From contig NZ_MUXE01000003.1 of the NCBI RefSeq assembly GCF_003063245.1, positions 62,001 through 126,000 on the forward strand: a stretch of 64,000 bases of DNA, in the 5' to 3' direction. The notes beneath the pieces were generated by a model. The model ran no database searches, was not told where the DNA came from, and saw nothing but the letters and a program-made list of their open reading frames with translations. The position numbers and the translations under genes are program-made. This document shows, one piece after another, positions 1 through 64,000 of the stretch (positions within the stretch are counted from its first letter, which is position 1; the number at the start of each line of letters is the position of its first letter). This DNA is from Arcobacter caeni (lineage in GTDB: Bacteria > Campylobacterota > Campylobacteria > Campylobacterales > Arcobacteraceae).

Positions 1-478
1 TAGCTTGAGGAACAGTTGATACAACTATTAATTTTTCTTTTACTTTTTCTTCCAAATTTGCATTTTTTAGAAATTGCGTTCCTGCTATTCCATAGATTGC
101 TTTTTCAGAATCTGGTATTGTTATTTTTTTGATATTTTCTTTTGTTAAATCATTTATTGAAGTTAAACTTTTGTCTTTTGGATAAACAATTACCAATTCA
201 CCATGACCTAAAGTTATGAAATCTTTAAATGTTAAACCACTTTTCTCTACTAAAAAGTTTTTATCCCCAATAATTAAAGCAATATCTGTTTGTGTAGCTT
301 GTGTGCTTACTTGTTTTAGATGTCCAAATATTGCTTCAACTTTTTCCCCATTTTTTTCATACTCTTTGATTACTTCCATTAAAGGTTTTTTATAACCAGC
401 ACCTGCTGCAATTTTTAAATCACTTGCACTTAAAACTAAACTTGTAGCTATTAAAGCTAATAATAATTTTCTTAACAT
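1..478 (-). CDS. ModA-like periplasmic substrate-binding protein (3' end outside window)
   Basis: The minus-strand frame opens at ATG 478 and stays open to the window edge, so the C-terminus is missing. It begins MLRKLLLALIATSLVLSASD, a typical Sec signal peptide, followed by a ModA-like mature start (DLKIAAGAGYKKPL) and a stretch of the type NDLTKENIKKITIPDSEKA found in molybdate/tungstate binding proteins. It overlaps the end of the methyltransferase gene by 7 bases, so it is the last visible member of the mod operon. It is a second binding protein besides the complete ModA at 3231-4007 and differs clearly from it in sequence. Its ligand is unknown: molybdate, tungstate or another oxyanion are all possible. 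Confidence 0.75.
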   Translation of the reverse strand, partial: MLRKLLLALIATSLVLSASDLKIAAGAGYKKPLMEVIKEYEKNGEKVEAIFGHLKQVSTQATQTDIALIIGDKNFLVEKSGLTFKDFITLGHGELVIVYPKDKSLTSINDLTKENIKKITIPDSEKAIYGIAGTQFLKNANLEEKVKEKLIVVSTVPQA

Positions 479-1278
479 TTTTTCTCCCATGAAATTAATG
501 CCCATTTTATGTAATTGGGCGTTTTTATATATTTATATGTTGTTTCAAAATAGTTTTCCAATACAAGTTTCTCTTCATTTGAAAGTTCACCTAAACTCCA
601 ACTAACTCTTTGTATAAACTCTTCTTTATTTGAATTTTCAAATTTTGTATTTTCACTTAAAATAAAATCAACTTTTGCAAATATTCCCATACTATGCAAA
701 ACATTTACTAAATAAATATAATCAGGTCTTGGATAAATTTCTCTTTCTAGTTGATTTAGAATCTGTGTATCTATAAAACTTCCTCCAACCTTTGTAGTTA
801 GGTAAACTCTTTTATTTGCTTTTGAGTTTAGTTTTATAAGTGCATCTTTTATATCTTTTACTTCCATTGACCTTGAAGCTACGACAATATCTGCTTTTGG
901 TACATCATCCCAATTATCATCCCAAGATTTATGAATAGTGCTTATATTATTGATATTATTTAATTTACAATTATCTTCAACACAAGTTAACATTCCTTTT
1001 GAATAATCTAATGCATAAATTTTTGATAATTTTGAAGAAATAGCTAAAGATATGTTTCCAGGTCCACAACCAACATCTAAAATAGATGAGGCATTTGTTG
1101 TATCAATTTTATCAATAAAAGTTTTTGTATAAATACTTTTATGAACATTTATATTCATACTATTTGCTCTTTTATCCCAATCTTGACTACTTTTACTTTT
1201 AAAAGTTGAACTTTTCATTTGTTTTTTATAAAGTTCTGCAAAATCTAAAGCGTCTAAATTTGTTTGAATTAATCCCAT
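472..1278 (-). CDS. class I SAM-dependent methyltransferase in the mod operon
   Basis: A 268-residue protein with the SAM-binding motif I (LDVGCGPGN) near residue 70 and an acidic motif II (YALDYSKGM) about 20 residues later, both typical of Rossmann-fold class I methyltransferases. The substrate cannot be read from the sequence. The start ATG 1278 is preceded by AAAGGA at a normal distance. It lies 9 bases after modC and overlaps the second ModA-like gene, so it is almost certainly co-transcribed with molybdate transport genes. That context suggests a role tied to molybdenum or tungsten use, but this is inference; the link could be only transcriptional. Confidence 0.8.
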   Translation of the reverse strand: MGLIQTNLDALDFAELYKKQMKSSTFKSKSSQDWDKRANSMNINVHKSIYTKTFIDKIDTTNASSILDVGCGPGNISLAISSKLSKIYALDYSKGMLTCVEDNCKLNNINNISTIHKSWDDNWDDVPKADIVVASRSMEVKDIKDALIKLNSKANKRVYLTTKVGGSFIDTQILNQLEREIYPRPDYIYLVNVLHSMGIFAKVDFILSENTKFENSNKEEFIQRVSWSLGELSNEEKLVLENYFETTYKYIKTPNYIKWALISWEKKC

Positions 1279-1287
1279 AATTTTCCT

Positions 1288-2142
1288 TTATAAACCTTGG
1301 ATTATAGGTGAAAATGCTTTTGTAGAAAGAGTTACTTTTTGCCCTATTTCTAGATTTAATACTTCATCTTTACTAATAACAACTTCAACTAATTGTTGAC
1401 CAATTGAAACTATTGCTACATAAATTACATCAACTTTTACTATATCTAAAAGCTCACCTTCAAATGAAAATTTTTGGCTACCTTTTGTTTTTAAAAGTAT
1501 ATGTTTAGGAATTCCATCATTTATTATTTGTCCATAATTTAAAACTACTATACGATTTGCTAAACGATAAATTTCACTTGAATCATGACTTACCATGATT
1601 GTGGTTGTTCCAAATTCTTTATGTAAAGTTAGGATTTCATTTTGAAGTTTTGTTCTCATATCTGGATCAAGTGCAGATAGCGGTTCATCTAATAATAATA
1701 TTTTTGGTCTATTCATTAAAGCTCGACATAAACTAATTCTTTGTTTTTGTCCACCACTTAATGTTTGTGGGAATCTATTTTTTAATTCTTCTAATTCTGT
1801 CATTTTTAGTAAATAATTAGCTAATTCTTTATCTTTATTTACATATAAAAGATTGTCAAGCACTGAAAAATTTGGAAATAAAGCATAATCTTGAAATACA
1901 AAACCAATATCTCTTTTTTGTGGAGCTAAAGAGAATTTATTATTTAACCAAATATCATTATCAATATTTATAGTTCCACTTGCTTCTTCCAGACCTGCTA
2001 AAATTCGTAAAAGTGTTGTTTTTCCGCTTCCACTAAATCCTGTAAGTGCTAAAAATTCCCCTTGTTTTATTTCAAGATTTATATTTAAATCCATCTCTCC
2101 ATTTGCACCATAAAGTTTTTTATTTATATCAATTTTTATCAT
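1288..2142 (-). CDS. modC: molybdate ABC transporter ATP-binding protein ModC
   Basis: A 284-residue ABC ATPase that powers molybdate import through ModB. Walker A is GFSGSGKTT at residues 35-43, the Q-loop is in VFQDYALFP, the signature is LSGGQ, and Walker B is ILLLDEPLSALD followed by the switch histidine in VSHD. The C-terminal 70 residues look like a TOBE/Mop domain, as usual for ModC. The start overlaps the modB stop by 4 bases (ATGA-type coupling). The gene order modA-TOBE-modB-modC matches that known from Campylobacter. Confidence 0.93.
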   Translation of the reverse strand: MIKIDINKKLYGANGEMDLNINLEIKQGEFLALTGFSGSGKTTLLRILAGLEEASGTINIDNDIWLNNKFSLAPQKRDIGFVFQDYALFPNFSVLDNLLYVNKDKELANYLLKMTELEELKNRFPQTLSGGQKQRISLCRALMNRPKILLLDEPLSALDPDMRTKLQNEILTLHKEFGTTTIMVSHDSSEIYRLANRIVVLNYGQIINDGIPKHILLKTKGSQKFSFEGELLDIVKVDVIYVAIVSIGQQLVEVVISKDEVLNLEIGQKVTLSTKAFSPIIQGL

Positions 2143-2840
2143 TTACTAAGTCCTGCAAATACTCTTTTTTGTTTTCCATTAAAAATATAAACACCTAAAA
2201 GTGTAAGAAAACTAAGAGTTATCATAATTGCACTATAAATATGAGCATTTGTATAATCCATAGTTTCTGTGAATTCATAAATAGCAATTGATGCTACTTT
2301 TGTTTCACCTGGAATACTTCCACCAATCATTAAAACAACACCGAATTCTCCAACAGTATGAGAAAATGTAATAATGATTGCTGTTAATAAAGCAGGTTTA
2401 ATATTTGGTAGTGCAACTCTAAAAAGAGTTTCTAGTTTACTTTTACCACTTATATAACTAGCTTCAAGCATGTTTTTATTTATACTTTCTAATCCACCTT
2501 GTAAAGGCTGAACCATAAAAGGCAAACTATAAAAACAACTAGCAATTATTAAACCTGTGAAATTAAAAACCAATTTTATACCAAAATATTCTTGGAAAAA
2601 CTGACCTATTGGTGAATTATGAGACAAAGAAACAAGTATATAAAATCCCAAAACAGAAGGTGGTAAAACAATAGGTAAAGCAGTTATTGCTTCTAATATA
2701 GGTTTAAATCTTGATTTAGTTTGGGATAAATACCAAGCAATTGGCAAACTAATTATAAACAAAATTAAAGTAGTAATTCCTGCTAATTTAAAAGATAGTA
2801 TAAACGGTTCAAATTCAATATTTCTTAATATTTCAATCAT
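2139..2840 (-). CDS. modB: molybdate ABC transporter permease ModB
   Basis: A 233-residue inner-membrane protein with about five hydrophobic segments and the binding-protein-dependent permease EAA loop around EASYISGKSKLETLFRVALP, which contacts ModC. The conserved tail region HTVGEFGVVLMIGG is characteristic of ModB/CysT-type permeases. Length is normal for ModB. It overlaps both neighbours (8 bases with the TOBE gene, 4 with modC), so translation is coupled. Confidence 0.93.
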   Translation of the reverse strand: MIEILRNIEFEPFILSFKLAGITTLILFIISLPIAWYLSQTKSRFKPILEAITALPIVLPPSVLGFYILVSLSHNSPIGQFFQEYFGIKLVFNFTGLIIASCFYSLPFMVQPLQGGLESINKNMLEASYISGKSKLETLFRVALPNIKPALLTAIIITFSHTVGEFGVVLMIGGSIPGETKVASIAIYEFTETMDYTNAHIYSAIMITLSFLTLLGVYIFNGKQKRVFAGLSK

Positions 2841-3234
2841 TTAATATTTCCCAAATAGATAAATTACTCGCTTTTATCAAAATAGTCACTTCATCTCCAA
2901 TTTGCAGATTCATCCTTTTAGATGAATCTACAGTTATAATACTTTCAAAAGTAGTGTCATTTTTTCTTAAAACCACACTACTTAATAATTGTCCATTTTC
3001 TAAACTTTCAATTGTTGCAACAATTTTATTTGATAAACTCAACTCACCTGATAAATTTTTACCAATAGAAATATTTGAAGGTTTAACCACAAGTCTTGCC
3101 TTTTTACCTATTTGTACATCATCATTTAAGTCTAAACTCATCATTTTTAAAGTTAATCCAAAAAAATCAAACTCAACAATATTTAAATTGTCAACATTAT
3201 TTATTTTTGTTATTGTTGCAACAAATTGACTCAT
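2833..3234 (-). CDS. TOBE/Mop-domain molybdate-binding protein
   Basis: A 133-residue protein without signal peptide or membrane segment. Two TOBE/Mop-like repeats are visible: the first around residues 1-60 is degenerate, and the second (residues 63-133) has the typical SNKIVATIESLENGQ and LQIGDEVTILIKASNLSI pattern. Such proteins bind molybdate or tungstate in the cytoplasm, for storage or as part of the transporter. A gene of this kind sits at the same place between modA and modB in Campylobacter. It overlaps modA by 4 bases and modB by 8. Confidence 0.8.
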   Translation of the reverse strand: MSQFVATITKINNVDNLNIVEFDFFGLTLKMMSLDLNDDVQIGKKARLVVKPSNISIGKNLSGELSLSNKIVATIESLENGQLLSSVVLRKNDTTFESIITVDSSKRMNLQIGDEVTILIKASNLSIWEILND

Positions 3235-4007
3235 TTTACGATATATCCATAATCTTCAAATATTTTTTTAGCTTTTGCACCTAAAATAAAATCATAAAAA
3301 GCTTTTACTTCTTCTTTTTTATTGTTATCTTTAATTAATCCAACAAGGCTATTTGAATGGTCAATTATTACGATTCCTTGGTCAATTGAAGTATAAAGTT
3401 TTGGATCAACAGTTATCCAATTTTTATTCTCTTTATATTTAGTCATATTACCCTCATATAAAGATGATTTTGCGATAAAACCAACATCAGCAGCAGTAAT
3501 AGCATAAGTTACAGCTTGTGAAATTGATTCTGCGAATACAAATTTACTTTCAACACCATTTCCTATTTTTGCATTTTTAATTGCTTCAACAGCAGCTGCT
3601 CCATAAGGTGCAGTTTTTGGATTTGCAACAGCAATTTTTGATATTGAACTGTCATTTAATACATTTATACCTTTTGAATAATCAAGCTCTTTTGAACTTA
3701 ACATTGCTAATGCACCTTGAGCATAAATTACTGGAGCTGTTTTAGTTAATTTTTTATCAAATAATGCTTGAGGGAATTTCATATCAGCTGACATAAAAAT
3801 ATCAAATGGTGCACCATTTTCGATTTGTGAAACTAGTTTTCCACTACTACTTAATGTAACAATTACTTTTGTATCAGGGTTTGCAACATTAAATTCTTTT
3901 ACTAATTTATCCATAGCGTAAGTAACATTTGCAGCTGCTGCAACAGTTATTTCACCAGCAAATATACTTGAACATAAAACCATAAATCCTAAGATTATTT
4001 TTTTCAT
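3231..4007 (-). CDS. modA: periplasmic molybdate-binding protein ModA
   Basis: A 258-residue binding protein with a 17-residue signal peptide (MKKIILGFMVLCSSIFA), then the family start EITVAAAANVTYAMDKLVKEF. Oxyanion ligands expected from the family are visible as SSSGKL near residue 55, PFDIFMSAD, and PYGAAAVEAI. Length is normal. It follows modE by 9 bases and starts the transporter part of the operon. It delivers molybdate or tungstate to ModBC; which is preferred cannot be told from sequence. Confidence 0.93.
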   Translation of the reverse strand: MKKIILGFMVLCSSIFAGEITVAAAANVTYAMDKLVKEFNVANPDTKVIVTLSSSGKLVSQIENGAPFDIFMSADMKFPQALFDKKLTKTAPVIYAQGALAMLSSKELDYSKGINVLNDSSISKIAVANPKTAPYGAAAVEAIKNAKIGNGVESKFVFAESISQAVTYAITAADVGFIAKSSLYEGNMTKYKENKNWITVDPKLYTSIDQGIVIIDHSNSLVGLIKDNNKKEEVKAFYDFILGAKAKKIFEDYGYIVK

Positions 4008-4016
4008 TTTTTTTCC

Positions 4017-4799
4017 TTATTTTCCAATTATTACATCTGAGGCTTTTATAATAGCACTCACCTGTGACCCTTTTTCTATTTTTAACCTTTCAAGTGAACT
4101 TGAAGTTATTATAGAGGCAATTTTTTCGCTATTTCCAATATCAATTACTAATTCTGTATTAATTTCATCTTGATTAATAGAATCAACTATTCCATCAAAT
4201 TTATTTCTTGCACTAATATTTAATGCAATATCTGTTGTAATTAAAACTGTGCTTGATTTAAAAATGGCTACCACATCATCACCAATTTCTAAATTTAGAT
4301 TATTTGCTGCTGTATTTGTAATAACTGAAACAAGAGTATTTCCACTTTTTAATTTAATAAATACTTGTGCATTTATTTTCCCTCGTTCAATTAATTCAAC
4401 AGTACCACTTATCTGATTTCTAGCACTAATTTGCATTGATAATTTCCTTATAGTTTTTAATGTCCCTGTATTAATATCTGTCATTTGACTTAAATTCTTA
4501 AGAAACTTTTTTTGCTCATTTCTTAAAATTTCAAAGGTTTTTATCAGATTCTCACCATAAGGTGTAAGTTTTGTTCCACCACCTCCAACTCCACCTGTTT
4601 CTCTTTGTACAATGGGTATTGTTGATAGATTATTCATAGCTTCAATGGCTTCCCATGCAGCTTTATAACTCATAGGAACTTCTTTTGCAGCTTTGCTAAT
4701 TGAACCTGTTCTTTTAACTGCTATTAATAACTCAATTCTTTTTTCTAATAAAAAAGGTTGATTAAAAATCTCTAAAGTTAAATTTGATGAAATTTCCAC
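4017..4799 (-). CDS. modE: molybdate-responsive regulator ModE, GTG start
   Basis: Winged-helix N-terminal domain of the ModE/LysR type (FLLEKRIELLIAVKRTGSIS, SYKAAWEAIEAMNN, GGVGGGGTKLT) followed by two TOBE/Mop repeats (roughly residues 121-190 and 192-258) that bind molybdate. I place the start at GTG 4799: it is preceded by AAAGGA at 5-6 bases, and the protein then begins VEISSNLTLEIF as in the family. The longer ATG at 4856 would add 19 unusual residues and would lie inside the ModE operator. ModE with bound molybdate normally represses mod transport genes; being first in the operon it should regulate itself. Confidence 0.9.
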   Translation of the reverse strand: MEISSNLTLEIFNQPFLLEKRIELLIAVKRTGSISKAAKEVPMSYKAAWEAIEAMNNLSTIPIVQRETGGVGGGGTKLTPYGENLIKTFEILRNEQKKFLKNLSQMTDINTGTLKTIRKLSMQISARNQISGTVELIERGKINAQVFIKLKSGNTLVSVITNTAANNLNLEIGDDVVAIFKSSTVLITTDIALNISARNKFDGIVDSINQDEINTELVIDIGNSEKIASIITSSSLERLKIEKGSQVSAIIKASDVIIGK

Positions 4800-4851
4800 A
4801 TAAATCCTTTCAGTTATTTTATTTGTATATAACGACAAATAAAAAAATCTT

Positions 4852-4879
4852 AGCATTATATAACTTAATATATAACGAT
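4852..4879. promoter_or_regulatory. ModE operator
   Basis: An 11-6-11 inverted repeat: AGCATTATATA, spacer acttaa, TATATAACGAT. Nine of eleven positions are symmetric, and the right half equals the known ModE half-site TATATAACGAT. A second copy of the half-site core (TATATAACGA) lies at 4826-4835 with only a poor partner. The site sits just upstream of modE and in the intergenic region shared with the divergent PPK2 gene. Family knowledge supports repression of the mod operon when molybdate is plentiful; an effect on PPK2 is possible but unsupported. Confidence 0.8.
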
Positions 4880-4963
4880 CATTTATGAAAAATGTAAATA
4901 ATGAAAAAAATTAAGATAATATTAGAACTATAAAATTAATAAAAAATTATATGTAGGTTTGCA

Positions 4964-5722
4964 ATGAAAAGAAAAAAATATAAAAAAGAGTTGTATGATT
5001 TACAAATCGAGCTTGTAAAGTTTCAAAAAGAAGTAATTGAAAAAGATTTAAAAGTTTGTATTATCTTTGAAGGAAGAGATACTGCTGGAAAAGATGGAAT
5101 AATAAAAAGATTTTTACAACATTTAAGTCCTAGAGAAGTGAGAAGTGTAGCTTTAGGAATTCCCTCAAGTAGAGATAAAAAATCTTGGTATTTTCAAAGA
5201 TATGTTCCTCATTTACCATCATCTCAAGAGATAATTTTGTTTAATAGAAGTTGGTATAACAGAGCTGGTGTTGAAAGAGTTATGAATTTTTGTACGGATA
5301 AAGAGTTAAAATGTTTTTTTAATGAAGTAAGTAATTTTGAACAAATGTTAAATCATTCAGGTGTTATATTTTTCAAATATTATCTTGATATTTCGAAAGA
5401 TGAACAAAGATTAAGATTAAAAGATAGAAAAACAGATCCATTAAAACAGTGGAAAATAAGTCCAATTGATGAAAAAGCTGAAGAATCATGGGAAAAATAT
5501 TCAAAAGCTAGAGACGATATGTTTATACGAACCTCTTTTGCTTATGCGCCTTGGTATGTTGTAAATGCTGATGATAAAAGAGAAGCTAGAATAAATGTAA
5601 TAAAACATTTCTTATCAAATGTGGAATATGCTAAGAAAAATGAAAAACTTTTGGCCTTTGATAGAGATATTGTTTGTAAATTTGATCAAATTTGTTATGA
5701 AAAAGGTTTAATTAAAAAATGA
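4964..5722 (+). CDS. ppk2: polyphosphate kinase 2 (PPK2 family)
   Basis: A 252-residue single-domain PPK2, which transfers phosphate between polyphosphate and nucleoside diphosphates. Walker A is GRDTAGKDG at residues 37-45, Walker B region is FNRSWYNRAGVERVM near residue 95, and the lid region carries RLKDRKTDPLKQWKISPID. The length and the one-domain form fit class I PPK2. Its stop overlaps the start of the next gene by 4 bases, so the two are coupled. It is transcribed divergently from modE. Confidence 0.92.
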   Translation: MKRKKYKKELYDLQIELVKFQKEVIEKDLKVCIIFEGRDTAGKDGIIKRFLQHLSPREVRSVALGIPSSRDKKSWYFQRYVPHLPSSQEIILFNRSWYNRAGVERVMNFCTDKELKCFFNEVSNFEQMLNHSGVIFFKYYLDISKDEQRLRLKDRKTDPLKQWKISPIDEKAEESWEKYSKARDDMFIRTSFAYAPWYVVNADDKREARINVIKHFLSNVEYAKKNEKLLAFDRDIVCKFDQICYEKGLIKK

Positions 5723-6966
5723 TTATAGATTCGATATTAACACATTTTGTTTTAACTATTTTATATAGTTTTTTAATCGGTTTAGAAATAAGAGCTTATA
5801 AACTAAAATTTCATTCAGATGATGATAATGAATTTTTTGGAACAGCTAGAACCTACACTTTTGTTGGTGTATTAGGATTTGTTTTATATAAAATTGAACC
5901 AATTAATTTTTCTATTTATATTATTGGGTTTATTGGAATTACTGCTTTATTTACTATTTTTTATTACAAATTATTGAATGAAAAAAAACATAGTGTTGTT
6001 TTATATTTAGTTTTATTAATTGTTTATAGTTTTGGTCCTCTGTCAAATCTTTTTCCTTTTTGGTTTCCATCTTTGATTTTTGTTGTAACAATTTTTTTAT
6101 TAAATGCAAAAAATAAAATATTTAGTTTTAATATGAATATAAATATTTATGAGTTTGAAACCTTAGGTAAAATGGTTTTACTTTCAATTGTAATTCTTCC
6201 TTTACTTCCTCAAGATAAACTAATACCATATTTAGGTATTTCTCTTTATAAAATCTGGTTAACAGTTGTTGTTATTTCTGCGATTTCTTATGCTGGATAT
6301 ATTGTACAAAAATATCTTTTTCCATCAAAAGGTATTTTTTTAACAGGTTTAATTGGTGGAACATATTCCTCAACTGCAACAACGGTTGTGTTATCAAAAA
6401 AAGCTCAAACTTCAGAAAAAAACCACATTATCACAGCTTCAATAATAGCTGCAACTTCTGTTATGTACATAAGAATATTGGCAATTTCAGCTATTTTCAA
6501 TATGGAAGTAGCAAAAACGATTTTCTTACCATTTTTATTTTTTGTATGTTTAACAGGAATAGTTACTTATGTTTATTATAAAAAAGCATCAAAAAGTATA
6601 AATAATTTTGAAGTTACAGATGCAAATCCTCTTGAATTAGGTACGGCATTTATTTTTGCAATTTTATTTGTGATTACTATGATGGTTACAAATTTTGTTA
6701 TTGAGAATTACGGAACAAGTGGATTACATTTTTTATCTACAATTGTAGGTTTTGCAGATATTGACCCATTTATTTTGTCTCTTTTAACTGGTAAATATGC
6801 AATTGAACCCTCACAAATCGCATCAGCTATTATAATATCTGCTGGGAGTAACAATATATTAAAATCAATTTATGCTTTGTGGTTTGGTAAAGATAAAACA
6901 ATTTCTTCTTTTATTTGGTTGGTTATTTTGGGAGTTTTAACAATGTTGGTAGGGTTTTTGATATAA
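5719..6966 (+). CDS. MgtC/SapB plus DUF4010 membrane protein
   Basis: A 415-residue integral membrane protein with about a dozen hydrophobic segments. The N-terminal quarter resembles MgtC/SapB proteins (LTILYSFLIGLEIRAYK, then GTARTYTFVGVLGF) and the C-terminal part resembles DUF4010, with the conserved GLIGGTYSSTATTVVLSKKA stretch near residue 210 and GFADIDPFILSLL further on. Function of the family is not established; an ion or phosphate-related role is guessed for MgtC-like proteins. Translation is coupled to ppk2 by ATGA. Confidence 0.8.
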   Translation: MIIDSILTHFVLTILYSFLIGLEIRAYKLKFHSDDDNEFFGTARTYTFVGVLGFVLYKIEPINFSIYIIGFIGITALFTIFYYKLLNEKKHSVVLYLVLLIVYSFGPLSNLFPFWFPSLIFVVTIFLLNAKNKIFSFNMNINIYEFETLGKMVLLSIVILPLLPQDKLIPYLGISLYKIWLTVVVISAISYAGYIVQKYLFPSKGIFLTGLIGGTYSSTATTVVLSKKAQTSEKNHIITASIIAATSVMYIRILAISAIFNMEVAKTIFLPFLFFVCLTGIVTYVYYKKASKSINNFEVTDANPLELGTAFIFAILFVITMMVTNFVIENYGTSGLHFLSTIVGFADIDPFILSLLTGKYAIEPSQIASAIIISAGSNNILKSIYALWFGKDKTISSFIWLVILGVLTMLVGFLI

Positions 6967-6991
6967 ATCCTCTACCTTTTTGCAGAGTTAA

Positions 6992-7888
6992 TTAATTTAT
7001 AAATTGTTCATAAAGGTCTTTATTTTTAGAGAATATTTTATAAGTAACATCTTTGAAAGTAAATTCCAAATAATTCGCATGTAGCCATAATCTATTTGAT
7101 TTTGTAACTTCAAATCTATCCTCTTCACTTAAAGTTTTATTTAGATAATTTTCAGCATTTTCATCATCAACACCATAAATTGGATCACCTAAAATTCTGT
7201 GCCCCATTGAATATAAATGAACTCTAATTTGATGCTGTCTTCCTGTTAATGGGATTGCTTCAATAAGTGTTAAATCTTTTTCTTTGTTGTATTTTATGGG
7301 TTTTATAATAGTTACAGATTCTTTTCCATCATCACAAACTTTCATTCTAACCCCAATTACTAACCCTTCTCTATCAAGTCCTTTGTTGATAGTAATCTCT
7401 TCTTTTATATGTCCTTGAGCAATTGCTAAATATGATTTATGATATTTCTTTTCTTGAAACATCTCTTTTAGTGCTATTTCACTTTTTTTGTTTTTCCCAA
7501 CTATTATTAAACCCGATGTTTCGGCGTCTATTCTATGAATTAAATTTGCATCTTCTCCAAAATGAAACCTGATTTCATCAAGTAAAGAATAAGGTGTATT
7601 TTTAGAAATAGGATGAACCATTAAGTTTGTTGGTTTATCAAAAATTGCAAAATCATTAAACTCAATTAAAGGTTTTAAACCCCTAGAAATACCTTCAAAA
7701 ACAGCAATATAAATATAATCAGTAGGAATTGTTTCACCTGTATTTATGGTATTCATATTTTCATCAAAAATTCTTCCTTTGGATGTTAATCTTTGTCCTA
7801 CTTTTGGGTCTAATCCTAATTCATGAATTAAAAATATTTGTATTTTTTTACCTATAATTGCTTTATGTTTTTTGAGTGTAAATGGCAA
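6992..7888 (-). CDS. RluA/RluD-family pseudouridine synthase
   Basis: A 298-residue enzyme that isomerises uridines in rRNA or tRNA. The catalytic motif II is HRIDAETSGLIIVGKN, with the active-site aspartate in RID, near residue 120. The later motif GRQHQIRVHL and the segment HRILGDPIYG are also typical. The N-terminal 60 residues have the size of an S4-like RNA-binding domain but are divergent. The target base cannot be assigned. Divergent from purB, with 134 bases between the two starts. Confidence 0.88.
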   Translation of the reverse strand: MPFTLKKHKAIIGKKIQIFLIHELGLDPKVGQRLTSKGRIFDENMNTINTGETIPTDYIYIAVFEGISRGLKPLIEFNDFAIFDKPTNLMVHPISKNTPYSLLDEIRFHFGEDANLIHRIDAETSGLIIVGKNKKSEIALKEMFQEKKYHKSYLAIAQGHIKEEITINKGLDREGLVIGVRMKVCDDGKESVTIIKPIKYNKEKDLTLIEAIPLTGRQHQIRVHLYSMGHRILGDPIYGVDDENAENYLNKTLSEEDRFEVTKSNRLWLHANYLEFTFKDVTYKIFSKNKDLYEQFIN

Positions 7889-8022
7889 GTTTTCGTCCTG
7901 TTCTTTTTTGGAAATATGTTATTTTTTAATTTTAGATTTTGTCTTTTTAGATACAATATCATACTTAAATAAATAACAATTTTTAATAAAAATTCATAAA
8001 AGATGATTATAAGGGACATTAT

Positions 8023-9351
8023 ATGGTTGAAAGATACTCAAGAGCTGAAATGACAAAACATTGGACTCAACAAGCAAGATATGCAGCATGGCTTGAAGTT
8101 GAAAAAGCTGCTGTTAAAGCATGGAATAAACTAGGACTTATCCCTGATGCGGATTGTGAAAAGATTATTAAAAATGCAACTTTTTCAGTTGAGAGAATTG
8201 AAGAAATCGAAGCGGTTACCAAACATGATTTAATAGCTTTTAATACAAGTGTAAGTGAGAGTTTAGGTGAAGAATCAAGATGGTTTCACTATGGAATGAC
8301 TTCGTCAGATGCTGTTGATACAGGTGTTGCTATTCAAATGAGAGACTCGTTAAAAATCATCATCGAAGATGTAAAAATGCTAATGGAATCAATCAAAAAA
8401 AGAGCATTAGAGCATAAAATGACTTTAATGGTTGGAAGAAGTCATGGAATTCACGGTGAACCTATAACTTTTGGATTAACTTTAGCAGTTTGGTATGATG
8501 AGATGGCAAGACATTTACTTAACTTAGAGCAAACAATGGAAGTAATCGCAGTTGGTCAAATCTCAGGAGCAATGGGTAACTTTGCTCACGCACCACTTGA
8601 ACTTGAAGAGTATGCAATGGCTGAATTAGGTTTAAAATGTGAGCCTTGCTCAAACCAAGTAATTCATAGAGATAGATATGCAAGACTTGCAACTACTTTA
8701 GCATTAATTGCATCTTCAATCGAAAAATTCGCAGTTCAAGTAAGACATTTACAAAGAACAGAAGTTTATGAATGTGAAGAATATTTCGCAGTTGGTCAAA
8801 AAGGTTCGTCTGCAATGCCACATAAAAGAAATCCAATTTTAACTGAAAATATAACTGGACTTGCAAGAATGATAAGAGCATATGTAGCACCAGCAATGGA
8901 AAATGTTGCACTTTGGCATGAAAGAGATATTTCTCATTCATCAACGGAGAGATTCTGGTTACCAGATGCATTTATTACATCTGATTTTATGTTACATAGA
9001 ATGAATAGTGTTATTGCAAATTTATCAGTAATGCCTGAAAATATGATGAAAAATCTTAACTTAACGGGTGGATTGGTTTTCTCTCAAAGAGTATTATTAG
9101 AACTTCCATTACAAGGTGTAAGTAGAGAAGATGCATATAGAATCGTTCAAAGAAATGCAATGAAAGTTTGGGAAGAAATCCAACAAGGAAAATCAACTAC
9201 AAACGAAAAAGGTGAGTCTTTATATCTTCAATATTTATTGGCAGATGATGAATTAAGAACAAGTTTAAGTGAAGAAAAAATTAGAGAGTGTTTTAATTTT
9301 GATTATTACACAAAAAATGTTGATGGAATATTCAACAGAGTTTTTAAATAA
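8023..9351 (+). CDS. purB: adenylosuccinate lyase
   Basis: A 442-residue fumarase/aspartase-superfamily enzyme that makes AMP from adenylosuccinate and AICAR from SAICAR. The family signature GSSAMPHKRNP is at about residues 261-271, and the HGIHGEPITFG and TSSDAVDTG motifs are present. The ATG is preceded by AAGGGAC. Length and start MVERYSRAEMTKHW are typical for the family. It is followed 12 bases later by nrdA, giving a nucleotide-supply operon. Confidence 0.95.
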   Translation: MVERYSRAEMTKHWTQQARYAAWLEVEKAAVKAWNKLGLIPDADCEKIIKNATFSVERIEEIEAVTKHDLIAFNTSVSESLGEESRWFHYGMTSSDAVDTGVAIQMRDSLKIIIEDVKMLMESIKKRALEHKMTLMVGRSHGIHGEPITFGLTLAVWYDEMARHLLNLEQTMEVIAVGQISGAMGNFAHAPLELEEYAMAELGLKCEPCSNQVIHRDRYARLATTLALIASSIEKFAVQVRHLQRTEVYECEEYFAVGQKGSSAMPHKRNPILTENITGLARMIRAYVAPAMENVALWHERDISHSSTERFWLPDAFITSDFMLHRMNSVIANLSVMPENMMKNLNLTGGLVFSQRVLLELPLQGVSREDAYRIVQRNAMKVWEEIQQGKSTTNEKGESLYLQYLLADDELRTSLSEEKIRECFNFDYYTKNVDGIFNRVFK

Positions 9352-9363
9352 AAGGCTATATCA

Positions 9364-11748
9364 ATGGGAATAATGATTAAAAAAAGAAATGGTCGAAAAG
9401 AAGTTTTAGATATTACTAAAATTCAAAAAATGACTATTGAATCAACAGCTGATTTAGATGGTGTATCTCAAAGTGAACTTGAACTTGATGCTCAAATAAA
9501 ATTTATTGATGGAATGAGTTCTTCTGATATTCAAGATGCACTTATAAAAACAGCAGTAGAAAAGATTGATATTGATGTTCCAAATTGGACATTTGTTGCA
9601 GCTCGTCTTTTTATTTTTGATTTATACCATAGAGTTGGAAAAGCAACTCATGGGATAAAAGGTGAACCATATTGCCATTTAAAAGATTATTTAAAATATG
9701 GAAAAGATGCAGGAAGATTAATCCCAAATCTTGGCGAGGGTTATGATTTAGATGAGTTAGATAATTATATTGATTCATCAAGAGACTTTTTATTTAATTA
9801 TTTAGGAATTAAAACTTTATACGATAGATATTTAATTAAAAACAATAAAGCAGAACCAATAGAGTTACCACAACATATGTTTATGGCAATTGCGATGTTT
9901 TTAGCTCAAGATGAAGTTAATAAACAACAATGTGCAAAAGAGTTTTATGATGTAATTTCTAAATTTGAAGTTATGTTAGCAACTCCAACTTTATCAAATG
10001 CTAGAACAAACAGACACCAATTATCTTCTTGTTATATTGGAAGTTCTCCTGATAATATCGAGGGAATTTTTGATGGTTACAAAGAAATGGCACTTTTATC
10101 AAAATTTGGTGGAGGAATCGGTTGGGATTGGAATCAAATCAGAGCTTTAGGTGGTGTTATTGATGACCATAAAAGTGCAGCTGGAGGAACGGTTCCATTT
10201 TTAAAAATCACAAATGATATTGCAATTGCTGTTGATCAACTAGGTACTAGAAAAGGCGCAATTGCTGTTTATATGGAACCTTGGCATATGGACATTGTTG
10301 ATTTTATAGATTTAAAGAAAAACTCAGGTGAAGAAAGAAGAAGAGCGCACGATTTATTTCCTGCTTTATGGATTACTGATTTATTTATGGAAAGAGTTTT
10401 AGAAGACTCTTATTGGACTTTATTTGATCCTTATGAAGTAAAAGATTTAAGCGAATGTTATGGTGATGAATTCAAAGCTAAATATATTGCTTATGAAGAA
10501 GATTCAACTATTACAAAAAATACAATGAAAGCAAAAGATTTATGGAAAAAGATTTTAACTTCATATTTTGAATCTGGAAGTCCATTTTTATGTTTTAAAG
10601 ATACAGCAAACAGAGCTAATCCAAATGCACATGTTGGGCATATAAGAAGTTCAAATTTATGTACAGAGATTTTTCAAAATACAAATCCAAACCACTATAA
10701 AATCAAATTAGAGTTTATGGATGGAACAATTTCTACTTATGAAGAAGAAGATTTAATTGTTGTTGATGGTGGAATCACTAAAAAAGCAAATAAAGTTTCT
10801 GCCCTTGATAGCGTAAATGGAAAAAGAGTATTTATCGTAGAAAAAGAAAAAATAGATGGTGATACAGCTGTTTGTAATCTTGCATCTGTAAACCTATCAA
10901 GAATCAATACAAAAGAAGACATAGAACGAGTTGTTCCAATAGCAGTTAGAATGCTTGACAATGTTATTGACTTAAATTTTTATCCACTTAGAAAAGTAAA
11001 AGCTACAAACTTAAAATCAAGAAGTATTGGTTTAGGTGTTATGGGTGAAGCTGAAATGTTAGCTGAATACAAACTTGTTTGGGGATCAAATGATCACTTC
11101 AAAAAGATTGACCAAATTATGGAATCAATTTCATATAATGTTATCAAATCAAGTTCAGATTTAGCGAGTGAAAAAGGTATTTATCCAACTTTTAAAGGTT
11201 CAAATTGGTCAAAAGGTATTATGCCTCATGATCACGCTCCTCAAGCTGTAAATGCTCTTGTAGATAAAGATTTATTTGATGCTTCTTATGATTGGGATAA
11301 TTTAAGAGAAAAAGTAAAAAAAGATGGAATGAGAAATGGTTACCTAATGGCAGTTGCTCCAACTTCATCTATTTCAATTCTTGTGGGAACTACACAAGCA
11401 ATAGAGCCAGTTTATAAAAGAAAATGGTTTGAAGAGAACTTATCAGGATTAATCCCTGTTGTTGTTCCAAAACTATCTCCTGAAACTTGGAATTATTATA
11501 CACCTGCTTTTGAAATTGACCAATTACAAGTAATTAAAGCAGCAGCAATCAGACAAAAATGGATAGACCAAGGTCAATCTACAAATATTTTCATGAGCCT
11601 AGATAAAGCAAGTGGAAAACATTTACATGAAATCTATACATTAGCTTGGAAATTAGGACTTAAATCAACATATTATTTAAGAAGCCAATCACCAGAAGCA
11701 AAAAATGATGTAGAAGATAGAAGTATGGAATGTAGCGGTTGTCAATAA
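9364..11748 (+). CDS. nrdA: ribonucleotide reductase alpha subunit (class Ia)
   Basis: A 794-residue large subunit. An N-terminal ATP-cone (residues about 3-95) is the activity site. The catalytic core has SSCYIGSS with an active-site cysteine, RSSNLCTEIFQNT with the NLC radical cysteine region, and a C-terminal MECSGCQ tail whose CxxC pair shuttles electrons from thioredoxin. It reduces ribonucleoside diphosphates with NrdB. The first ATG 9364 has AAAGG eight bases upstream; ATG 9373 is possible but has a poorer site. A 30-codon ORF follows before nrdB. Confidence 0.95.
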   Translation: MGIMIKKRNGRKEVLDITKIQKMTIESTADLDGVSQSELELDAQIKFIDGMSSSDIQDALIKTAVEKIDIDVPNWTFVAARLFIFDLYHRVGKATHGIKGEPYCHLKDYLKYGKDAGRLIPNLGEGYDLDELDNYIDSSRDFLFNYLGIKTLYDRYLIKNNKAEPIELPQHMFMAIAMFLAQDEVNKQQCAKEFYDVISKFEVMLATPTLSNARTNRHQLSSCYIGSSPDNIEGIFDGYKEMALLSKFGGGIGWDWNQIRALGGVIDDHKSAAGGTVPFLKITNDIAIAVDQLGTRKGAIAVYMEPWHMDIVDFIDLKKNSGEERRRAHDLFPALWITDLFMERVLEDSYWTLFDPYEVKDLSECYGDEFKAKYIAYEEDSTITKNTMKAKDLWKKILTSYFESGSPFLCFKDTANRANPNAHVGHIRSSNLCTEIFQNTNPNHYKIKLEFMDGTISTYEEEDLIVVDGGITKKANKVSALDSVNGKRVFIVEKEKIDGDTAVCNLASVNLSRINTKEDIERVVPIAVRMLDNVIDLNFYPLRKVKATNLKSRSIGLGVMGEAEMLAEYKLVWGSNDHFKKIDQIMESISYNVIKSSSDLASEKGIYPTFKGSNWSKGIMPHDHAPQAVNALVDKDLFDASYDWDNLREKVKKDGMRNGYLMAVAPTSSISILVGTTQAIEPVYKRKWFEENLSGLIPVVVPKLSPETWNYYTPAFEIDQLQVIKAAAIRQKWIDQGQSTNIFMSLDKASGKHLHEIYTLAWKLGLKSTYYLRSQSPEAKNDVEDRSMECSGCQ

Positions 11749-11779
11749 GTAGATGATAAATTATTTTAGGATAATTATC

Positions 11780-11872
11780 ATGGCACAAAAAAAAGATTTA
11801 AAAACAAATATGTTTAGAATTGAATTCTGTATTTTCGGATACTATGTAAAATTTATGGCAAAAAAGGCTTGA
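11780..11872 (+). CDS. 30-codon ORF between nrdA and nrdB
   Basis: ATG 11780 is preceded by TTTTAGGAT at good spacing and the ORF ends TGA one base before the nrdB ATG. It encodes a 30-residue basic peptide (starts [10 protein letters not shown], ends KFMAKKA) with a central aromatic/hydrophobic patch ([14 protein letters not shown]). I recognise no family. The position within the nrd operon, the ribosome-binding site and the tight spacing suggest it is translated and may couple translation of nrdB. It could instead be a chance ORF in the 125-base spacer. Confidence 0.5.
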
Positions 11873-11873
11873 A

Positions 11874-12893
11874 ATGGAAAGAAAAACCATATATAACCCA
11901 GACTCAAAAGAGAGTCTAAACGATAGAAGAATTTTTGGTGGAAATAGTGATGGTATGATTAACTTCACAAAAATGAAATATCAATGGGCATTAAATCTTT
12001 GGGATACAATGGAAGCAAATACATGGTTTCCAAGAGAAGTTCAAATGACAGGTGATGCAAAAGATTATAAATATCTTACTGAACCTGAAAAAAGAATGTA
12101 TGATTTAGTTTTATCACAACTTATTTTTATGGATTCTTTACAAACAAATAATCTAATGGACAACATAAATCCATATATCACAGCTCCTGAAATAAATGCT
12201 TGTTTATCAAGACAATCTTATGAAGAAGCAAATCATAGTAAATCTTACGCAGTTATGGTTGAGTCTATTTCGGATAATTCAGACCAAATTTATGATATGT
12301 GGAAAACAGATTTAAAACTAAAAGAAAAAAACAATTATATTGCAACTGTTTATAAAAACCTTTCAGGTCATGTTACAGATGAAAAAATAGTATTAGCACT
12401 TTTTGCAAATCAGATTTTAGAGGGATTGTATTTTTATGCAGGTTTTGCCGCTATGTATGCTCTTGGAAAATCAGGAAAAATGCTAGGAAGTTCACAAATG
12501 ATTAGATTCATCCAAAGAGATGAAGTAACACATTTATTACTTTTTCAAAATATGATAAATTCAGTTAGAAAAGAAAGACCAGATTTATTTACAGCTGAAT
12601 TAGAAGAAAAAGTAAGAGTAATGTTTCGAAAAGCCGTAGAATTAGAATCATCTTGGGGTTCATATATCACTCAAGGACAAATCCTAGGTTTCACAGATGC
12701 AATAATAAAACAATATATTCAATACCTAGCAGATAAAAGATTAGATGCAGTTGGATATAAACCAGAATACAATGTAAAACACCCTATTCCATGGGTTGAT
12801 GGATACGCATCTTTTAATGACCAAAGAACCAACTTCTTTGAAGGAAATGTTGTTAATTACAGTAAAGGTTCAATCGATTTCGACGATTTTTAA
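11874..12893 (+). CDS. nrdB: ribonucleotide reductase beta subunit (class Ia)
   Basis: A 339-residue R2 subunit that houses the di-iron tyrosyl radical. Metal and radical residues are visible in [14 protein letters not shown] (the last Tyr matches the radical position), [11 protein letters not shown], and [12 protein letters not shown]. Length is slightly below E. coli NrdB. The Shine-Dalgarno AAAAAGG lies inside the end of the preceding 30-codon ORF. Partner of the NrdA encoded upstream. Confidence 0.95.
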
Positions 12894-12961
12894 AAAGATT
12901 ATGTGACGAAGTTTTAAAACTCCACATGATTTAAAAGTAATTTTTAAGAAAATTAAATAAA

Positions 12962-13024
12962 GGTCATTGATATTATAAGACCAATGACCGATAATTGTTT
13001 GTTTAGTCGCTGACAGTCTATCGG
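12962..13024. repeat. two adjoining inverted repeats after nrdB
   Basis: GGTCATTG (12962-12969) pairs with CAATGACC (12982-12989), an 8-bp stem with a 12-base loop. CCGATA (12988-12993) pairs with TATCGG (13019-13024), a 6-bp stem that shares two bases with the first. A T-rich tract (TATTTC, then ATTTTTT) follows within 25 bases on the plus strand. They could terminate nrdB transcription or belong to a small RNA. Confidence 0.5.
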
Positions 13025-13069
13025 AATATTTCTTAAAATTTTTTGACATTTTGTTTAATTATTGGAATT

Positions 13070-13096
13070 GCTCAAATTGAGAAGAACTATTTGAGC
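13070..13096. repeat. hairpin in the leader of the 39-codon ORF
   Basis: GCTCAAAT (13070-13077) pairs perfectly with ATTTGAGC (13089-13096) around an 11-base loop. Flanking bases (GGAATT to the left, AATTC to the right) allow a longer imperfect stem. It lies just upstream of the ribosome-binding site at 13118-13124. Confidence 0.5.
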
Positions 13097-13127
13097 CCAA
13101 ATAATTCAATTATTAAATGGAAGAATT

Positions 13128-13247
13128 ATGGCAAAACAAATTGAAAAAAGACAAAAATATATTTTAGATATAATTAAATATGTAATTAGTAGAGTATTAG
13201 TATATATAATTATTAGTAATTTAGAAAATGTATCTATATTTTCTTAA
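13128..13247 (+). CDS. 39-residue peptide ORF, unknown
   Basis: ATG 13128 is preceded by GGAAGAATT, a usable ribosome-binding site. The peptide begins with a basic segment (MAKQIEKRQKYI) and continues with a hydrophobic one (YVISRVLVYIIISNL). That basic-then-hydrophobic make-up is seen in small membrane-active peptides, including type I toxins, but I recognise no family. It is convergent with the structured minus-strand element at 13268-13497. It may be a chance ORF in AT-rich DNA. Confidence 0.35.
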   Translation: MAKQIEKRQKYILDIIKYVISRVLVYIIISNLENVSIFS

Positions 13248-13302
13248 AGAAAGAAAAAATTAAAAGAAGCAGTAACAGGGGAGTGATTAATTCCCCCTTT
13301 CG

Positions 13303-13365
13303 TTAATATAATTTAATCGCGAAGATTAAAAATATTAACAGTAATACTGCTAACTTAAAAAACAT
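13303..13365 (-). CDS. 20-residue hydrophobic peptide ORF
   Basis: The minus-strand ATG 13365 is preceded by AAAAGGG at 5 bases. The ORF encodes a short, almost wholly hydrophobic peptide with two lysines: MFFKLAVLLL, then IFLIFAIKLY. This is the size and make-up of type I toxin peptides such as the Ibs group; no homology can be claimed. The ribosome-binding site and start codon lie within stems formed with the upstream part of the same RNA, so the full-length transcript should be translated poorly. Confidence 0.45.
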   Translation of the reverse strand: MFFKLAVLLLIFLIFAIKLY

Positions 13366-13416
13366 GTTTACCCTTTTACTGGCACTCCCACCCAACACTA
13401 CCCACAAGATAAAAAA

Positions 13417-13445
13417 AAAGGCAAGAGAAAAAATCTCTTGCCTTT
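13417..13445 (-). terminator. intrinsic terminator upstream of the 20-residue ORF
   Basis: A perfect 12-bp stem (13445-13434 with 13428-13417 on the minus strand, core GGCAAGAGA/TCTCTTGCC) with a 5-base T loop. It runs into nine T on the minus strand and has no T-run on the plus strand. It would end a short minus-strand transcript before the 20-residue ORF. Confidence 0.75.
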
Positions 13446-13600
13446 CAGTGCCATTCTTTGGGTAATCACTCCCATTAAATAAACATGTCTTTAAGTTGAA
13501 TGAATCTTAACATAATTTAATAAATGTGTCAATAAATATTATTTCAATAACAAACTTTTTAGTTAAAATACTATTAGAAAATAGTTGGAGAAAAATTAAA

Positions 13601-13984
13601 ATGATAAAAATAAGCCATTTAGACCACTTAGTTTTAACAGTAAAAGATATAGATAAAACAGTAGATTTTTATATAAAAGTTTTGGGTATGGAAAAAGAGA
13701 TTTTCAAAGGCTCAAGGGTTGCTTTAAAATTTGGTAATCAAAAGATTAATTTACACAAGCTAGGAGCTGAATTTGAACCAAAAGCATTTAATGTGAAAGA
13801 TGGTAGTGCTGATTTCTGTTTTATCATAAATACGCCTTTAAATAAAGCCAAAAACTATATAGAATCTTTTAGGATAGAGATTGAAGAGGGAATTGTAAAT
13901 AGAACAGGTGCTTTAGGAGAAATTGAATCGATTTATCTTAGAGACCCTGATAAAAATCTAATTGAACTATCAAACTATAAATAA
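13601..13984 (+). CDS. VOC-superfamily (glyoxalase-like) protein
   Basis: A 127-residue protein of the vicinal oxygen chelate fold. The pattern is HLDHLVLTVKDIDKTVDFY at the start, GNQKINLHKLG in the middle, and IYLRDPDKNLIELSNY at the end. Metal ligands expected in this family are the first HxxH-region histidine, the histidine of INLH, and the glutamate of LIELS. I chose ATG 13601 with GGAG upstream; an in-frame GTG at 13526 would add an unrelated N-terminus. Substrate unknown. Confidence 0.85.
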   Translation: MIKISHLDHLVLTVKDIDKTVDFYIKVLGMEKEIFKGSRVALKFGNQKINLHKLGAEFEPKAFNVKDGSADFCFIINTPLNKAKNYIESFRIEIEEGIVNRTGALGEIESIYLRDPDKNLIELSNYK

Positions 13985-14001
13985 AGAGTTTTATAAATAT
14001 T

Positions 14002-15960
14002 CTAACTTTCATAAATAACAACTCTATTTCTACCACTATTTTTTGCTTGATAAAGTGCGGTATCTGCTTGATTTAGTAATTCATTTATATTTATATCTTC
14101 AGTATTTGTAAGAGTAACTCCAAATGAAGCTGCAAATCTTACTTCTTCATTTAAAGAAGAAAGAACTTTTGCTTGAGTTATTGCAATTCTTAATCTATCA
14201 GCAATTTTTTGAGCTTCTAAAATACTTGTTTCAGGAAGTAAAATAGCAAATTCTTCGCCTCCCATTCGACCTACAATATCAATTTCTCTTAAAATAATAT
14301 TACAAACATTTGCAATTTCTTTCAAAACCAAATCACCAGTATGATGTCCATATTTATCATTTATGTGTTTAAAATAATCTATATCAAACATAATAAGAGA
14401 AAATTCTCTACCGTATCTTTCTTTTCTAAGTAACTCCATTTGAGTTTGTTCTATAAATGAACGACGATTATTTAAACCTGTTAAATAATCAGTGTAGGCT
14501 TGTTTTTCTAAATCAACACGATTTTCTTTATTTTCTATGGCAATTGCTGCTATATTTGCTGCAAAATTGATTCGTTCAATATCGGCTTCATTTGGTTTAC
14601 TTGGATTTTTATGATAAATTGCAAATGTTCCTAAAACTTTTCCATTTGATGCTATTATTGGTTCAGACCAGCATGATCCAAGATTTGCTTGTTTTGCAAT
14701 TTCTTTGTATGGTTGCCAAAATTTATGAGTCATAATATCATCAACAATTACTCTTTCTTTTATCATAGCAGCCGTTCCGCAAGAACCAATTCCAACACCT
14801 ATTTTAAGACCATCTATTGCATGATTATAAAATTTAGGAAGTCTATTTCTAATACTATTTATTAGATGGTTACCTTCTTTGTCTAATAACAAAATACTAC
14901 AAAGTGACTCAGAATCTTCAAATTCAATAGTTCGTAATATCTCTTCTAAAACATCGTTTAATTCAATACCTTTAGCAACTAAACCAAGAATTCTATCATG
15001 AGCTCTATTTCTTTGTTCACTTTTCCAATGAATTGTAATATCACTAAAATTGAATAGTTTTTTATCAGCAATTGAAGAAACTCTAATAAGTACATGTCGA
15101 TAAGTTCCATCTTTACATTTTATATTTACTTCAAGCTCAGAAGATGAAATGGCATTTTCATAGCTATTTTCTAGGTTCTTGTACCAAGGATTAACCTTTT
15201 CTTGCCTATATTTTGTATTTGGAAATGCCTTTTTAAGCCATATATCTAAAGTAGGAATATCTTCTTTTTCATAACCAAATAATCTTGTAAATTGGTGATT
15301 AAGATATTCTATTTCTCCTTTTTCGTTTGACCATCCAATTCCATTTGGAGAAAAATCTAAAATATCAGATAAATGTATTACTTTTTTATTACTATTAAGC
15401 AAATTTTTTTCAAGTTCATTATGCTCTAATTTAGATAAACCATTTTGTGCTAACATTTGAGCCATGCTAACTATACATTTCATTAAAGATTCAATTTTTT
15501 CTTTAGAAACAATTGGAACTTCTTTTATTGCTTCAATATAAGATTTTTTATCAAAATTAAATTTTTCACTTTGTTTCCCAAAAGATACTAAATTAGGTGA
15601 TTTTATTAAAACTTGCCCTAAAAATAGAGTTGCTAATCTATGCCCTTTAATTATGATAGGTGTTGCATAATCGATTAATCCATTTTTACATAAAGAAGTT
15701 GCAATTTCATTTTCTTTTATATTTTTTATTAATTCGAAATTACTTTTTAAACAATATTGCTTACTCAAAGGATTTACTCTATGAAAATTTTCGCATACAT
15801 TTATCCATCCAGATTGTGAAATGACTTCACCATCTATTGCTAATAAGCCATTTGGAATTCCTGTTGCAGAATAAAAACTATCTAAAACTTTTGAAAATGC
15901 AACAACATCTACTAAATCGCAGAATTTGTAATTTGTTATAGTTAAATCATTTAAAAGCAT
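14002..15960 (-). CDS. diguanylate cyclase with PocR, PAS and GAF domains
   Basis: A 652-residue cytoplasmic signalling protein. Domains in order: PocR-like ligand sensor (about 15-175, with NGLLAIDGEVISQSGW and cysteines C56 and C69), a short helix, PAS (about 200-310), GAF (about 330-475, GIGSCGTAAMI), and GGDEF (about 485-652). The active site is GGEEF near residue 568, and an inhibitory RxxD site lies five residues before it (REID), so product inhibition is expected. It should make cyclic-di-GMP in response to a small ligand, which PocR family knowledge suggests could be a diol or hydrocarbon derivative. It is a single gene. Confidence 0.88.
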   Translation of the reverse strand: MLLNDLTITNYKFCDLVDVVAFSKVLDSFYSATGIPNGLLAIDGEVISQSGWINVCENFHRVNPLSKQYCLKSNFELIKNIKENEIATSLCKNGLIDYATPIIIKGHRLATLFLGQVLIKSPNLVSFGKQSEKFNFDKKSYIEAIKEVPIVSKEKIESLMKCIVSMAQMLAQNGLSKLEHNELEKNLLNSNKKVIHLSDILDFSPNGIGWSNEKGEIEYLNHQFTRLFGYEKEDIPTLDIWLKKAFPNTKYRQEKVNPWYKNLENSYENAISSSELEVNIKCKDGTYRHVLIRVSSIADKKLFNFSDITIHWKSEQRNRAHDRILGLVAKGIELNDVLEEILRTIEFEDSESLCSILLLDKEGNHLINSIRNRLPKFYNHAIDGLKIGVGIGSCGTAAMIKERVIVDDIMTHKFWQPYKEIAKQANLGSCWSEPIIASNGKVLGTFAIYHKNPSKPNEADIERINFAANIAAIAIENKENRVDLEKQAYTDYLTGLNNRRSFIEQTQMELLRKERYGREFSLIMFDIDYFKHINDKYGHHTGDLVLKEIANVCNIILREIDIVGRMGGEEFAILLPETSILEAQKIADRLRIAITQAKVLSSLNEEVRFAASFGVTLTNTEDININELLNQADTALYQAKNSGRNRVVIYES

Positions 15961-16064
15961 GTTTTCTCTTTCATTTGTCTATTTAAAGTATACTCTCATT
16001 ATTCTTTTTTTGTATAATAGAAACTTCAAAAATATTATTAAAAAATAAATAAGAGGATTAATTA

Positions 16065-16325
16065 ATGTCAAAAGAAAGAATAAAAGATTTTATTGATAAA
16101 CAACTTGAAAATTTAGAGGATACTATTTATAAAATCGAAGAAGATAAGAACCATATTTATGCTATTTTTACTGAAATTTTAAGTGAAAATGCAAATATTG
16201 AGATTACTTTTAAATTATTAGATGAAGTTTTATATATGCACTCTATTACTTATGGTTGGAAACCAGTGGAAAAAGGTGTAGCGAATAAATATTTTTGGAT
16301 TGAATTATTAAAAACAGAAGCTTAA
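16065..16325 (+). CDS. 86-residue hypothetical protein
   Basis: A small soluble, acidic protein with a helical N-terminus (RIKDFIDKQLENLEDTIYKI) and no signal peptide or metal motif. I recognise no family. The start ATG has AAGAGGATT upstream. Its stop overlaps the stop of the convergent GltD-like gene by 4 bases. Confidence 0.65.
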   Translation: MSKERIKDFIDKQLENLEDTIYKIEEDKNHIYAIFTEILSENANIEITFKLLDEVLYMHSITYGWKPVEKGVANKYFWIELLKTEA

Positions 16326-17539
16326 ATAGCAACTGTTTTTGGAGGAAGATTTGAAATGAATTCTTCAATTGATATTGCAACTCTTTTTGAAAATGCCACA
16401 GCTTCAACAACTGTTCTAGCACCAGTTACAACATCACCAGAAGCAAAAACACCTTTTCTTGCAGTTATTCCATTTTCATCACTTTGAAGTAAACCATTTT
16501 CACCTAAAGATAATCCAGTATTATTTTTAACAATTAAATCTCGTGCCGTTTGACTAATTGCTACCAAGATTGAATCTGCTTCTTCAAAACATTCTTCGTT
16601 AACCTCTTGATTTGTTGTTATGTAACGAATACCTTTTTCTGTTAGTTCTAAAGGTAAGCTGTGAAGTTTGAATTTAACTCCATCTATTTTAGCATGGTCT
16701 TTTTCAATTTTTTCAGCAGGCATATCTTCTTCACCTTTTCTGTACATAATTGAAACATCATTAGCCCCATTTCTAATAACCGTTCTAGCAACATCCATGG
16801 CTACATTTCCAGCACCAATAACAACAACCTTTTTACCTAATTCATAAGCTTTTGGTGTTTTTAAATAATCAATAGCAAAATGTACATTTCCTAAACTCTC
16901 ACCTTTGATTCCAAGTTTCTTTGGAGCCCAAACACCTGTTCCTATAAAAATTGCATCAAAGCCATCTCTTTGCATATCATCAAGAGTGATATGTTTACCA
17001 ATCATGATATTTTTTCTAATTTTAACGCCCAATTTTTTTAGATTTACTTCAATTTTATCAAGTATTGTTTTATCAAGTCTAAAATCAGGAATACCATATC
17101 TTAGAACGCCACCTATTTGTTCATTTCCCTCGTATATTGTTACATGGTAACCTTTCATTGCCATCATCATTGCAAGACTAATTCCAGCTGGTCCCGAACC
17201 TATAATTGCTAAATTTCGTCCGTTTGGAGTTGGTTTTTCAAATTCTCTGTAATTCATATAATAAGTTGAAATATAGTTTTCAATTCCACCAACATTAACA
17301 GGGACAGATTTCTTATTTAAAATACAGTGTCCCTCACAATGTTTTTCGTGTGGACAAACGAGTGAACAAATAATTGATAAAGGGTTATTTTCAAAAACTT
17401 TTTCTCCAGCTTCTTTTATATCTCCACTTAAAAAAAGTCTAATCATTTCTGCTATTGGAGTACCAACAGGACAACCAGTTTGACATCTTGGTTTTTTACA
17501 ATCTAGGCAAGTTTGTGCTGAATTTATTATATGTTGCAT
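16322..17539 (-). CDS. GltD-like NAD(P)H/FAD/Fe-S oxidoreductase
   Basis: A 405-residue protein related to the glutamate synthase small subunit. The N-terminal Fe-S domain has CLDCKKPRCQTGCPVGTPI and a second cysteine group CSLVCPHEKHCEGHCI. Then come an FAD-binding motif (IIGSGPAGISLA, near residue 112), an NAD(P) motif (VVIGAGNVAMDVARTV) and the FAD C-terminal motif (GVFASGDVVTGARTVVEA). No large glutamate synthase subunit is nearby, so it is probably a stand-alone electron-transfer subunit. Confidence 0.85.
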   Translation of the reverse strand: MQHIINSAQTCLDCKKPRCQTGCPVGTPIAEMIRLFLSGDIKEAGEKVFENNPLSIICSLVCPHEKHCEGHCILNKKSVPVNVGGIENYISTYYMNYREFEKPTPNGRNLAIIGSGPAGISLAMMMAMKGYHVTIYEGNEQIGGVLRYGIPDFRLDKTILDKIEVNLKKLGVKIRKNIMIGKHITLDDMQRDGFDAIFIGTGVWAPKKLGIKGESLGNVHFAIDYLKTPKAYELGKKVVVIGAGNVAMDVARTVIRNGANDVSIMYRKGEEDMPAEKIEKDHAKIDGVKFKLHSLPLELTEKGIRYITTNQEVNEECFEEADSILVAISQTARDLIVKNNTGLSLGENGLLQSDENGITARKGVFASGDVVTGARTVVEAVAFSKRVAISIEEFISNLPPKTVAI

Positions 17540-17721
17540 TTTATTCTCTTTAGTAATTTCTTTCTAATTATAACAAATAAATTAAATTTTTAAATTAATT
17601 TTTTAAAATAAGCTAATATTCTAGTTATTTTCTTACTAATAATGTATAATGTCAAACTTAATTAAATTAGATTTAGCTATCAAAAGATATAATATCGATA
17701 ATTTCAAGGAAAAGGGTAACA

Positions 17722-18759
17722 ATGTCACTTGTTAAAAAAGTAGTATTTTTAATAATTTTATTTATTGGATTTATAATCTATTCTGTATATAGTTTTGATT
17801 TTGATTCTTCATCAAATACTCAAACTTTAGTTTATACACCAATTAAAACAGAAATTAGTTCTAATGATACAGGCTTGATTGACAAAATTATTAACTTTTT
17901 TGCTTCAGACGATGATAAAGAAAAAAAACCATTTAATTTGGTTCTAACAAAAAAAGATGGAATAGTTACAATGGATGGCATATTTGCAAATCAAGCAGAT
18001 GCAAAAAGAGTCTCAGATATTTTAAATATTAACAGAGATGGTGAATATACTTATGAAGATGATATAGCTATTGATGAAGTTTTATTGTCAAAAGTTGCTG
18101 TATTAATTACGCCTTTTAAAGATTTTTTTGCTGATGGTGCTAAAATACTTATTATTAATGATGAAGTATCATTATCAGGAGAATTAAAAGATCCTAATTA
18201 TTATGCTTTATTAGAATCAATTACTTCACGAATGGATATAAATTTAATAAAAGATATAAATATTGCTAATCCTACTCTTGTAACAACATCTGATGAAGAT
18301 AATATCAATAATGAAGAAACAGTTCCTGTAAATAACAATAGTGTTACTCCCGTTGTTCAAAAAGAAAATATTGTAAAAACTGCGTCATCATCAAAAGATA
18401 TACAACTTCTTATTAATCAAATAGTAGCAGAAAAAAAGATTCAATTTGAACGAAAAAGTTCAACTATTACAATTGAATCTAATACAACTTTGGCACGAAT
18501 TGCAAAAGTATTAGAAGATAATAAAAATATAAAAATTGAGATTGCTGGACATACGGACTCAAGAGGTGATAAAAACCTAAATAAAAAGATTTCTACAGAT
18601 AGAGCAACTAGTGTTAAAATTGCTTTAATTGATTTAGGTATTGATGAAAATAGATTAAAGGCTGTTGGTTATGGTGAAGATTTTCCAATAGCAAAAGATG
18701 ATGAAAATGGTTTATCTGAAATAAATAGAAGAGTTGATTTTAATATTATAGGAGAATAG
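17722..18759 (+). CDS. OmpA-family protein with N-terminal anchor
   Basis: A 345-residue protein with one N-terminal membrane segment (KKVVFLIILFIGFIIYSVYS) and a C-terminal OmpA peptidoglycan-binding domain (about 245-345: IEIAGHTDSRGDKNLN, RATSVKIALIDLGI, NRRVDFNI). The middle (about 65-190) contains two repeated segments (KKDGIVTMDGIF, NDEVSLSGELKD) that look like BON-type domains. It probably anchors an envelope structure to peptidoglycan. It is followed 4 bases later by an HhH protein that should be co-expressed. Confidence 0.8.
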   Translation: MSLVKKVVFLIILFIGFIIYSVYSFDFDSSSNTQTLVYTPIKTEISSNDTGLIDKIINFFASDDDKEKKPFNLVLTKKDGIVTMDGIFANQADAKRVSDILNINRDGEYTYEDDIAIDEVLLSKVAVLITPFKDFFADGAKILIINDEVSLSGELKDPNYYALLESITSRMDINLIKDINIANPTLVTTSDEDNINNEETVPVNNNSVTPVVQKENIVKTASSSKDIQLLINQIVAEKKIQFERKSSTITIESNTTLARIAKVLEDNKNIKIEIAGHTDSRGDKNLNKKISTDRATSVKIALIDLGIDENRLKAVGYGEDFPIAKDDENGLSEINRRVDFNIIGE

Positions 18760-18763
18760 ATTT

Positions 18764-19246
18764 ATGCTTGAAACTGCTTCACTAATTGTAATAAATTTGG
18801 TTATTGCTGGAATTATAGGATTTATTTTAGGTTATCTTGTCGGGAAAAATAATTTTCCTAAAATTCAATCAATACATAATGATCGAGTTGATGATTCAAG
18901 AGATGATAGAATTAAAAGTACACTAAACCCTATCTTTAGAAAGAATTCAAATTTAGATTATAAACCTTTGATTCTAACTACACCTAAACCAACAGGGAAA
19001 GATCCTTTGACAAAAATAAAAGGAATAAATTCTAAAATAGAAATAGATTTGAATAATTTGGGAATTTATCATTTTGAGCAAATCTCAAGATGGTCAAATA
19101 AAAACTCAGAATGGATAGAAGAATTTTTATTACTTCCAGGAATTGCAAGAAACAATCAATGGGCTGAACAAGCAAAAATCCTTACTTTAGGTAAAGATAC
19201 ACCTTATAGTTTACAAGTTGAAAACGGTGAGGTTGAAGTAGATTAA
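18764..19246 (+). CDS. membrane-anchored HhH-domain protein
   Basis: A 160-residue protein with one N-terminal transmembrane helix (ASLIVINLVIAGIIGFILGY) and a C-terminal helix-hairpin-helix region (PLTKIKGINSKIEIDLNNLG, then HFEQISRWS). This matches the Fen1-like HhH domain often found fused to membrane or ribosomal proteins. DNA binding is suggested by family but unproven. The stop codon lies in a terminator hairpin. Confidence 0.7.
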   Translation: MLETASLIVINLVIAGIIGFILGYLVGKNNFPKIQSIHNDRVDDSRDDRIKSTLNPIFRKNSNLDYKPLILTTPKPTGKDPLTKIKGINSKIEIDLNNLGIYHFEQISRWSNKNSEWIEEFLLLPGIARNNQWAEQAKILTLGKDTPYSLQVENGEVEVD

Positions 19247-19258
19247 ATTTTAATCTAC
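19238..19258. terminator. bidirectional terminator overlapping two stop regions
   Basis: GTAGATTA (19238-19245) pairs with TAATCTAC (19251-19258) around a 5-base loop, and TCTTTTATTTTT follows on the plus strand. It includes the TAA of the HhH gene and the end of the convergent oxidoreductase. Confidence 0.75.
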
Positions 19259-20241
19259 TCTTTTATTTTTACGACATATCTTCCAACTGCTTTACCTGAA
19301 AGAAGATGCTCGTAAGCTACTTTTATACCATCTAATGGAATTTCATTTATAATTGAGTTTAAACTATTTATTTTCCATCTACTTGCTAATTTTTCCCAAG
19401 CAGCTTGTTTTTTCTCTAATTTACACTCAACAGAATCAATTCCTATCAATCTTACACCTCTTAATATAAAAGGAAATACATTTGTATTTAACTCATGAGA
19501 AGAAGTAAGACCACAGCAAGTGGCAACTCCATCATATTTAATTTGTTTAAGTGCATTTGCTAACATTTTTCCACCAACAGTATCGATAACACCTGCATAC
19601 TTTTCACTTAATAATGGTTTTCTTGATTCTTCTTCAAAATTTTCTCTTAAAATTATTTCATTTGCACCAATTTTTTTTAAAAAATCAATTCTTTCTTTTT
19701 TACCAGAAATTGCTGTTATGTTGTACCCTAATTTACTTAGTATTGCAATTGCGATTGAACCAACACCACCTGTTGCACCTGTTACTAAAATATCGCCGCT
19801 TTCTGGCTTTATTCCATTTTCAATTAACTCATTTACACTTAGTGCTGCTGTAAGACCTGCTGTTCCAAAAGTCATGATTTCTCTATCTGAAATAGCATCA
19901 GGAATTCTAGCAACCCAAGAAGCTGGAATTTTTACAAATTGTGCATGTCCACCATTTGAATTCATTCCCATATCATAACCAGTTACTAAAACTCTTTCTC
20001 CAACTTTAAAAATAGGCGAAGTTGATTCAAAAACAGTTCCTGCCACATCAATTCCTGTAATGTGGGGGAAATGTTTACTAACCCCTGGATTTCCAATAGA
20101 ACTTAAAGCATCTTTATAATTTAATGAAGAATAAGTTACTTTTATAACAACTTCATTTTTTTCACATTTTGGAGTTTCTATATCTTGAATACTTGATTTA
20201 AATTCATTATCTCCAACTTTTTCAACTACAAAAGCTTTCAT
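19255..20241 (-). CDS. YhdH/AcuI-type zinc-independent quinone oxidoreductase
   Basis: A 328-residue MDR-superfamily protein. The N-terminus has SLNYKDALSSIGNPGV and GIDVAGTV, and the NAD(P)-binding motif GATGGVGSIA is near residue 155. The SGK..R stretch after it favours NADPH. The family includes acryloyl-CoA reductase AcuI and YhdH; which reaction is run here cannot be told. No catalytic zinc cysteine cluster is visible. Confidence 0.85.
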   Translation of the reverse strand: MKAFVVEKVGDNEFKSSIQDIETPKCEKNEVVIKVTYSSLNYKDALSSIGNPGVSKHFPHITGIDVAGTVFESTSPIFKVGERVLVTGYDMGMNSNGGHAQFVKIPASWVARIPDAISDREIMTFGTAGLTAALSVNELIENGIKPESGDILVTGATGGVGSIAIAILSKLGYNITAISGKKERIDFLKKIGANEIILRENFEEESRKPLLSEKYAGVIDTVGGKMLANALKQIKYDGVATCCGLTSSHELNTNVFPFILRGVRLIGIDSVECKLEKKQAAWEKLASRWKINSLNSIINEIPLDGIKVAYEHLLSGKAVGRYVVKIKE

Positions 20242-20266
20242 TCTCTTTTCCTTTTCTCATTATTGT

Positions 20267-21163
20267 TTAATGTTTTAATAAATCTTTTAAACTATCTTTT
20301 GGACTTTTACCATCTAGTATAAGATTTACTTCATTTGCAATAGGTGTATAAATATTGTATTTAATAGAAAGATTATGTATTGCTTCAGCTGTTTTAATTC
20401 CCTCTGCAACCTCACCTAATTCTATTAATATATCTTCTAAATTTTTATTTAAAGCAAGACCTAATCCAACTCTATAATTTCTACTCATTGTAGAATTTGC
20501 AGTTAAAAAAAGGTCACCAGCACCACTTAAACCCAAAAAAGTTGATTTTTTTGAACCAAAGAATTTTCCAAATCTTTCCATCTCAACTAAACCTCTAGCT
20601 ATTAGTGAAGCTTGTGCATTTTTACCTAAGTTTAATCCCTCACAAATACCACTTGCAATTGCCAGTACATTTTTATATGCACCTGCAACTTCAGCTCCTA
20701 TTACATCAGAACTATAATAAGTTTTAATAAAATTTGGGAAAAAAGGAGAAAATTGCTTAAAAAGTTTTTTTGAATTTGAATTTATAACTAAAGCACATGG
20801 TAACCCTTGCTTAACTTCTGTTGCAAATGAAGGACCTGAAATAAATCCTATATTTTTTTTAGGAACAAAACTTGAGTAAATTTCATTTAAAAATTCACCG
20901 CTTGAAGCTTCTATTCCCTTTGAGGCAACAAGTACTTTTTGTCCATTAAAAACAAAATTATCTTTTAACCAAGATCTAATTTCTTGAGCTGGAATAGCTA
21001 TTATCAAATATTTACACTCTAATGCAGTTTTTAAATCAACAAAGTTTTCAATATCTTTTTTTGTTCTTGAAGTTATTAAAACTTTTTGTTTTTGACTTAG
21101 TGCAAAATGAAGAGCTTGTCCCCATTTCCCAGCACCAATTACAGCAATAGAGTTATTTATCAT
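20267..21163 (-). CDS. gpsA: glycerol-3-phosphate dehydrogenase [NAD(P)+]
   Basis: A 298-residue enzyme that makes sn-glycerol 3-phosphate for phospholipids. The NAD(P) motif is IAVIGAGKWGQAL at residue 5 on, SGPSFATEV is the substrate-region motif, and the catalytic lysine is in GAYKNVLAIASGI. FLGLSGAGDLFLT and RNYRVG complete the family pattern. It is slightly shorter than usual. The start overlaps the gatB stop by one base. Confidence 0.94.
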   Translation of the reverse strand: MINNSIAVIGAGKWGQALHFALSQKQKVLITSRTKKDIENFVDLKTALECKYLIIAIPAQEIRSWLKDNFVFNGQKVLVASKGIEASSGEFLNEIYSSFVPKKNIGFISGPSFATEVKQGLPCALVINSNSKKLFKQFSPFFPNFIKTYYSSDVIGAEVAGAYKNVLAIASGICEGLNLGKNAQASLIARGLVEMERFGKFFGSKKSTFLGLSGAGDLFLTANSTMSRNYRVGLGLALNKNLEDILIELGEVAEGIKTAEAIHNLSIKYNIYTPIANEVNLILDGKSPKDSLKDLLKH

Positions 21164-22590
21164 TAAGATAATCTTTGTTTTAATAAATCATTAACTTTAT
21201 TTGGGTTTGCACTACCTTTTGATTCTTTCATAGTTTGCCCTACAAAGAAACCAAATAGTTTATCTTTACCTGATTTATATTCTGCAACTTTATCAGTATT
21301 TGCAGCTAATATAGCATCAATAATAGCTAATAATGCTCCATCATCAGAAACTTGTTTAAGTCCTAGCTTTTCAATAGCAATATCAACTTGTGTTGATTCA
21401 TTTTCCATTAAATAATCAAGAACTTCTTTTGCTGCTTTTCCAGAAATTGTATTATCTTCAATTCTTTTTACAATAGTAGCTAGTGTAATTGCATCTATAA
21501 TTGAGTCTTCGATTAAAGCACCCTCTTTTAATCTTCCTTGTAATTCAACAGTTAACCATGAAACTGCATTTTTAGCACTGATTCCTTCTGTCATCATTTC
21601 ATCAAAGAATTTGGCCATTTCTAAACTTGAAGTAATAACAGAAGCGTCATACTCTTTTAGCCCAAACTCTTTTACGAATCTTGCTTTTTTTTCATCTGGA
21701 AGTTCAGGAATTTTTGAATACTCAGCAATCATTTCATCTGTAATAATCAAAGGTAAAAGATCTGGATCTGGGAAATATCTATAATCAGCAGCATCTTCTT
21801 TTCCTCTCATAGATCTTGTTTCTCCAGTATTTACATCAAATAATCTTGTTTCTTGAACGATTACTTTATCGTGAACACCATCTTCCCAAGCTTCAATATG
21901 TCTATTTACTTCATAAGCAATTGCTTTTTCAATAAATCTAAATGAGTTCATATTTTTGATTTCACATCTAGTATATAGTTTAGTGTCACCTTTTGGTCGA
22001 ATAGAAACATTAACATCACATCTAAAACTTCCTTCTTGCATATTAGCATCAGAAATTCCTAAATATCTCACAATTGAATGAAGTTTTTTAAGATATAAAA
22101 TAGCTTCTTCAGCACTTCTCATATCAGGCTCTGAAACTATTTCAAGAAGAGGAGTTCCTGCTCTATTTAAATCAACTTGTGAAGCATTTCCTGCGTGGAT
22201 ATTTTTACCAGCATCATTTTCTAAGTGAGCTCTTGTAACTCCAATAGTTTTTTGTCTTCCATCTGGAAAATCAATAACTAACTCACCTAGTCCAACAACA
22301 GGAACTTCAAATTGAGAAATTTGGTATCCACTTGGTAAATCCGGATAAAAATAGTTTTTTCTATTAAATACTGATTTTTGATTTATTTTTGATTTTATTG
22401 CAGTTCCTAGCATAATTGCTTTATGAACAGCTTCTTTATTTAAAACAGGTAAAGCTCCTGGTAATCCTAAACAAGTTGGGCATACATTTGTATTTGGTTC
22501 TTCTCCAAAACTTGTAGCACAAGAGCAAAAAAGTTTACTATTTGTATTTAATTGGGCATGCACCTCTAATCCTATAATAACTTCAAACAT
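21163..22590 (-). CDS. gatB: Asp-tRNA(Asn)/Glu-tRNA(Gln) amidotransferase subunit B
   Basis: A 475-residue kinase/transamidase subunit. It has the family start [15 protein letters not shown], the zinc-type cysteines C21, C23 and CPTC, the stretch [12 protein letters not shown], and [10 protein letters not shown]. The C-terminal YqeY-like tail is present. It forms the GatCAB complex that makes Gln-tRNA(Gln), which fits a lineage whose GltX charges non-cognate tRNA; gatA and gatC are not in the window. It follows the SurA-like gene by 9 bases. Confidence 0.95.
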
Positions 22591-22599
22591 CTATTTCCT

Positions 22600-23424
22600 T
22601 TATCTAACTATTTTTATATCAGCTGTTAATTTTTGTTTTTCAAAATAATCTTTTAGATATTTTTTTTCTCTTAAACTCATCATATCATTAAATATTTTTG
22701 CTTTTACAGTTTCAAAATCAAGTGAAGTAGTTCCTTCTTTTCTTATAACAAATAAAGAAACATATTGTTTATTTGCTGTAAAAATAGGAGTAAAAGTATT
22801 TAATTTTGTATCATTTAATAAAAATTGCATTTGTGGTTGTAAACTTTGAACACCAAGTTTTAATGGAGTTTTTTCAACATCAGCTGCAATTACCATTGGA
22901 TTATTTATTGCATTAGTTAAAGAGGCTTTGTTTTTTGAAGCATATTGTGTTACTTCATAAACTTTTGAAGTTGAAAATTGATTTTTATTTTTTTCATAAT
23001 ACAATTCCATGTCTTCTTGCGTTGCAACTGCTAATTGACCTTTTACTATTTTTTGAATTAGTTTTTGTCTAATAACAGCATCTTTTGCTTCTTCTTCAAA
23101 ATCAGCATAATTTGGATATCTTTGTTTTACCATGGCTTTAAAAGAGTATAAATCCATTCCATTTGCTTTTGCTAATCTTTCAATATATTCATTTATATCA
23201 AAAATATCAGCACTTATATTATTTTGGGTTACAGCTTGTTCATATAAAGCTTTGTCTATTAATAATCCAACAGCTTCATTTTTGCTAATTTTGTTTATTG
23301 ATACGGTTTTATCAATATCATAAGTTGTGATTGGTTCATCATTAACAGTTAAAGCAACACCATTAACTATACCAGCAAATGATATTCCAGAACTTACAAG
23401 TAGTGTTAAAAAAAGTTTGTACAT
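22600..23424 (-). CDS. SurA-like periplasmic chaperone
   Basis: A 274-residue secreted protein with a signal peptide (MYKLFLTLLVSSGISFAG). The start VNGVALTVNDEPITTYDI is the SurA N-terminal pattern, and a helical domain follows to about residue 130. The segment 140-240 is where a parvulin domain would be, but it is divergent and peptidyl-prolyl isomerase activity is uncertain. A similar protein is encoded by Cj1289 in Campylobacter jejuni (from memory). It probably helps outer-membrane protein folding. Confidence 0.78.
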   Translation of the reverse strand: MYKLFLTLLVSSGISFAGIVNGVALTVNDEPITTYDIDKTVSINKISKNEAVGLLIDKALYEQAVTQNNISADIFDINEYIERLAKANGMDLYSFKAMVKQRYPNYADFEEEAKDAVIRQKLIQKIVKGQLAVATQEDMELYYEKNKNQFSTSKVYEVTQYASKNKASLTNAINNPMVIAADVEKTPLKLGVQSLQPQMQFLLNDTKLNTFTPIFTANKQYVSLFVIRKEGTTSLDFETVKAKIFNDMMSLREKKYLKDYFEKQKLTADIKIVR

Positions 23425-23442
23425 TTATTTTCCTTCTTTCAT

Positions 23443-23483
23443 AAAACAGACATTTTACCAAAAAAATAGTAAATATCTGTTTT
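23443..23483. terminator. hairpin between the lactate dehydrogenase and surA-like genes
   Basis: AAAACAGA (23443-23450) pairs with TCTGTTTT (23476-23483); the inner bases extend the stem with one wobble and one bulge. It lies 14 bases after the dehydrogenase stop. The minus strand has only a short T tail, so it may act as a weak terminator or protect the 3' end. Confidence 0.5.
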
Positions 23484-23496
23484 TGTTGAGAGAAGA

Positions 23497-26334
23497 TTAT
23501 AAAGTTTTAGCCTTAGTCACTTTATTAATCAAATAAAAGATTGAGTTATAATCAAGCCCCGATTCTTCACTTAATCCAATTTCACAAGTTTTTGAAGTTG
23601 AAAATGCCATTTTAGCACCAACAGTTTGTTCTTTTAGGTGTCTTAATGCTGATTTATTTAATTCAGGGAAATTAAATCCTCTATCTCCTGCAAACCCACA
23701 GCATTTTACATCTGCTGGAACTATTACATTTGTTGAACAAAGTTGCGCTAGAGATCTGAATTTATCTTCCAATCCCATTTTTCTTGAACTACAAGTTGTA
23801 TGAATTGTAATAGGTTCATCAATAGCTGTAAATTCTAAATCTTCTGTTAGAAATTTTAAAGCAAATTCTATTGGTTCATAAACATCTAATTTATGAGAAA
23901 AACTCTCCATCATTTTTTTAGTACAAGGACTTGTATCACATAAAATTGGGTATTCTCCAAATTCACTCACATTTAAAAGAGCAAGTTCTAATTGTGAAGA
24001 TTTAGTATTTGAAGCTTCATTGAATCCTTTTGATGAAAATGGCATACCACAACATAAGTTTGGTAAATCTTCAGGGAATAAAATTTGGTAACCAGCTTTT
24101 AGTAATACTTCAACAGTTGTATCAAATAGTTCTTTTTCTTCTTTTGAAATAGCATTTAATCCCATACTTCTATTTATACATGAAGGAAAATATACCACTT
24201 TTTTATCACTTACTTTTTGTTCAAAGTTTAAGTTTATATTTGTAGCTTTTGGCATTACTGAGCTCCATTTAGGAATAGAACTACTTAAATCTCTAAATGT
24301 TTTAGTTACAGTTTCCATACTTGGTGTTCCTAAAACTTTATGAATAAAGTTTGCACTATGAAGACCAAATCGTACACCTTTTAAAGTTGTTGAGAAATTA
24401 TTTGCTACAAAATTTGCAATAGATTTTGAACTATTTGAAGCTTGTTCTGCTCGTAAGTGTTTTGTTAAACTTCCAGTATCAATTTTAACTGGACAAGCAC
24501 TTGAACATAAGCTACATGTTGCACAGGTTTCTATTCCATCGTATTGGTATAAATCTTTGTACTCTTTTGCCTCTTTATGCTCTCCAATACTTTCAAGTCT
24601 TGAAATCTCTCTATTTATTACGATTCTTTGTCGTGGAGTAAGAGTTAATTCATTTGATGGACAGGTTGGTTCACAAAATCCACATTCAATACATTTATCA
24701 ACTATTTCATTTGTAGCTGGAAGTGTTTTTAGGTTTTTTAAGTGAGCTTCTTTATCATCATTTATTATTACACCTGGATTTAATAATCCTTTTGGATCAA
24801 ACAATGATTTTATTTTTTTCATCATAATATAAGCATCATGTCCCCATTCTACTTCTATGAATGCAGCCATATTTCGACCCGTTCCATGTTCTGCTTTTAA
24901 ACTTCCCTCATATTTAACAGCAACTGAATGTACAACTTCATTCATAAGTTGGTCATATCTTTTAATCTCTTTTAAATCAGAAAAATCTTGAGTAAATACA
25001 AAGTGAAAATTCCCCTCAAGGGCATGACCAAAAATAAGTGCTTCTGTGTAGCCATATTTTTTAAATAGTTCTTGAAGTTCAAGTGTCGCTTGGGCTAAAC
25101 ATTCAATTGGATAAGCAACATCTTCAATAATTACAGTTGTTCCTGTAACTCTTACAGCTCCTACAGCTGGAAATAATCCTTTTCTTATTTTCCAATAAAG
25201 ATTATATTCATGTTCATCTTTTGTAAAATAGATTTCTCTAACAACATCAAATTCTTTTAATAGCTCTTCTATTTGATTTATTTGAATATCTAATTGTTTG
25301 TCATTTATAGCTCTTGTTTCTATTAAAAGTGCAGTTATTTCTGAATCTAAATCTTTTATATATTCAGGCATTGCAGAATCATTTTCAATACTTTTTAAAG
25401 CAGCTCTATCCATTAATTCAACTGCATCTACGATTATTTGATTTGAATCTCGTGCTAGTTTTAATTTTGTCACAGCGCTACAGGCTTCATTCATATCTTT
25501 AAAGTAAATTAAAGCACTTGCTTTGTCTTTTAAATCTTCAACAGTGTAATAAGTAACTTCTTCAATAAAAGCTAAAGTTCCCTCACTTCCAATTATTAAA
25601 TGTTCAAGTATTTCAAACTCATCTTCAAAATCAATTAAAGCATTAATTGAGTAACCACATGTATTTTTTATTTTAAATTTTCGCTCAATTCTTGCTCTTA
25701 ATTCTTCATTGTTTTTTGTATCATCTGAAAAACTTTTTAAATCTCTTAGAAAATCTGCATGAGTTTTTCTAAAAGCATCTTTACTTTCTTTGCATCCTGT
25801 ATCTAATTTTGTTCCATCAGAAAAAATTAGTTTAATTGATTTTAGAGTTTTGTATGAGTTTTGTGAGATTCCACAGCACATACCAGAAGCATTATTTGCA
25901 GCAATTCCACCAATCATAGCCGCATTTATGCTAGCTGGATCAGGACCTATTTTTTTTGAATATCTAGCTAATAATCCATTAGCTTGTGCCCCTGTAAGTG
26001 CTGGTTGAAGTGATATAAAACTTGCATCTGGTGAGATTTTAAAATTTGAAAAATTTCTTGATGTAACAATTAGAATTGAATCACTAATTGCTTGACCTGA
26101 TAATGAAGTTCCACCTGCTCTAAAAGTTATGCTTAAATTCATTGAATTTGATAATTCAATAATATCTTGAACCTCTTTTGCATTGTCTGTTTTGATTACT
26201 ATTTTTGGAATTAATCTATAAAATGAAGCATCTGTTCCATAAGCCAGTGTGTGAAGTTTATCTGTAAAGATTTTTTCTTTTTTAATCTTTTTTATTATTT
26301 CATCATAAAATTTCTGATATTTACTATCTAACAT
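23497..26334 (-). CDS. FAD/Fe-S D-lactate dehydrogenase-like oxidoreductase
   Basis: A large (945-residue) protein joining three units: an FAD-binding type 4 domain (about 35-240, TFRAGGTSLSGQAISD), an FAD-oxidase C-terminal domain (about 255-520), and a ferredoxin plus CCG region (CIECGFCEPTCP, CATCSLCSSACPV, then NLCCGMPF and KCCGFAGDRGF). This layout matches quinone-linked D-lactate dehydrogenases of Campylobacterota. I chose ATG 26334 with GGGAGAA upstream; a TTG at 26349 would add five residues and removes the site. Next to the permease and lut genes, lactate is the likely substrate. Confidence 0.85.
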   Translation of the reverse strand: MLDSKYQKFYDEIIKKIKKEKIFTDKLHTLAYGTDASFYRLIPKIVIKTDNAKEVQDIIELSNSMNLSITFRAGGTSLSGQAISDSILIVTSRNFSNFKISPDASFISLQPALTGAQANGLLARYSKKIGPDPASINAAMIGGIAANNASGMCCGISQNSYKTLKSIKLIFSDGTKLDTGCKESKDAFRKTHADFLRDLKSFSDDTKNNEELRARIERKFKIKNTCGYSINALIDFEDEFEILEHLIIGSEGTLAFIEEVTYYTVEDLKDKASALIYFKDMNEACSAVTKLKLARDSNQIIVDAVELMDRAALKSIENDSAMPEYIKDLDSEITALLIETRAINDKQLDIQINQIEELLKEFDVVREIYFTKDEHEYNLYWKIRKGLFPAVGAVRVTGTTVIIEDVAYPIECLAQATLELQELFKKYGYTEALIFGHALEGNFHFVFTQDFSDLKEIKRYDQLMNEVVHSVAVKYEGSLKAEHGTGRNMAAFIEVEWGHDAYIMMKKIKSLFDPKGLLNPGVIINDDKEAHLKNLKTLPATNEIVDKCIECGFCEPTCPSNELTLTPRQRIVINREISRLESIGEHKEAKEYKDLYQYDGIETCATCSLCSSACPVKIDTGSLTKHLRAEQASNSSKSIANFVANNFSTTLKGVRFGLHSANFIHKVLGTPSMETVTKTFRDLSSSIPKWSSVMPKATNINLNFEQKVSDKKVVYFPSCINRSMGLNAISKEEKELFDTTVEVLLKAGYQILFPEDLPNLCCGMPFSSKGFNEASNTKSSQLELALLNVSEFGEYPILCDTSPCTKKMMESFSHKLDVYEPIEFALKFLTEDLEFTAIDEPITIHTTCSSRKMGLEDKFRSLAQLCSTNVIVPADVKCCGFAGDRGFNFPELNKSALRHLKEQTVGAKMAFSTSKTCEIGLSEESGLDYNSIFYLINKVTKAKTL

Positions 26335-26453
26335 ATTTAGTTCTCCCAAGATTAATTAATGCTAAATTTTAACTTCACTAAATGATAATAATATGATATT
26401 TTAATAAATCTTAAGAATATATTTTTGTAAATAGTAGTTGAGAGAAATATCTG

Positions 26454-26484
26454 TTTATTTAGACACATTAAGTGTCTAAATAAA
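26454..26484. terminator. hairpin after lldP
   Basis: A perfect 13-bp stem: TTTATTTAGACAC (26454-26466) and GTGTCTAAATAAA (26472-26484) with a 5-base loop, 11 bases after the lldP stop. It has no T-run on the minus strand, so termination strength is uncertain. Confidence 0.55.
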
Positions 26485-26495
26485 TTTATAGATAT

Positions 26496-28136
26496 TTATG
26501 GAATCATCCATGTTAGTACATATGCTTGAGTCATTGTAATAAGACCCATAATAACAACAAGGATTAAACTATGTTTTACAGTAAATCTAAATAAATCAGA
26601 TTCTTTTCCAACAATTCCTGCTGATGCACAAGCAATTGCTATAGATTGTGGAGAAATCATTTTACCACATACACCACCTGTTGTATTTGCAGTTACCATC
26701 AATGTTTCATTAAGTCCTAATTGATGAGCAGTTTGTTGCTGTAATCCGCAGAAAAGTGCATTTGACGAGGTGTCTGAACCTGTTAAGAATACTCCAAGCC
26801 ATCCAAGTAGTGGAGAAAAGAATGGGAATAATATTCCAGTATTTGCAAGAACAAGTGCCATCGTTGTTGACATTCCTGAATAGTTCATTACAAATGCAAA
26901 ACCAAGTACCATACCAATTGATAAAATCGCCCATTTAAGTTCAAAAAGCGTTTCACCCATTGTTTTTGTAGCTGTAGATAAATTTAATCTAAAAATGAAC
27001 ATAGTGATAATTGCTGTAAAGAAAATAGCAGTACCAGTTGCTGAAAGTGGATTAAATGTATATACAACCTCAAATGATTTAGGTGCACTCACAATTGGAG
27101 GCATTTTAAAAATCATATTGTGAATAGCTGAAAACTCAAATTTGTAAATTGTATCTGCGAACATTTGACCTTTATCAAAGAAAGCTTTAAACCATTTTGT
27201 TGTCCAAATTGTAACCATTATAGAAAGAATTATAAATGGTGACCAAGCTTTAAATACTTGAGCAGTTGAATGAGCTGTATGTACAACATCACCAATTTCA
27301 ACTACTTTCATAATATTTTTTGGTTTCCATGATTTTAAGAAAACAGTTGTTGCAACAATTGAAACAATTGCTGAAGTAACATCTGGTAATTCAGGTCCTA
27401 TGAAATTTGATGTAATATATTGAGAAATAGCAAAACTTCCACCAGCTACAATAGCTGCTGGCCATACTTCTTTTACACCTTTCCATCCATCCATCATAAC
27501 TACAAGCCATAAAGGAATAATCAGTGAAAGTAATGGTAATTGTCTTCCTGCCATTGCTCCAATTAAAAATGGATCAATACCAGAAACTTTTCCAGCAACA
27601 ATAATTGGAATACCTAAAGCACCAAATGCAACAGGAGCAGTGTTTGCGATAAGACACAATCCAGCAGCATATAATGGTTTAAATCCAAGACCAACTAAAA
27701 TTGCAGCAGTAATAGCAACAGGAGCACCAAAACCAGCAGCACCTTCTAAAAATGCACCAAATGAAAAACCAATTAAAATTACTTGGATTCTTTGATCTTC
27801 AGTAATTGAAATAATAGAGTTTCTAATAATCTCAAATTGTCCACTTTTAACAGTCAATTTGTATAAGAATACAGATGCTATAATAATCCAAGCTATTGGC
27901 CATAAACCAAATAGAAACCCATATTCAGCAGATGCAAATACCATATTAACTGGCATTTTAAATCCAACAACAGCTACAATCATAGAAAGAACTAATGTAA
28001 TGATTGCTGCATAATGTCCTTTCATTCTAAATACGGCAAGTGCCAAAAAGAAAAAAACAATTGGGATTAATGCTACAAGTGCTGATAGTCCTAAACTATC
28101 GCCGATTGGAGCATATACTTGTTGCCAAGTTTGCAT
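26496..28136 (-). CDS. lldP: L-lactate permease
   Basis: A 546-residue integral membrane protein of the LctP family with about 13 hydrophobic segments. Family motifs visible are GAFLEGAAGFGAPVAI near residue 130, FLTGSDTSSNALF near residue 455, and GGVCGKMISPQSIAIACAS near residue 485. It imports lactate (and probably glycolate) by proton symport. The start has AGGAGG upstream, a strong site. The gene sits between the two-component regulator and the FAD/Fe-S dehydrogenase. Confidence 0.93.
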   Translation of the reverse strand: MQTWQQVYAPIGDSLGLSALVALIPIVFFFLALAVFRMKGHYAAIITLVLSMIVAVVGFKMPVNMVFASAEYGFLFGLWPIAWIIIASVFLYKLTVKSGQFEIIRNSIISITEDQRIQVILIGFSFGAFLEGAAGFGAPVAITAAILVGLGFKPLYAAGLCLIANTAPVAFGALGIPIIVAGKVSGIDPFLIGAMAGRQLPLLSLIIPLWLVVMMDGWKGVKEVWPAAIVAGGSFAISQYITSNFIGPELPDVTSAIVSIVATTVFLKSWKPKNIMKVVEIGDVVHTAHSTAQVFKAWSPFIILSIMVTIWTTKWFKAFFDKGQMFADTIYKFEFSAIHNMIFKMPPIVSAPKSFEVVYTFNPLSATGTAIFFTAIITMFIFRLNLSTATKTMGETLFELKWAILSIGMVLGFAFVMNYSGMSTTMALVLANTGILFPFFSPLLGWLGVFLTGSDTSSNALFCGLQQQTAHQLGLNETLMVTANTTGGVCGKMISPQSIAIACASAGIVGKESDLFRFTVKHSLILVVIMGLITMTQAYVLTWMIP

Positions 28137-28224
28137 AATAAACCTCCTAAAAAAAATATTTAAAAGATATTAATAAAAGAATATGAGATTGGTATGATTT
28201 TAATACTTGCAATTAAAAAAGGAA

Positions 28225-28869
28225 TTAAATAGTTTTAAAAATATATCCAGTATCAATAACTGTTTGTATAAACTCTTTAATCAATATTTTTCTTACTCTT
28301 CTTATTAGACTTCGTATTGATTCTAAAGAGACGAAATTTCCCTCCCAGACATAATTTTCAATAGTTTCATAGGTAATAACTTGATTCTTTTTACTAAGAA
28401 ATAGATTTATCAAAAGTTTTTCTTTTTTTGTTAATCTGGTTTCTTGATTATTAATTACTAGAGTTGCGGATTTAAAATCAAAAAAAGAGTTTTCATCAAA
28501 AAATATTTTGTTATCTTGAATATTGCAAAGTTTTTCTATTTTTATCTCTAATTCATCTATAAAAAATGGTTTTTTCAGATAATCATTACAGCCAAAATCA
28601 TAAGATTGTTTTATCATATCAAGTTCTACACTAGCACTTATAATTATTACAGGAATTACTTCATAATATTCTCTTATCTTTTTTAAGATATTGATTCCAT
28701 CGATATTTGGAACATTTATATCTAAGATAAAACATGAATAACCTTCCGTTATTTTTTCATAAGCAAGTGCACCATCTGTAAAAGATTCTACATTATAGTT
28801 TTTTAGTTTTAATCTTTTTGTGATTATTTCATTTAACTTTTGATTATCTTCTAAAAGTAAAATTTTCAT
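28225..28869 (-). CDS. response regulator of the lactate locus
   Basis: A 214-residue OmpR-type regulator. The receiver domain has the acidic pair in LLEDN, the phospho-acceptor aspartate in FILDINVPNIDG near residue 50, and the conserved Lys in LKKPF. The C-terminal winged helix (about 130-214) ends with SLIRRVRKIL and TVIDTGYIFKTI. It is one base from the sensor kinase gene and should control lldP and perhaps the lut operon. Confidence 0.88.
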   Translation of the reverse strand: MKILLLEDNQKLNEIITKRLKLKNYNVESFTDGALAYEKITEGYSCFILDINVPNIDGINILKKIREYYEVIPVIIISASVELDMIKQSYDFGCNDYLKKPFFIDELEIKIEKLCNIQDNKIFFDENSFFDFKSATLVINNQETRLTKKEKLLINLFLSKKNQVITYETIENYVWEGNFVSLESIRSLIRRVRKILIKEFIQTVIDTGYIFKTI

Positions 28870-28870
28870 T

Positions 28871-31063
28871 TTAAACCTTTTTATGTGGAAGTTTTATTGT
28901 AAAAATAACATTTTGATTGTCATTTCTTACATTAATCATTCCTCTCATTTTTTCTTCTATTATTATTTTAGCCATATAAAGACCAAGACCCATTCCATCT
29001 TGTTTTGTTGTGAAATATGGATCAAAGATTGAGTTTATAACTTTTTCATCAATTGCACCTGCATCATCAATGATTTCTATAGTATTGAAGTTTTGGCATC
29101 TTTGAATATTTATAGTGATATTACCTTTTTTATTTAGAGGTAAACAATTTTCAACAATCTTATTTTTTGCATTATTTATTATATTTAATAAAACTTGCTT
29201 AAACTCATTTTCATAACCATAAATTAACAATTCTTCATTTTTATTTTTGTAGTTAAAGTTCATTTTTATATTTGAATAAAAAACCTGTTTTCCAATAATT
29301 TCATTGATTTCATTAAAAGCTTTAGAAATAGAAAAAAGCTTCTTTTTTGTTGATGGTTTTAAGAAATTTCTAAAATCTGTTAATGTTTTTGACATATATT
29401 TTATTTGAACCATTGAATCATTTACAAATTCTTTTACATCTTTATCTTTTAACTCTTTTAATAAATATGAAGTTTGAATATCTTGAACGAGTGCCGATAG
29501 TTCAACCAAAGGTTCATTCCATTGATGAGCAATTGCCGCAATCATATCGCCCATTTCTGCTAATTTACTTTGTTGGATTAAAAACTGTTTTTGTTGAATT
29601 CTTTCAGTTATATCATCCATAATACAAACAATTCCACCAACACTTCCATCTATATTTTTATAAACTGCTTTATTTAAAATAATATGTTTCATCTCATTTG
29701 AAGCTGTATAAAAAGTGAATTCAGAAGTGCTTGTACTAAAGGTATTAAGTAACTCTTGATCAATTAAAGTATTTTTACTAGCAATTGGAAGAGGGAAAAA
29801 ATCAAATGCAGTTTTTCCTATTACCTCATCTCTTGAACAATTAACTAAAGAGGCAAAGCTTGTGTTACAACCTAAGAATTTTCCCTCAACATTTTTGTAA
29901 TAAATTGGGTTTGGAATGGTATCAAGAAGTACTTTATCAAACTCAACTCTATTTGAAAGTTCAAGTTCAAGTTTTTCTCTTCTTTGAATATTTGCTTTTA
30001 AAATTACAACTATGATACTTAATAACGCAATTATAATTATTGTTATGATAAAAAACTTTGTATGTTCTTTATAAACCGAGGCAGGTTCATTTATAATTAT
30101 AGGATTTTCAACATACTTGTAAACATCTAAATTAAATCTTTTTAGTTCATCATAATTAAACATATAAAGATTTGGAGACTTTTCTAAAATAGGAATATCT
30201 TTTATATTTTTGCCATGTAAAATTTCAATTGCCATTTTAGATACAGTTTCACCTTGAGCAACAGCTGAAGTTAATAAACCTCCTACCATTCCACTATTTA
30301 AATAAAAATCCCAAAGTCCATAAATTGGGACTTTGCTTACTTTTCTTATTTCTTCAAAACTTTGTTTATAGGTGAAATATTGTCCAGTTGTATCTTTAAA
30401 TAAGAGTACAAATAAAATCGCACTATTAGTACTTTCAAGATTTGAAACTTTTGTTTTTAAATCACTTATATCAAGATTATCTGTATATTCAATAGTAAAT
30501 TTATTTTTATATTTTTCAATAATTTTTGCTAAATCTTTTTTTACTGCATGTCCCGTGGTTGAAGTATCATTTATAATTAAAAGATTTTTTAAATTTGGAT
30601 GTAATCTTGAGATTAATTCAAAGTTTTTTTCTATATCAACTTCTTCTGCCACACCTGAGATATTTTTAAAAGTTAATTTATCTAACATATTTTTGTCATA
30701 ATTATTTATTCCACAAAATAATACAGGTACATCTTTAAATAAATAATCATAATATAGTTCCATGAAATCAAAAGCATTATTATCACTAATAATAATTAAA
30801 TCAAATGTTCTATTTTCAAATTGTTGTTTATAAAGTTTTGCAAGATTTTCGATATATGAAGGCTCATCAATTCTTTTTGTGTCCATATAAACAGTAGTTA
30901 ATTCAATGTTTTTATCAGAAGAAAAGTTTTTTTCAATGGTTTTTGAAATATCATCAGTCCAAATATATCCTTTATGATATGAATGAATTAATAATACTTC
31001 TTTTAGTTCATTTGCTTGTAGTAAATTAAAAAAAAGAATGCTAAATAGTAAAAAATATTTCAT
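28871..31063 (-). CDS. sensor histidine kinase with ABC-type periplasmic domain and PAS
   Basis: A 730-residue membrane kinase. It has a signal/anchor at the start (YFLLFSILFFNLLQA), a large periplasmic domain like ABC substrate-binding proteins (about 25-330), a membrane helix (about 335-357, FFIITIIIIALLSIIVVIL), a PAS domain (about 375-490), an H-box with the phosphorylated His in IAHQWNEPL, and an HATPase domain (GMGLGLYMAK). The N2 box reads DDAGAI where DNGGGI is usual; the Asp is kept. It lies between lutC and the regulator, so the ligand may be lactate or a related acid, by inference. Confidence 0.87.
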   Translation of the reverse strand: MKYFLLFSILFFNLLQANELKEVLLIHSYHKGYIWTDDISKTIEKNFSSDKNIELTTVYMDTKRIDEPSYIENLAKLYKQQFENRTFDLIIISDNNAFDFMELYYDYLFKDVPVLFCGINNYDKNMLDKLTFKNISGVAEEVDIEKNFELISRLHPNLKNLLIINDTSTTGHAVKKDLAKIIEKYKNKFTIEYTDNLDISDLKTKVSNLESTNSAILFVLLFKDTTGQYFTYKQSFEEIRKVSKVPIYGLWDFYLNSGMVGGLLTSAVAQGETVSKMAIEILHGKNIKDIPILEKSPNLYMFNYDELKRFNLDVYKYVENPIIINEPASVYKEHTKFFIITIIIIALLSIIVVILKANIQRREKLELELSNRVEFDKVLLDTIPNPIYYKNVEGKFLGCNTSFASLVNCSRDEVIGKTAFDFFPLPIASKNTLIDQELLNTFSTSTSEFTFYTASNEMKHIILNKAVYKNIDGSVGGIVCIMDDITERIQQKQFLIQQSKLAEMGDMIAAIAHQWNEPLVELSALVQDIQTSYLLKELKDKDVKEFVNDSMVQIKYMSKTLTDFRNFLKPSTKKKLFSISKAFNEINEIIGKQVFYSNIKMNFNYKNKNEELLIYGYENEFKQVLLNIINNAKNKIVENCLPLNKKGNITINIQRCQNFNTIEIIDDAGAIDEKVINSIFDPYFTTKQDGMGLGLYMAKIIIEEKMRGMINVRNDNQNVIFTIKLPHKKV

Positions 31064-31088
31064 TATTATCCCCTATTTAGCAATTATA

Positions 31089-31676
31089 TCAAGATTTTAC
31101 GAAAATCACATATCCTGATTTTGGACCATGTGCGCCAATAACCAAAGATTGTTCAATGTCTGCTGTTTTTGATGGACCTGAAATAAATACTCCATAACCA
31201 GCATCTTCAAAATCAATTCTTTCATATGCTTCATGCATATTATTTAGAAGTTCATTTTCTTCAATTACAATTATGATATTTTGTGCAATAAAATATAAAG
31301 CTCTATGTCTATTGTTTTCATTTTTCATCCAAATTGCACCATTTTCAGCAACTGCAAAATTCCCTTTTACAACAGCTAAATCAATATTTTTTAAATCATG
31401 AGCATCTTCAAAATCATTTGAATAGAAGTTTCCAACTGAACAAAAATCAACATCACTTGCGATTTGTTTTTCATCTGGATAAAGAGCTTTTATTGTAGCA
31501 TCTAGTTCATTTTTTTGGATTACTAACGCTTTTCCACCCACACTTTCAAGCATTGAAGAAAAAATCTCAAATTTATTTTCATATTTGATACCAAAATTCT
31601 CATAGCTTGGAAGTTTTACACTTTTTACAATATTATTATCTTTAATATTTTTTAATATTTTTTCTTTGCTAGTCAT
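31089..31676 (-). CDS. lutC: LutC/YkgG-family lactate utilisation protein
   Basis: A 195-residue protein of the LUD domain family. GNFAVAENGAIW and the tail GAHGPKSGYVIFV fit the family pattern. LutC works with LutA and LutB in oxidising L-lactate to pyruvate. The start overlaps the lutB stop by 8 bases. Confidence 0.88.
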   Translation of the reverse strand: MTSKEKILKNIKDNNIVKSVKLPSYENFGIKYENKFEIFSSMLESVGGKALVIQKNELDATIKALYPDEKQIASDVDFCSVGNFYSNDFEDAHDLKNIDLAVVKGNFAVAENGAIWMKNENNRHRALYFIAQNIIIVIEENELLNNMHEAYERIDFEDAGYGVFISGPSKTADIEQSLVIGAHGPKSGYVIFVKS

Positions 31677-33039
31677 CTAATTCTCCATTTTTGAACATTT
31701 CTTTAAAACTTTTCGGAGGCATTTTGGGTAAATCTCTTTGTTTTCCCCAAGCATTTGCTTTATTGTATAAAATTGAATTTGGTAATTTTGGAACAATTTT
31801 TCTAGCCATTTTTCCTACAAAATCAAATAATGCTGGTTTACTCATAAGCCAAGCGGTTACCTTCATTGCCATTTTCTTTTTAGGGTCAATTAAATTTGCA
31901 TTTGCTAAATCTTGTCTTAAACTATAAAGTTGTGAATCTAAGTCAATTTTTACAGGACAAACATTTGTACATGAACCACATAAAGTACAAGCAAATGGAA
32001 GTGAATTATGTTTTTCAGGCTCTTTTTTTGAACCTAAAATTGAACCAATTGGTCCTGGAATTACATATTCATAAGAGTGACCACCACTTCTTCTGTAAAC
32101 TGGACAAGTATTCATACAAGCACCACATCTAATGCAGTTTAAAGCTTTTTTATTTTTTTCAGATGCTAAAAATTGACTTCTGTTGTTATCAACAATAATA
32201 ATATGCATTTCACCACCTTCCACTGGTGCATGAAAGTGTGAAGTATAAGAAGTTATTGGTTGTCCAGTTGCACTTCTTGCTAATAGTCTTGTAAATACAG
32301 ATAAATCTTCAAGTCTAGGAATTACTTTTTCTATTCCCATAGAAGCAATATGAAGTTTTGGAACACTAGCTCCCATATCTGCATTTCCTTCATTTGTACA
32401 AACAACAACTCCACCTGTATTTGCAATTGCAAAATTTACTCCTGTAAGTCCTGCTTGTGCATCTAAAAAATCTTCTCTTAAAGCAGCTCTTGCAGCTCGT
32501 GTTAGATAAGTTGGATCATAGTTTCCTTTTTCCGTTCCTAGGTGTTCCACAAAAGTATCAGAAACATCAGATTTTTTTAGATGGATTGCTGGAAGAACGA
32601 TATGTGATGGCGGTTCGTTTCTTAATTGAACAATTCTCTCTCCTAAATCTGTATCAATAACTTCTATTCCAAGATTTTCTAAATATGGATTTAGATGACA
32701 CTCTTCTGTTAACATTGATTTTGATTTTACAAGTTTTGTGACATTATGTTCTTTTAATATTTTTGCAACAATTTGATTGTGTTCAAGTGCATCAAATGCA
32801 AAATGAACTTTTATACCTTTTTTTGTGGCATTTTCTTCAAACTGTAAAAGATAAGTATCAAGATTTGCCATTGTATGAGTTTTTATTTGATTTGCAAACT
32901 CTCTTAATTGTTCCCATTCAGGAATTGATTTACTTGCACGATCTCTTTTTTCTCTTACAAACCAAAGTGCTTGATCATGCCAATGCATTCTTTCATCATT
33001 AGCTACAAATTTACTAGCATTTACGCTGTGACTACTCAT
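31669..33039 (-). CDS. lutB: LutB-type Fe-S lactate utilisation protein
   Basis: A 456-residue LUD-domain protein with two [4Fe-4S] cysteine groups: CIRCGACMNTCPVYRR (about 305-320) and CTLCGSCTNVCPVKID (about 349-364). The LUD part (about 70-290) has GVNFAIANTGGVVVCTNEGN. Length matches the LutB/LldF type. The start ATG 33039 has AGGAG upstream and overlaps lutA by 4 bases. Confidence 0.92.
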   Translation of the reverse strand: MSSHSVNASKFVANDERMHWHDQALWFVREKRDRASKSIPEWEQLREFANQIKTHTMANLDTYLLQFEENATKKGIKVHFAFDALEHNQIVAKILKEHNVTKLVKSKSMLTEECHLNPYLENLGIEVIDTDLGERIVQLRNEPPSHIVLPAIHLKKSDVSDTFVEHLGTEKGNYDPTYLTRAARAALREDFLDAQAGLTGVNFAIANTGGVVVCTNEGNADMGASVPKLHIASMGIEKVIPRLEDLSVFTRLLARSATGQPITSYTSHFHAPVEGGEMHIIIVDNNRSQFLASEKNKKALNCIRCGACMNTCPVYRRSGGHSYEYVIPGPIGSILGSKKEPEKHNSLPFACTLCGSCTNVCPVKIDLDSQLYSLRQDLANANLIDPKKKMAMKVTAWLMSKPALFDFVGKMARKIVPKLPNSILYNKANAWGKQRDLPKMPPKSFKEMFKNGELDD

Positions 33040-33785
33040 GGTTTAACTCCTGCTAGGATTTCAACAATATGCATAACTTTTATAGGATTTTTATCACGAT
33101 TGATAATTCCATCCATATGCATTAAACATGACATATCAGCACCTGTCATTATTTCAGCATTTGAATCTAAATGATCTTTTATCCTATCTTTTCCCATAGC
33201 AACTGAAATTGCCTCTTCTTGAACACTAAAAGTTCCACCAAATCCACAACATTCGTCTTCTCTTCTTAAAGTTACAAGCTCAATATCAGAGATTTTATTT
33301 AGAAGATTTTTTAATTTTGAATCATAAGGAATATTAAGTTCACTAGCAGTTGCAAGTTTTAAAACTCTATGTCCATGACATGAATTATGAAGCCCTACTT
33401 TATGCGGAAATGAAACATTAAAATTTATATTTTCAACTTTTATAATATCATGGAAAAATTCACAAACTTCATAAATAGAAGCTTTTACTTTATTGTAATC
33501 TTTGTCATTGTCAAAAAATTCTGCATAATGCTCTTTTACCATAGCAACACATGAACCACTTGGTGCAACGATATAATCGAAGTCTTTAAATGTTTTTACA
33601 AATTCAATAGCTAGTTTTTTAACATCTTTTGAACAGCCAGAGTTTGCCATTGGTTGTCCGCAACAAGTTTGATTTAAAGGGTATTCTATTTGTAACCCTT
33701 GATTTTTTAGTAGTTTATAAGTTGCTTTACAAATATTTGGATACAACTCATTCATAAAACAGGGAATAAAAAGACCTATTCTCAT
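33036..33785 (-). CDS. lutA: LutA-type CCG-domain lactate utilisation protein
   Basis: A 249-residue protein with two cysteine-rich (CCG) domains: PLNQTCCGQPMANSGC near residue 40, and ECCGFGGTFSVQEEAISVAM near residue 180 after SCHGHR. These bind an Fe-S cluster or quinone-side electron carrier. It is the first gene of the lutABC-kinase-regulator-lldP-dehydrogenase series on the minus strand. The same lutABC group is known in Campylobacter next to lctP. Confidence 0.92.
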   Translation of the reverse strand: MRIGLFIPCFMNELYPNICKATYKLLKNQGLQIEYPLNQTCCGQPMANSGCSKDVKKLAIEFVKTFKDFDYIVAPSGSCVAMVKEHYAEFFDNDKDYNKVKASIYEVCEFFHDIIKVENINFNVSFPHKVGLHNSCHGHRVLKLATASELNIPYDSKLKNLLNKISDIELVTLRREDECCGFGGTFSVQEEAISVAMGKDRIKDHLDSNAEIMTGADMSCLMHMDGIINRDKNPIKVMHIVEILAGVKP

Positions 33786-33848
33786 CTACGCTCCTTATTT
33801 TTTTATTAACTTATTTTATATTTTGTATATGAGATATATATGATAATT

Positions 33849-34418
33849 TTATTTTTCCATGAAGATAGTAATATCATTATCCAAATAATTTTCCCTTATC
33901 TGTGTTTGTTTTGATAAACTTTTACAATAAGTATAAATATCATTAATATTTAATTTTGAAAGTTGGTCGTTTTTTAATAAATTAAAAACAAAAGCTTTTT
34001 TTGAAGCCTTAAAACACTTATTAATAAAAATAAAAGCTTCTTCTTTTTCCAATATATTCATAGCTCCACTACAAATATAATAATCTGCAATTGGAATTTC
34101 ATCTTCTAAGATATTTTTAGTATAAAAACTTGTGTCTAAAAATCTTTTTGATGCAAGAGTTATCATTTTTTCTTCACAATCAATTCCAATATATGATTTT
34201 GGTTTTAAATCATTATCAAAAAGATAGTTATAATATTCTGCAAAACCACAACCTGCATCTACAATAGTTGATTCTTTTATATTATTTTTTATAAAACTAG
34301 TTAAAACTTCAAATCTTTTATATTGACTGTATTCAGAGTTCCAATGAACTCCTTGTGCACTTATTCCATGTTTTGAAATTGCTGATTTATAAAATATATG
34401 ATTATCTTTAAATGCCAT
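33849..34418 (-). CDS. class I SAM-dependent methyltransferase
   Basis: A 189-residue protein with SAM motif I (VDAGCGFAEYYNYLF) near residue 56 and motif II (YIGIDCEEKMI) about 25 residues later. It has the compact length of small unspecialised methyltransferases. Substrate is unknown. It is 6 bases after the deaminase gene and likely co-transcribed. Confidence 0.75.
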   Translation of the reverse strand: MAFKDNHIFYKSAISKHGISAQGVHWNSEYSQYKRFEVLTSFIKNNIKESTIVDAGCGFAEYYNYLFDNDLKPKSYIGIDCEEKMITLASKRFLDTSFYTKNILEDEIPIADYYICSGAMNILEKEEAFIFINKCFKASKKAFVFNLLKNDQLSKLNINDIYTYCKSLSKQTQIRENYLDNDITIFMEK

Positions 34419-34424
34419 TAAAAA

Positions 34425-34865
34425 CTAGTATTCAGAGATTTGTTCAATTTGAACATTATTATCTTTTATAAATTTTGAGATAACTTGTGAATTTGTATGT
34501 TCATAAGCTTTTTCATAAACTATTCTTGTAATCCCACTTGCAATTAGATTTTTAGAACATTCGCTACAAGGTTCCAGTGTTACATAAATAGTTCCACCTT
34601 CAATAGAAATTCCTTTTCTAGCTGCCCAAATAATCGCATTCATTTCGGCGTGAATTTCATAAGTTTTTGACCATTCGTGGTGATCTTTTGTATATTGTCC
34701 ATTCCAATGCTCACTACAATTTTTGTAACCAGCCGGAGTTCCGTTGTATCCTGTTGATAATATTCTTCCATCTTTTACAATTACAGCTCCAACTTGTTTT
34801 GAAACGCATTTTGAAGCTTTTGCAATTTCTTTTGCAATATTTATAAAACTTCTATCATTTAACAT
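34425..34865 (-). CDS. dCMP deaminase family protein
   Basis: A 146-residue zinc deaminase. The active site is HAEMNAI near residue 72 (zinc His and catalytic Glu) and EPCSECSKNLIASG near residue 97 (two zinc Cys). Another cysteine group (C18 and the C of YKNCSEHW) matches ComEB/dCMP deaminases. It would supply dUMP for thymidylate synthesis. CMP or tRNA deamination is less likely because of the extended N-terminus. Confidence 0.86.
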   Translation of the reverse strand: MLNDRSFINIAKEIAKASKCVSKQVGAVIVKDGRILSTGYNGTPAGYKNCSEHWNGQYTKDHHEWSKTYEIHAEMNAIIWAARKGISIEGGTIYVTLEPCSECSKNLIASGITRIVYEKAYEHTNSQVISKFIKDNNVQIEQISEY

Positions 34866-35034
34866 TTTATTCCTAAGTAATTTTTTTTGATTATATCAAA
34901 AAGATATTTTAAATAATTAACTTAAATTTATTTGCCCAAACTTAAATACAACTTATTTAAATAAACAAAAATATATTTATCAGAAAAAATGTGCTATTAT
35001 GAGAAAAAATTTTATTAAATTAAAAAGGCTGAGT

Positions 35035-35496
35035 ATGGATTTTAAAGATATCAAAGAATTAATAAGAGTATTTGATAAGAGTGAACTTAACAAATTAAAG
35101 GTTAAAGAAGGTGAATTCGAGATTTCTATGCAAAGAGGTTTTGAAGCTGGAGTTACAACTGTTACAACATCAGCACCAGTTGCACAAGCAACATTTGCTA
35201 CTCCTGTAGTAACGGCAGCGCCTGCAATTGCAGAAACTGCAAGTGCTCCAAAATTAGGAGATGTTATTAATTCTCCAATGGTAGGTACATATTATTCTTC
35301 ACCATCTCCTGAATCTCCTTCTTTTGTAGAAGTTGGTGCTACTATTAAAAAAGGGCAAACGCTTTGTATTTTAGAAGCAATGAAAATTATGAATGAGGTT
35401 GAAGCAGAATTTGATTGTAAAATTTTAGAAATTTTAGTTAAAGATGGTTCTCCTGTTGAATATGATATGCCAATTTTTGTTGTTGAAAAAATATAA
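35035..35496 (+). CDS. accB: acetyl-CoA carboxylase biotin carboxyl carrier protein
   Basis: A 153-residue protein. The C-terminal biotinyl domain carries the biotin lysine in LEAMKIMNEVEAEF. An Ala/Pro/Thr-rich linker (about 42-75) joins it to the N-terminal MDFKDIKELIRVF segment. ATG 35035 is preceded by AAAAAGG and gives the standard family start. The in-frame ATG at 34999 would add 12 residues. It is followed 9 bases later by accC. Confidence 0.94.
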   Translation: MDFKDIKELIRVFDKSELNKLKVKEGEFEISMQRGFEAGVTTVTTSAPVAQATFATPVVTAAPAIAETASAPKLGDVINSPMVGTYYSSPSPESPSFVEVGATIKKGQTLCILEAMKIMNEVEAEFDCKILEILVKDGSPVEYDMPIFVVEKI

Positions 35497-35505
35497 GAGT
35501 TAAAT

Positions 35506-36858
35506 ATGGCAGAAATTAAAAAAATTTTAATAGCTAATAGAGGAGAAATCGTTCAAAGAGCTGTTAGAACGATTAGAGAAATGGGTAAAAAATCTGTTGC
35601 TGTTTATAGTGCAGGTGATAAAAATGCATCATATTTAAAACATGCTGATGAAGCTGTTTGTATTGGTGGAGCAAAATCAAAAGACTCATATCTAAATATT
35701 CCAGCAATTATCACAGCTGCTGAAATGACAGGTTGTGATGCAATTTTTCCAGGTTATGGTTTTTTATCTGAAAATCAAGATTTTGTAGAAATTTGTAGAT
35801 TACACAATATCAAATTTATTGGTCCATCTGTTGAAGTAATGGAAAAAATGGCTGATAAATCAAAAGCAAAAGAAGAAATGATAAGAGCTGGAGTTCCTGT
35901 GGTTCCTGGATCTAAAGGTTCAGTTCACTCTGTTACTGAAGGAAAAAAAGTAGCTCTTGAAATTGGTTATCCAATTATGGCAAAAGCTGCAGCTGGTGGT
36001 GGCGGAAGAGGAATGAGACTAATTCATGATGAATCTGAATTTGATCAACTATTTATGGCAGCATCAAGTGAAGCATTAGCTGCATTTGGTGATGGAACTA
36101 TGTATCTTGAAAGATTTATAAATAATCCTAGACACATTGAAGTTCAAGTTGTTGGAGATTCTCATGGAAATGCTATTCATATTGGCGAGCGAGATTGTTC
36201 ATTACAAAGAAGACACCAAAAAGTTATTGAAGAATCACCTGCAATTTTATTAAATGATGAAACAAGAGCAAAACTTCATGATGTTGCTGTAAAAGCTACA
36301 AAATACCTAAAATACGAAGGTGCTGGAACTTTTGAATTTTTAGCAGATGATAAACAAAATATCTTTTTTATGGAAATGAATACAAGACTTCAAGTTGAGC
36401 ATCCAGTTTCTGAAATGGTATCAGGTATTGATATTGTTGAATTAATGATAAAAGTAGCTGAGGGTGAAAAAGTTCCCCCTCAAGAATCTATAAAATTCAA
36501 AGGTCACGCAATAGAGTGTAGAATTACAGCAGAAGATCCGAATTCATTTTTACCAAGTCCTGGGAAAGTTACACAATGGATGGTTCCTGGTGGAAGAAAT
36601 GTAAGAGTTGATTCTCATGTTTATACAAATTATGTTGTTCCTCCATATTATGATTCAATGATTGGAAAACTTATTGTTTGGGGAAGAGATAGAAATAAAG
36701 CTATAAATATTATGAAAAGAGCTTTGGCTGAATTTGAAGTTGAGGGAATTAAAACAACAATTCCATTTCATCAAAAAATGATGGAAAATGAAGATTTTAT
36801 CTCAAATAACTACGACACAAAATACTTAGAAAACTACAAAAAACTAGAAGATTTATAA
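35506..36858 (+). CDS. accC: biotin carboxylase
   Basis: A 450-residue ATP-grasp enzyme that carboxylates biotin on AccB with bicarbonate and ATP. It has the N-terminal ILIANRGEIVQRAVRTIRE, the glycine-rich ATP loop AAAGGGGRGM, and the metal/bicarbonate site stretch FMEMNTRLQVEHPVSEMV. Length is normal. The gene ends in a terminator-like hairpin 5 bases after the stop. Confidence 0.96.
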   Translation: MAEIKKILIANRGEIVQRAVRTIREMGKKSVAVYSAGDKNASYLKHADEAVCIGGAKSKDSYLNIPAIITAAEMTGCDAIFPGYGFLSENQDFVEICRLHNIKFIGPSVEVMEKMADKSKAKEEMIRAGVPVVPGSKGSVHSVTEGKKVALEIGYPIMAKAAAGGGGRGMRLIHDESEFDQLFMAASSEALAAFGDGTMYLERFINNPRHIEVQVVGDSHGNAIHIGERDCSLQRRHQKVIEESPAILLNDETRAKLHDVAVKATKYLKYEGAGTFEFLADDKQNIFFMEMNTRLQVEHPVSEMVSGIDIVELMIKVAEGEKVPPQESIKFKGHAIECRITAEDPNSFLPSPGKVTQWMVPGGRNVRVDSHVYTNYVVPPYYDSMIGKLIVWGRDRNKAINIMKRALAEFEVEGIKTTIPFHQKMMENEDFISNNYDTKYLENYKKLEDL

Positions 36859-36862
36859 GAAT

Positions 36863-36880
36863 AAGAGCATAGCTCTTTTT
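36863..36880 (+). terminator. terminator after accC
   Basis: AAGAGC (36863-36868) pairs with GCTCTT (36872-36877) around a 3-base loop and runs into TTTTTC. It is short but placed right after the accC stop codon. Confidence 0.6.
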
Positions 36881-37095
36881 CTTAAAGCTTAATTTTATAT
36901 AAAACTAGCTATACTGCGAAAAATTATACACATTTATATACCCATTCTACTTTGATACTTATCAAAGATTCATTTTCATTAAACTGACTTACTCTCAAGA
37001 CTCAAATTGCGTTTTAATTGTACATTTATGGGTAAGATTTAATCTAAACTATATAACCGTGTGTATTTTTTAATAAATATATACTAAGGTAAAAA
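36881..37095 (+). promoter_or_regulatory. long structured leader of the DEAD-box helicase gene
   Basis: The 215 bases between the accC terminator and the helicase ATG hold no ORF of note. TACCCAT (36939-36945) pairs with ATGGGTA (37028-37034) and encloses a tight hairpin CTTTGAT/ATCAAAG (36950-36967). Leaders of cold-shock helicase genes often act as temperature-sensitive RNA elements; here this is inference from length and pairing only. AAGGT at 37086-37090 is the ribosome-binding site. Confidence 0.4.
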
Positions 37096-38796
37096 ATGAC
37101 TTTTAACGAATTTAATTTCAAAGAACAGTTACAAGATGCTATTGAATCAGCAGGATTCAAAGAACCAAGTCCAATTCAAGAAGAAGCAATTCCTATTGTT
37201 TTATCAGGGAAAGATATGGTTGGTCAAGCACATACAGGTACAGGTAAAACTGCTGCATTTGGTCTTCCAGTGCTTAATATGATGAAGGGACAAAATGGTG
37301 TTGAAGCTGTTGTTATTGTTCCAACAAGAGAACTTGCAATGCAAGTATCAGATGAATTATTTAGATTTGGAAAGAATTTAAATTTAAATACTGCAACTGT
37401 ATATGGTGGACAATCTTATAGTACACAATTAAGAAATATTGAAAGAGCTTCTATTATTGTAGCAACTCCAGGAAGATTTCTTGACTTATTAAGAGGTGGT
37501 AAAATTGATATTAAACCATCATTTGTAATTTTAGATGAAGCAGATGAAATGCTTGATATGGGATTCTTAGATGATATTAAAGAAATTTTCACATTCCTTC
37601 CAGCAGAAAGACAAACTTTACTATTCTCAGCAACAATGCCTCAAGCTATTAAAAATCTTGCACAAACAATTTTAAAAGATCCTGCTTTTGTTACTTTAAC
37701 AAAAAAAGATATGACTAACTCTAAAATTACTCAAACATTTTATGTTGTAGATGAAAGAGAAAGAGATGATGCATTAATTAGATTATATGATTACAAAAAT
37801 CCTACTAAATCTATTATATTCTGTCGCACTAAAAAAGAAGTTGATAGATTATCAACTTTCATGGTATCTCAAGGATTCATGGCAAAAGGTCTTCATGGTG
37901 ATATGGAACAAAGACAAAGAGAAGAGTGTATTAGAGCATTTAAATCATCTAAATTAGAGATTTTAATTGCAACAGATGTTGCAGCTCGTGGACTTGATGT
38001 TAATGATGTTTCTCATGTATTTAACTACCATTTACCATTTGATTCTGAATCTTATGTACATAGAATTGGAAGAACAGGAAGAGCTGGAAAAGAAGGTGTT
38101 GCTGTTTCTATTGTAACTCCACATGAGTTTAGAATGTTACAAAAAATTGAAAAAAATATTGGTGCAAAATTAGAATCAAGAATTGTTCCTGATATTGATT
38201 CAGTTAAATTAAAAAAAGTTGCAGAATTAAAAAATCAAATTGTTGAGCAAGAAATTCAAGATTACGCATTAGCATTAATTGAAGAATTAAAAGATGAGTT
38301 TGATATTTCTACAATTGCATTTAAATTAGCATCTATGATTTCAGCATCAACTTTTGTTCAAGGGAATAATACTATTGGAAAATCTGAGTCTGATATTAAA
38401 AGACTTATTGAAAATTCAAGTAGATATGATAATGATGGATCAAGCTCTGGAAGAAATTCAAGAGGTGGAAGAGGTGGAAGATTTGGTGGTTCTAGAGGCG
38501 GAGACTCAAGAGGTGGTGATAGAGATAGAAGACCATCAGGAGATAGAAACTCAAGAGGTGGCGATAGAGATAGAGCACCAAGAGGCGATAGACCTGCATC
38601 TGATAGAGGTCCAAGACCATCGGGTGATAGAGACAGAGCTCCAAGAGGTGATAGACCAGCTGGAGACAGAGCACCAAGACCATCAGGTGATAGAGGTTCA
38701 AGACCATCAGGTGACAGACCAAGACCAAGTGGTGATAGAGCACCAAGACCATCAGGTGATAGACCATCTGGTGACAGAAGTAGAAAAAGAGATTAA
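37096..38796 (+). CDS. DEAD-box ATP-dependent RNA helicase with Gly/Arg-rich tail
   Basis: A 566-residue CsdA/DeaD-like helicase. Visible motifs: Q motif (F21-Q28 region), motif I AHTGTGKT (45-52), motif Ia PTRELAMQV, motif Ib, motif II DEAD near residue 150, motif III SAT, motif VI HRIGRTGRAG. A helical part (about 390-440) follows, then a tail of about 115 residues made of repeated RGG and RPSGDR units, typical of RNA-binding tails. It likely works in ribosome assembly and mRNA decay. The stop codon is inside a terminator. Confidence 0.93.
   Translation: MTFNEFNFKEQLQDAIESAGFKEPSPIQEEAIPIVLSGKDMVGQAHTGTGKTAAFGLPVLNMMKGQNGVEAVVIVPTRELAMQVSDELFRFGKNLNLNTATVYGGQSYSTQLRNIERASIIVATPGRFLDLLRGGKIDIKPSFVILDEADEMLDMGFLDDIKEIFTFLPAERQTLLFSATMPQAIKNLAQTILKDPAFVTLTKKDMTNSKITQTFYVVDERERDDALIRLYDYKNPTKSIIFCRTKKEVDRLSTFMVSQGFMAKGLHGDMEQRQREECIRAFKSSKLEILIATDVAARGLDVNDVSHVFNYHLPFDSESYVHRIGRTGRAGKEGVAVSIVTPHEFRMLQKIEKNIGAKLESRIVPDIDSVKLKKVAELKNQIVEQEIQDYALALIEELKDEFDISTIAFKLASMISASTFVQGNNTIGKSESDIKRLIENSSRYDNDGSSSGRNSRGGRGGRFGGSRGGDSRGGDRDRRPSGDRNSRGGDRDRAPRGDRPASDRGPRPSGDRDRAPRGDRPAGDRAPRPSGDRGSRPSGDRPRPSGDRAPRPSGDRPSGDRSRKRD
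38456..38780 (+). repeat. tandem low-complexity repeats in the helicase tail
   Basis: The coding DNA consists of many degenerate copies of units such as CCATCAGGTGATAGA and GGTGATAGAGAT, giving RPSGDR and RGGDRDR in the protein. The copies differ by silent changes. Length change by slippage is possible and would stay in frame when the units are multiples of three. Confidence 0.7.
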
Positions 38797-38806
38797 TTCT
38801 CTTTTT
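38784..38806 (+). terminator. terminator overlapping the helicase stop codon
   Basis: AAAAAGAGA (38784-38792) and TCTCTTTTT (38798-38806) form a perfect 9-bp stem with loop TTAAT, ending in a T-run. The TAA stop lies in the loop. Confidence 0.8.
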
Positions 38807-38894
38807 TGAAATTAATAAATATTCTTATAAAATCTTACAAATAGCCAAATTCACAATTTTTCCTAAATTCTTTTAATAAAATATCTATAATTAG

Positions 38895-38923
38895 CTTAAG
38901 CTTTCTTAAAGCTATGGTAAGCA
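38895..38923 (+). repeat. hairpin upstream of the phosphate transporter
   Basis: GCTTA plus AGCTTT pair with AAAGCT and TAAGC around a CTT loop, with one small bulge (ATGG). A TATAAT box (38934-38939) lies just downstream, so this may be an operator overlapping the promoter rather than a terminator. Confidence 0.5.
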
Positions 38924-38975
38924 AAATATTACTATAATATTGTACTTAAATATAAAAAGTTACAAAAGGTTTACT

Positions 38976-40559
38976 TTGGATATAAAAACTATCAATAGAT
39001 TTGAAAAAGCAAGAGATAAAACGCTTTCAAGCTTTGCAAAACTTTCATTAGCACTACTTTTTATTGTAGTTGTATTTTTATGGTCATATACTTCTCATGG
39101 AAATGTTCCAAATAATACATTTCTAGTAATTGGTGCAATATTTGGAGCTTATATGGCTATGAATATTGGTGCTAATGATGTTGCAAATAATGTAGGACCA
39201 GCAGTTGGTTCTAAAGCAATTACCATGACTTGGGCAATTATCCTTGCAGCTGTTTTTGAAGCTTTAGGTTCTTTTGTTGCAGGTGGAGATGTTGTTAAAA
39301 CTATAAAAGATGGAATTATTAATCCAGATTTAATTGCAAATCCTGAAATCTTTATTTGGGCTATGACAGCTGCACTTTTATCAGGGGCATTATGGCTAAA
39401 TTTTGCAACTTCTATTGGTGCACCTGTTTCAACTACACACTCAATTGTTGGTGGAGTAATGGGAGCTGGAATTGCAGCAGCAGGTTTTTCTATTGTTGAT
39501 TGGAATACTGTTGGGAAAATTGTTACTTCTTGGATTATTTCACCTTTATTAGGTGGAATTGTAGCTGCTGGATTTTTATTTTTTATTAAAAAACAAATTA
39601 TCTATAAAGATAATGTTATAGAAGCTGCAAATAAATTTGTTCCTATTTTAATTGCAATTATGGCTTGGTCATTTAGTACATATATTATTTTAAAAGGTTT
39701 AAATAGACTTATTGAGGTACATTTTTTTGTTGCAATAATTATAGGTTTAGCAATTGCTGTTGGAGTTCATTTATTGGTTAAACCTCTTGTAAAAAATGCT
39801 TCTTCTAAATTAATAAATAATCGTGCTTCAATAAATACATTATTTAACATCCCTTTAATATTCGCAGCCGCACTATTATCTTTTGCTCATGGGGCAAATG
39901 ATGTTGCAAATGCAATTGGTCCATTAGCTGCAATTAGTGATGCTATTATGAACTCTGATGTTTCAAGTAATGTTAGTATTCCTTTTTGGGTTATGGCTGT
40001 TGGCGCTGTGGGAATCGTTATTGGTCTTGCTTTATATGGTCCTAAACTTATTAAAACAGTTGGTTCTGAAATCACTGAACTTGACCAAATAAGAGCTTAT
40101 TCTATTGCAATGGCTGCTGCGCTTACAGTTATATTAGCAAGTCAATTAGGTCTTCCTGTCTCTTCTACTCATATTGCAATTGGTGGAGTTTTTGGTGTTG
40201 GATTTTTAAGAGAATATCTTGATATGAATGAAAAAAGATTTTTACAAGAAACAAGAAAAAAGTTCAAAAAACATAAAAAAGAACTTGATAATATGCAAGA
40301 AGAATTAAATAAAATTGAACTTATTAAAGATAAATCAAAAGTTAATTATATGAAAATTGTTGAACTTTATAAAAAAATTGATGATAGAGAAGAATTAGTA
40401 AAACAAGATAGAAAAGATGTTAAAGATGCAAAAAGTATAAAATATGTAAAAAGAGATGCAGTTAAGAAAATAATTGCAGCTTGGATTATTACAGTTCCAG
40501 CAGCTTCAATTTTAGCAGCTGCAATATTCTTTATGATAAAAGGAATTATGGCTTCGTAG
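38976..40559 (+). CDS. PiT-family inorganic phosphate transporter, TTG start
   Basis: A 527-residue inner-membrane phosphate permease. The two PiT signatures are seen: NIGANDVANNVGPAVGSKA and AHGANDVANAIGPLAA, with the internal duplication typical of the family. About ten membrane segments are visible, and a charged cytoplasmic segment rich in Lys/Glu (about 420-500) sits before the last helix. I choose TTG 38976 (AAAAGG six bases upstream, protein start MDIKTINRF); an earlier in-frame TTG at 38940 has no binding site. A strong hairpin lies upstream at 38895-38923. Confidence 0.88.
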   Translation: MDIKTINRFEKARDKTLSSFAKLSLALLFIVVVFLWSYTSHGNVPNNTFLVIGAIFGAYMAMNIGANDVANNVGPAVGSKAITMTWAIILAAVFEALGSFVAGGDVVKTIKDGIINPDLIANPEIFIWAMTAALLSGALWLNFATSIGAPVSTTHSIVGGVMGAGIAAAGFSIVDWNTVGKIVTSWIISPLLGGIVAAGFLFFIKKQIIYKDNVIEAANKFVPILIAIMAWSFSTYIILKGLNRLIEVHFFVAIIIGLAIAVGVHLLVKPLVKNASSKLINNRASINTLFNIPLIFAAALLSFAHGANDVANAIGPLAAISDAIMNSDVSSNVSIPFWVMAVGAVGIVIGLALYGPKLIKTVGSEITELDQIRAYSIAMAAALTVILASQLGLPVSSTHIAIGGVFGVGFLREYLDMNEKRFLQETRKKFKKHKKELDNMQEELNKIELIKDKSKVNYMKIVELYKKIDDREELVKQDRKDVKDAKSIKYVKRDAVKKIIAAWIITVPAASILAAAIFFMIKGIMAS

Positions 40560-40625
40560 GTAGTTTTTACCTATGAGTATCTTCTTTGCATTATAAAACA
40601 ACCAATATTTTATTAGGAATTCAAT

Positions 40626-41540
40626 ATCGAAGCTGTATTTTCTGTTTTACCCGTTTATTTTTTTATCTTATTAGGTTTTACTGCAAAAAAGATTTTTACA
40701 AATCAACTTGATGAAAGAACGCTAGTTTTACTGTCACTTTATTTTTTCCAACCAATTCTAATTTTTTGGGGTTTAACAAAAAAACCGATTGATTATGAAT
40801 TTATTTTATCTCCAATTTTATATTTTATAATTATGTTAGTTTCTTTATCAATTTTAATATTAATTAACAAAAAGATTTTTTCTCAAAGACAAGAACAATC
40901 AATTTATTTAGCAACTGCATTAATTGGAAATACTGGAAATCTAGGAATCCCACTTGGAATTGCTCTTTTTGGAATAGAATCAGTACCTTACACAAGTATT
41001 ATTAATATCGCAAATACTTTATTTATCTACATTTTTTCAGTTTATTTTTTTGCAAGAGACCAATTTTCTTTAAAACAAGCAATTATTTCTATTATGAAAA
41101 TACCTGGGATTTGGTTTGCTTTATTGGCTTTATTTATAAATTCAAAGGGAATTAGCATAAATCAGTATGTTTATACAGCACTTGAAATGGGAGCTTACAC
41201 TTCAATGGTTATTCAACTTTTTATATTTGGTATGTATTTATCAAGTGTAAAAGTAAAAGTTTTACCGTGGTACTCATCTTTGCATATAAGTTTTGCTAAA
41301 CATATTTTATTACCAGCGATTGGAATATTTGTTATTGTTTATTTTACAAATTTGAACTCTTATGTTGCTTCTATTTTAATTATGGAATTAATGGTTCCAT
41401 TAGCTGTTAATAATGTAAATTTAGCTGCTTTGTATCATTGTAAACCTTATGATGTTGCTGCATCTATTTTAATTTCTAGTGTAGTTTTTGTTTCATTTTT
41501 ATATTTTTATATTCAAATTATTGAATATTTTGTGAAGTAA
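40626..41540 (+). CDS. AEC-family transporter (auxin efflux carrier-like), probable ATC start
   Basis: The reading frame is open from 40617 to 41540 and encodes an intact AEC-type permease of about 300 residues, beginning IEAVFSVLPVYFFILLGF. A stop TAG lies at 40614, and no ATG, GTG or TTG occurs in frame until 40833, which would remove the first two membrane helices. ATC 40626 has TTAGGAA at a good distance, so an ATC start is the simplest reading. Other explanations are a sequence error or a damaged gene. Substrate unknown; family members export organic acids or auxin-like compounds. Confidence 0.72.
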   Translation: MEAVFSVLPVYFFILLGFTAKKIFTNQLDERTLVLLSLYFFQPILIFWGLTKKPIDYEFILSPILYFIIMLVSLSILILINKKIFSQRQEQSIYLATALIGNTGNLGIPLGIALFGIESVPYTSIINIANTLFIYIFSVYFFARDQFSLKQAIISIMKIPGIWFALLALFINSKGISINQYVYTALEMGAYTSMVIQLFIFGMYLSSVKVKVLPWYSSLHISFAKHILLPAIGIFVIVYFTNLNSYVASILIMELMVPLAVNNVNLAALYHCKPYDVAASILISSVVFVSFLYFYIQIIEYFVK

Positions 41541-41544
41541 TTTT

Positions 41545-43335
41545 ATGTGTGGAATTATTGGAACAAACTTTTTATCAAATAAATTTGATAAATCTTTAGA
41601 ACTTTTAAATCATCGAGGTCCAGATTTTCAGAAATCTGTAAAAATTGAAAATAAACAGTTTGGACATACAAGATTAGCAATTATTGATTTAGATGAAGAA
41701 GCAAATCAACCTATGATTTTTGATGATATTTTACTTGTTTTTAATGGAGAAATTTTTAACTATAAAGAATTGATTCACGTGCAACAATTAGAGTGTAAAA
41801 CTAAAAGTGATAGCGAAGTTTTAATTCGACTTTATCAAAAGTATGAATTTGATTTTTTAAATAAATTAAATGGAATGTTTTCATTCTGTATTTATGATAT
41901 GAAAAAACAACTATATTTTTGCGGCAGAGATAGATATGGTAAAAAACCATTTTTCTACTATTTTAAAGATAATAAATTTATATTTTCTTCATCAATAAAA
42001 TCTATTTTAAATCTACTTGATTCTAAACCAAATCTAAATAAAGTTGCACTATCTAAATATGTGCAATATTTTGTCTCTTTTGGTGAAGATACTTTTTATC
42101 AAGATATTTTTAAACTTGAAGCATCTACATACATGATTTATGAGCCAAATAAAGCTCCTGAGCTTCAAAAGAAGAAATATTACAAGATGAACACATATAA
42201 AGCTATAAAGGACGAAAAACAAGCTTTAAATGACATTGAAGAACTTTTAACTAAAAGTGTTGAATATAGATTAAATAGTGATGTTGAAGTTGCCTCACTT
42301 TTAAGTGGTGGAATTGATAGTTCGTTTATTTCAGCTCTTTATACAAAAATATCAGGAAAAAAAATAAATACTTTTTCTGTTGGATATGATGAGCATAAAA
42401 ACTATTGTGAATTAAATTTTGCAAAAATTACAGCAAACCATATAAATTCAAATCACACACCAATAGAAATAAATCATAAAGAGTATATCAAGCACTTTGA
42501 AGAAACTCTTGATATGTTAGAAGAACCCCATGGCGATAGTGCTGCAATTCCTTTGAATATTTTAAGTAAACATATAAATAAAGCAGGATTCAAAACTGTT
42601 TTATCAGGTGAAGGAAGTGATGAGATATTTTTAGGTTATGAAAGTTATGCTAAGTTTTTAAAATATTATGAGTTTGAAAAAACTTTATCAAAAGAGCAAA
42701 CTTTTTTCTTAAATGATATTATAGGAGCTTTACAAAATAATACTAAAGAGAGTGAATATTTAAGAAGAATTGTAAAAAAACAAAATCTATATAACTCTTT
42801 CGGAGAGATTTATACGGATATTCAAAAGAAAAAATTATTTAAAAAAGTTCCTAGTTTTAAAACTGAAAATGCAAAACAAGATCCAGTTGATTGGATGAGT
42901 TATATTGATTTAAAGATTTGGTTAGGTGAAGCACTTTTATCAAAAGTTGATAGAATTTCTATGGGAAATTCATTGGAAGTTCGAACCCCATTTTTGGATT
43001 TTAATTTAGTAAATTATATGTTTAGTGTTGAATCAGATATAAAAGTTGGAGATACTAATAAATATTTATTAAAGAAAATCGCATCAAAATATATTCCATC
43101 AGAGATTATAAATAGATCAAAAAAAGGTTTTAATTCACCTTTTAATGAGTGGTTATTTAAAGAGTATAAAGACAAAATTCTTGATGTAATACTTGAAGTG
43201 AATAATGAAACAAATTTATTTAACAATGACTATATTATCCATATTTATGAACTTGCAAAAGCAAATAAATTTAAACAACATCTTTATTCACTTTATGTTT
43301 TTTCTTTATGGTATAAGAAAGAGTATTTATCTTAA
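41545..43335 (+). CDS. asnB: glutamine-hydrolysing asparagine synthetase
   Basis: A 596-residue two-domain enzyme. The N-terminal glutaminase has the nucleophile Cys2 (MCGIIG) and the motif NHRGPDFQ. The C-terminal ATP-pyrophosphatase domain (about 215-590) has LLSGGIDSSF and SGEGSDEIFLGY. It makes asparagine from aspartate and glutamine. It is 4 bases downstream of the AEC gene. Homologues in surface-polysaccharide clusters exist, but no such genes are near. Confidence 0.93.
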   Translation: MCGIIGTNFLSNKFDKSLELLNHRGPDFQKSVKIENKQFGHTRLAIIDLDEEANQPMIFDDILLVFNGEIFNYKELIHVQQLECKTKSDSEVLIRLYQKYEFDFLNKLNGMFSFCIYDMKKQLYFCGRDRYGKKPFFYYFKDNKFIFSSSIKSILNLLDSKPNLNKVALSKYVQYFVSFGEDTFYQDIFKLEASTYMIYEPNKAPELQKKKYYKMNTYKAIKDEKQALNDIEELLTKSVEYRLNSDVEVASLLSGGIDSSFISALYTKISGKKINTFSVGYDEHKNYCELNFAKITANHINSNHTPIEINHKEYIKHFEETLDMLEEPHGDSAAIPLNILSKHINKAGFKTVLSGEGSDEIFLGYESYAKFLKYYEFEKTLSKEQTFFLNDIIGALQNNTKESEYLRRIVKKQNLYNSFGEIYTDIQKKKLFKKVPSFKTENAKQDPVDWMSYIDLKIWLGEALLSKVDRISMGNSLEVRTPFLDFNLVNYMFSVESDIKVGDTNKYLLKKIASKYIPSEIINRSKKGFNSPFNEWLFKEYKDKILDVILEVNNETNLFNNDYIIHIYELAKANKFKQHLYSLYVFSLWYKKEYLS

Positions 43336-43389
43336 GATAAAAAGTTGTAAAATCAAATTTAATCTAAAATTATAAACAAAAGAGAAGAT

Positions 43390-43692
43390 ATGACTATATT
43401 AATACCCGTAGATTCAAAAAATAGACATGAATGTATTATTTCATCAATTGAAGAAAACAAAGCTTGGGCTTTTATTACTTTAGATGAAGGAAAAATTTCA
43501 AATGTTGAATTTTATGATAGAAGAGAAGATATTAGTGTTTGGATTGATGCTGTTGTTGTTATAAATCCTTTAGAATATGTTTGGCCTTTTATGGATGAAG
43601 GAATTATTGCATTAATTGCACCTACTCAAAAAAGTATTGATGAAATTGTTGAGGCATTTTTATTCAAAGATTTACATGATTTCTCAATATAA
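43390..43692 (+). CDS. NifX/NifB C-terminal-like domain protein
   Basis: A 100-residue soluble protein. The start MTILIPVDSKNRHECIISS, the strand WAFITLDEGKISNVEFY, and the end SIDEIVEAFLFKDL resemble the dinitrogenase iron-molybdenum cofactor-binding fold. The match is by general pattern; no nitrogenase genes are in the window. It shares one base with the bluB start and is probably co-expressed. Confidence 0.5.
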   Translation: MTILIPVDSKNRHECIISSIEENKAWAFITLDEGKISNVEFYDRREDISVWIDAVVVINPLEYVWPFMDEGIIALIAPTQKSIDEIVEAFLFKDLHDFSI

Positions 43693-44312
43693 TGAGATTC
43701 AATAAAAAAGATTTATTTACTCTTCAAAATATTATTGCATCAAGACGAGATATTCGTGGCAATAATTTTATAAATAAAAAAATATCAAATAAAAAACTAA
43801 AAATTATTCTAGAATCAGCACTTAATGCACCATCTGTTGGTTATTCTCAGCCTTGGGAATTTATTATTGTTGATGAAGAAAAAAAAGACTTAGTTTACAA
43901 TCATTTTAACAAATCTTTTGAAAAAAGCAAAACAAAATTTCTTGATAAGCCTTTATATAATTCTTTAAAACTTGAAGGTATAAAAGAATCAGCAATTAAT
44001 ATAGCTGTTTACTATAAAAAAAGTTCATCAAATATTCTTGGTCAAACATATATGAAACGAACGGGAGAATATTCTGTTGTTTGTGCGATATTAAATATGT
44101 GGTTAACGGCAAGAGTTTTAAACATTGGTATGGGTTGGGTATCTATTTTAAAACCTAAAAAGGTAAATAAAATTTTCGATATTGATAAGAATGAGTATAA
44201 ATTTATAGCTTATTTGTGTTTTGGATATACAAAAGAATTTTATTCTGAACCTGAATTAAAAAAACTTAAATGGAATAAAAAAAGAAAATTAAAAGATTGT
44301 TTATTTAAATAG
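43692..44312 (+). CDS. bluB: 5,6-dimethylbenzimidazole synthase BluB
   Basis: A 206-residue nitroreductase-fold flavoenzyme that converts reduced FMN and oxygen into the lower ligand of vitamin B12. BluB-type motifs are SRRDIRGN, NAPSVGYSQPWEFIIV, SLKLEGIKESAINIAVYY, the stretch around NMWLTARVLNIGMGWVSIL, and LCFGYTKEF. Length fits. No other cobalamin gene is in the window. The gene ends in a 10-bp terminator hairpin. Confidence 0.87.
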   Translation: MRFNKKDLFTLQNIIASRRDIRGNNFINKKISNKKLKIILESALNAPSVGYSQPWEFIIVDEEKKDLVYNHFNKSFEKSKTKFLDKPLYNSLKLEGIKESAINIAVYYKKSSSNILGQTYMKRTGEYSVVCAILNMWLTARVLNIGMGWVSILKPKKVNKIFDIDKNEYKFIAYLCFGYTKEFYSEPELKKLKWNKKRKLKDCLFK

Positions 44313-44332
44313 AAAGATATAACTTTCTATTT
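44307..44332. terminator. bidirectional terminator between bluB and the Fe-S subunit
   Basis: AAATAGAAAG (44307-44316) pairs perfectly with CTTTCTATTT (44323-44332) around a 6-base loop. It overlaps the bluB TAG stop and the end of the convergent Fe-S gene. Confidence 0.75.
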
Positions 44333-45069
44333 TAAAATCCATTAGGATTAAATCCTCCAAAATCATCTGAAAAATTATCATTAAAATCAAAATTCTGAGT
44401 ATAGGAATTTGAATAACCCTTTTGTACAGAAATATTTTGTAGCTTAACAATATCTGCTTTTGGGTCAATATTCTGTGGACAAACTAAAGTACAAGCACTA
44501 CATAAAGTACAATCCCAAATTCCATTTGTTTGTATAGAATCGATTATAGTTAAGTTATTAGAGTTCTTTGCATCATTTATATATCTTAATGCTCTTGTTA
44601 ATGCAAAAGGACCTAGGAACTCTTTATTTACATCATAAACAGGGCATGAACTATAACATGAATTACAAAGTATGCAATTACTTTGAAGATCAATGTTTTT
44701 AATATTTTCTTGAGATATTTGTACTGATTCCATATTGCCATCGATTGACAAATCCATTTTAGAAATCAATAATGTTTCATGTGAAACATCTACTACTAGA
44801 TCTTTTATAACATCTGAGTTTTTAATTGCTTCAATTAAATCATTTTCATTTAGATTAGTTTTACATGCAAGTTTTTCTATTCCATTTACTCTTACCGCAC
44901 ATGAACCACAAACACCACTTTTACAGCCACATCTAAATGTTAGAGTTGAATCTTTTTCTTTTTTAATTTCTATTAGAGCTTGTAGTAAATTTGTATTATA
45001 AATATTAAATTCATCTAATTTATTGCTTGGTGATAGTTCTTGATTAAATCTTTTTATATTAATTTTCAT
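44332..45069 (-). CDS. fumarate reductase/succinate dehydrogenase-like Fe-S subunit
   Basis: A 245-residue protein. The plant-type [2Fe-2S] site is C49-C54-C57-C69 (CGCKSGVCGSCAV); the [3Fe-4S]/[4Fe-4S] sites are in CILCNSCYSSCPV and CTLCSACTLVCPQNIDP. The C-terminus is an unusual Asn/Asp/Phe-rich tail (NFDFNDNFSDDFGGF). It overlaps the flavoprotein gene by 4 bases. No membrane-anchor or SdhE gene lies beside it. Confidence 0.86.
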   Translation of the reverse strand: MKINIKRFNQELSPSNKLDEFNIYNTNLLQALIEIKKEKDSTLTFRCGCKSGVCGSCAVRVNGIEKLACKTNLNENDLIEAIKNSDVIKDLVVDVSHETLLISKMDLSIDGNMESVQISQENIKNIDLQSNCILCNSCYSSCPVYDVNKEFLGPFALTRALRYINDAKNSNNLTIIDSIQTNGIWDCTLCSACTLVCPQNIDPKADIVKLQNISVQKGYSNSYTQNFDFNDNFSDDFGGFNPNGF

Positions 45070-46667
45070 ACTATTTCCTCGAATTCAATAACAATTTTAT
45101 TATTGACTTTATTTAGTATTGTATTTCTTTCGTACTCTGGTTTTTCAGTAGGATAATCCAACCTAAAATGGCTTCCCCTACTTTCTTTACGATTTAATGC
45201 AGAAATTGAAACTAATAAAGCAACATCAAGTATATTTATAAACTCTAAAAATTCAACAAGATTTTTATTATATGCTTTTGATTTATCTCCAATCCCCATA
45301 TTCTCAATATCTAAATATATATTTTTTAGTTTTTCTATTAGATCAAAAATTTTCTCTTCGTTTCTAAATAAACCTAAATTATTAAAAAGTAGATTCCCAA
45401 TATTGTCTTTTTGTGTATAAAAATTTATTTTATTTGAATAATTAAAAATTTTATTAATCTTCTCTTCTTCAAGTTTTACATAATTATGTGATGTTTTAAT
45501 TTCTAAAATATTTTTTCCATCATTTGATGCATTTGTTCCAGCAATTTTTCCAAATGTAATAATTTCAAGTAAAGAATTTCCTCCTAATCTATTCGCACCA
45601 TGAATAGATGCTTCTGCACATTCTCCACAAGCAAAAAGGTTTTTTATATTTGTTCTAGCATCTATATCAGTTTTTATTCCACCCATACTATAATGAGATG
45701 CAGGAGTTATAGGAAGTAATTGCTCTTCAACTTTAATATTTGAATAATCGTATGCTAATCTTCTTTCTTGAGGCATAAATTCTTTTATTTTATCTATTCC
45801 TAAATGTCTTAAATCTAAATAAACTTTTTGATTCTTCTGTATTTTTTCATATATTGCTCTTGCAACTTCATCTCTTGGTTTTAATTCATCAATAAATCTA
45901 TTTTGTGTTTCATCAAGTAAATAACCGCCCTCGCCTCTGGCACTTTCACTGATTAATATATTTGAATTTTCAAGGCTTGTTGGATGAAATTGAACAAACT
46001 CCATATTTGATAATTTTACTCCAGCATTAAAAGCAATAGCAATTCCATCAGCAGTATTTGCATATGAATTTGTAGTATGATTAGTATAAATCCCAGCATA
46101 ACCACCTGTTGCTAAAATAGTAGTTTTTGCTAAAAATTCATTTACAATTCCCTTTTTTATATCAAGAGCAGTTACACCTATACAAGAATTGTTTTCAATT
46201 ATTAGATTTAATAGTAAATGTTCATTTTTAAACTCAATATTTTGTTTAATACATTTATCATAAAGTGTATGTAAAATCTTTAATCCAGTGTAATCACTTG
46301 AGTAACAAGTCCGAATTTTTTTTGTTCCACCAAACTTTCTTTGTGAAATTTTATTATCAAATGTTCTATTAAATGGGACTCCAATTGAATCAAGCCAATA
46401 AATAGTGTCCTTAGCATTTTCACACATCATCTTTATATTGTCTTTATTAGATAACATACGAGAGGCTTTATATGTATCTTGTGTATGAATATCTATGCTA
46501 TCATCATCTTCATAAAGAACTGCATTTATTCCCCCTTGTGCTTGTACACTTTGTGAATGTGTTGGATATGTTTTTGAAAGAACCAAAACTTTTGAATTAT
46601 TTTTTGTTGCATTAATTGCAGCTGTTAAGCCTGCAATTCCAGAACCAATTATTAGTACATCAATCAT
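45066..46667 (-). CDS. fumarate reductase-like flavoprotein subunit
   Basis: A 533-residue FAD protein of the FrdA/SdhA/NadB superfamily. The FAD motif is IIGSGIAGLTAA at residue 6 on; active-site stretches include QFHPTSLE, SARGEGGYLLDE, RDEVARAI, HYSMGGI and ANRLGGNSLLE. In FrdA/SdhA a histidine in the motif SHTVxAQGG binds FAD covalently; here the same place is Gln39 (HSQSVQAQGG), so FAD is probably non-covalent. Coupling with an Fe-S subunit argues against L-aspartate oxidase alone. Substrate uncertain, likely a C4-dicarboxylate. Confidence 0.82.
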   Translation of the reverse strand: MIDVLIIGSGIAGLTAAINATKNNSKVLVLSKTYPTHSQSVQAQGGINAVLYEDDDSIDIHTQDTYKASRMLSNKDNIKMMCENAKDTIYWLDSIGVPFNRTFDNKISQRKFGGTKKIRTCYSSDYTGLKILHTLYDKCIKQNIEFKNEHLLLNLIIENNSCIGVTALDIKKGIVNEFLAKTTILATGGYAGIYTNHTTNSYANTADGIAIAFNAGVKLSNMEFVQFHPTSLENSNILISESARGEGGYLLDETQNRFIDELKPRDEVARAIYEKIQKNQKVYLDLRHLGIDKIKEFMPQERRLAYDYSNIKVEEQLLPITPASHYSMGGIKTDIDARTNIKNLFACGECAEASIHGANRLGGNSLLEIITFGKIAGTNASNDGKNILEIKTSHNYVKLEEEKINKIFNYSNKINFYTQKDNIGNLLFNNLGLFRNEEKIFDLIEKLKNIYLDIENMGIGDKSKAYNKNLVEFLEFINILDVALLVSISALNRKESRGSHFRLDYPTEKPEYERNTILNKVNNKIVIEFEEIV

Positions 46668-46671
46668 AACA

Positions 46672-47061
46672 TTAATCCCAAAATTCTTTTAATGGTTCAG
46701 GTTTATCTTTTGTTAAATCAGAATCAAATGAAAATTCATTTTGCTCATCTTCAATAGATATATCATTGAGCTCTTCTTTTTTAGATGCAGTATCTTTGTT
46801 TATTACTTCTATCTTTTCAATAAGAATCTCTTTTTTTATTTCTTTTTTATTAGATGGCATTTCATTTTTTAGTGATAAATATTCATTCATAATTTGTTCA
46901 TAAAAATTAAAATCCAAAAGGATAATTCCAGGTTTTCCATCTCTTAAAACTATTGCTTTTTCTATTTCATTTTTATTCAACTTGTCAAAAATACTTTTAC
47001 TTTTTCTAATTAATTCAGTTGATGAAAACATTTCATTCGAGGTATATTGTAATAATCCCAT
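46672..47061 (-). CDS. Phd/YefM-like domain protein
   Basis: A 129-residue protein. The first 65 residues resemble Phd/YefM antitoxins: FSSTELIRKSKSIFDKL, then AIVLRDGKPGIILLDFNFYE. The second half is Lys/Glu/Asp-rich and probably disordered. No toxin gene of the Doc, RelE or YoeB type is beside it; instead the flavoprotein gene starts 4 bases later. It may be a solitary DNA-binding regulator of this operon. Assignment is by pattern only. Confidence 0.6.
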   Translation of the reverse strand: MGLLQYTSNEMFSSTELIRKSKSIFDKLNKNEIEKAIVLRDGKPGIILLDFNFYEQIMNEYLSLKNEMPSNKKEIKKEILIEKIEVINKDTASKKEELNDISIEDEQNEFSFDSDLTKDKPEPLKEFWD

Positions 47062-47071
47062 GGTTTACCTT

Positions 47072-47095
47072 TATGTATTATAATATGTATTATAA
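47072..47095 (-). promoter_or_regulatory. tandem 12-bp repeat in the promoter of the Phd-like gene
   Basis: TATGTATTATAA occurs twice back to back (47072-47083, 47084-47095). Read on the minus strand each copy contains TATAAT, a -10 box, so the repeat may double the promoter or be an operator. It ends 11 bases before the start codon. Confidence 0.6.
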
Positions 47096-47355
47096 CACAA
47101 ATTAGAATTAATTAATTTTTTCTTATTAAATATCATTTATAAAAATTTATGTAGTTATTTCACCACTAAATAGACTTTTGTTGCTTAAATATTAAATAAT
47201 ATGATATTTAAAATTTGAATTTAAATGATATATCAATCTATTTAATTATAGATTTTCTTTAAAATAATTTAAAAGTTAATGTCTAATGGAGATTGATTTT
47301 AAAGATGAATTATATACATACTTATAATGATGTATATAATTCATTATTTTAGATA
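47096..47355. other. 260-base spacer without genes
   Basis: Very AT-rich spacer between the Phd-like gene and the PhoH gene. The only clear element is the 15-bp inverted repeat at 47305-47344. No ORF with a ribosome-binding site was seen. Confidence 0.6.
47305..47344. repeat. 15-bp perfect inverted repeat after the phoH-like gene
   Basis: ATGAATTATATACAT (47305-47319) pairs perfectly with ATGTATATAATTCAT (47330-47344) with a 10-base loop. It begins 11 bases after the minus-strand stop. No T-run follows on the minus strand; a short one (TATTTT) follows on the plus strand. It may be a terminator or a protein-binding palindrome. Confidence 0.65.
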
Positions 47356-48759
47356 TTATTTTGAGAAAATTTCTTCAGCCCACTCTGTAATTGGACCTCT
47401 AAGAACTTTTTGTAATTTAATTGCGTAAGTATTTACAAGGTTATTTTCATTTTTTGTAGATTTTAAAAGTGTTGTTAACGCATTTGTATATTTATTAACA
47501 TAGAAGTTATCAATTTGTTTATTTGAACCAAGAACAACAACTTTGCAAGAACTATCAATTCTTGATAAAACCATTTGCATCGTTTTATTAGACATATTTT
47601 GTGCTTCATCAATTATTATAAATGCATTTGATAAAGTTCTTCCTCTCATTTCTCCAACCCACATAGTTTCAATTCCATAATTACTTATCATTTGCTCTAT
47701 TCTTGCACTTACTTCACTATCATCAAGTTCTGCAACAACTAGCTCAGGATTTTTTTTATTTCTTTTTCTTTTATGTTCAGTTCTTATTATATAATCCAAA
47801 CTATCCATTAAAGGATGATTATATATCTTGAATTTTTCTTCAAGTCCTGGTAAATAACCAACATCTTCACCTTTATCAAGTGATTCAATTGAGTTTCTAA
47901 TATATATTATTTTTTGAAAAGACTTTTGTCTAACGAGTTTTAAAGCACCACTAAGGGCTAAAAGAGTTTTTCCTGAACCAGCCTTTGCTTCAACAATTAA
48001 AACATTGTACAGAGGATTTAAAATAGCATCACTAAAGAAAAGTTGTTCTTTATTTAATGGTGTAATTATTTGATCTCTTATTTCTTCTTCATTTAGTAAA
48101 TTTATTCTTTTATTTTGAATATTTGCTAATAAAACTTGATCTGATGATTTAACTTTGAAACAATAAGAAAAATTGTAAGGTTTATATTCTTTATCAAATT
48201 TCTTAATTTCTTGATTGTTTAAAAATTCTAAATCCTCAAAATTTATCGATATATCCTTAGTAAATTCAAATTCAAATACATCTTTATCTTTACCAACTAA
48301 AGCATCAGTTTTTATATCAAGTGAGATGGCTCTTGTTCTAGCCATTATATCAAGAGATAAAAATTCAACTTGATTTTTGTAATAAGAATTTGCAAAACTT
48401 GCAATTTCAAGAATCTTTCTATCATTAATTATATTTGGTGATACATTTCTAATATTTACTTCATACTCTTCTTTTGAAATAATATCTATAAATGTATTTT
48501 TCTCATTTATTTTTAATCTAATGATTTTATATAAATCTTTTTTAATTGACTCAAGAATAATTGCATTTTCAAGAATCCTAGCAAATTCTCTTGCTTGAAA
48601 GTTTATTTCTTCATAACCACTTTTTTTTGTATCAATCTCATCCAAAACAGTTTCTGCAAGAATAATAATATTATGTCCATCTTGAGAAAGTTTAAAAATA
48701 TTCGTAGCATCTTCAAGTAAAATATTTGTATCTAAAATATAGTATTTCTCAAAGTTCAT
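47356..48759 (-). CDS. PIN-domain PhoH-like ATPase
   Basis: A 467-residue protein. The N-terminal PIN nuclease-like domain (about 5-140) begins YILDTNILLEDA with the acidic residues D9, E16 and E43 region expected for metal binding. The C-terminal PhoH ATPase (about 230-460) has AKAGSGKTLLALSGAL as Walker A and AFIIIDEAQNMS as Walker B. Such PIN-PhoH proteins are probably RNA helicase/RNases. It shares one base with the hemJ stop. Confidence 0.88.
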   Translation of the reverse strand: MNFEKYYILDTNILLEDATNIFKLSQDGHNIIILAETVLDEIDTKKSGYEEINFQAREFARILENAIILESIKKDLYKIIRLKINEKNTFIDIISKEEYEVNIRNVSPNIINDRKILEIASFANSYYKNQVEFLSLDIMARTRAISLDIKTDALVGKDKDVFEFEFTKDISINFEDLEFLNNQEIKKFDKEYKPYNFSYCFKVKSSDQVLLANIQNKRINLLNEEEIRDQIITPLNKEQLFFSDAILNPLYNVLIVEAKAGSGKTLLALSGALKLVRQKSFQKIIYIRNSIESLDKGEDVGYLPGLEEKFKIYNHPLMDSLDYIIRTEHKRKRNKKNPELVVAELDDSEVSARIEQMISNYGIETMWVGEMRGRTLSNAFIIIDEAQNMSNKTMQMVLSRIDSSCKVVVLGSNKQIDNFYVNKYTNALTTLLKSTKNENNLVNTYAIKLQKVLRGPITEWAEEIFSK

Positions 48760-49277
48760 TATTTAACCTTTTTTGGTTTCATTATTACATAAGAAATATA
48801 TGCAAAGAGTATAATAATAATTGATGTAAAAATTAATGAGAATGACTTTGTAATAACATATCCAACAATAAGTATTGCTAACATTGTTGGCATTTCATTA
48901 TACATTCTAAAAAATTTCCCACTCTTTTTACAAATATCATGGTTTAATTCTTTTCTATATTTTTCAAGAGAAAAAGAATAAATAATAAGTAAAAGTAAAG
49001 CTGATAATTTTGCATACATCCAAGGATTTACACTAAAATTTAATAAAACTGGATTTAATGTAAGCATTGTAATACCACTTAATATTGTGGCCCACATTGC
49101 AGGTGCTCCAATATATTTATATATTTTAAATTCTTGAATCTTTACTATTTCAACATATTCTTTTTTATCAATATTTTCTACATGATAAACGAATAATCTA
49201 GGTAGATAAAAAAGCATTGCCATCCAAGACATAAAAGCTACCACATGAAAAGTTAAAATCCAAGTGTAATATTCCAT
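48759..49277 (-). CDS. hemJ: HemJ-type protoporphyrinogen IX oxidase
   Basis: A 172-residue membrane protein with four to five helices. The family start WILTFHVVAFMSWMAMLFYL holds the conserved His11, and PRLFVYH follows. The segment with FRMYNEMPTMLAILIV matches HemJ near residues 123-138. It oxidises protoporphyrinogen in haem synthesis. A CopD-like role was considered but the length and motifs fit HemJ better. Confidence 0.82.
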   Translation of the reverse strand: MEYYTWILTFHVVAFMSWMAMLFYLPRLFVYHVENIDKKEYVEIVKIQEFKIYKYIGAPAMWATILSGITMLTLNPVLLNFSVNPWMYAKLSALLLLIIYSFSLEKYRKELNHDICKKSGKFFRMYNEMPTMLAILIVGYVITKSFSLIFTSIIIILFAYISYVIMKPKKVK

Positions 49278-49278
49278 T

Positions 49279-50469
49279 TTAAACCTCTTTTTTATTTTTT
49301 ATTTTGTTTAGCCATTCATTTAAAGTTTTTTCAAAACCAATGTTAGAATTTTGATAAAGTTCTAAATCTTCCTTTAGATATTCTTGTTCTACATATCCAC
49401 CAAAATCATGGGGGTATAAATAGCCTATATGCTCTGAATCAAGATGTTTTGGAATATCTAGTATATTACCAGCTTTTATCTCTTGTAGAGCTTTATTAAT
49501 GCCTTTATATGCACTGTTAGATTTTGGACTCGATGCTAGATAGATTGCACACTGAGAAAGTATAATTCTTGATTCTGGATAACCAATTTTATTACAAGCA
49601 GTCATTGTATTTACAGCTAGATTTAAAGCATTTGGATTTGCATTTCCAATATCTTCACTTGCAAAAATTACCAATCTTCTTGTAATAAAATCTACACTTT
49701 CTCCACCATTTATTAATCTACTCATATAATAAAGCGCTGCATCAACATTTGAACCTCTTAAAGATTTAATCATAGCACTTGCTAAATCATAATGAGTATC
49801 AGAAGATGAAACTCCATCTCCTATTACATTTTCTCTTAACTCTCTTAATAAACTCACATCAATATTTTTTGATACTTTATATGCAAAGTTTAGAAGTGTA
49901 AGCATTGCTCTGGCATCTCCTGAACTTGAAGTAATCAAGTATTCTAAAGCAAGAGCTTCAATATTTATTTCTATATCTCTCAAAGCAATATAAAGTATTT
50001 TATGCATCTCTTCTTTTGTAAAAGCTTTAAATTCATATAAAAAAGATCTTGAACGAATCGCAGATGTTAATGTAAAAAATGGATTTTCTGTACTGGCTCC
50101 AATTATTATTGCATCATAATTTTCCATAATTGGAAGAAGAACTTCTTGTTGATTTTTAGAAAGTCTATGAACTTCATCAATAAAAATTAAAGGCTTAATC
50201 AAACTGCCTTTATATTTATCAAATACTTTTCGCAAGTCTTCAACTTTTATACTTGTAGCATTAAAATAAAAATAATCTGTATTGATTTCTTTTGCAATGA
50301 TTTTTGCTAATGTAGTTTTCCCAGTTCCAGGTTTTCCATAGAAAAATAAATGTGGAATATCTTTTTGTTTGATTAGTTTATAAAGTGCTTTATCTTTTGC
50401 GATAATATGAGATTGACCAACAAAATTATCTAAATTTGTTGGTCTTAGTTTGTTAGAGAGGTCTATCAT
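49279..50469 (-). CDS. rarA: replication-associated recombination protein RarA (MgsA)
   Basis: A 396-residue AAA+ ATPase acting at stalled replication forks. Walker A is FYGKPGTGKTTLAK near residue 45, Walker B is LIFIDEVHRLSK near residue 97, and sensor-type GASTENPFF follows. The C-terminal MgsA tetramerisation region includes YPHDFGGYVEQEYL. It overlaps the upstream pseudouridine synthase gene by 17 bases. Confidence 0.92.
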   Translation of the reverse strand: MIDLSNKLRPTNLDNFVGQSHIIAKDKALYKLIKQKDIPHLFFYGKPGTGKTTLAKIIAKEINTDYFYFNATSIKVEDLRKVFDKYKGSLIKPLIFIDEVHRLSKNQQEVLLPIMENYDAIIIGASTENPFFTLTSAIRSRSFLYEFKAFTKEEMHKILYIALRDIEINIEALALEYLITSSSGDARAMLTLLNFAYKVSKNIDVSLLRELRENVIGDGVSSSDTHYDLASAMIKSLRGSNVDAALYYMSRLINGGESVDFITRRLVIFASEDIGNANPNALNLAVNTMTACNKIGYPESRIILSQCAIYLASSPKSNSAYKGINKALQEIKAGNILDIPKHLDSEHIGYLYPHDFGGYVEQEYLKEDLELYQNSNIGFEKTLNEWLNKIKNKKEV

Positions 50470-51259
50470 CTTCGTTCATAAAGATTCTAAGGTTTTTGTA
50501 TTCTTCTTTTGTTAAAAATCTTGTTTTCCCTGTTGGAAGATTATTTAAAGATATTCCACCATATTCTAATCTTTTTAAATCAAGTACATCAAGTCCAAAG
50601 TGTGCAAAAAATCTTCTTAATTCCCTATTTTTACCCTCTGAAATAACAACTTTTATTTTAGAGAATTTTTCTGAATTTGTTAATATATCATAAGCTAAAA
50701 AAGGTGCAAAACTCATAGATTTGATTTTACTATTTTTAAATGCACCAGAAGTTGCATCTTCCATTTCTATACCATTTTGCATAGCTTGTTCAACAGGTTT
50801 TGTAATAATACCATTTACTTTTATTTTATAAACTCTTTCTAAATCAGAATGCATTAAAGAATCAACAATTTTAACACTATCAGATAAAAGTAATAAACCC
50901 TCACTTGCATAGTCAAGTCTTCCAACACTTAAAAAGTGTTTGTATTTATGATCAAGTGAATCATAAATAGTTTTTCTACCTTGAGGATCTTTTTTAGAAA
51001 CGATTTCACCTTTTGGTTTATTATAAACAATTACTGTACTTATTCTAGTTTTATCTTCTCTAATTGTTTTTTTACCAATATGAACTTCATCACTATTTGA
51101 TACTTTTGTTGCAAGATTTGTTACAACTTTACCATTAACTTTTACTCTACCCTCTTCTATTAGCTTATCAGCTTCTCTTCTTGAGTAATTACTATTGTGA
51201 GATAAAAATTTATTTAATCTTACTAATTCTTCTTGTGTTTCTTCTATTTTCTTTTTCAT
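50453..51259 (-). CDS. rluB: RsuA/RluB-type pseudouridine synthase
   Basis: A 268-residue enzyme. An S4 RNA-binding domain (about 14-60: RLNKFLSHNSNYSRREADKL) precedes the catalytic domain with the motif VGRLDYASEGLLLL near residue 125, holding the active-site Asp. RNRELRR and LKRLEYGG-like stretches follow. RluB or RsuA specificity cannot be told apart with certainty. It overlaps both neighbours. Confidence 0.86.
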   Translation of the reverse strand: MKKKIEETQEELVRLNKFLSHNSNYSRREADKLIEEGRVKVNGKVVTNLATKVSNSDEVHIGKKTIREDKTRISTVIVYNKPKGEIVSKKDPQGRKTIYDSLDHKYKHFLSVGRLDYASEGLLLLSDSVKIVDSLMHSDLERVYKIKVNGIITKPVEQAMQNGIEMEDATSGAFKNSKIKSMSFAPFLAYDILTNSEKFSKIKVVISEGKNRELRRFFAHFGLDVLDLKRLEYGGISLNNLPTGKTRFLTKEEYKNLRIFMNEDDRPL

Positions 51260-52218
51260 TTTATACCAGCTTCAATTAAATCATGAATATGCAATACACC
51301 AACTAATTTATCATTTTCATCAGTTACAATTAATAGTTGGATTTTATAATCTTCTATTATTTGTAGTGCATCACTTGCTAAAAGCTCTTTATTATTTAAT
51401 CTTTTTGGATTTTTTGTAGCTATTTCTTCTACTTTACAATCCATCGAAAAATTATCGTTCATTAAAGCTCGTCTTAAATCTCCATCACTCAAAAGTGCAA
51501 TTACTTTTTTATTTTCATCTTCAATAATTACACTTCCAAGTCTTCCTTCACTCATTACTAAAATTGCATCTTTTAGTTTTGTTTCACGTGAAACAACAGG
51601 AAGATTATCTTTTCGTAATAAATCATCAACTTTAACAAAAAGTTTCTTACCCAAACTTCCACCTGGATGAAAAGATGCAAAATCTTCTTTTTTAAAGTTT
51701 CTTTTTTTCATTAAACAAACAGCTAATGCATCACCCATTGCCATTGTTAAAGTGGTAGAAGACATTGGCGCTGCATCAAGAGGGCAACCCTCTTTTTCTA
51801 CATTGATATTTATAAAAACATCTGCATATTTTGCAAGTGTTGATTCAGGATTTCTAGCCATTGCAATTAAAGGAATATTAAATCTTTTTAAATGAGGAAG
51901 AATTTGAACTAATTCATCACTTTCTCCACTATATGAAATTCCCAAAACAATATCTTCTTTCCCTACCATTCCTAAATCACCATGCATGGCTTCTGTTGGA
52001 TGAAGAAAAAATGAACTTGTACCAGTACTTGCAAGTGTTGCTGCAATTTTTGTTCCAACAAGACCAGATTTACCAACACCTGTAACAATAAGTTTACCTT
52101 TTGAATTTATAATTAAATCAATAGCTTTTTCAATATCAAAAGAGACAAGAGTAGCTGCTTTTTCTAGCTCTTTTGCCTCAGTTAATAAAACATCTTTTAC
52201 TATTTGCTTAAAATCCAT
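51256..52218 (-). CDS. kdsD: arabinose-5-phosphate isomerase
   Basis: A 320-residue KpsF/GutQ-type isomerase. The SIS domain (about 35-165) has VTGVGKSGLVGTKIAATLAS, and two CBS domains follow (about 200-260 and 268-320). It makes arabinose 5-phosphate for Kdo and so for lipopolysaccharide. Its 3' end overlaps the rluB start by 4 bases. Confidence 0.92.
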   Translation of the reverse strand: MDFKQIVKDVLLTEAKELEKAATLVSFDIEKAIDLIINSKGKLIVTGVGKSGLVGTKIAATLASTGTSSFFLHPTEAMHGDLGMVGKEDIVLGISYSGESDELVQILPHLKRFNIPLIAMARNPESTLAKYADVFININVEKEGCPLDAAPMSSTTLTMAMGDALAVCLMKKRNFKKEDFASFHPGGSLGKKLFVKVDDLLRKDNLPVVSRETKLKDAILVMSEGRLGSVIIEDENKKVIALLSDGDLRRALMNDNFSMDCKVEEIATKNPKRLNNKELLASDALQIIEDYKIQLLIVTDENDKLVGVLHIHDLIEAGIK

Positions 52219-52227
52219 TTTTATTCC

Positions 52228-54150
52228 TTATTGAACGAAGATTGTTGGAACTATCATTGGGTATTTTTTATATTTTCTTGTACAATGTTTTCTTACTACT
52301 TTTCTTAACTCATCTTCTAAAATTCTACTATTTTTTAAAATTCCAGGTTTAATATTTTCCAAGAATACAGTTAATAAGTCTTCAATTTCTTTTGCAAAGA
52401 ATTTATCTTGTTTATCAGGAACTAATCCAAATGATGTAACTTTTGGTCTTTGAGCCATTGTTCTATCATCTTCGTTTATTTGTGCAACAATCATAACAAC
52501 ACCTTCATTTGCCATTGTTTGTCTATCTAAAATAACATCATCTGAAATTTTATGATTTAATTGATTATCAATATAAACTTTCCCTGTTTTAACAGTTTTT
52601 ACTTTTTTAAGATATTTTGGAGTAACTTCAATTTGTTCACCATCACTCATAATATAAACATTTCGCTCTAGTACACCACAATCAATTCCAGTTTGTCCAT
52701 GTTTTAAAGCATGATTATATTCACCATGAACTGGTAAAAAGAATTTTGGTTTAACAAGTCTAAGCATTAATTTTTGCTCTTCTTGAGCAGCGTGTCCAGA
52801 AACATGAATATCTGGATAATCTTGATATGCAACTTTAGCACCAGCTTTTAAAAGATGATTTATAATTCCAGAAACACTTCCTTCATTTCCAGGAATTGCT
52901 TTTGCAGAAAGAATAATTTGGTCATCTGGCTTGATTTTAATGTGTCTATGTTCGTGAATTGCCATTCTATATAAAGCTGACATTGATTCACCTTGACTTC
53001 CAGTTGTTACAATTAAAACTTCATTGTCATTATATTTATTTACTTCATGTGCATCAATAAATTGATCTTTAGGAAATTTAATATATCCAAGGCTCATTGC
53101 TAATTCAAGATTTTTTTCCATTGATCTTCCAATTACACAGATTTTTCTATTGTAATTTAAAGCTCTTTCAATTGCTTGCGAAACTCTATGAATATTTGAA
53201 GAAAAAGTTGACATAAGAACTCTTCCTTTTGCATTTTGAAATATTCTATCAAAAGTAGGTCCAACTGTTTTTTCAGTTCTTGTAAATCCTGGTGAATGCG
53301 AATTTGTTGAATCTGATGTTAAAACTAAAACACCCTCTTCTCCATAATGTGCAATTCTATGTAAATCTGTTGGAAAACCATCAATTGGAGTATGATCTAT
53401 TTTAAAATCTCCCGTATGAATCATAGTACCAGCTGCTGTTTTAACAGCAATACATGATGAATCAATGATAGAGTGAGTAACATGCATCCATTCAACTTCA
53501 AACTCATTTCCAATTTTTATAGGAGTTCTTTTTTGAATAGCTCTAAAATAACCTCTGTGTTCTCTCATTTTATGTTCATCAAATTTTGAACCAATCATTT
53601 CTAAAGGTAAAGAAGTTCCATAAACAGGAAATTGCATTTCTTTAAATAAATATGGCATTGCCCCAATATGATCTTCATGCCCATGAGTAATAATAATACC
53701 AACGATTTTTTCTTTTATTTCTCTAATATAAGTAAAATCTGGAATTAAAATATCAACACCATGCATATTTTCATCAGGGAAACTCATTCCAACATCAACA
53801 ATAATTGCTTCGTTTTCAGTTTCAATAACCATCATATTTCCACCAATCTCACCTAATCCTCCAAGTGGAGTAATTTTAAGTTTGGCATTAGTATTTAGGT
53901 TTAATTTATAATGAGGATTTAATCTATCTCTATGTATTTTTTCGTTGATTAAATAAGCTTTTTTTAGATCAGTAATCCAACCTTCACCTTTTACTTGTTG
54001 TATTGCATTAGGATCTCTTGCTACTTTTGGTTTAGGCTTTCTTTTTTTGAAAGGTTTTTTAATTTCGCCCTCTATATTTTCTGGAGCAGTTTCATTTTGA
54101 TTAGCTTCATTGCTAACAACAGCTTGTTCTTCTTTGTTAATTTCTTCCAT
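52228..54150 (-). CDS. rnj: ribonuclease J
   Basis: A 640-residue metallo-beta-lactamase/beta-CASP RNase, the main mRNA-degrading enzyme in this phylum. The zinc motif THGHEDHIGAM is at residues 155-165, with SGHAAQEE and LPVHGEYNH further on. The first about 85 residues are a Glu/Asn-rich then Lys/Arg-rich extension (KKPFKKRKPKPK at 31-42), also seen in Helicobacter RNase J. It overlaps rsmA by 14 bases. Confidence 0.93.
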   Translation of the reverse strand: MEEINKEEQAVVSNEANQNETAPENIEGEIKKPFKKRKPKPKVARDPNAIQQVKGEGWITDLKKAYLINEKIHRDRLNPHYKLNLNTNAKLKITPLGGLGEIGGNMMVIETENEAIIVDVGMSFPDENMHGVDILIPDFTYIREIKEKIVGIIITHGHEDHIGAMPYLFKEMQFPVYGTSLPLEMIGSKFDEHKMREHRGYFRAIQKRTPIKIGNEFEVEWMHVTHSIIDSSCIAVKTAAGTMIHTGDFKIDHTPIDGFPTDLHRIAHYGEEGVLVLTSDSTNSHSPGFTRTEKTVGPTFDRIFQNAKGRVLMSTFSSNIHRVSQAIERALNYNRKICVIGRSMEKNLELAMSLGYIKFPKDQFIDAHEVNKYNDNEVLIVTTGSQGESMSALYRMAIHEHRHIKIKPDDQIILSAKAIPGNEGSVSGIINHLLKAGAKVAYQDYPDIHVSGHAAQEEQKLMLRLVKPKFFLPVHGEYNHALKHGQTGIDCGVLERNVYIMSDGEQIEVTPKYLKKVKTVKTGKVYIDNQLNHKISDDVILDRQTMANEGVVMIVAQINEDDRTMAQRPKVTSFGLVPDKQDKFFAKEIEDLLTVFLENIKPGILKNSRILEDELRKVVRKHCTRKYKKYPMIVPTIFVQ

Positions 54151-54931
54151 CTTTTACCCTTGTATGCATTTGGCTATACAAAGATGAACTTACTTCATGA
54201 GGTCTAACATTATCATTAATATTTAATTCTTTATAAATCTCAAAGATTGTATCTTTTGATAATACAGAAGTAAGATTTTTAGAAAGTTTTTTTCTAGGCT
54301 GTACGAAACAGGCTTTCAAAAACTTATTAAAATCTTTATCAAGGTATTTATCCATATCTTTTTTGATATAAAGAATTGAAGATATTATCTTTGGAGGTGG
54401 ATCAAAAGATTCAGGTGGAACATCAAAAAGTATTTTTGAATCAACGCTAATTAATTCTGTAATAATACCTAATGATGAATAGTCTTTATCATTAACTTTC
54501 GCAGTAAATTTTTCTGCTACCTCTTTTTGAACCATTACAATAATGTGTTCACAATTTTTATCTTCAAATGCTCTTAATATAATGTTTGTTGCAATATAGT
54601 ATGGTAAATTTGCAATTAAGTCATATTTACCATCATGTAAGGTTTTTTGCTTATCCCAAGCAACTAAAACATCTGTGTGAATCAGTTTTAGTTTACCCTC
54701 TTCTATTTGTATTGCGAACTTAGACTTTAAGACACTAATTAAATCAGTATCAACTTCATAAGCAGTCATATCTTTGTACTTGACTAAATTTTTGGTCAAA
54801 TCACCTAATCCAGGCCCAATTTCAACCATATAATTATTGTTGTTGGGCATCGATTGGATGATTTTATCCAAAATAGTTGTATCTCTTAAAAAGTTTTGTC
54901 CGTATTTCTTTTTTGCTTTTACTTTTTCCAT
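54137..54931 (-). CDS. rsmA: 16S rRNA dimethyladenosine transferase
   Basis: A 264-residue KsgA/RsmA enzyme that dimethylates two adenines of helix 45 in 16S rRNA. Motifs: KKYGQNFLRD at the start, MVEIGPGLGDLTKNL (SAM motif I), and NLPYYIATNIIL (catalytic NLPY). Length is normal. It is the first gene of the rsmA-rnj-kdsD-rluB-rarA-hemJ-phoH minus-strand series and is divergent from hisF. Confidence 0.95.
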   Translation of the reverse strand: MEKVKAKKKYGQNFLRDTTILDKIIQSMPNNNNYMVEIGPGLGDLTKNLVKYKDMTAYEVDTDLISVLKSKFAIQIEEGKLKLIHTDVLVAWDKQKTLHDGKYDLIANLPYYIATNIILRAFEDKNCEHIIVMVQKEVAEKFTAKVNDKDYSSLGIITELISVDSKILFDVPPESFDPPPKIISSILYIKKDMDKYLDKDFNKFLKACFVQPRKKLSKNLTSVLSKDTIFEIYKELNINDNVRPHEVSSSLYSQMHTRVKDGRN

Positions 54932-55004
54932 AATTGCAAGGAGTATATCTGCTTTTAACTTACAATTAGATAAGATAATATTTAGTTATTAAGAAGGATT
55001 ATAT

Positions 55005-55766
55005 TTGAGTAGTTTTGCAAAAAGAATAATACCGTGTTTAGATGTTGATAATGGAAGAGTTGTAAAAGGTGTAAATTTTGTTGGATTACGAGATGCAGGT
55101 GATCCTGTTGAAGTTGCAAAACGATATAACGCTGAGGGAGCTGATGAGCTTACTTTTTTAGATATTACAGCTAGTCATGAAAATAGAGGGACTATTGTTG
55201 ATATTGTAAAAAAAGTTGCTCAAGAAGTTTTTATTCCTTTAACTGTTGGTGGAGGAATTCGAAAACTAGAAGATATTTATGCCCTACTTAATGTTGGTTG
55301 TGACAAAGTTTCTATTAATTCATCAGCTGTTTCAAATCCAAATTTAATAAATGAAAGCTCAAAAAGATTTGGTTCACAATGTATCGTGGTTGCCATTGAT
55401 GTAAAAAGAGTTGCTGATGGTTCATATCATGTTTTTGTAAAAGGTGGACGAGAAGATACAGGACTTGATGCACTAACTTGGGCAAAAGAAGTTACAAATA
55501 GAGGTGCTGGTGAAATACTTTTAACTTCTATGGATACAGATGGTGCAAAAACTGGATTTGAATTAAATATTACTGGACAAATCTCAAAACTTGTAGATAT
55601 TCCAGTAATCGCAAGTGGAGGCGCTGGAACTATGGAACATATAAAAGAAGCTTTTGAATGTGGTGCCAGTGCTGCGTTAGCTGCTTCAATTTTTCACTTC
55701 AAAGAAATAGATATTATGGACTTAAAAAGATATTTAAGAGCAAATAATATTCCAGTTAGGATATAA
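55005..55766 (+). CDS. hisF: imidazole glycerol phosphate synthase cyclase subunit, TTG start
   Basis: A 253-residue TIM-barrel enzyme of histidine synthesis. It has the N-terminal catalytic Asp in [19 protein letters not shown] and the second one in [14 protein letters not shown], plus the phosphate loops VGGGIRK and [11 protein letters not shown] 55005 is preceded by AAGGA at six bases and gives the standard family start. It is not in a visible his operon. Confidence 0.95.
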
Positions 55767-55767
55767 A

Positions 55768-56451
55768 ATGAAAAAGTTATTACCAATACTACTTTTACCA
55801 ATTTTAGGATTTTCTTATGAATTAAATTTTAATAAAAACTTTTCAAAAGTTGTAAATCCTGATTTACTAACGACAAATATAACAATTAGTGTTGAAAAAA
55901 AAGATGAAAATAAAGTTAATATTGAAATTGAAAAGTTTAATGATTTTATAAAAAAAGCGAATGATATAGTTCTAAAAAATGGAAGTTTTACATTAAGTCC
56001 AAAATATAAATATCATGATAACAAACAAGAATTTGCAGGATATATTGGAAATTTAAGATATTTAGCTGAATCAAAAAATGCAAAAGATTTAAACAGTTTT
56101 ATGGATAAATTAATTTCAATAAAAGATAATATAAAATCAGATGATGTAAACCTGAATATTTCAAATGTATCATGGAACACAAGCGATGATTTACAAAATA
56201 AAAGCTTTGATGATTTAAGATTAGAGGCTATAAATTGGATAGATAGTTATTCGAAATCTTTATCAAATACTATTACAAAACAATGTGAAGTTTCAAAAAT
56301 AAATATTTTTGAAACAAATACTGGAAATGTAGTTTATGCAAGAACTGAAATGGCATATTCAAGTATGCAAAAATCAATAGCAGATGTTACACCAATAAGT
56401 AGTGAACAAAACATAACTATAAACCCAAATTTTATTTTGGAGTGTAAATGA
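55768..56451 (+). CDS. SIMPL-like periplasmic protein
   Basis: A 227-residue secreted protein with a signal peptide (KKLLPILLLPILGFSYE). The body has the look of SIMPL/DUF541 proteins: TTNITISVEKKDENK near the start, LSPKYKYHDNKQEFAGYIG, and VYARTEMAYSS near the end. Function of the family is unclear. It sits one base after hisF and overlaps the next gene by 4 bases. Confidence 0.6.
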   Translation: MKKLLPILLLPILGFSYELNFNKNFSKVVNPDLLTTNITISVEKKDENKVNIEIEKFNDFIKKANDIVLKNGSFTLSPKYKYHDNKQEFAGYIGNLRYLAESKNAKDLNSFMDKLISIKDNIKSDDVNLNISNVSWNTSDDLQNKSFDDLRLEAINWIDSYSKSLSNTITKQCEVSKINIFETNTGNVVYARTEMAYSSMQKSIADVTPISSEQNITINPNFILECK

Positions 56452-56984
56452 TTATATGTGCTGGAAGAAATGAAACATTTGCTTTTGCTCACCCTATTGG
56501 GGTGGGTTTGATTGAATCTGCTATAAACCTTACAAGAATGTGTTTATTTGATAAACCAGATTTTTTACTTTTTGTTGGAAGTGCTGGCTCTTATGGTGAG
56601 CATCAAATATTTGATATTGTTGAATCAAAAAGAGCATCAAATATTGAGCTTGGATTTTTAAGTCAAAGTGCATATACTCCACTTGATAATGTTTTAGAAT
56701 CTGAAAATAAATTTGCAAGAAATGATACTATTGTAAACTCTTCAAACTATATATCAACAAATGAAGAATTATGTAAAGAGTTTAAAGAGTATGGAGTAGG
56801 AATTGAAAATATGGAATTTTTTTCAATTTTAAGTGTTGCAAAAGAGTTTGAAATACCAGTTGCTGGAATATTCGTAATAACAAACTATACAAATGAAAAT
56901 GCCCATGAAGATTTTATGAAAAATCATGAAGAAGCTATGGAAAAATTAACAAAATATTTACTTGAAAAAAATATAATAAAATAA
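56448..56984 (+). CDS. purine/nucleoside phosphorylase-superfamily protein, short
   Basis: A 178-residue protein related to nucleoside phosphorylases: FVGSAGSYG in the middle and GVGIENMEFFSILSVAKEF near the end match the substrate-site GxENM motif of the superfamily. It is shorter than typical PNP or MTA/SAH nucleosidase enzymes (about 230 residues); the early region is reduced. Substrate uncertain; it follows the SIMPL gene by ATGA overlap. Confidence 0.65.
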   Translation: MIICAGRNETFAFAHPIGVGLIESAINLTRMCLFDKPDFLLFVGSAGSYGEHQIFDIVESKRASNIELGFLSQSAYTPLDNVLESENKFARNDTIVNSSNYISTNEELCKEFKEYGVGIENMEFFSILSVAKEFEIPVAGIFVITNYTNENAHEDFMKNHEEAMEKLTKYLLEKNIIK

Positions 56985-57006
56985 ATAAAATACTGGATAA
57001 ATTATA

Positions 57007-58089
57007 ATGGCAAAAGAGGGATTACCATCTATTTACGATTACACATTAGATGAATTAAAAGAAAGATTAAAACCATCATTTAGAGCAAAACAAGTTTATA
57101 ATTGGCTTTATAAAAAGTATGCAAACTCTTATGATGAGATGAAAAATATACCAAAAGAATTAAAAGAAGATTTAGAGGCAAACTATCCAATTGATGTAAT
57201 GCAAATCATTAAAAAAGAACAAAGTAGTGATGGAAGTATAAAATATCTTTTTAAATTAAGAGACAATTTAACTGTTGAAGCTGTTTTACTTTTAATGAAA
57301 GAAAAGAAAAAAGATGAAGATGGAAATATAATTAGAAGTGAAAAATACACAGTTTGTGTTTCATCTCAAGTTGGATGTAAAGTTGGATGTAGTTTTTGTT
57401 TAACAGCAAAAGGTGGATTTGTACGGAATCTTACAGTTGGAGAATATATAGCTCAAATTGTAAATATAAAAAGAGATAATGATATAGCTGAAAACAAAGC
57501 TCTAAATATCGTTTATATGGGAATGGGTGAACCTTTAGATAACTTTGATAACTTTGTAAAAGCTGTTGAGATTTTCTCTGAACTTGATGGTTTAGCAATT
57601 AGTAAAAGAAGACAAACTGTTTCAACTTCAGGAATTGCAAGTAAAATCAAAAAGCTAGGTGAAAAAGATTTAGGAATACAACTAGCTATTTCTCTTCATG
57701 CTGTTGATGATGAGCTTAGAAGTGAACTTATTCCTATGAATAAAGCTTATAATATTGCAACAATTATTGAAGCTGTTAAAGCCTTTCCAGTTGATACTAG
57801 AAAAAAAGTTATGTTTGAATATCTTGTAATTAAAAATAAAAATGATTCACTAGAAGCTGCTAAAAAACTTGTGAGCTTATTAAATGGAATACAAGCAAAA
57901 GTAAATCTTATTTATTTTAATCCATATCCAGGAACAACATACGAAAGACCTACTGTTGAAGGAATGTTACAATTTAAAGACTTTTTAAACCAAAAAGGTG
58001 TTATCTGTACAATAAGAGAGTCAAAAGGTCTTGATATTAGTGCTGCTTGTGGGCAGCTAAAGGAGAAAGAAGCAAATGGGAATTCTTGA
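57007..58089 (+). CDS. rlmN: 23S rRNA/tRNA adenine-C2 methyltransferase
   Basis: A 360-residue radical-SAM enzyme that methylates A2503 of 23S rRNA and A37 of some tRNAs. The radical-SAM cysteines are C124, C128 and C131 (CKVGCSFC); C117 and the cysteine of SAACGQL near the C-terminus are the methyl-transfer residues. [14 protein letters not shown] is also typical. Its end overlaps a 33-codon ORF. Confidence 0.95.
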
Positions 58090-58177
58090 AATTTCATTAC
58101 TTGTATTTATAGCAATTGTAGCAATAGTAACAGGCGTAGGATTTTATATACAAAACAAAAAAGAAGAGGAGAAATAA
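58076..58177 (+). CDS. 33-residue single-helix membrane peptide
   Basis: ATG 58076 overlaps the last 14 bases of rlmN in another frame and is preceded by AAAGGAG. It encodes a peptide with one membrane helix (residues 4-24, [18 protein letters not shown]) and a charged tail (QNKKEEEK). The gltX ribosome-binding site AGGAG lies in its last codons, 4 bases before the gltX start. Hydrophobic core plus charged end and operon spacing support a real small protein. No family recognised. Confidence 0.6.
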
Positions 58178-58181
58178 TTTA

Positions 58182-59591
58182 ATGGCAATTACAAGATTTG
58201 CACCAAGTCCAACAGGATATTTACATATTGGTGGGCTAAGAACATCACTTTACAACTATTTATGGGCTAGAAAAACAAATGGTGAATTTAGATTAAGAAT
58301 TGAAGATACAGATACAGCAAGAAACAATGAAGAAGCTATGAAAGCAATCATTAGTGCATTTGAATGGGTTGGGTTAAATTATGATGGTGAAGTATTTTAT
58401 CAATCAAAAAGAACAGATATTTATAAAGTTTATATTGATAAGCTTTTAGAAAATGGGAATGCATATAAATGTTATATGAGTAGAGATGAACTGGATAGCT
58501 TAAGAGCTTCTCAAGAAGCTGCGAAACAAAATCCAAGATATGATGGAACATGGCGACCAGAAGCTGGAAAAATCTTACCTAAAATCCCAGCAGATGTAGA
58601 ACCTGTAATTAGAATCAAAGCTCCAACATCTGGAACTATTGAATTTGAAGATGGTGTAAAAGGTTCTATGAAATTCGATGCTAATCAAGTAGATGATTTT
58701 GTAATTGCAAGAAGTAATGGAATGCCAACATATAACTTTGTTGTGGCTATTGATGATGCTTTAATGAATATGACAGATGTAATCAGAGGTGATGACCACC
58801 TTTCAAATACACCAAAACAAATTGTTGTTTATAATGCTTTAGGATTTAAAGTTCCTAAGTTTTATCATGTGCCTATGATTAATAATCCATCAGGGAAAAA
58901 ACTATCAAAAAGAGATGGTGCAATGGATGTTATGGATTACAAAAATCTAGGATATTTACCAGAAGCATTACTTAACTTTTTAGTAAGACTTGGTTGGTCA
59001 AATGGTGACCAAGAAATTTTCTCAATGGATGAAATGTTAGAGTTATTTGATCCATCAAATATCAATAAATCATCATCTTCTTATAATGGTGAAAAATTAT
59101 TGTGGTTAAATAGTGAATATATAAAAGCTGTTTCAAATGATAGATTAATTGAAGAATTAAAGTTTTTTGATTTAGATTTATCTCATCACCCTAAAAAAAC
59201 AGAACTTTTAGATTTATCAAAACAAAGAGCTCAAACTGTTGTTGAATTAAAAAAATCTATTACTGATATTTTAGATATTCCAACTTATTATGAAGAAAAT
59301 GGCGTTAAAAAATTTGTAAAAGAAGATACAAAAGATTTCTTAGAAAAATATCTTGAATTGTTAGAAAAAAATAAGGAAGACTTATACAATATTGAAAATG
59401 TAGAAGCAATTACAAAACCATTTATTCATGAGTTTGGCTTAAAATTTCCACAACTATTTCAACCTATAAGAATAGCCTTAACAGGTGGAACACAAGCACC
59501 TTCTGTTTATGATATTATCGCAATATTAGGTTTCAATGAAGTTTCTTCTAGGCTAAAAGAAGCCTTAAAAAGAAATTTCCAAAATACTTGA
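58182..59591 (+). CDS. gltX: glutamyl-tRNA synthetase
   Basis: A 469-residue class I synthetase. HIGH motif appears as SPTGYLHIGGLRTSLYNYL near residue 10, and KLSKRDG is the KMSKS equivalent near residue 240. Length is typical. With GatB also present in the window it may charge tRNA(Glu) and one GltX may charge tRNA(Gln) in this phylum; whether this copy is GltX1 or GltX2 I cannot tell. Confidence 0.95.
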   Translation: MAITRFAPSPTGYLHIGGLRTSLYNYLWARKTNGEFRLRIEDTDTARNNEEAMKAIISAFEWVGLNYDGEVFYQSKRTDIYKVYIDKLLENGNAYKCYMSRDELDSLRASQEAAKQNPRYDGTWRPEAGKILPKIPADVEPVIRIKAPTSGTIEFEDGVKGSMKFDANQVDDFVIARSNGMPTYNFVVAIDDALMNMTDVIRGDDHLSNTPKQIVVYNALGFKVPKFYHVPMINNPSGKKLSKRDGAMDVMDYKNLGYLPEALLNFLVRLGWSNGDQEIFSMDEMLELFDPSNINKSSSSYNGEKLLWLNSEYIKAVSNDRLIEELKFFDLDLSHHPKKTELLDLSKQRAQTVVELKKSITDILDIPTYYEENGVKKFVKEDTKDFLEKYLELLEKNKEDLYNIENVEAITKPFIHEFGLKFPQLFQPIRIALTGGTQAPSVYDIIAILGFNEVSSRLKEALKRNFQNT

Positions 59592-59644
59592 TTATTTAAT
59601 AATAATCTGGCATAATAACTATACATTTACAAAGGACAGAATAG

Positions 59645-59911
59645 ATGAATATTTATGTAGGTAATTTATCATATAGAATGAATGATAAAGAGTTAGAAGA
59701 AGTTTTCACAAAGTTTGGTGCAGTAAAAAGTGCAAAAGTTATCATGGATAGAGAAACAGGAAAATCTAAAGGTTTTGGTTTCATTGAAATGGAAGACTCA
59801 GCAGCTGGAACTAAAGCAATCGAAGCTTTAAACGGAAATGAAAATGAAGGTAGAACTTTAAGAGTTAATGAAGCACAACCTAGAGCTGAAAAACCAAGAA
59901 GACAATTCTAA
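59645..59911 (+). CDS. RRM-domain RNA-binding protein
   Basis: An 88-residue single RRM protein. RNP2 is IYVGNLSY at residue 2 on and RNP1 is KSKGFGFIEM near residue 41; the C-terminus is basic (RAEKPRRQF). Such proteins are common in Campylobacterota and cyanobacteria and may act in RNA folding under stress. It is followed by a terminator. Confidence 0.9.
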   Translation: MNIYVGNLSYRMNDKELEEVFTKFGAVKSAKVIMDRETGKSKGFGFIEMEDSAAGTKAIEALNGNENEGRTLRVNEAQPRAEKPRRQF

Positions 59912-59918
59912 TCTAAAA

Positions 59919-59948
59919 AAGTAGTGGTTTACTTTATAATCACTACTT
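59919..59948 (+). terminator. terminator after the RRM gene
   Basis: AAGTAGTG (59919-59926) pairs with CACTACTT (59941-59948) around a 14-base loop, followed by CCTTTTTAT. Confidence 0.75.
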
Positions 59949-60016
59949 CCTTTTTATACAAATAAAATAATCAAAAACACTTTCTTTTTTATGTTATAAT
60001 TTTTTCAAGGATTATT

Positions 60017-60679
60017 ATGAAAATATTATTATTAGAAGATGATTTAATACTTAATGAAATTATAGAAGAACATCTGAAGTCTCAAGAATATGAAGTTATA
60101 ACCGTTTTTACGGGATTAGAAGCACAAGATTTATTATACAGCCAAAAATTCGATTTATTACTTTTAGATGTAAATGTTCCTATTCTTAGTGGTTTTGAAT
60201 TATTAAAAGAATTAAGACAAAAAGAGATTTATACTCCAGCTATATTTTTAACCTCTCTAAATCAAGTAGATGATATTGAAAAAGGATTTAAATCTGGTTG
60301 TGACGACTACATAAAAAAACCCTTTGAACTTAAAGAGTTAGATATTAGAATAAATAATATCAAACGACTCTTTTTGATAAATCCAAATAACTTAATTGAA
60401 ATATCAAAAGATATATTTTTAGATAAAAAAAATCTTATGATTAAAAAAGAACAAAATCACATACATATAACCAAAAAAGAGTGTGAAGTTTTAGAATATT
60501 TAATGAATAATAACACTAAAGTAGTAAGTATTAATGAACTTAGTTTAAATGTTTGGGCTTATGAAGAAACACCGATTTCATCAACAATTAGAACATATAT
60601 TAAGAATCTTCGCAAGATATTAGGCGATGAATATATAATAAATTTAAGAGGAGTTGGTTATCGATTTAACAAGCAGTGA
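60017..60679 (+). CDS. OmpR-type response regulator
   Basis: A 220-residue regulator. The receiver domain has LLEDD at the start, the phospho-Asp in LLLLDVNVPILSGFEL near residue 51, and the conserved KKPF. The C-terminal winged helix (about 125-220) ends with STIRTYIKNLRKIL and LRGVGYRFNK. It overlaps the kinase gene and probably controls the efflux operon downstream. Confidence 0.9.
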   Translation: MKILLLEDDLILNEIIEEHLKSQEYEVITVFTGLEAQDLLYSQKFDLLLLDVNVPILSGFELLKELRQKEIYTPAIFLTSLNQVDDIEKGFKSGCDDYIKKPFELKELDIRINNIKRLFLINPNNLIEISKDIFLDKKNLMIKKEQNHIHITKKECEVLEYLMNNNTKVVSINELSLNVWAYEETPISSTIRTYIKNLRKILGDEYIINLRGVGYRFNKQ

Positions 60680-61808
60680 AAAAAGCACATATCTTAGATT
60701 TTTATTATTATATTTAGGTTCTTCTTTTGTTTTAATGGTATTTATTGCTATTCTTTATTACCAAAATGAAAAGATACTTTATTATGATTTAACTAAATCA
60801 AATATGCAAAATGAAGTCTCAAAAATCTCATCTTCAATTATACTTTCTCACATGAGTGGAAATGAATTTAATAAAAATGAATTATTAAAAAAGAAAGATT
60901 ATAAAATCTCATTTTATGATAAAAATAAAAATAAAATATTTGGAAATCTTGATGAAGATATTGATTTTTCAAATAAGATTATTGAAACAAAAAATAGTTT
61001 TATTTTAGTTGATGATTCTGTTTTAGGGCATTTGGATATATATTATATTGCTTTAAAAGAGAATAGATATTTTAAAGCAATAGAAAAATTAGAATTAAAT
61101 ATCATAGGTATATTTTTTGTTATTTATTTAATTATTGCAATTATTGGGTTCTATTTAGCAAGGTTATTTTTAAAACCAATAAAAGATGAAAGATTAAAAC
61201 TAAATAACTTTATAAAAGATACAACTCACGAATTAAATACTCCAATAAGTGCTATTTTAATGTCAACTGAAAATGAAAATTTAAGTGAAAAACAAATAGA
61301 AAGAGTAAAAATAAGTGCAAGAAGAATCTCAGAAATTTATAATGATTTGACCTATTTATTTTTAGAAAATAAAGAAGCAATTAAAAATATTCAAGAGTTT
61401 AATTTGAAAGATTTGATAAGTGAGCAAATGCAATATTTAGAACTTATGTCATCAAAAAAGAAAATTATTATAAATAAAAAAATAGAAGATTTTGATTATA
61501 AAATCAATAAAGATGATTTTATTAGGATTTTCAATAACCTAGTTTCAAATGCGATAAAATATAATAAAATAGCAGGGGAAATAGATATTTCACTAAAAAA
61601 TAATATTTTAAAAATAACAGATTCTGGAATAGGAATAGAAAAAGATAAAATAAATGATATTTATAAACGATATTTTAGAGCTACAAATGAACAAGGTGGT
61701 TTTGGAATAGGTCTAAATATTGTAAGTCATATTTGCAATTTTTACAAAATAAAAATCACAGTTGAATCAAAAATAAATGAAGGAACAACTTTTACTTTAA
61801 TCTTTTAG
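60654..61808 (+). CDS. sensor histidine kinase
   Basis: A membrane kinase of up to 384 residues. Two helices flank a short periplasmic loop (about 12-35 and 143-167). The H-box is DTTHELNTPISAILM near residue 190, the N-box is FNNLVSNAIKYNKIAGEI, and G boxes are TDSGIGIEKDK and FGIGLNIV. The start is uncertain: TTG 60654 directly follows AGGAG with no spacing, and no in-frame ATG or GTG lies nearby. The gene overlaps the regulator by 26 bases in this model. Confidence 0.85.
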   Translation: MVIDLTSSEKSTYLRFLLLYLGSSFVLMVFIAILYYQNEKILYYDLTKSNMQNEVSKISSSIILSHMSGNEFNKNELLKKKDYKISFYDKNKNKIFGNLDEDIDFSNKIIETKNSFILVDDSVLGHLDIYYIALKENRYFKAIEKLELNIIGIFFVIYLIIAIIGFYLARLFLKPIKDERLKLNNFIKDTTHELNTPISAILMSTENENLSEKQIERVKISARRISEIYNDLTYLFLENKEAIKNIQEFNLKDLISEQMQYLELMSSKKKIIINKKIEDFDYKINKDDFIRIFNNLVSNAIKYNKIAGEIDISLKNNILKITDSGIGIEKDKINDIYKRYFRATNEQGGFGIGLNIVSHICNFYKIKITVESKINEGTTFTLIF

Positions 61809-61841
61809 TTTTCTACACACAAACTCCCCACAAAAAAAATA

Positions 61842-61874
61842 AAATACTCTTAATTTAATATCCAAGGAGTATTT
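61842..61874 (+). promoter_or_regulatory. inverted repeat covering the ribosome-binding site
   Basis: AAATACTC (61842-61849) pairs with GAGTATTT (61867-61874). The right arm contains GGAG, the ribosome-binding site of the next gene, so folding would hide it. As DNA it could equally be a regulator site. Confidence 0.45.
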
Positions 61875-61876
61875 CA

Positions 61877-62260
61877 ATGCAAAAAATAATCAAAATAGTT
61901 TTAGGACTTTTCCTTACATTTACTTTTCTAAATGCAGAACTTTTAGAGCAAAATGGGCAAAAAGATGGATACGAAGTAATATTAAAATCATCAAAAGCTT
62001 TAGTTGTAGGAAGTAATGAACTTGTGATTTCATTATCAAAAGATTCAAAAGTTGTAGAAACAGCAAAAGTAAAAGCAAAGTTTTTTATGCCTGAAATGCC
62101 AGGAATGCCTTATATGGAATCTGAGGATAATGCAACTTTTGTTGATGGAATTTATAAAATGAATATTAATATTCCAATGGGTGGAACATGGCAATATCAA
62201 TTAAAATTTAAAACAAATGATGGCGTTGTTCATACTGTTAAAGGTAGTGTGAATTTATAA
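61877..62260 (+). CDS. FixH/YtkA-like periplasmic protein
   Basis: A 127-residue secreted protein with a signal peptide (KIIKIVLGLFLTFTFLNA). The core FFMPEMPGMPYMESED (about 71-86) is rich in Met and Pro and resembles FixH/YtkA domains found beside copper and other metal-handling genes. It lies before a TolC-type gene with one base shared, so a metal- or drug-efflux role is likely. Confidence 0.72.
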   Translation: MQKIIKIVLGLFLTFTFLNAELLEQNGQKDGYEVILKSSKALVVGSNELVISLSKDSKVVETAKVKAKFFMPEMPGMPYMESEDNATFVDGIYKMNINIPMGGTWQYQLKFKTNDGVVHTVKGSVNL

Positions 62261-63450
62261 TGTTAAAAATATTACTAAGCACATTTTTTGTGAGTTCACT
62301 TTTAAGTGCTGTTACAATTGATGAGTTGGTAAAAAATAGTTTTGAAAAAAACTATGATTTGAAAAGTATAAATAAATCAATAAAAGTAGCAGAAGAACAA
62401 ATAAAAGTTTCTAAAAATTGGGAAAATCCAATGCTTGCTTTTAAAGTAAATAATATTGGATTTAATAAACCTTTATCAAATCAAAAAGAGTATGGAGTTG
62501 AACTTTCTCAAGTTATTCCTATTGGGAATAAACTTGATATTGAAGAGAATATTGCTATAAAAGATAAAAATATCGAGATATTTAATCTAGAAGATAAAAA
62601 ACTGGAGTTGGAATCAAAAATATATGAGTATTCATATAATATTTTGATTTTAGAAAAACGATATAAACTTATAGAAAATTATCAAAAAAACATAGAGAAA
62701 CTAGAAGAGTTAAATACTTCTTTGTATAAATACCAAAAAACTTCTTTAAATGAAGTTCTAAAAACAAAAATATCATATTTGGATTTGAAACTTGAACTTG
62801 AAAATTTAAAAACAAAAATTGATAATTTATATTTGAATTTAGAACAAATAACATATGAAAAAATCCAAAATATAGATGAATTTCTGAATATAAAAGAGAT
62901 AAATAAAACTCAAATAAATCAAGAACTTTTTAATACTCATCCAAAAATAAAAGTGTTAGAAGAAAATAGTTTAAAATACAAAAATATGGCATCTCTTGAA
63001 GAAGCAAAAAAATACTCAAATATAACTTTAAGTGTTGAATATATGCAAAATGATGAACAAGATTATGGAAATTTAACGGTTGGTATTCCACTTCCTTTAT
63101 ATAAAACTGAAAATACAAATGCTTTAAAAGCCAAAATGAACTCAAATGAAACAAACGATAGATTAGGTAGTTATTTGCATAATTTATCTTTGCAAACTGA
63201 TGTTTATTTAAATAATTTAAATCAAAGTGTTAGAAATTATAAATTAATTCAAAAAGAGATAATTCCTCTTAAACAAAAAATCCAAGAAAATATAGAAAAT
63301 TACAATAGTTTTGAGCTGATAAAACCACAAGAAAGCATAGAAAATCTAAATGAATTAATAATTTATGAAACAAAAGCTTTGGATGAAGCTTTGAAATATT
63401 ATGAAAGTTATTCACAACTTTTATATTTTACAAATAAAGGTATAAAATGA
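62260..63450 (+). CDS. TolC-family outer membrane efflux protein
   Basis: A 396-residue protein with a short signal peptide (LKILLSTFFVSSLLSA) and long coiled-coil helices typical of the TolC/CusC family: the start ITIDELVKNSFEKNYDL-like region and repeated Leu/Asn/Lys heptads. It forms an outer membrane channel with the next gene's adaptor. The end overlaps the adaptor start by 4 bases (ATGA). Confidence 0.82.
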   Translation: MLKILLSTFFVSSLLSAVTIDELVKNSFEKNYDLKSINKSIKVAEEQIKVSKNWENPMLAFKVNNIGFNKPLSNQKEYGVELSQVIPIGNKLDIEENIAIKDKNIEIFNLEDKKLELESKIYEYSYNILILEKRYKLIENYQKNIEKLEELNTSLYKYQKTSLNEVLKTKISYLDLKLELENLKTKIDNLYLNLEQITYEKIQNIDEFLNIKEINKTQINQELFNTHPKIKVLEENSLKYKNMASLEEAKKYSNITLSVEYMQNDEQDYGNLTVGIPLPLYKTENTNALKAKMNSNETNDRLGSYLHNLSLQTDVYLNNLNQSVRNYKLIQKEIIPLKQKIQENIENYNSFELIKPQESIENLNELIIYETKALDEALKYYESYSQLLYFTNKGIK

Positions 63451-64000
63451 TTAAAAATATAGTTTTTATCGCCCTACTTTTTAATGGGTTTTTACAAGCA
63501 CAAATTATAGATGCAAAACAGTTATTTAATAAAAAAATGACAAAAGTAACAAAAGAAGAAGTTGTTGTAAACAAAAGTTTTTATGGAATTACAAAAATAG
63601 ATGAATCATCTTTGGTTGATATTGTAAGTAGATTTGATGGATATGTCACAAAACTAAATGCTAATAAAAAATATATGACTATAAAAAAAGGTGAACCTTT
63701 ATATTGGGTATATTCCCAAGAAATTTTAAGTATTCAAAATGAACTTCAAGTTGCAAAAAATTTTAATCAAAATATTTATCAAAGTACATTATCAAAACTT
63801 GATAATTTGGATATTTCAAAAAGTGAACAAGAAAAAATAAAAGCTGGAAAAATAAATTCAAATGGTGCGGTGGTTACTTCTTCTATAAATGGTTTATTAA
63901 TGGAAAAAAATATAAACCAATCAAGTGCTATAAATAAAGGAAATATGCTTTTGCAAATGGCAAGTTTAGACAAAATCTGGTTTATAGCATCTGTTTATCA
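63447..64000 (+). CDS. RND membrane-fusion protein, CusB-like (partial)
   Basis: ATG 63447 opens a frame that runs off the window after about 185 codons. It begins with a signal peptide (MIKNIVFIALLFNGFLQA). FYGITKIDESSLVDIVSRFDGYV is the first lipoyl-type half, the helical hairpin follows (VYSQEILSIQNELQVAKNF), and DKIWFIASVY is typical of the beta-barrel start of CusB-type adaptors. The inner-membrane pump gene is expected downstream outside the window. Confidence 0.8.
   Translation, partial: MIKNIVFIALLFNGFLQAQIIDAKQLFNKKMTKVTKEEVVVNKSFYGITKIDESSLVDIVSRFDGYVTKLNANKKYMTIKKGEPLYWVYSQEILSIQNELQVAKNFNQNIYQSTLSKLDNLDISKSEQEKIKAGKINSNGAVVTSSINGLLMEKNINQSSAINKGNMLLQMASLDKIWFIASVY

Follow-up and report, generated by a model that had tools for sequence, protein, structure and literature searches.

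In a 64,000-nucleotide stretch of Arcobacter caeni DNA (the window, by which the whole stretch is meant), the minus-strand segment 13532-13268 was found to be one copy of a widespread genetic element. Comparison of its sequence with those of its homologues established a coding, covarying and repeatedly mobilised family whose mRNA is, to judge from its conserved signals and pairings, internally terminated and self-locking. We consider it probable, by a modest measure, that the element is a toxin locus akin to type I but new in its layout, the toxin and a presumed RNA antitoxin lying on one strand and under one promoter. A more specific proposal, to which we give credence a little short of that, is that premature termination of the toxin's own mRNA yields a leader which serves as the RNA antitoxin; the same antisense segment and kissing loop would then provide the lock in cis and the silencing in trans, and the ratio of the two products would be set by a single strand with a single promoter and a single terminator. 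The element has the look of an addiction module of a new kind, with copies on both plasmids and chromosomes in Aliarcobacter, Sulfurimonas and their relatives. Rfam, Pfam and NCBIfam have no entry for this family of small toxin-like genes, which extends across the order.

Organization and distribution of the element

Every feature named in the initial annotation was present in the window copy. Reading of the minus strand confirmed the 20-codon hydrophobic ORF at 13365-13303 and, upstream of it, the AAAAGGG at 13377-13371. The element is flanked by what we take, from the ORF sequences, to be nrdB and a glyoxalase-like gene. Its parts are listed below in the direction of transcription; A1 denotes an alignment of 16 homologues, from which the sequence-only model R1 was derived.

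13504..13532, minus strand: sigma-70-type promoter, TTGACA-17-TAAGAT with an extended TG, matching the consensus at 10/12 positions
13476..13497, minus strand: segment A, the RNA 5' end, antisense to the Shine-Dalgarno sequence (SD) and start codon; cognate duplex -19.2 kcal/mol
13459..13474, minus strand: hairpin B, TGGG-AGTGATTA-CCCA, with a loop complementary to the loop of hairpin I; stem and loop-loop covariation
13447..13453, minus strand: segment C, TGGCACT, pairing with segment F (AGTGCCA, 13386-13380), which lies directly upstream of the SD in the window copy
13411..13446, minus strand: intrinsic terminator D, a 13-bp stem (13446-13416) and nine T; predicted 3' end of a leader RNA of ~87 nt
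13380..13405, minus strand: GTGGGTAGTGTTGGGTGGGAGTG(CCA), a G-rich stretch conserved in alignment A1, lying downstream of the terminator and upstream of the SD
13371..13377, minus strand: SD, AAAAGGG, paired with segment A
13303..13365, minus strand: toxin-like ORF, MFFKLAVLLLIFLIFAIKLY, 20 residues, ATG start and TAA stop
13345..13351, minus strand: segment H, AGCAGTA, codons 5-8 of the ORF, pairing with the 3' end I2 (TACTGCT)
13278..13297, minus strand: 3' hairpin I, GGGGgaattaatcactCCCC, whose loop kisses the loop of hairpin B
13268..13274, minus strand: segment I2, end of the conserved region on the 3' side (alignment A1 and pairing with segment H)

The predicted transcription start, at about 13497, coincided exactly with the beginning of the 5' segment that is complementary to the SD/start. 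The 230-nt RNA of the window folded at -77.9 kcal/mol, compared to -49.0 kcal/mol for its dinucleotide shuffles (z -6.8), and terminator D was beyond chance expectation. The order of parts in the family is promoter, 5' antisense end, hairpin B, terminator, G-rich segment, SD, ORF, hairpin I and 3' end. The initial annotation had noted neither the promoter nor the pairing of segment H with I2, nor the existence of the family.

When the window segment was compared with 60 relatives by BLASTN, homologues were found inside the genus and in other genera. The order Campylobacterales has at least 67 homologues, in Aliarcobacter, Sulfurimonas, Sulfuricurvum and other genera, and a genome often carries several of them; the count is biased, since the search model includes the terminator. 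Among the 67 collected, 64 gave a complete reading, that is, a -10 box, a T run of >=6 and an SD-preceded ORF of 18-22 codons. Within the order, R1 found the element in 27/299 genomes and in 16/81 genera, the per-genus counts being lower bounds. A pattern scan of the named genomes yielded 35 loci, mostly in Sulfurimonas, 26 of which were confirmed by R1. The window's own genome contained three R1 matches, of which two are complete and the third has a decayed toxin, and two Sulfurimonas genomes had four matches each.

In Rfam, no family reached the gathering score for the window or for the elements in eight homologous loci, and the sub-threshold matches to the window were at chance level. BLASTN matches covering positions 66-112 alone resembled ordinary terminators of like sequence and were not taken as copies of the element; pattern matches in records of Syntrophobacterales, Thiotrichaceae and Kiritimatiellota (L070, L077 and L093) were attributed to chance. 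A very distant candidate (L063:1600-1860) had a peptide, MTRIIVIVILLLLIIVTKAY, an SD and the 3' hairpin, without the internal terminator, and is possibly a variant under another form of control.

Coding selection and pairings of the mRNA

In all 64 analysed homologues, the ORF was 18-22 residues long, starting with TTG (32), ATG (27), GTG (4) or ACG (1), and in-frame stops were absent from the ORFs of the family. In 470 pairs of 20-codon ORFs, the changes at codon positions 1, 2 and 3 were distributed as 2384:842:2592. Moreover, the mean BLOSUM score of changed residues was +0.90 in frame and -1.1 and -0.5 in the other two frames. These patterns point clearly to protein-coding selection on the ORF, a signature which rules out the purely non-coding RNA that had been put forward as an alternative. 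The peptide has a GRAVY of 3.3 across residues 5-17 and the consensus M-x-x-K-(L/I)-hydrophobic-...-(K/A/P)-L-(Y/H), its last two residues being mostly L-Y, L-H, L-N, A-Y or C-Y. It looks like a single membrane helix, and we infer that it is toxic. The initial annotation had assigned it to no recognised family, and searches of seven family peptides against Pfam and NCBIfam agreed, giving no match at a sensitivity that is limited for very short proteins. In one copy (L010/L083, JAGOHQ010000119.1) the start codon is now ACG and the leader and antisense are intact; this is perhaps a toxin undergoing inactivation.

Pairing between the 5' end and the SD/start, proposed earlier as the stems ACATGTTTA/TAAACATGT and ACCC/GGGT, was present in the window and covaried among the homologues: the 5'-end sequences vary from one homologue to another, and the complementarity to the start site is retained. 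The 5'-most 35 nt paired with their own SD/start at -19.8 +/- 4.3 kcal/mol, compared to -9.2 +/- 3.1 kcal/mol in non-cognate combinations. The duplex was weaker than -10 kcal/mol in 3 of the 64 homologues, and several cognate pairs ranked low.

Between the two ends of the RNA, the complementarity GGGAGTGATTA/TAATCACTCCC was confirmed, and in the homologues it takes the form of a kissing pairing of ~6-9 bp between hairpin B and hairpin I. Perfect complementarity of >=6 nt between loops B and I was found in 60/64 homologues, compared to 29.5% in mispaired combinations, and the loop types include TGATTA/TAATCA, TAACTA/TAGTTA, TGATGA/TCATCA, TGATAA/TTATCA and TGGCTA/TAGCCA. In A1, helix 2, which supports hairpin I and its kissing loop, was 98.2% paired, with double changes in three pairs. 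The pairing of codons 5-8 with the 3' end (helix 4) was 97.9% paired with double changes in 4/6 pairs, and its own Watson-Crick run had a mean of 7.3, compared to 5.0 for other combinations. For the A1 stems overall, 92.7% of the cells were paired and 21/35 pairs had double changes; none of 500 shuffles was as good, and sliding the stem partners by 1-3 columns reduced all the measures. The third stem of the earlier reading, TGGCACT/AGTGCCA, which encloses the terminator (C:F), was clear in the window copy, but its support across the family was weak (-10.7 vs -8.5 kcal/mol).

In modelling, the unpaired fraction of the SD/start was 0.18 in the full mRNA and 0.38 when the leader was removed; the pairing of loops B and I leaves the SD itself uncovered. 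The primary toxin transcript is thus predicted to be translationally inert. When a leader was supplied separately to the 5'-truncated mRNA, the unpaired fraction was 0.18 with the cognate leader and 0.37 with a non-cognate one, and the modelled binding of the leader was -11.6 kcal/mol for cognate and -4.7 kcal/mol for non-cognate combinations. The description of the locus as a self-silenced, type I toxin-like mRNA for a hydrophobic peptide was therefore borne out, by coding selection and by compensatory change that keeps the silencing pairings across very divergent homologues.

The terminated leader, its alternatives and the mobility of the element

The -10 box hardly varies among the homologues (TATAAT/TATACT), and their spacer is usually 17. 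The internal terminator with nine T that had been noted in the window was there, its stem covaried among the homologues, and a T run of >=6 was present at the equivalent place in 66/67 of them; the T run ended 89 +/- 4 nt from the start, and the mean energy of the terminator hairpin was -17.2 kcal/mol. The first 22 nt of the terminated leader were mostly unpaired. A 25-codon ORF running through the terminator does exist in the window, as had been noted, but it is not conserved: any ATG-started ORF through the terminator occurred in 15/64 homologues. Since such leader ORFs shared no frame, length or position among the 64 homologues, the alternative of an attenuated leader was abandoned.

Because a strong promoter and a strong terminator are conserved around a short leader that carries the antisense segment and the kissing loop, and because the cognate leader re-covered the SD/start in modelling, the terminated leader is the most economical candidate for the antitoxin, a possibility that the initial annotation had not raised. 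The leader in cis, as part of the read-through mRNA, should outcompete a copy in trans, and a role in trans therefore requires 5' processing. We infer that the terminated leader acts in trans, as antitoxin, on the 5'-processed mRNA. Transcription from the near-consensus promoter would mostly stop at the internal terminator, a step strongly supported by the sequence, giving a leader of ~89 nt with a 5' antisense and an exposed kissing loop in hairpin B. Rare read-through would give a toxin mRNA of ~250 nt that is locked from the moment of its synthesis, with its 5' end on the SD/start, its 3' end on codons 5-8 and loops B and I paired, as the structural evidence strongly supports. Removal of the 5' segment by a nuclease may then unlock the mRNA and make the start accessible, and the abundant terminated leader could act in trans on the processed mRNA, using the kissing loops and its antisense 5' end to bind and silence it, which is consistent with the thermodynamics. 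Should the locus be lost, the leader, whose 5' end is unpaired, would presumably decay faster than the locked mRNA, the 20-residue peptide would be made and the cell would be harmed. The efficiency of the terminator would fix the ratio of antitoxin to toxin. If the terminated leader is indeed the antitoxin, a single strand with a single promoter encodes both toxin and antidote; the addiction module is then very compact, at ~265 bp with its promoter, and the element offers a testable case of dose control set by a terminator.

Leaders extending from promoter to terminator were also observed without an intact toxin: two are toxin-less (L104:1015-1139 and L105:1037-1172) and one is followed by a decayed toxin (L031:7501-7737). 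The leader of L104 paired at -22.4 kcal/mol, a cognate-like strength, with the toxin start region in another congener. These three leaders are possibly orphan antitoxins or remnants, and the pairing of the L104 leader would fit either.

The same arrangement could serve as a transcriptional brake only, in which the terminator and the cis locks hold the peptide off, the leader is without function in trans and the toxin is made when stress raises read-through and processing. We regard this as rather unlikely, although all the cis pairings are supported and the full-length mRNA is predicted to be locked without any partner. A near-consensus promoter that feeds a strong terminator would be wasteful for a brake; furthermore, the leader has kept what an antisense RNA usually carries, namely a kissing loop and an antisense 5' tail that is unpaired, and toxin-less leaders exist.

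The locus might instead be a classical type I system with an IsoA- or Sib-like antisense RNA on the opposite strand that escapes detection in silico, the leader structure being the lock of an inert mRNA and nothing more. Type I toxins of such size (Ibs, AapA) normally come with an opposite-strand or divergent RNA (PMC4147584; PMC6733600), and Campylobacterota promoters can be without a -35 box, so that an opposite-strand promoter of this kind is possible. However, with a -35/-10 model built from the sense promoters, the best opposite-strand scores were below those of shuffles (3.9 vs 4.9), compared to 11.7 for the true sense promoters. When the -35 requirement was dropped, no strong antisense -10 position was common to more than 7 of the 64 homologues. 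The search for an antisense RNA suggested in the initial annotation, made here through opposite-strand promoters, found no conserved promoter among these homologues, and we consider this explanation distinctly unlikely. A second sense promoter between the terminator and the start codon also scored below shuffles.

In Sulfuricurvum kujiense, the mobilisable plasmid pSULKU04 (3,421 bp; L119, NC_014763.1) carries a complete, unannotated element, which spans the record start and encodes a TTG-started peptide, MSHLLMVFLVLMVLAPALH. Another complete element is carried by pACIB of Aliarcobacter cibarius, of which at least 850 bp are identical to a sequence on the single contig of another genome (G002). 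The neighbours of family copies include an integrase, a Fic gene, Zeta toxin, ParE, YafQ, NikA, a resolvase and a Rep3 initiator, and other copies sit among housekeeping genes. The element adjoined nrdB in 0/18 congeners, and the nearest congener (G008) retains both window neighbours with different DNA between them.

In a Sulfurimonas CRISPR array of 121 repeats (L085, MICF01000003.1), one spacer (L085:5661-5694) was identical over 34/34 nt to hairpin I and I2 of other Sulfurimonas; R1 had no match in the genome that carries this array. A selfish or addictive role fits this spacer in an element-free genome, the plasmid copies and the neighbouring type II toxin, integrase and mobilisation genes, and the spacer and the location on a 3.4-kb plasmid link the element to plasmid-host conflict. 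A second spacer of the array (L085:4935-4970) has 16 nt in common with I2 and the 3' side of hairpin I. Two spacers against one short hairpin among ~119 would be unexpected under random acquisition. Another spacer of that array (L085:5595-5630, GACCTTAATCGGGGGCTTTGCCCCCCTTAATGGTCTG) is a long inverted repeat, and the array may sample hairpin or RNA-like sequences. Phage records gave no match to the element; a single pattern match in a viral contig was discarded as a sign of phage carriage, since the ORFs there look like those of an RNA phage and the hairpin was put down to chance.

Another reading, in which the peptide is harmless and serves the cell in housekeeping or stress as a small membrane protein whose expression RNA tightly controls, is very improbable: many small hydrophobic proteins are benign and several copies lie between housekeeping genes, but the patchy presence, the several copies per genome, the copy on the 3.4-kb plasmid, the copies beside type II toxin genes, the CRISPR spacer against the element and the three layers of silencing all speak against it.

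Comparison with known type I systems

Hok/sok combines an inert full-length mRNA and end-to-end pairing with the logic of plasmid addiction; Sok is an antisense RNA of the other strand, and Hok has ~50 residues. The present family resembles it in the predicted inert full-length mRNA with end-to-end pairing and in the proposed logic of plasmid addiction, and differs in that no conserved promoter for an opposite-strand RNA was found and in its peptide of ~20 residues. Sib is an antisense RNA encoded in cis, on the strand opposite ibs. It has two recognition domains (PMC8309996). Peptide size (IbsC has 19 residues), a plain hydrophobic helix and several copies per genome are shared with ibs/Sib of Escherichia coli (PMC8309996), whereas ibs/Sib is not known to have a same-strand leader with a terminator such as the family has. 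Ibs membership of the family peptides is unsupported, seven of them having no match in Pfam or NCBIfam, where sensitivity is limited for such short proteins.

The likeness to the AapA type noted in the initial annotation held for the 5'-3' interaction and failed for membership. As with aapA/IsoA of Helicobacter pylori (PMC6733600), there is a short membrane peptide, a primary transcript predicted to be inert and a long-distance 5'-3' interaction; the several copies per genome and the bacterial order are shared as well. AapA1 has 30 residues and an essential C-terminal Lys-Arg (PMC8309996), whereas the family peptide has ~20 residues and mostly ends in Leu-Tyr, Leu-His or Ala-Tyr. In aapA, the lock is made by the 3' end and released by 3' trimming; in the new family, the 5' end covers the start site. 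The IsoA RNAs lie opposite aapA (PMC6733600), whereas no conserved antisense promoter was found opposite the family ORF in 64 homologues. The internal terminator is a feature of the family, and none is described for aapA in the passages of PMC6733600 consulted. By the features compared, the family is a member of neither aapA/IsoA nor ibs/Sib.

Type I antitoxins are transcribed opposite the toxin or divergently from it (PMC4147584). The layout proposed here departs from both, and it appears undescribed in the literature searched, which left out most subscription journals. In tisB/istR-1, shoB/ohsC, zor/orz and dinQ/agrB (PMC4147584), as proposed for this family, the antitoxin RNA is complementary to the long 5' UTR of the toxin mRNA, to a limited extent in those systems, and tisB is active only as a processed mRNA (PMC7708055). 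The antitoxins of that group have their own promoter, are divergent and leave the start site uncovered, whereas the antisense of the present family is the toxin mRNA's own leader and covers both the SD and the start codon.
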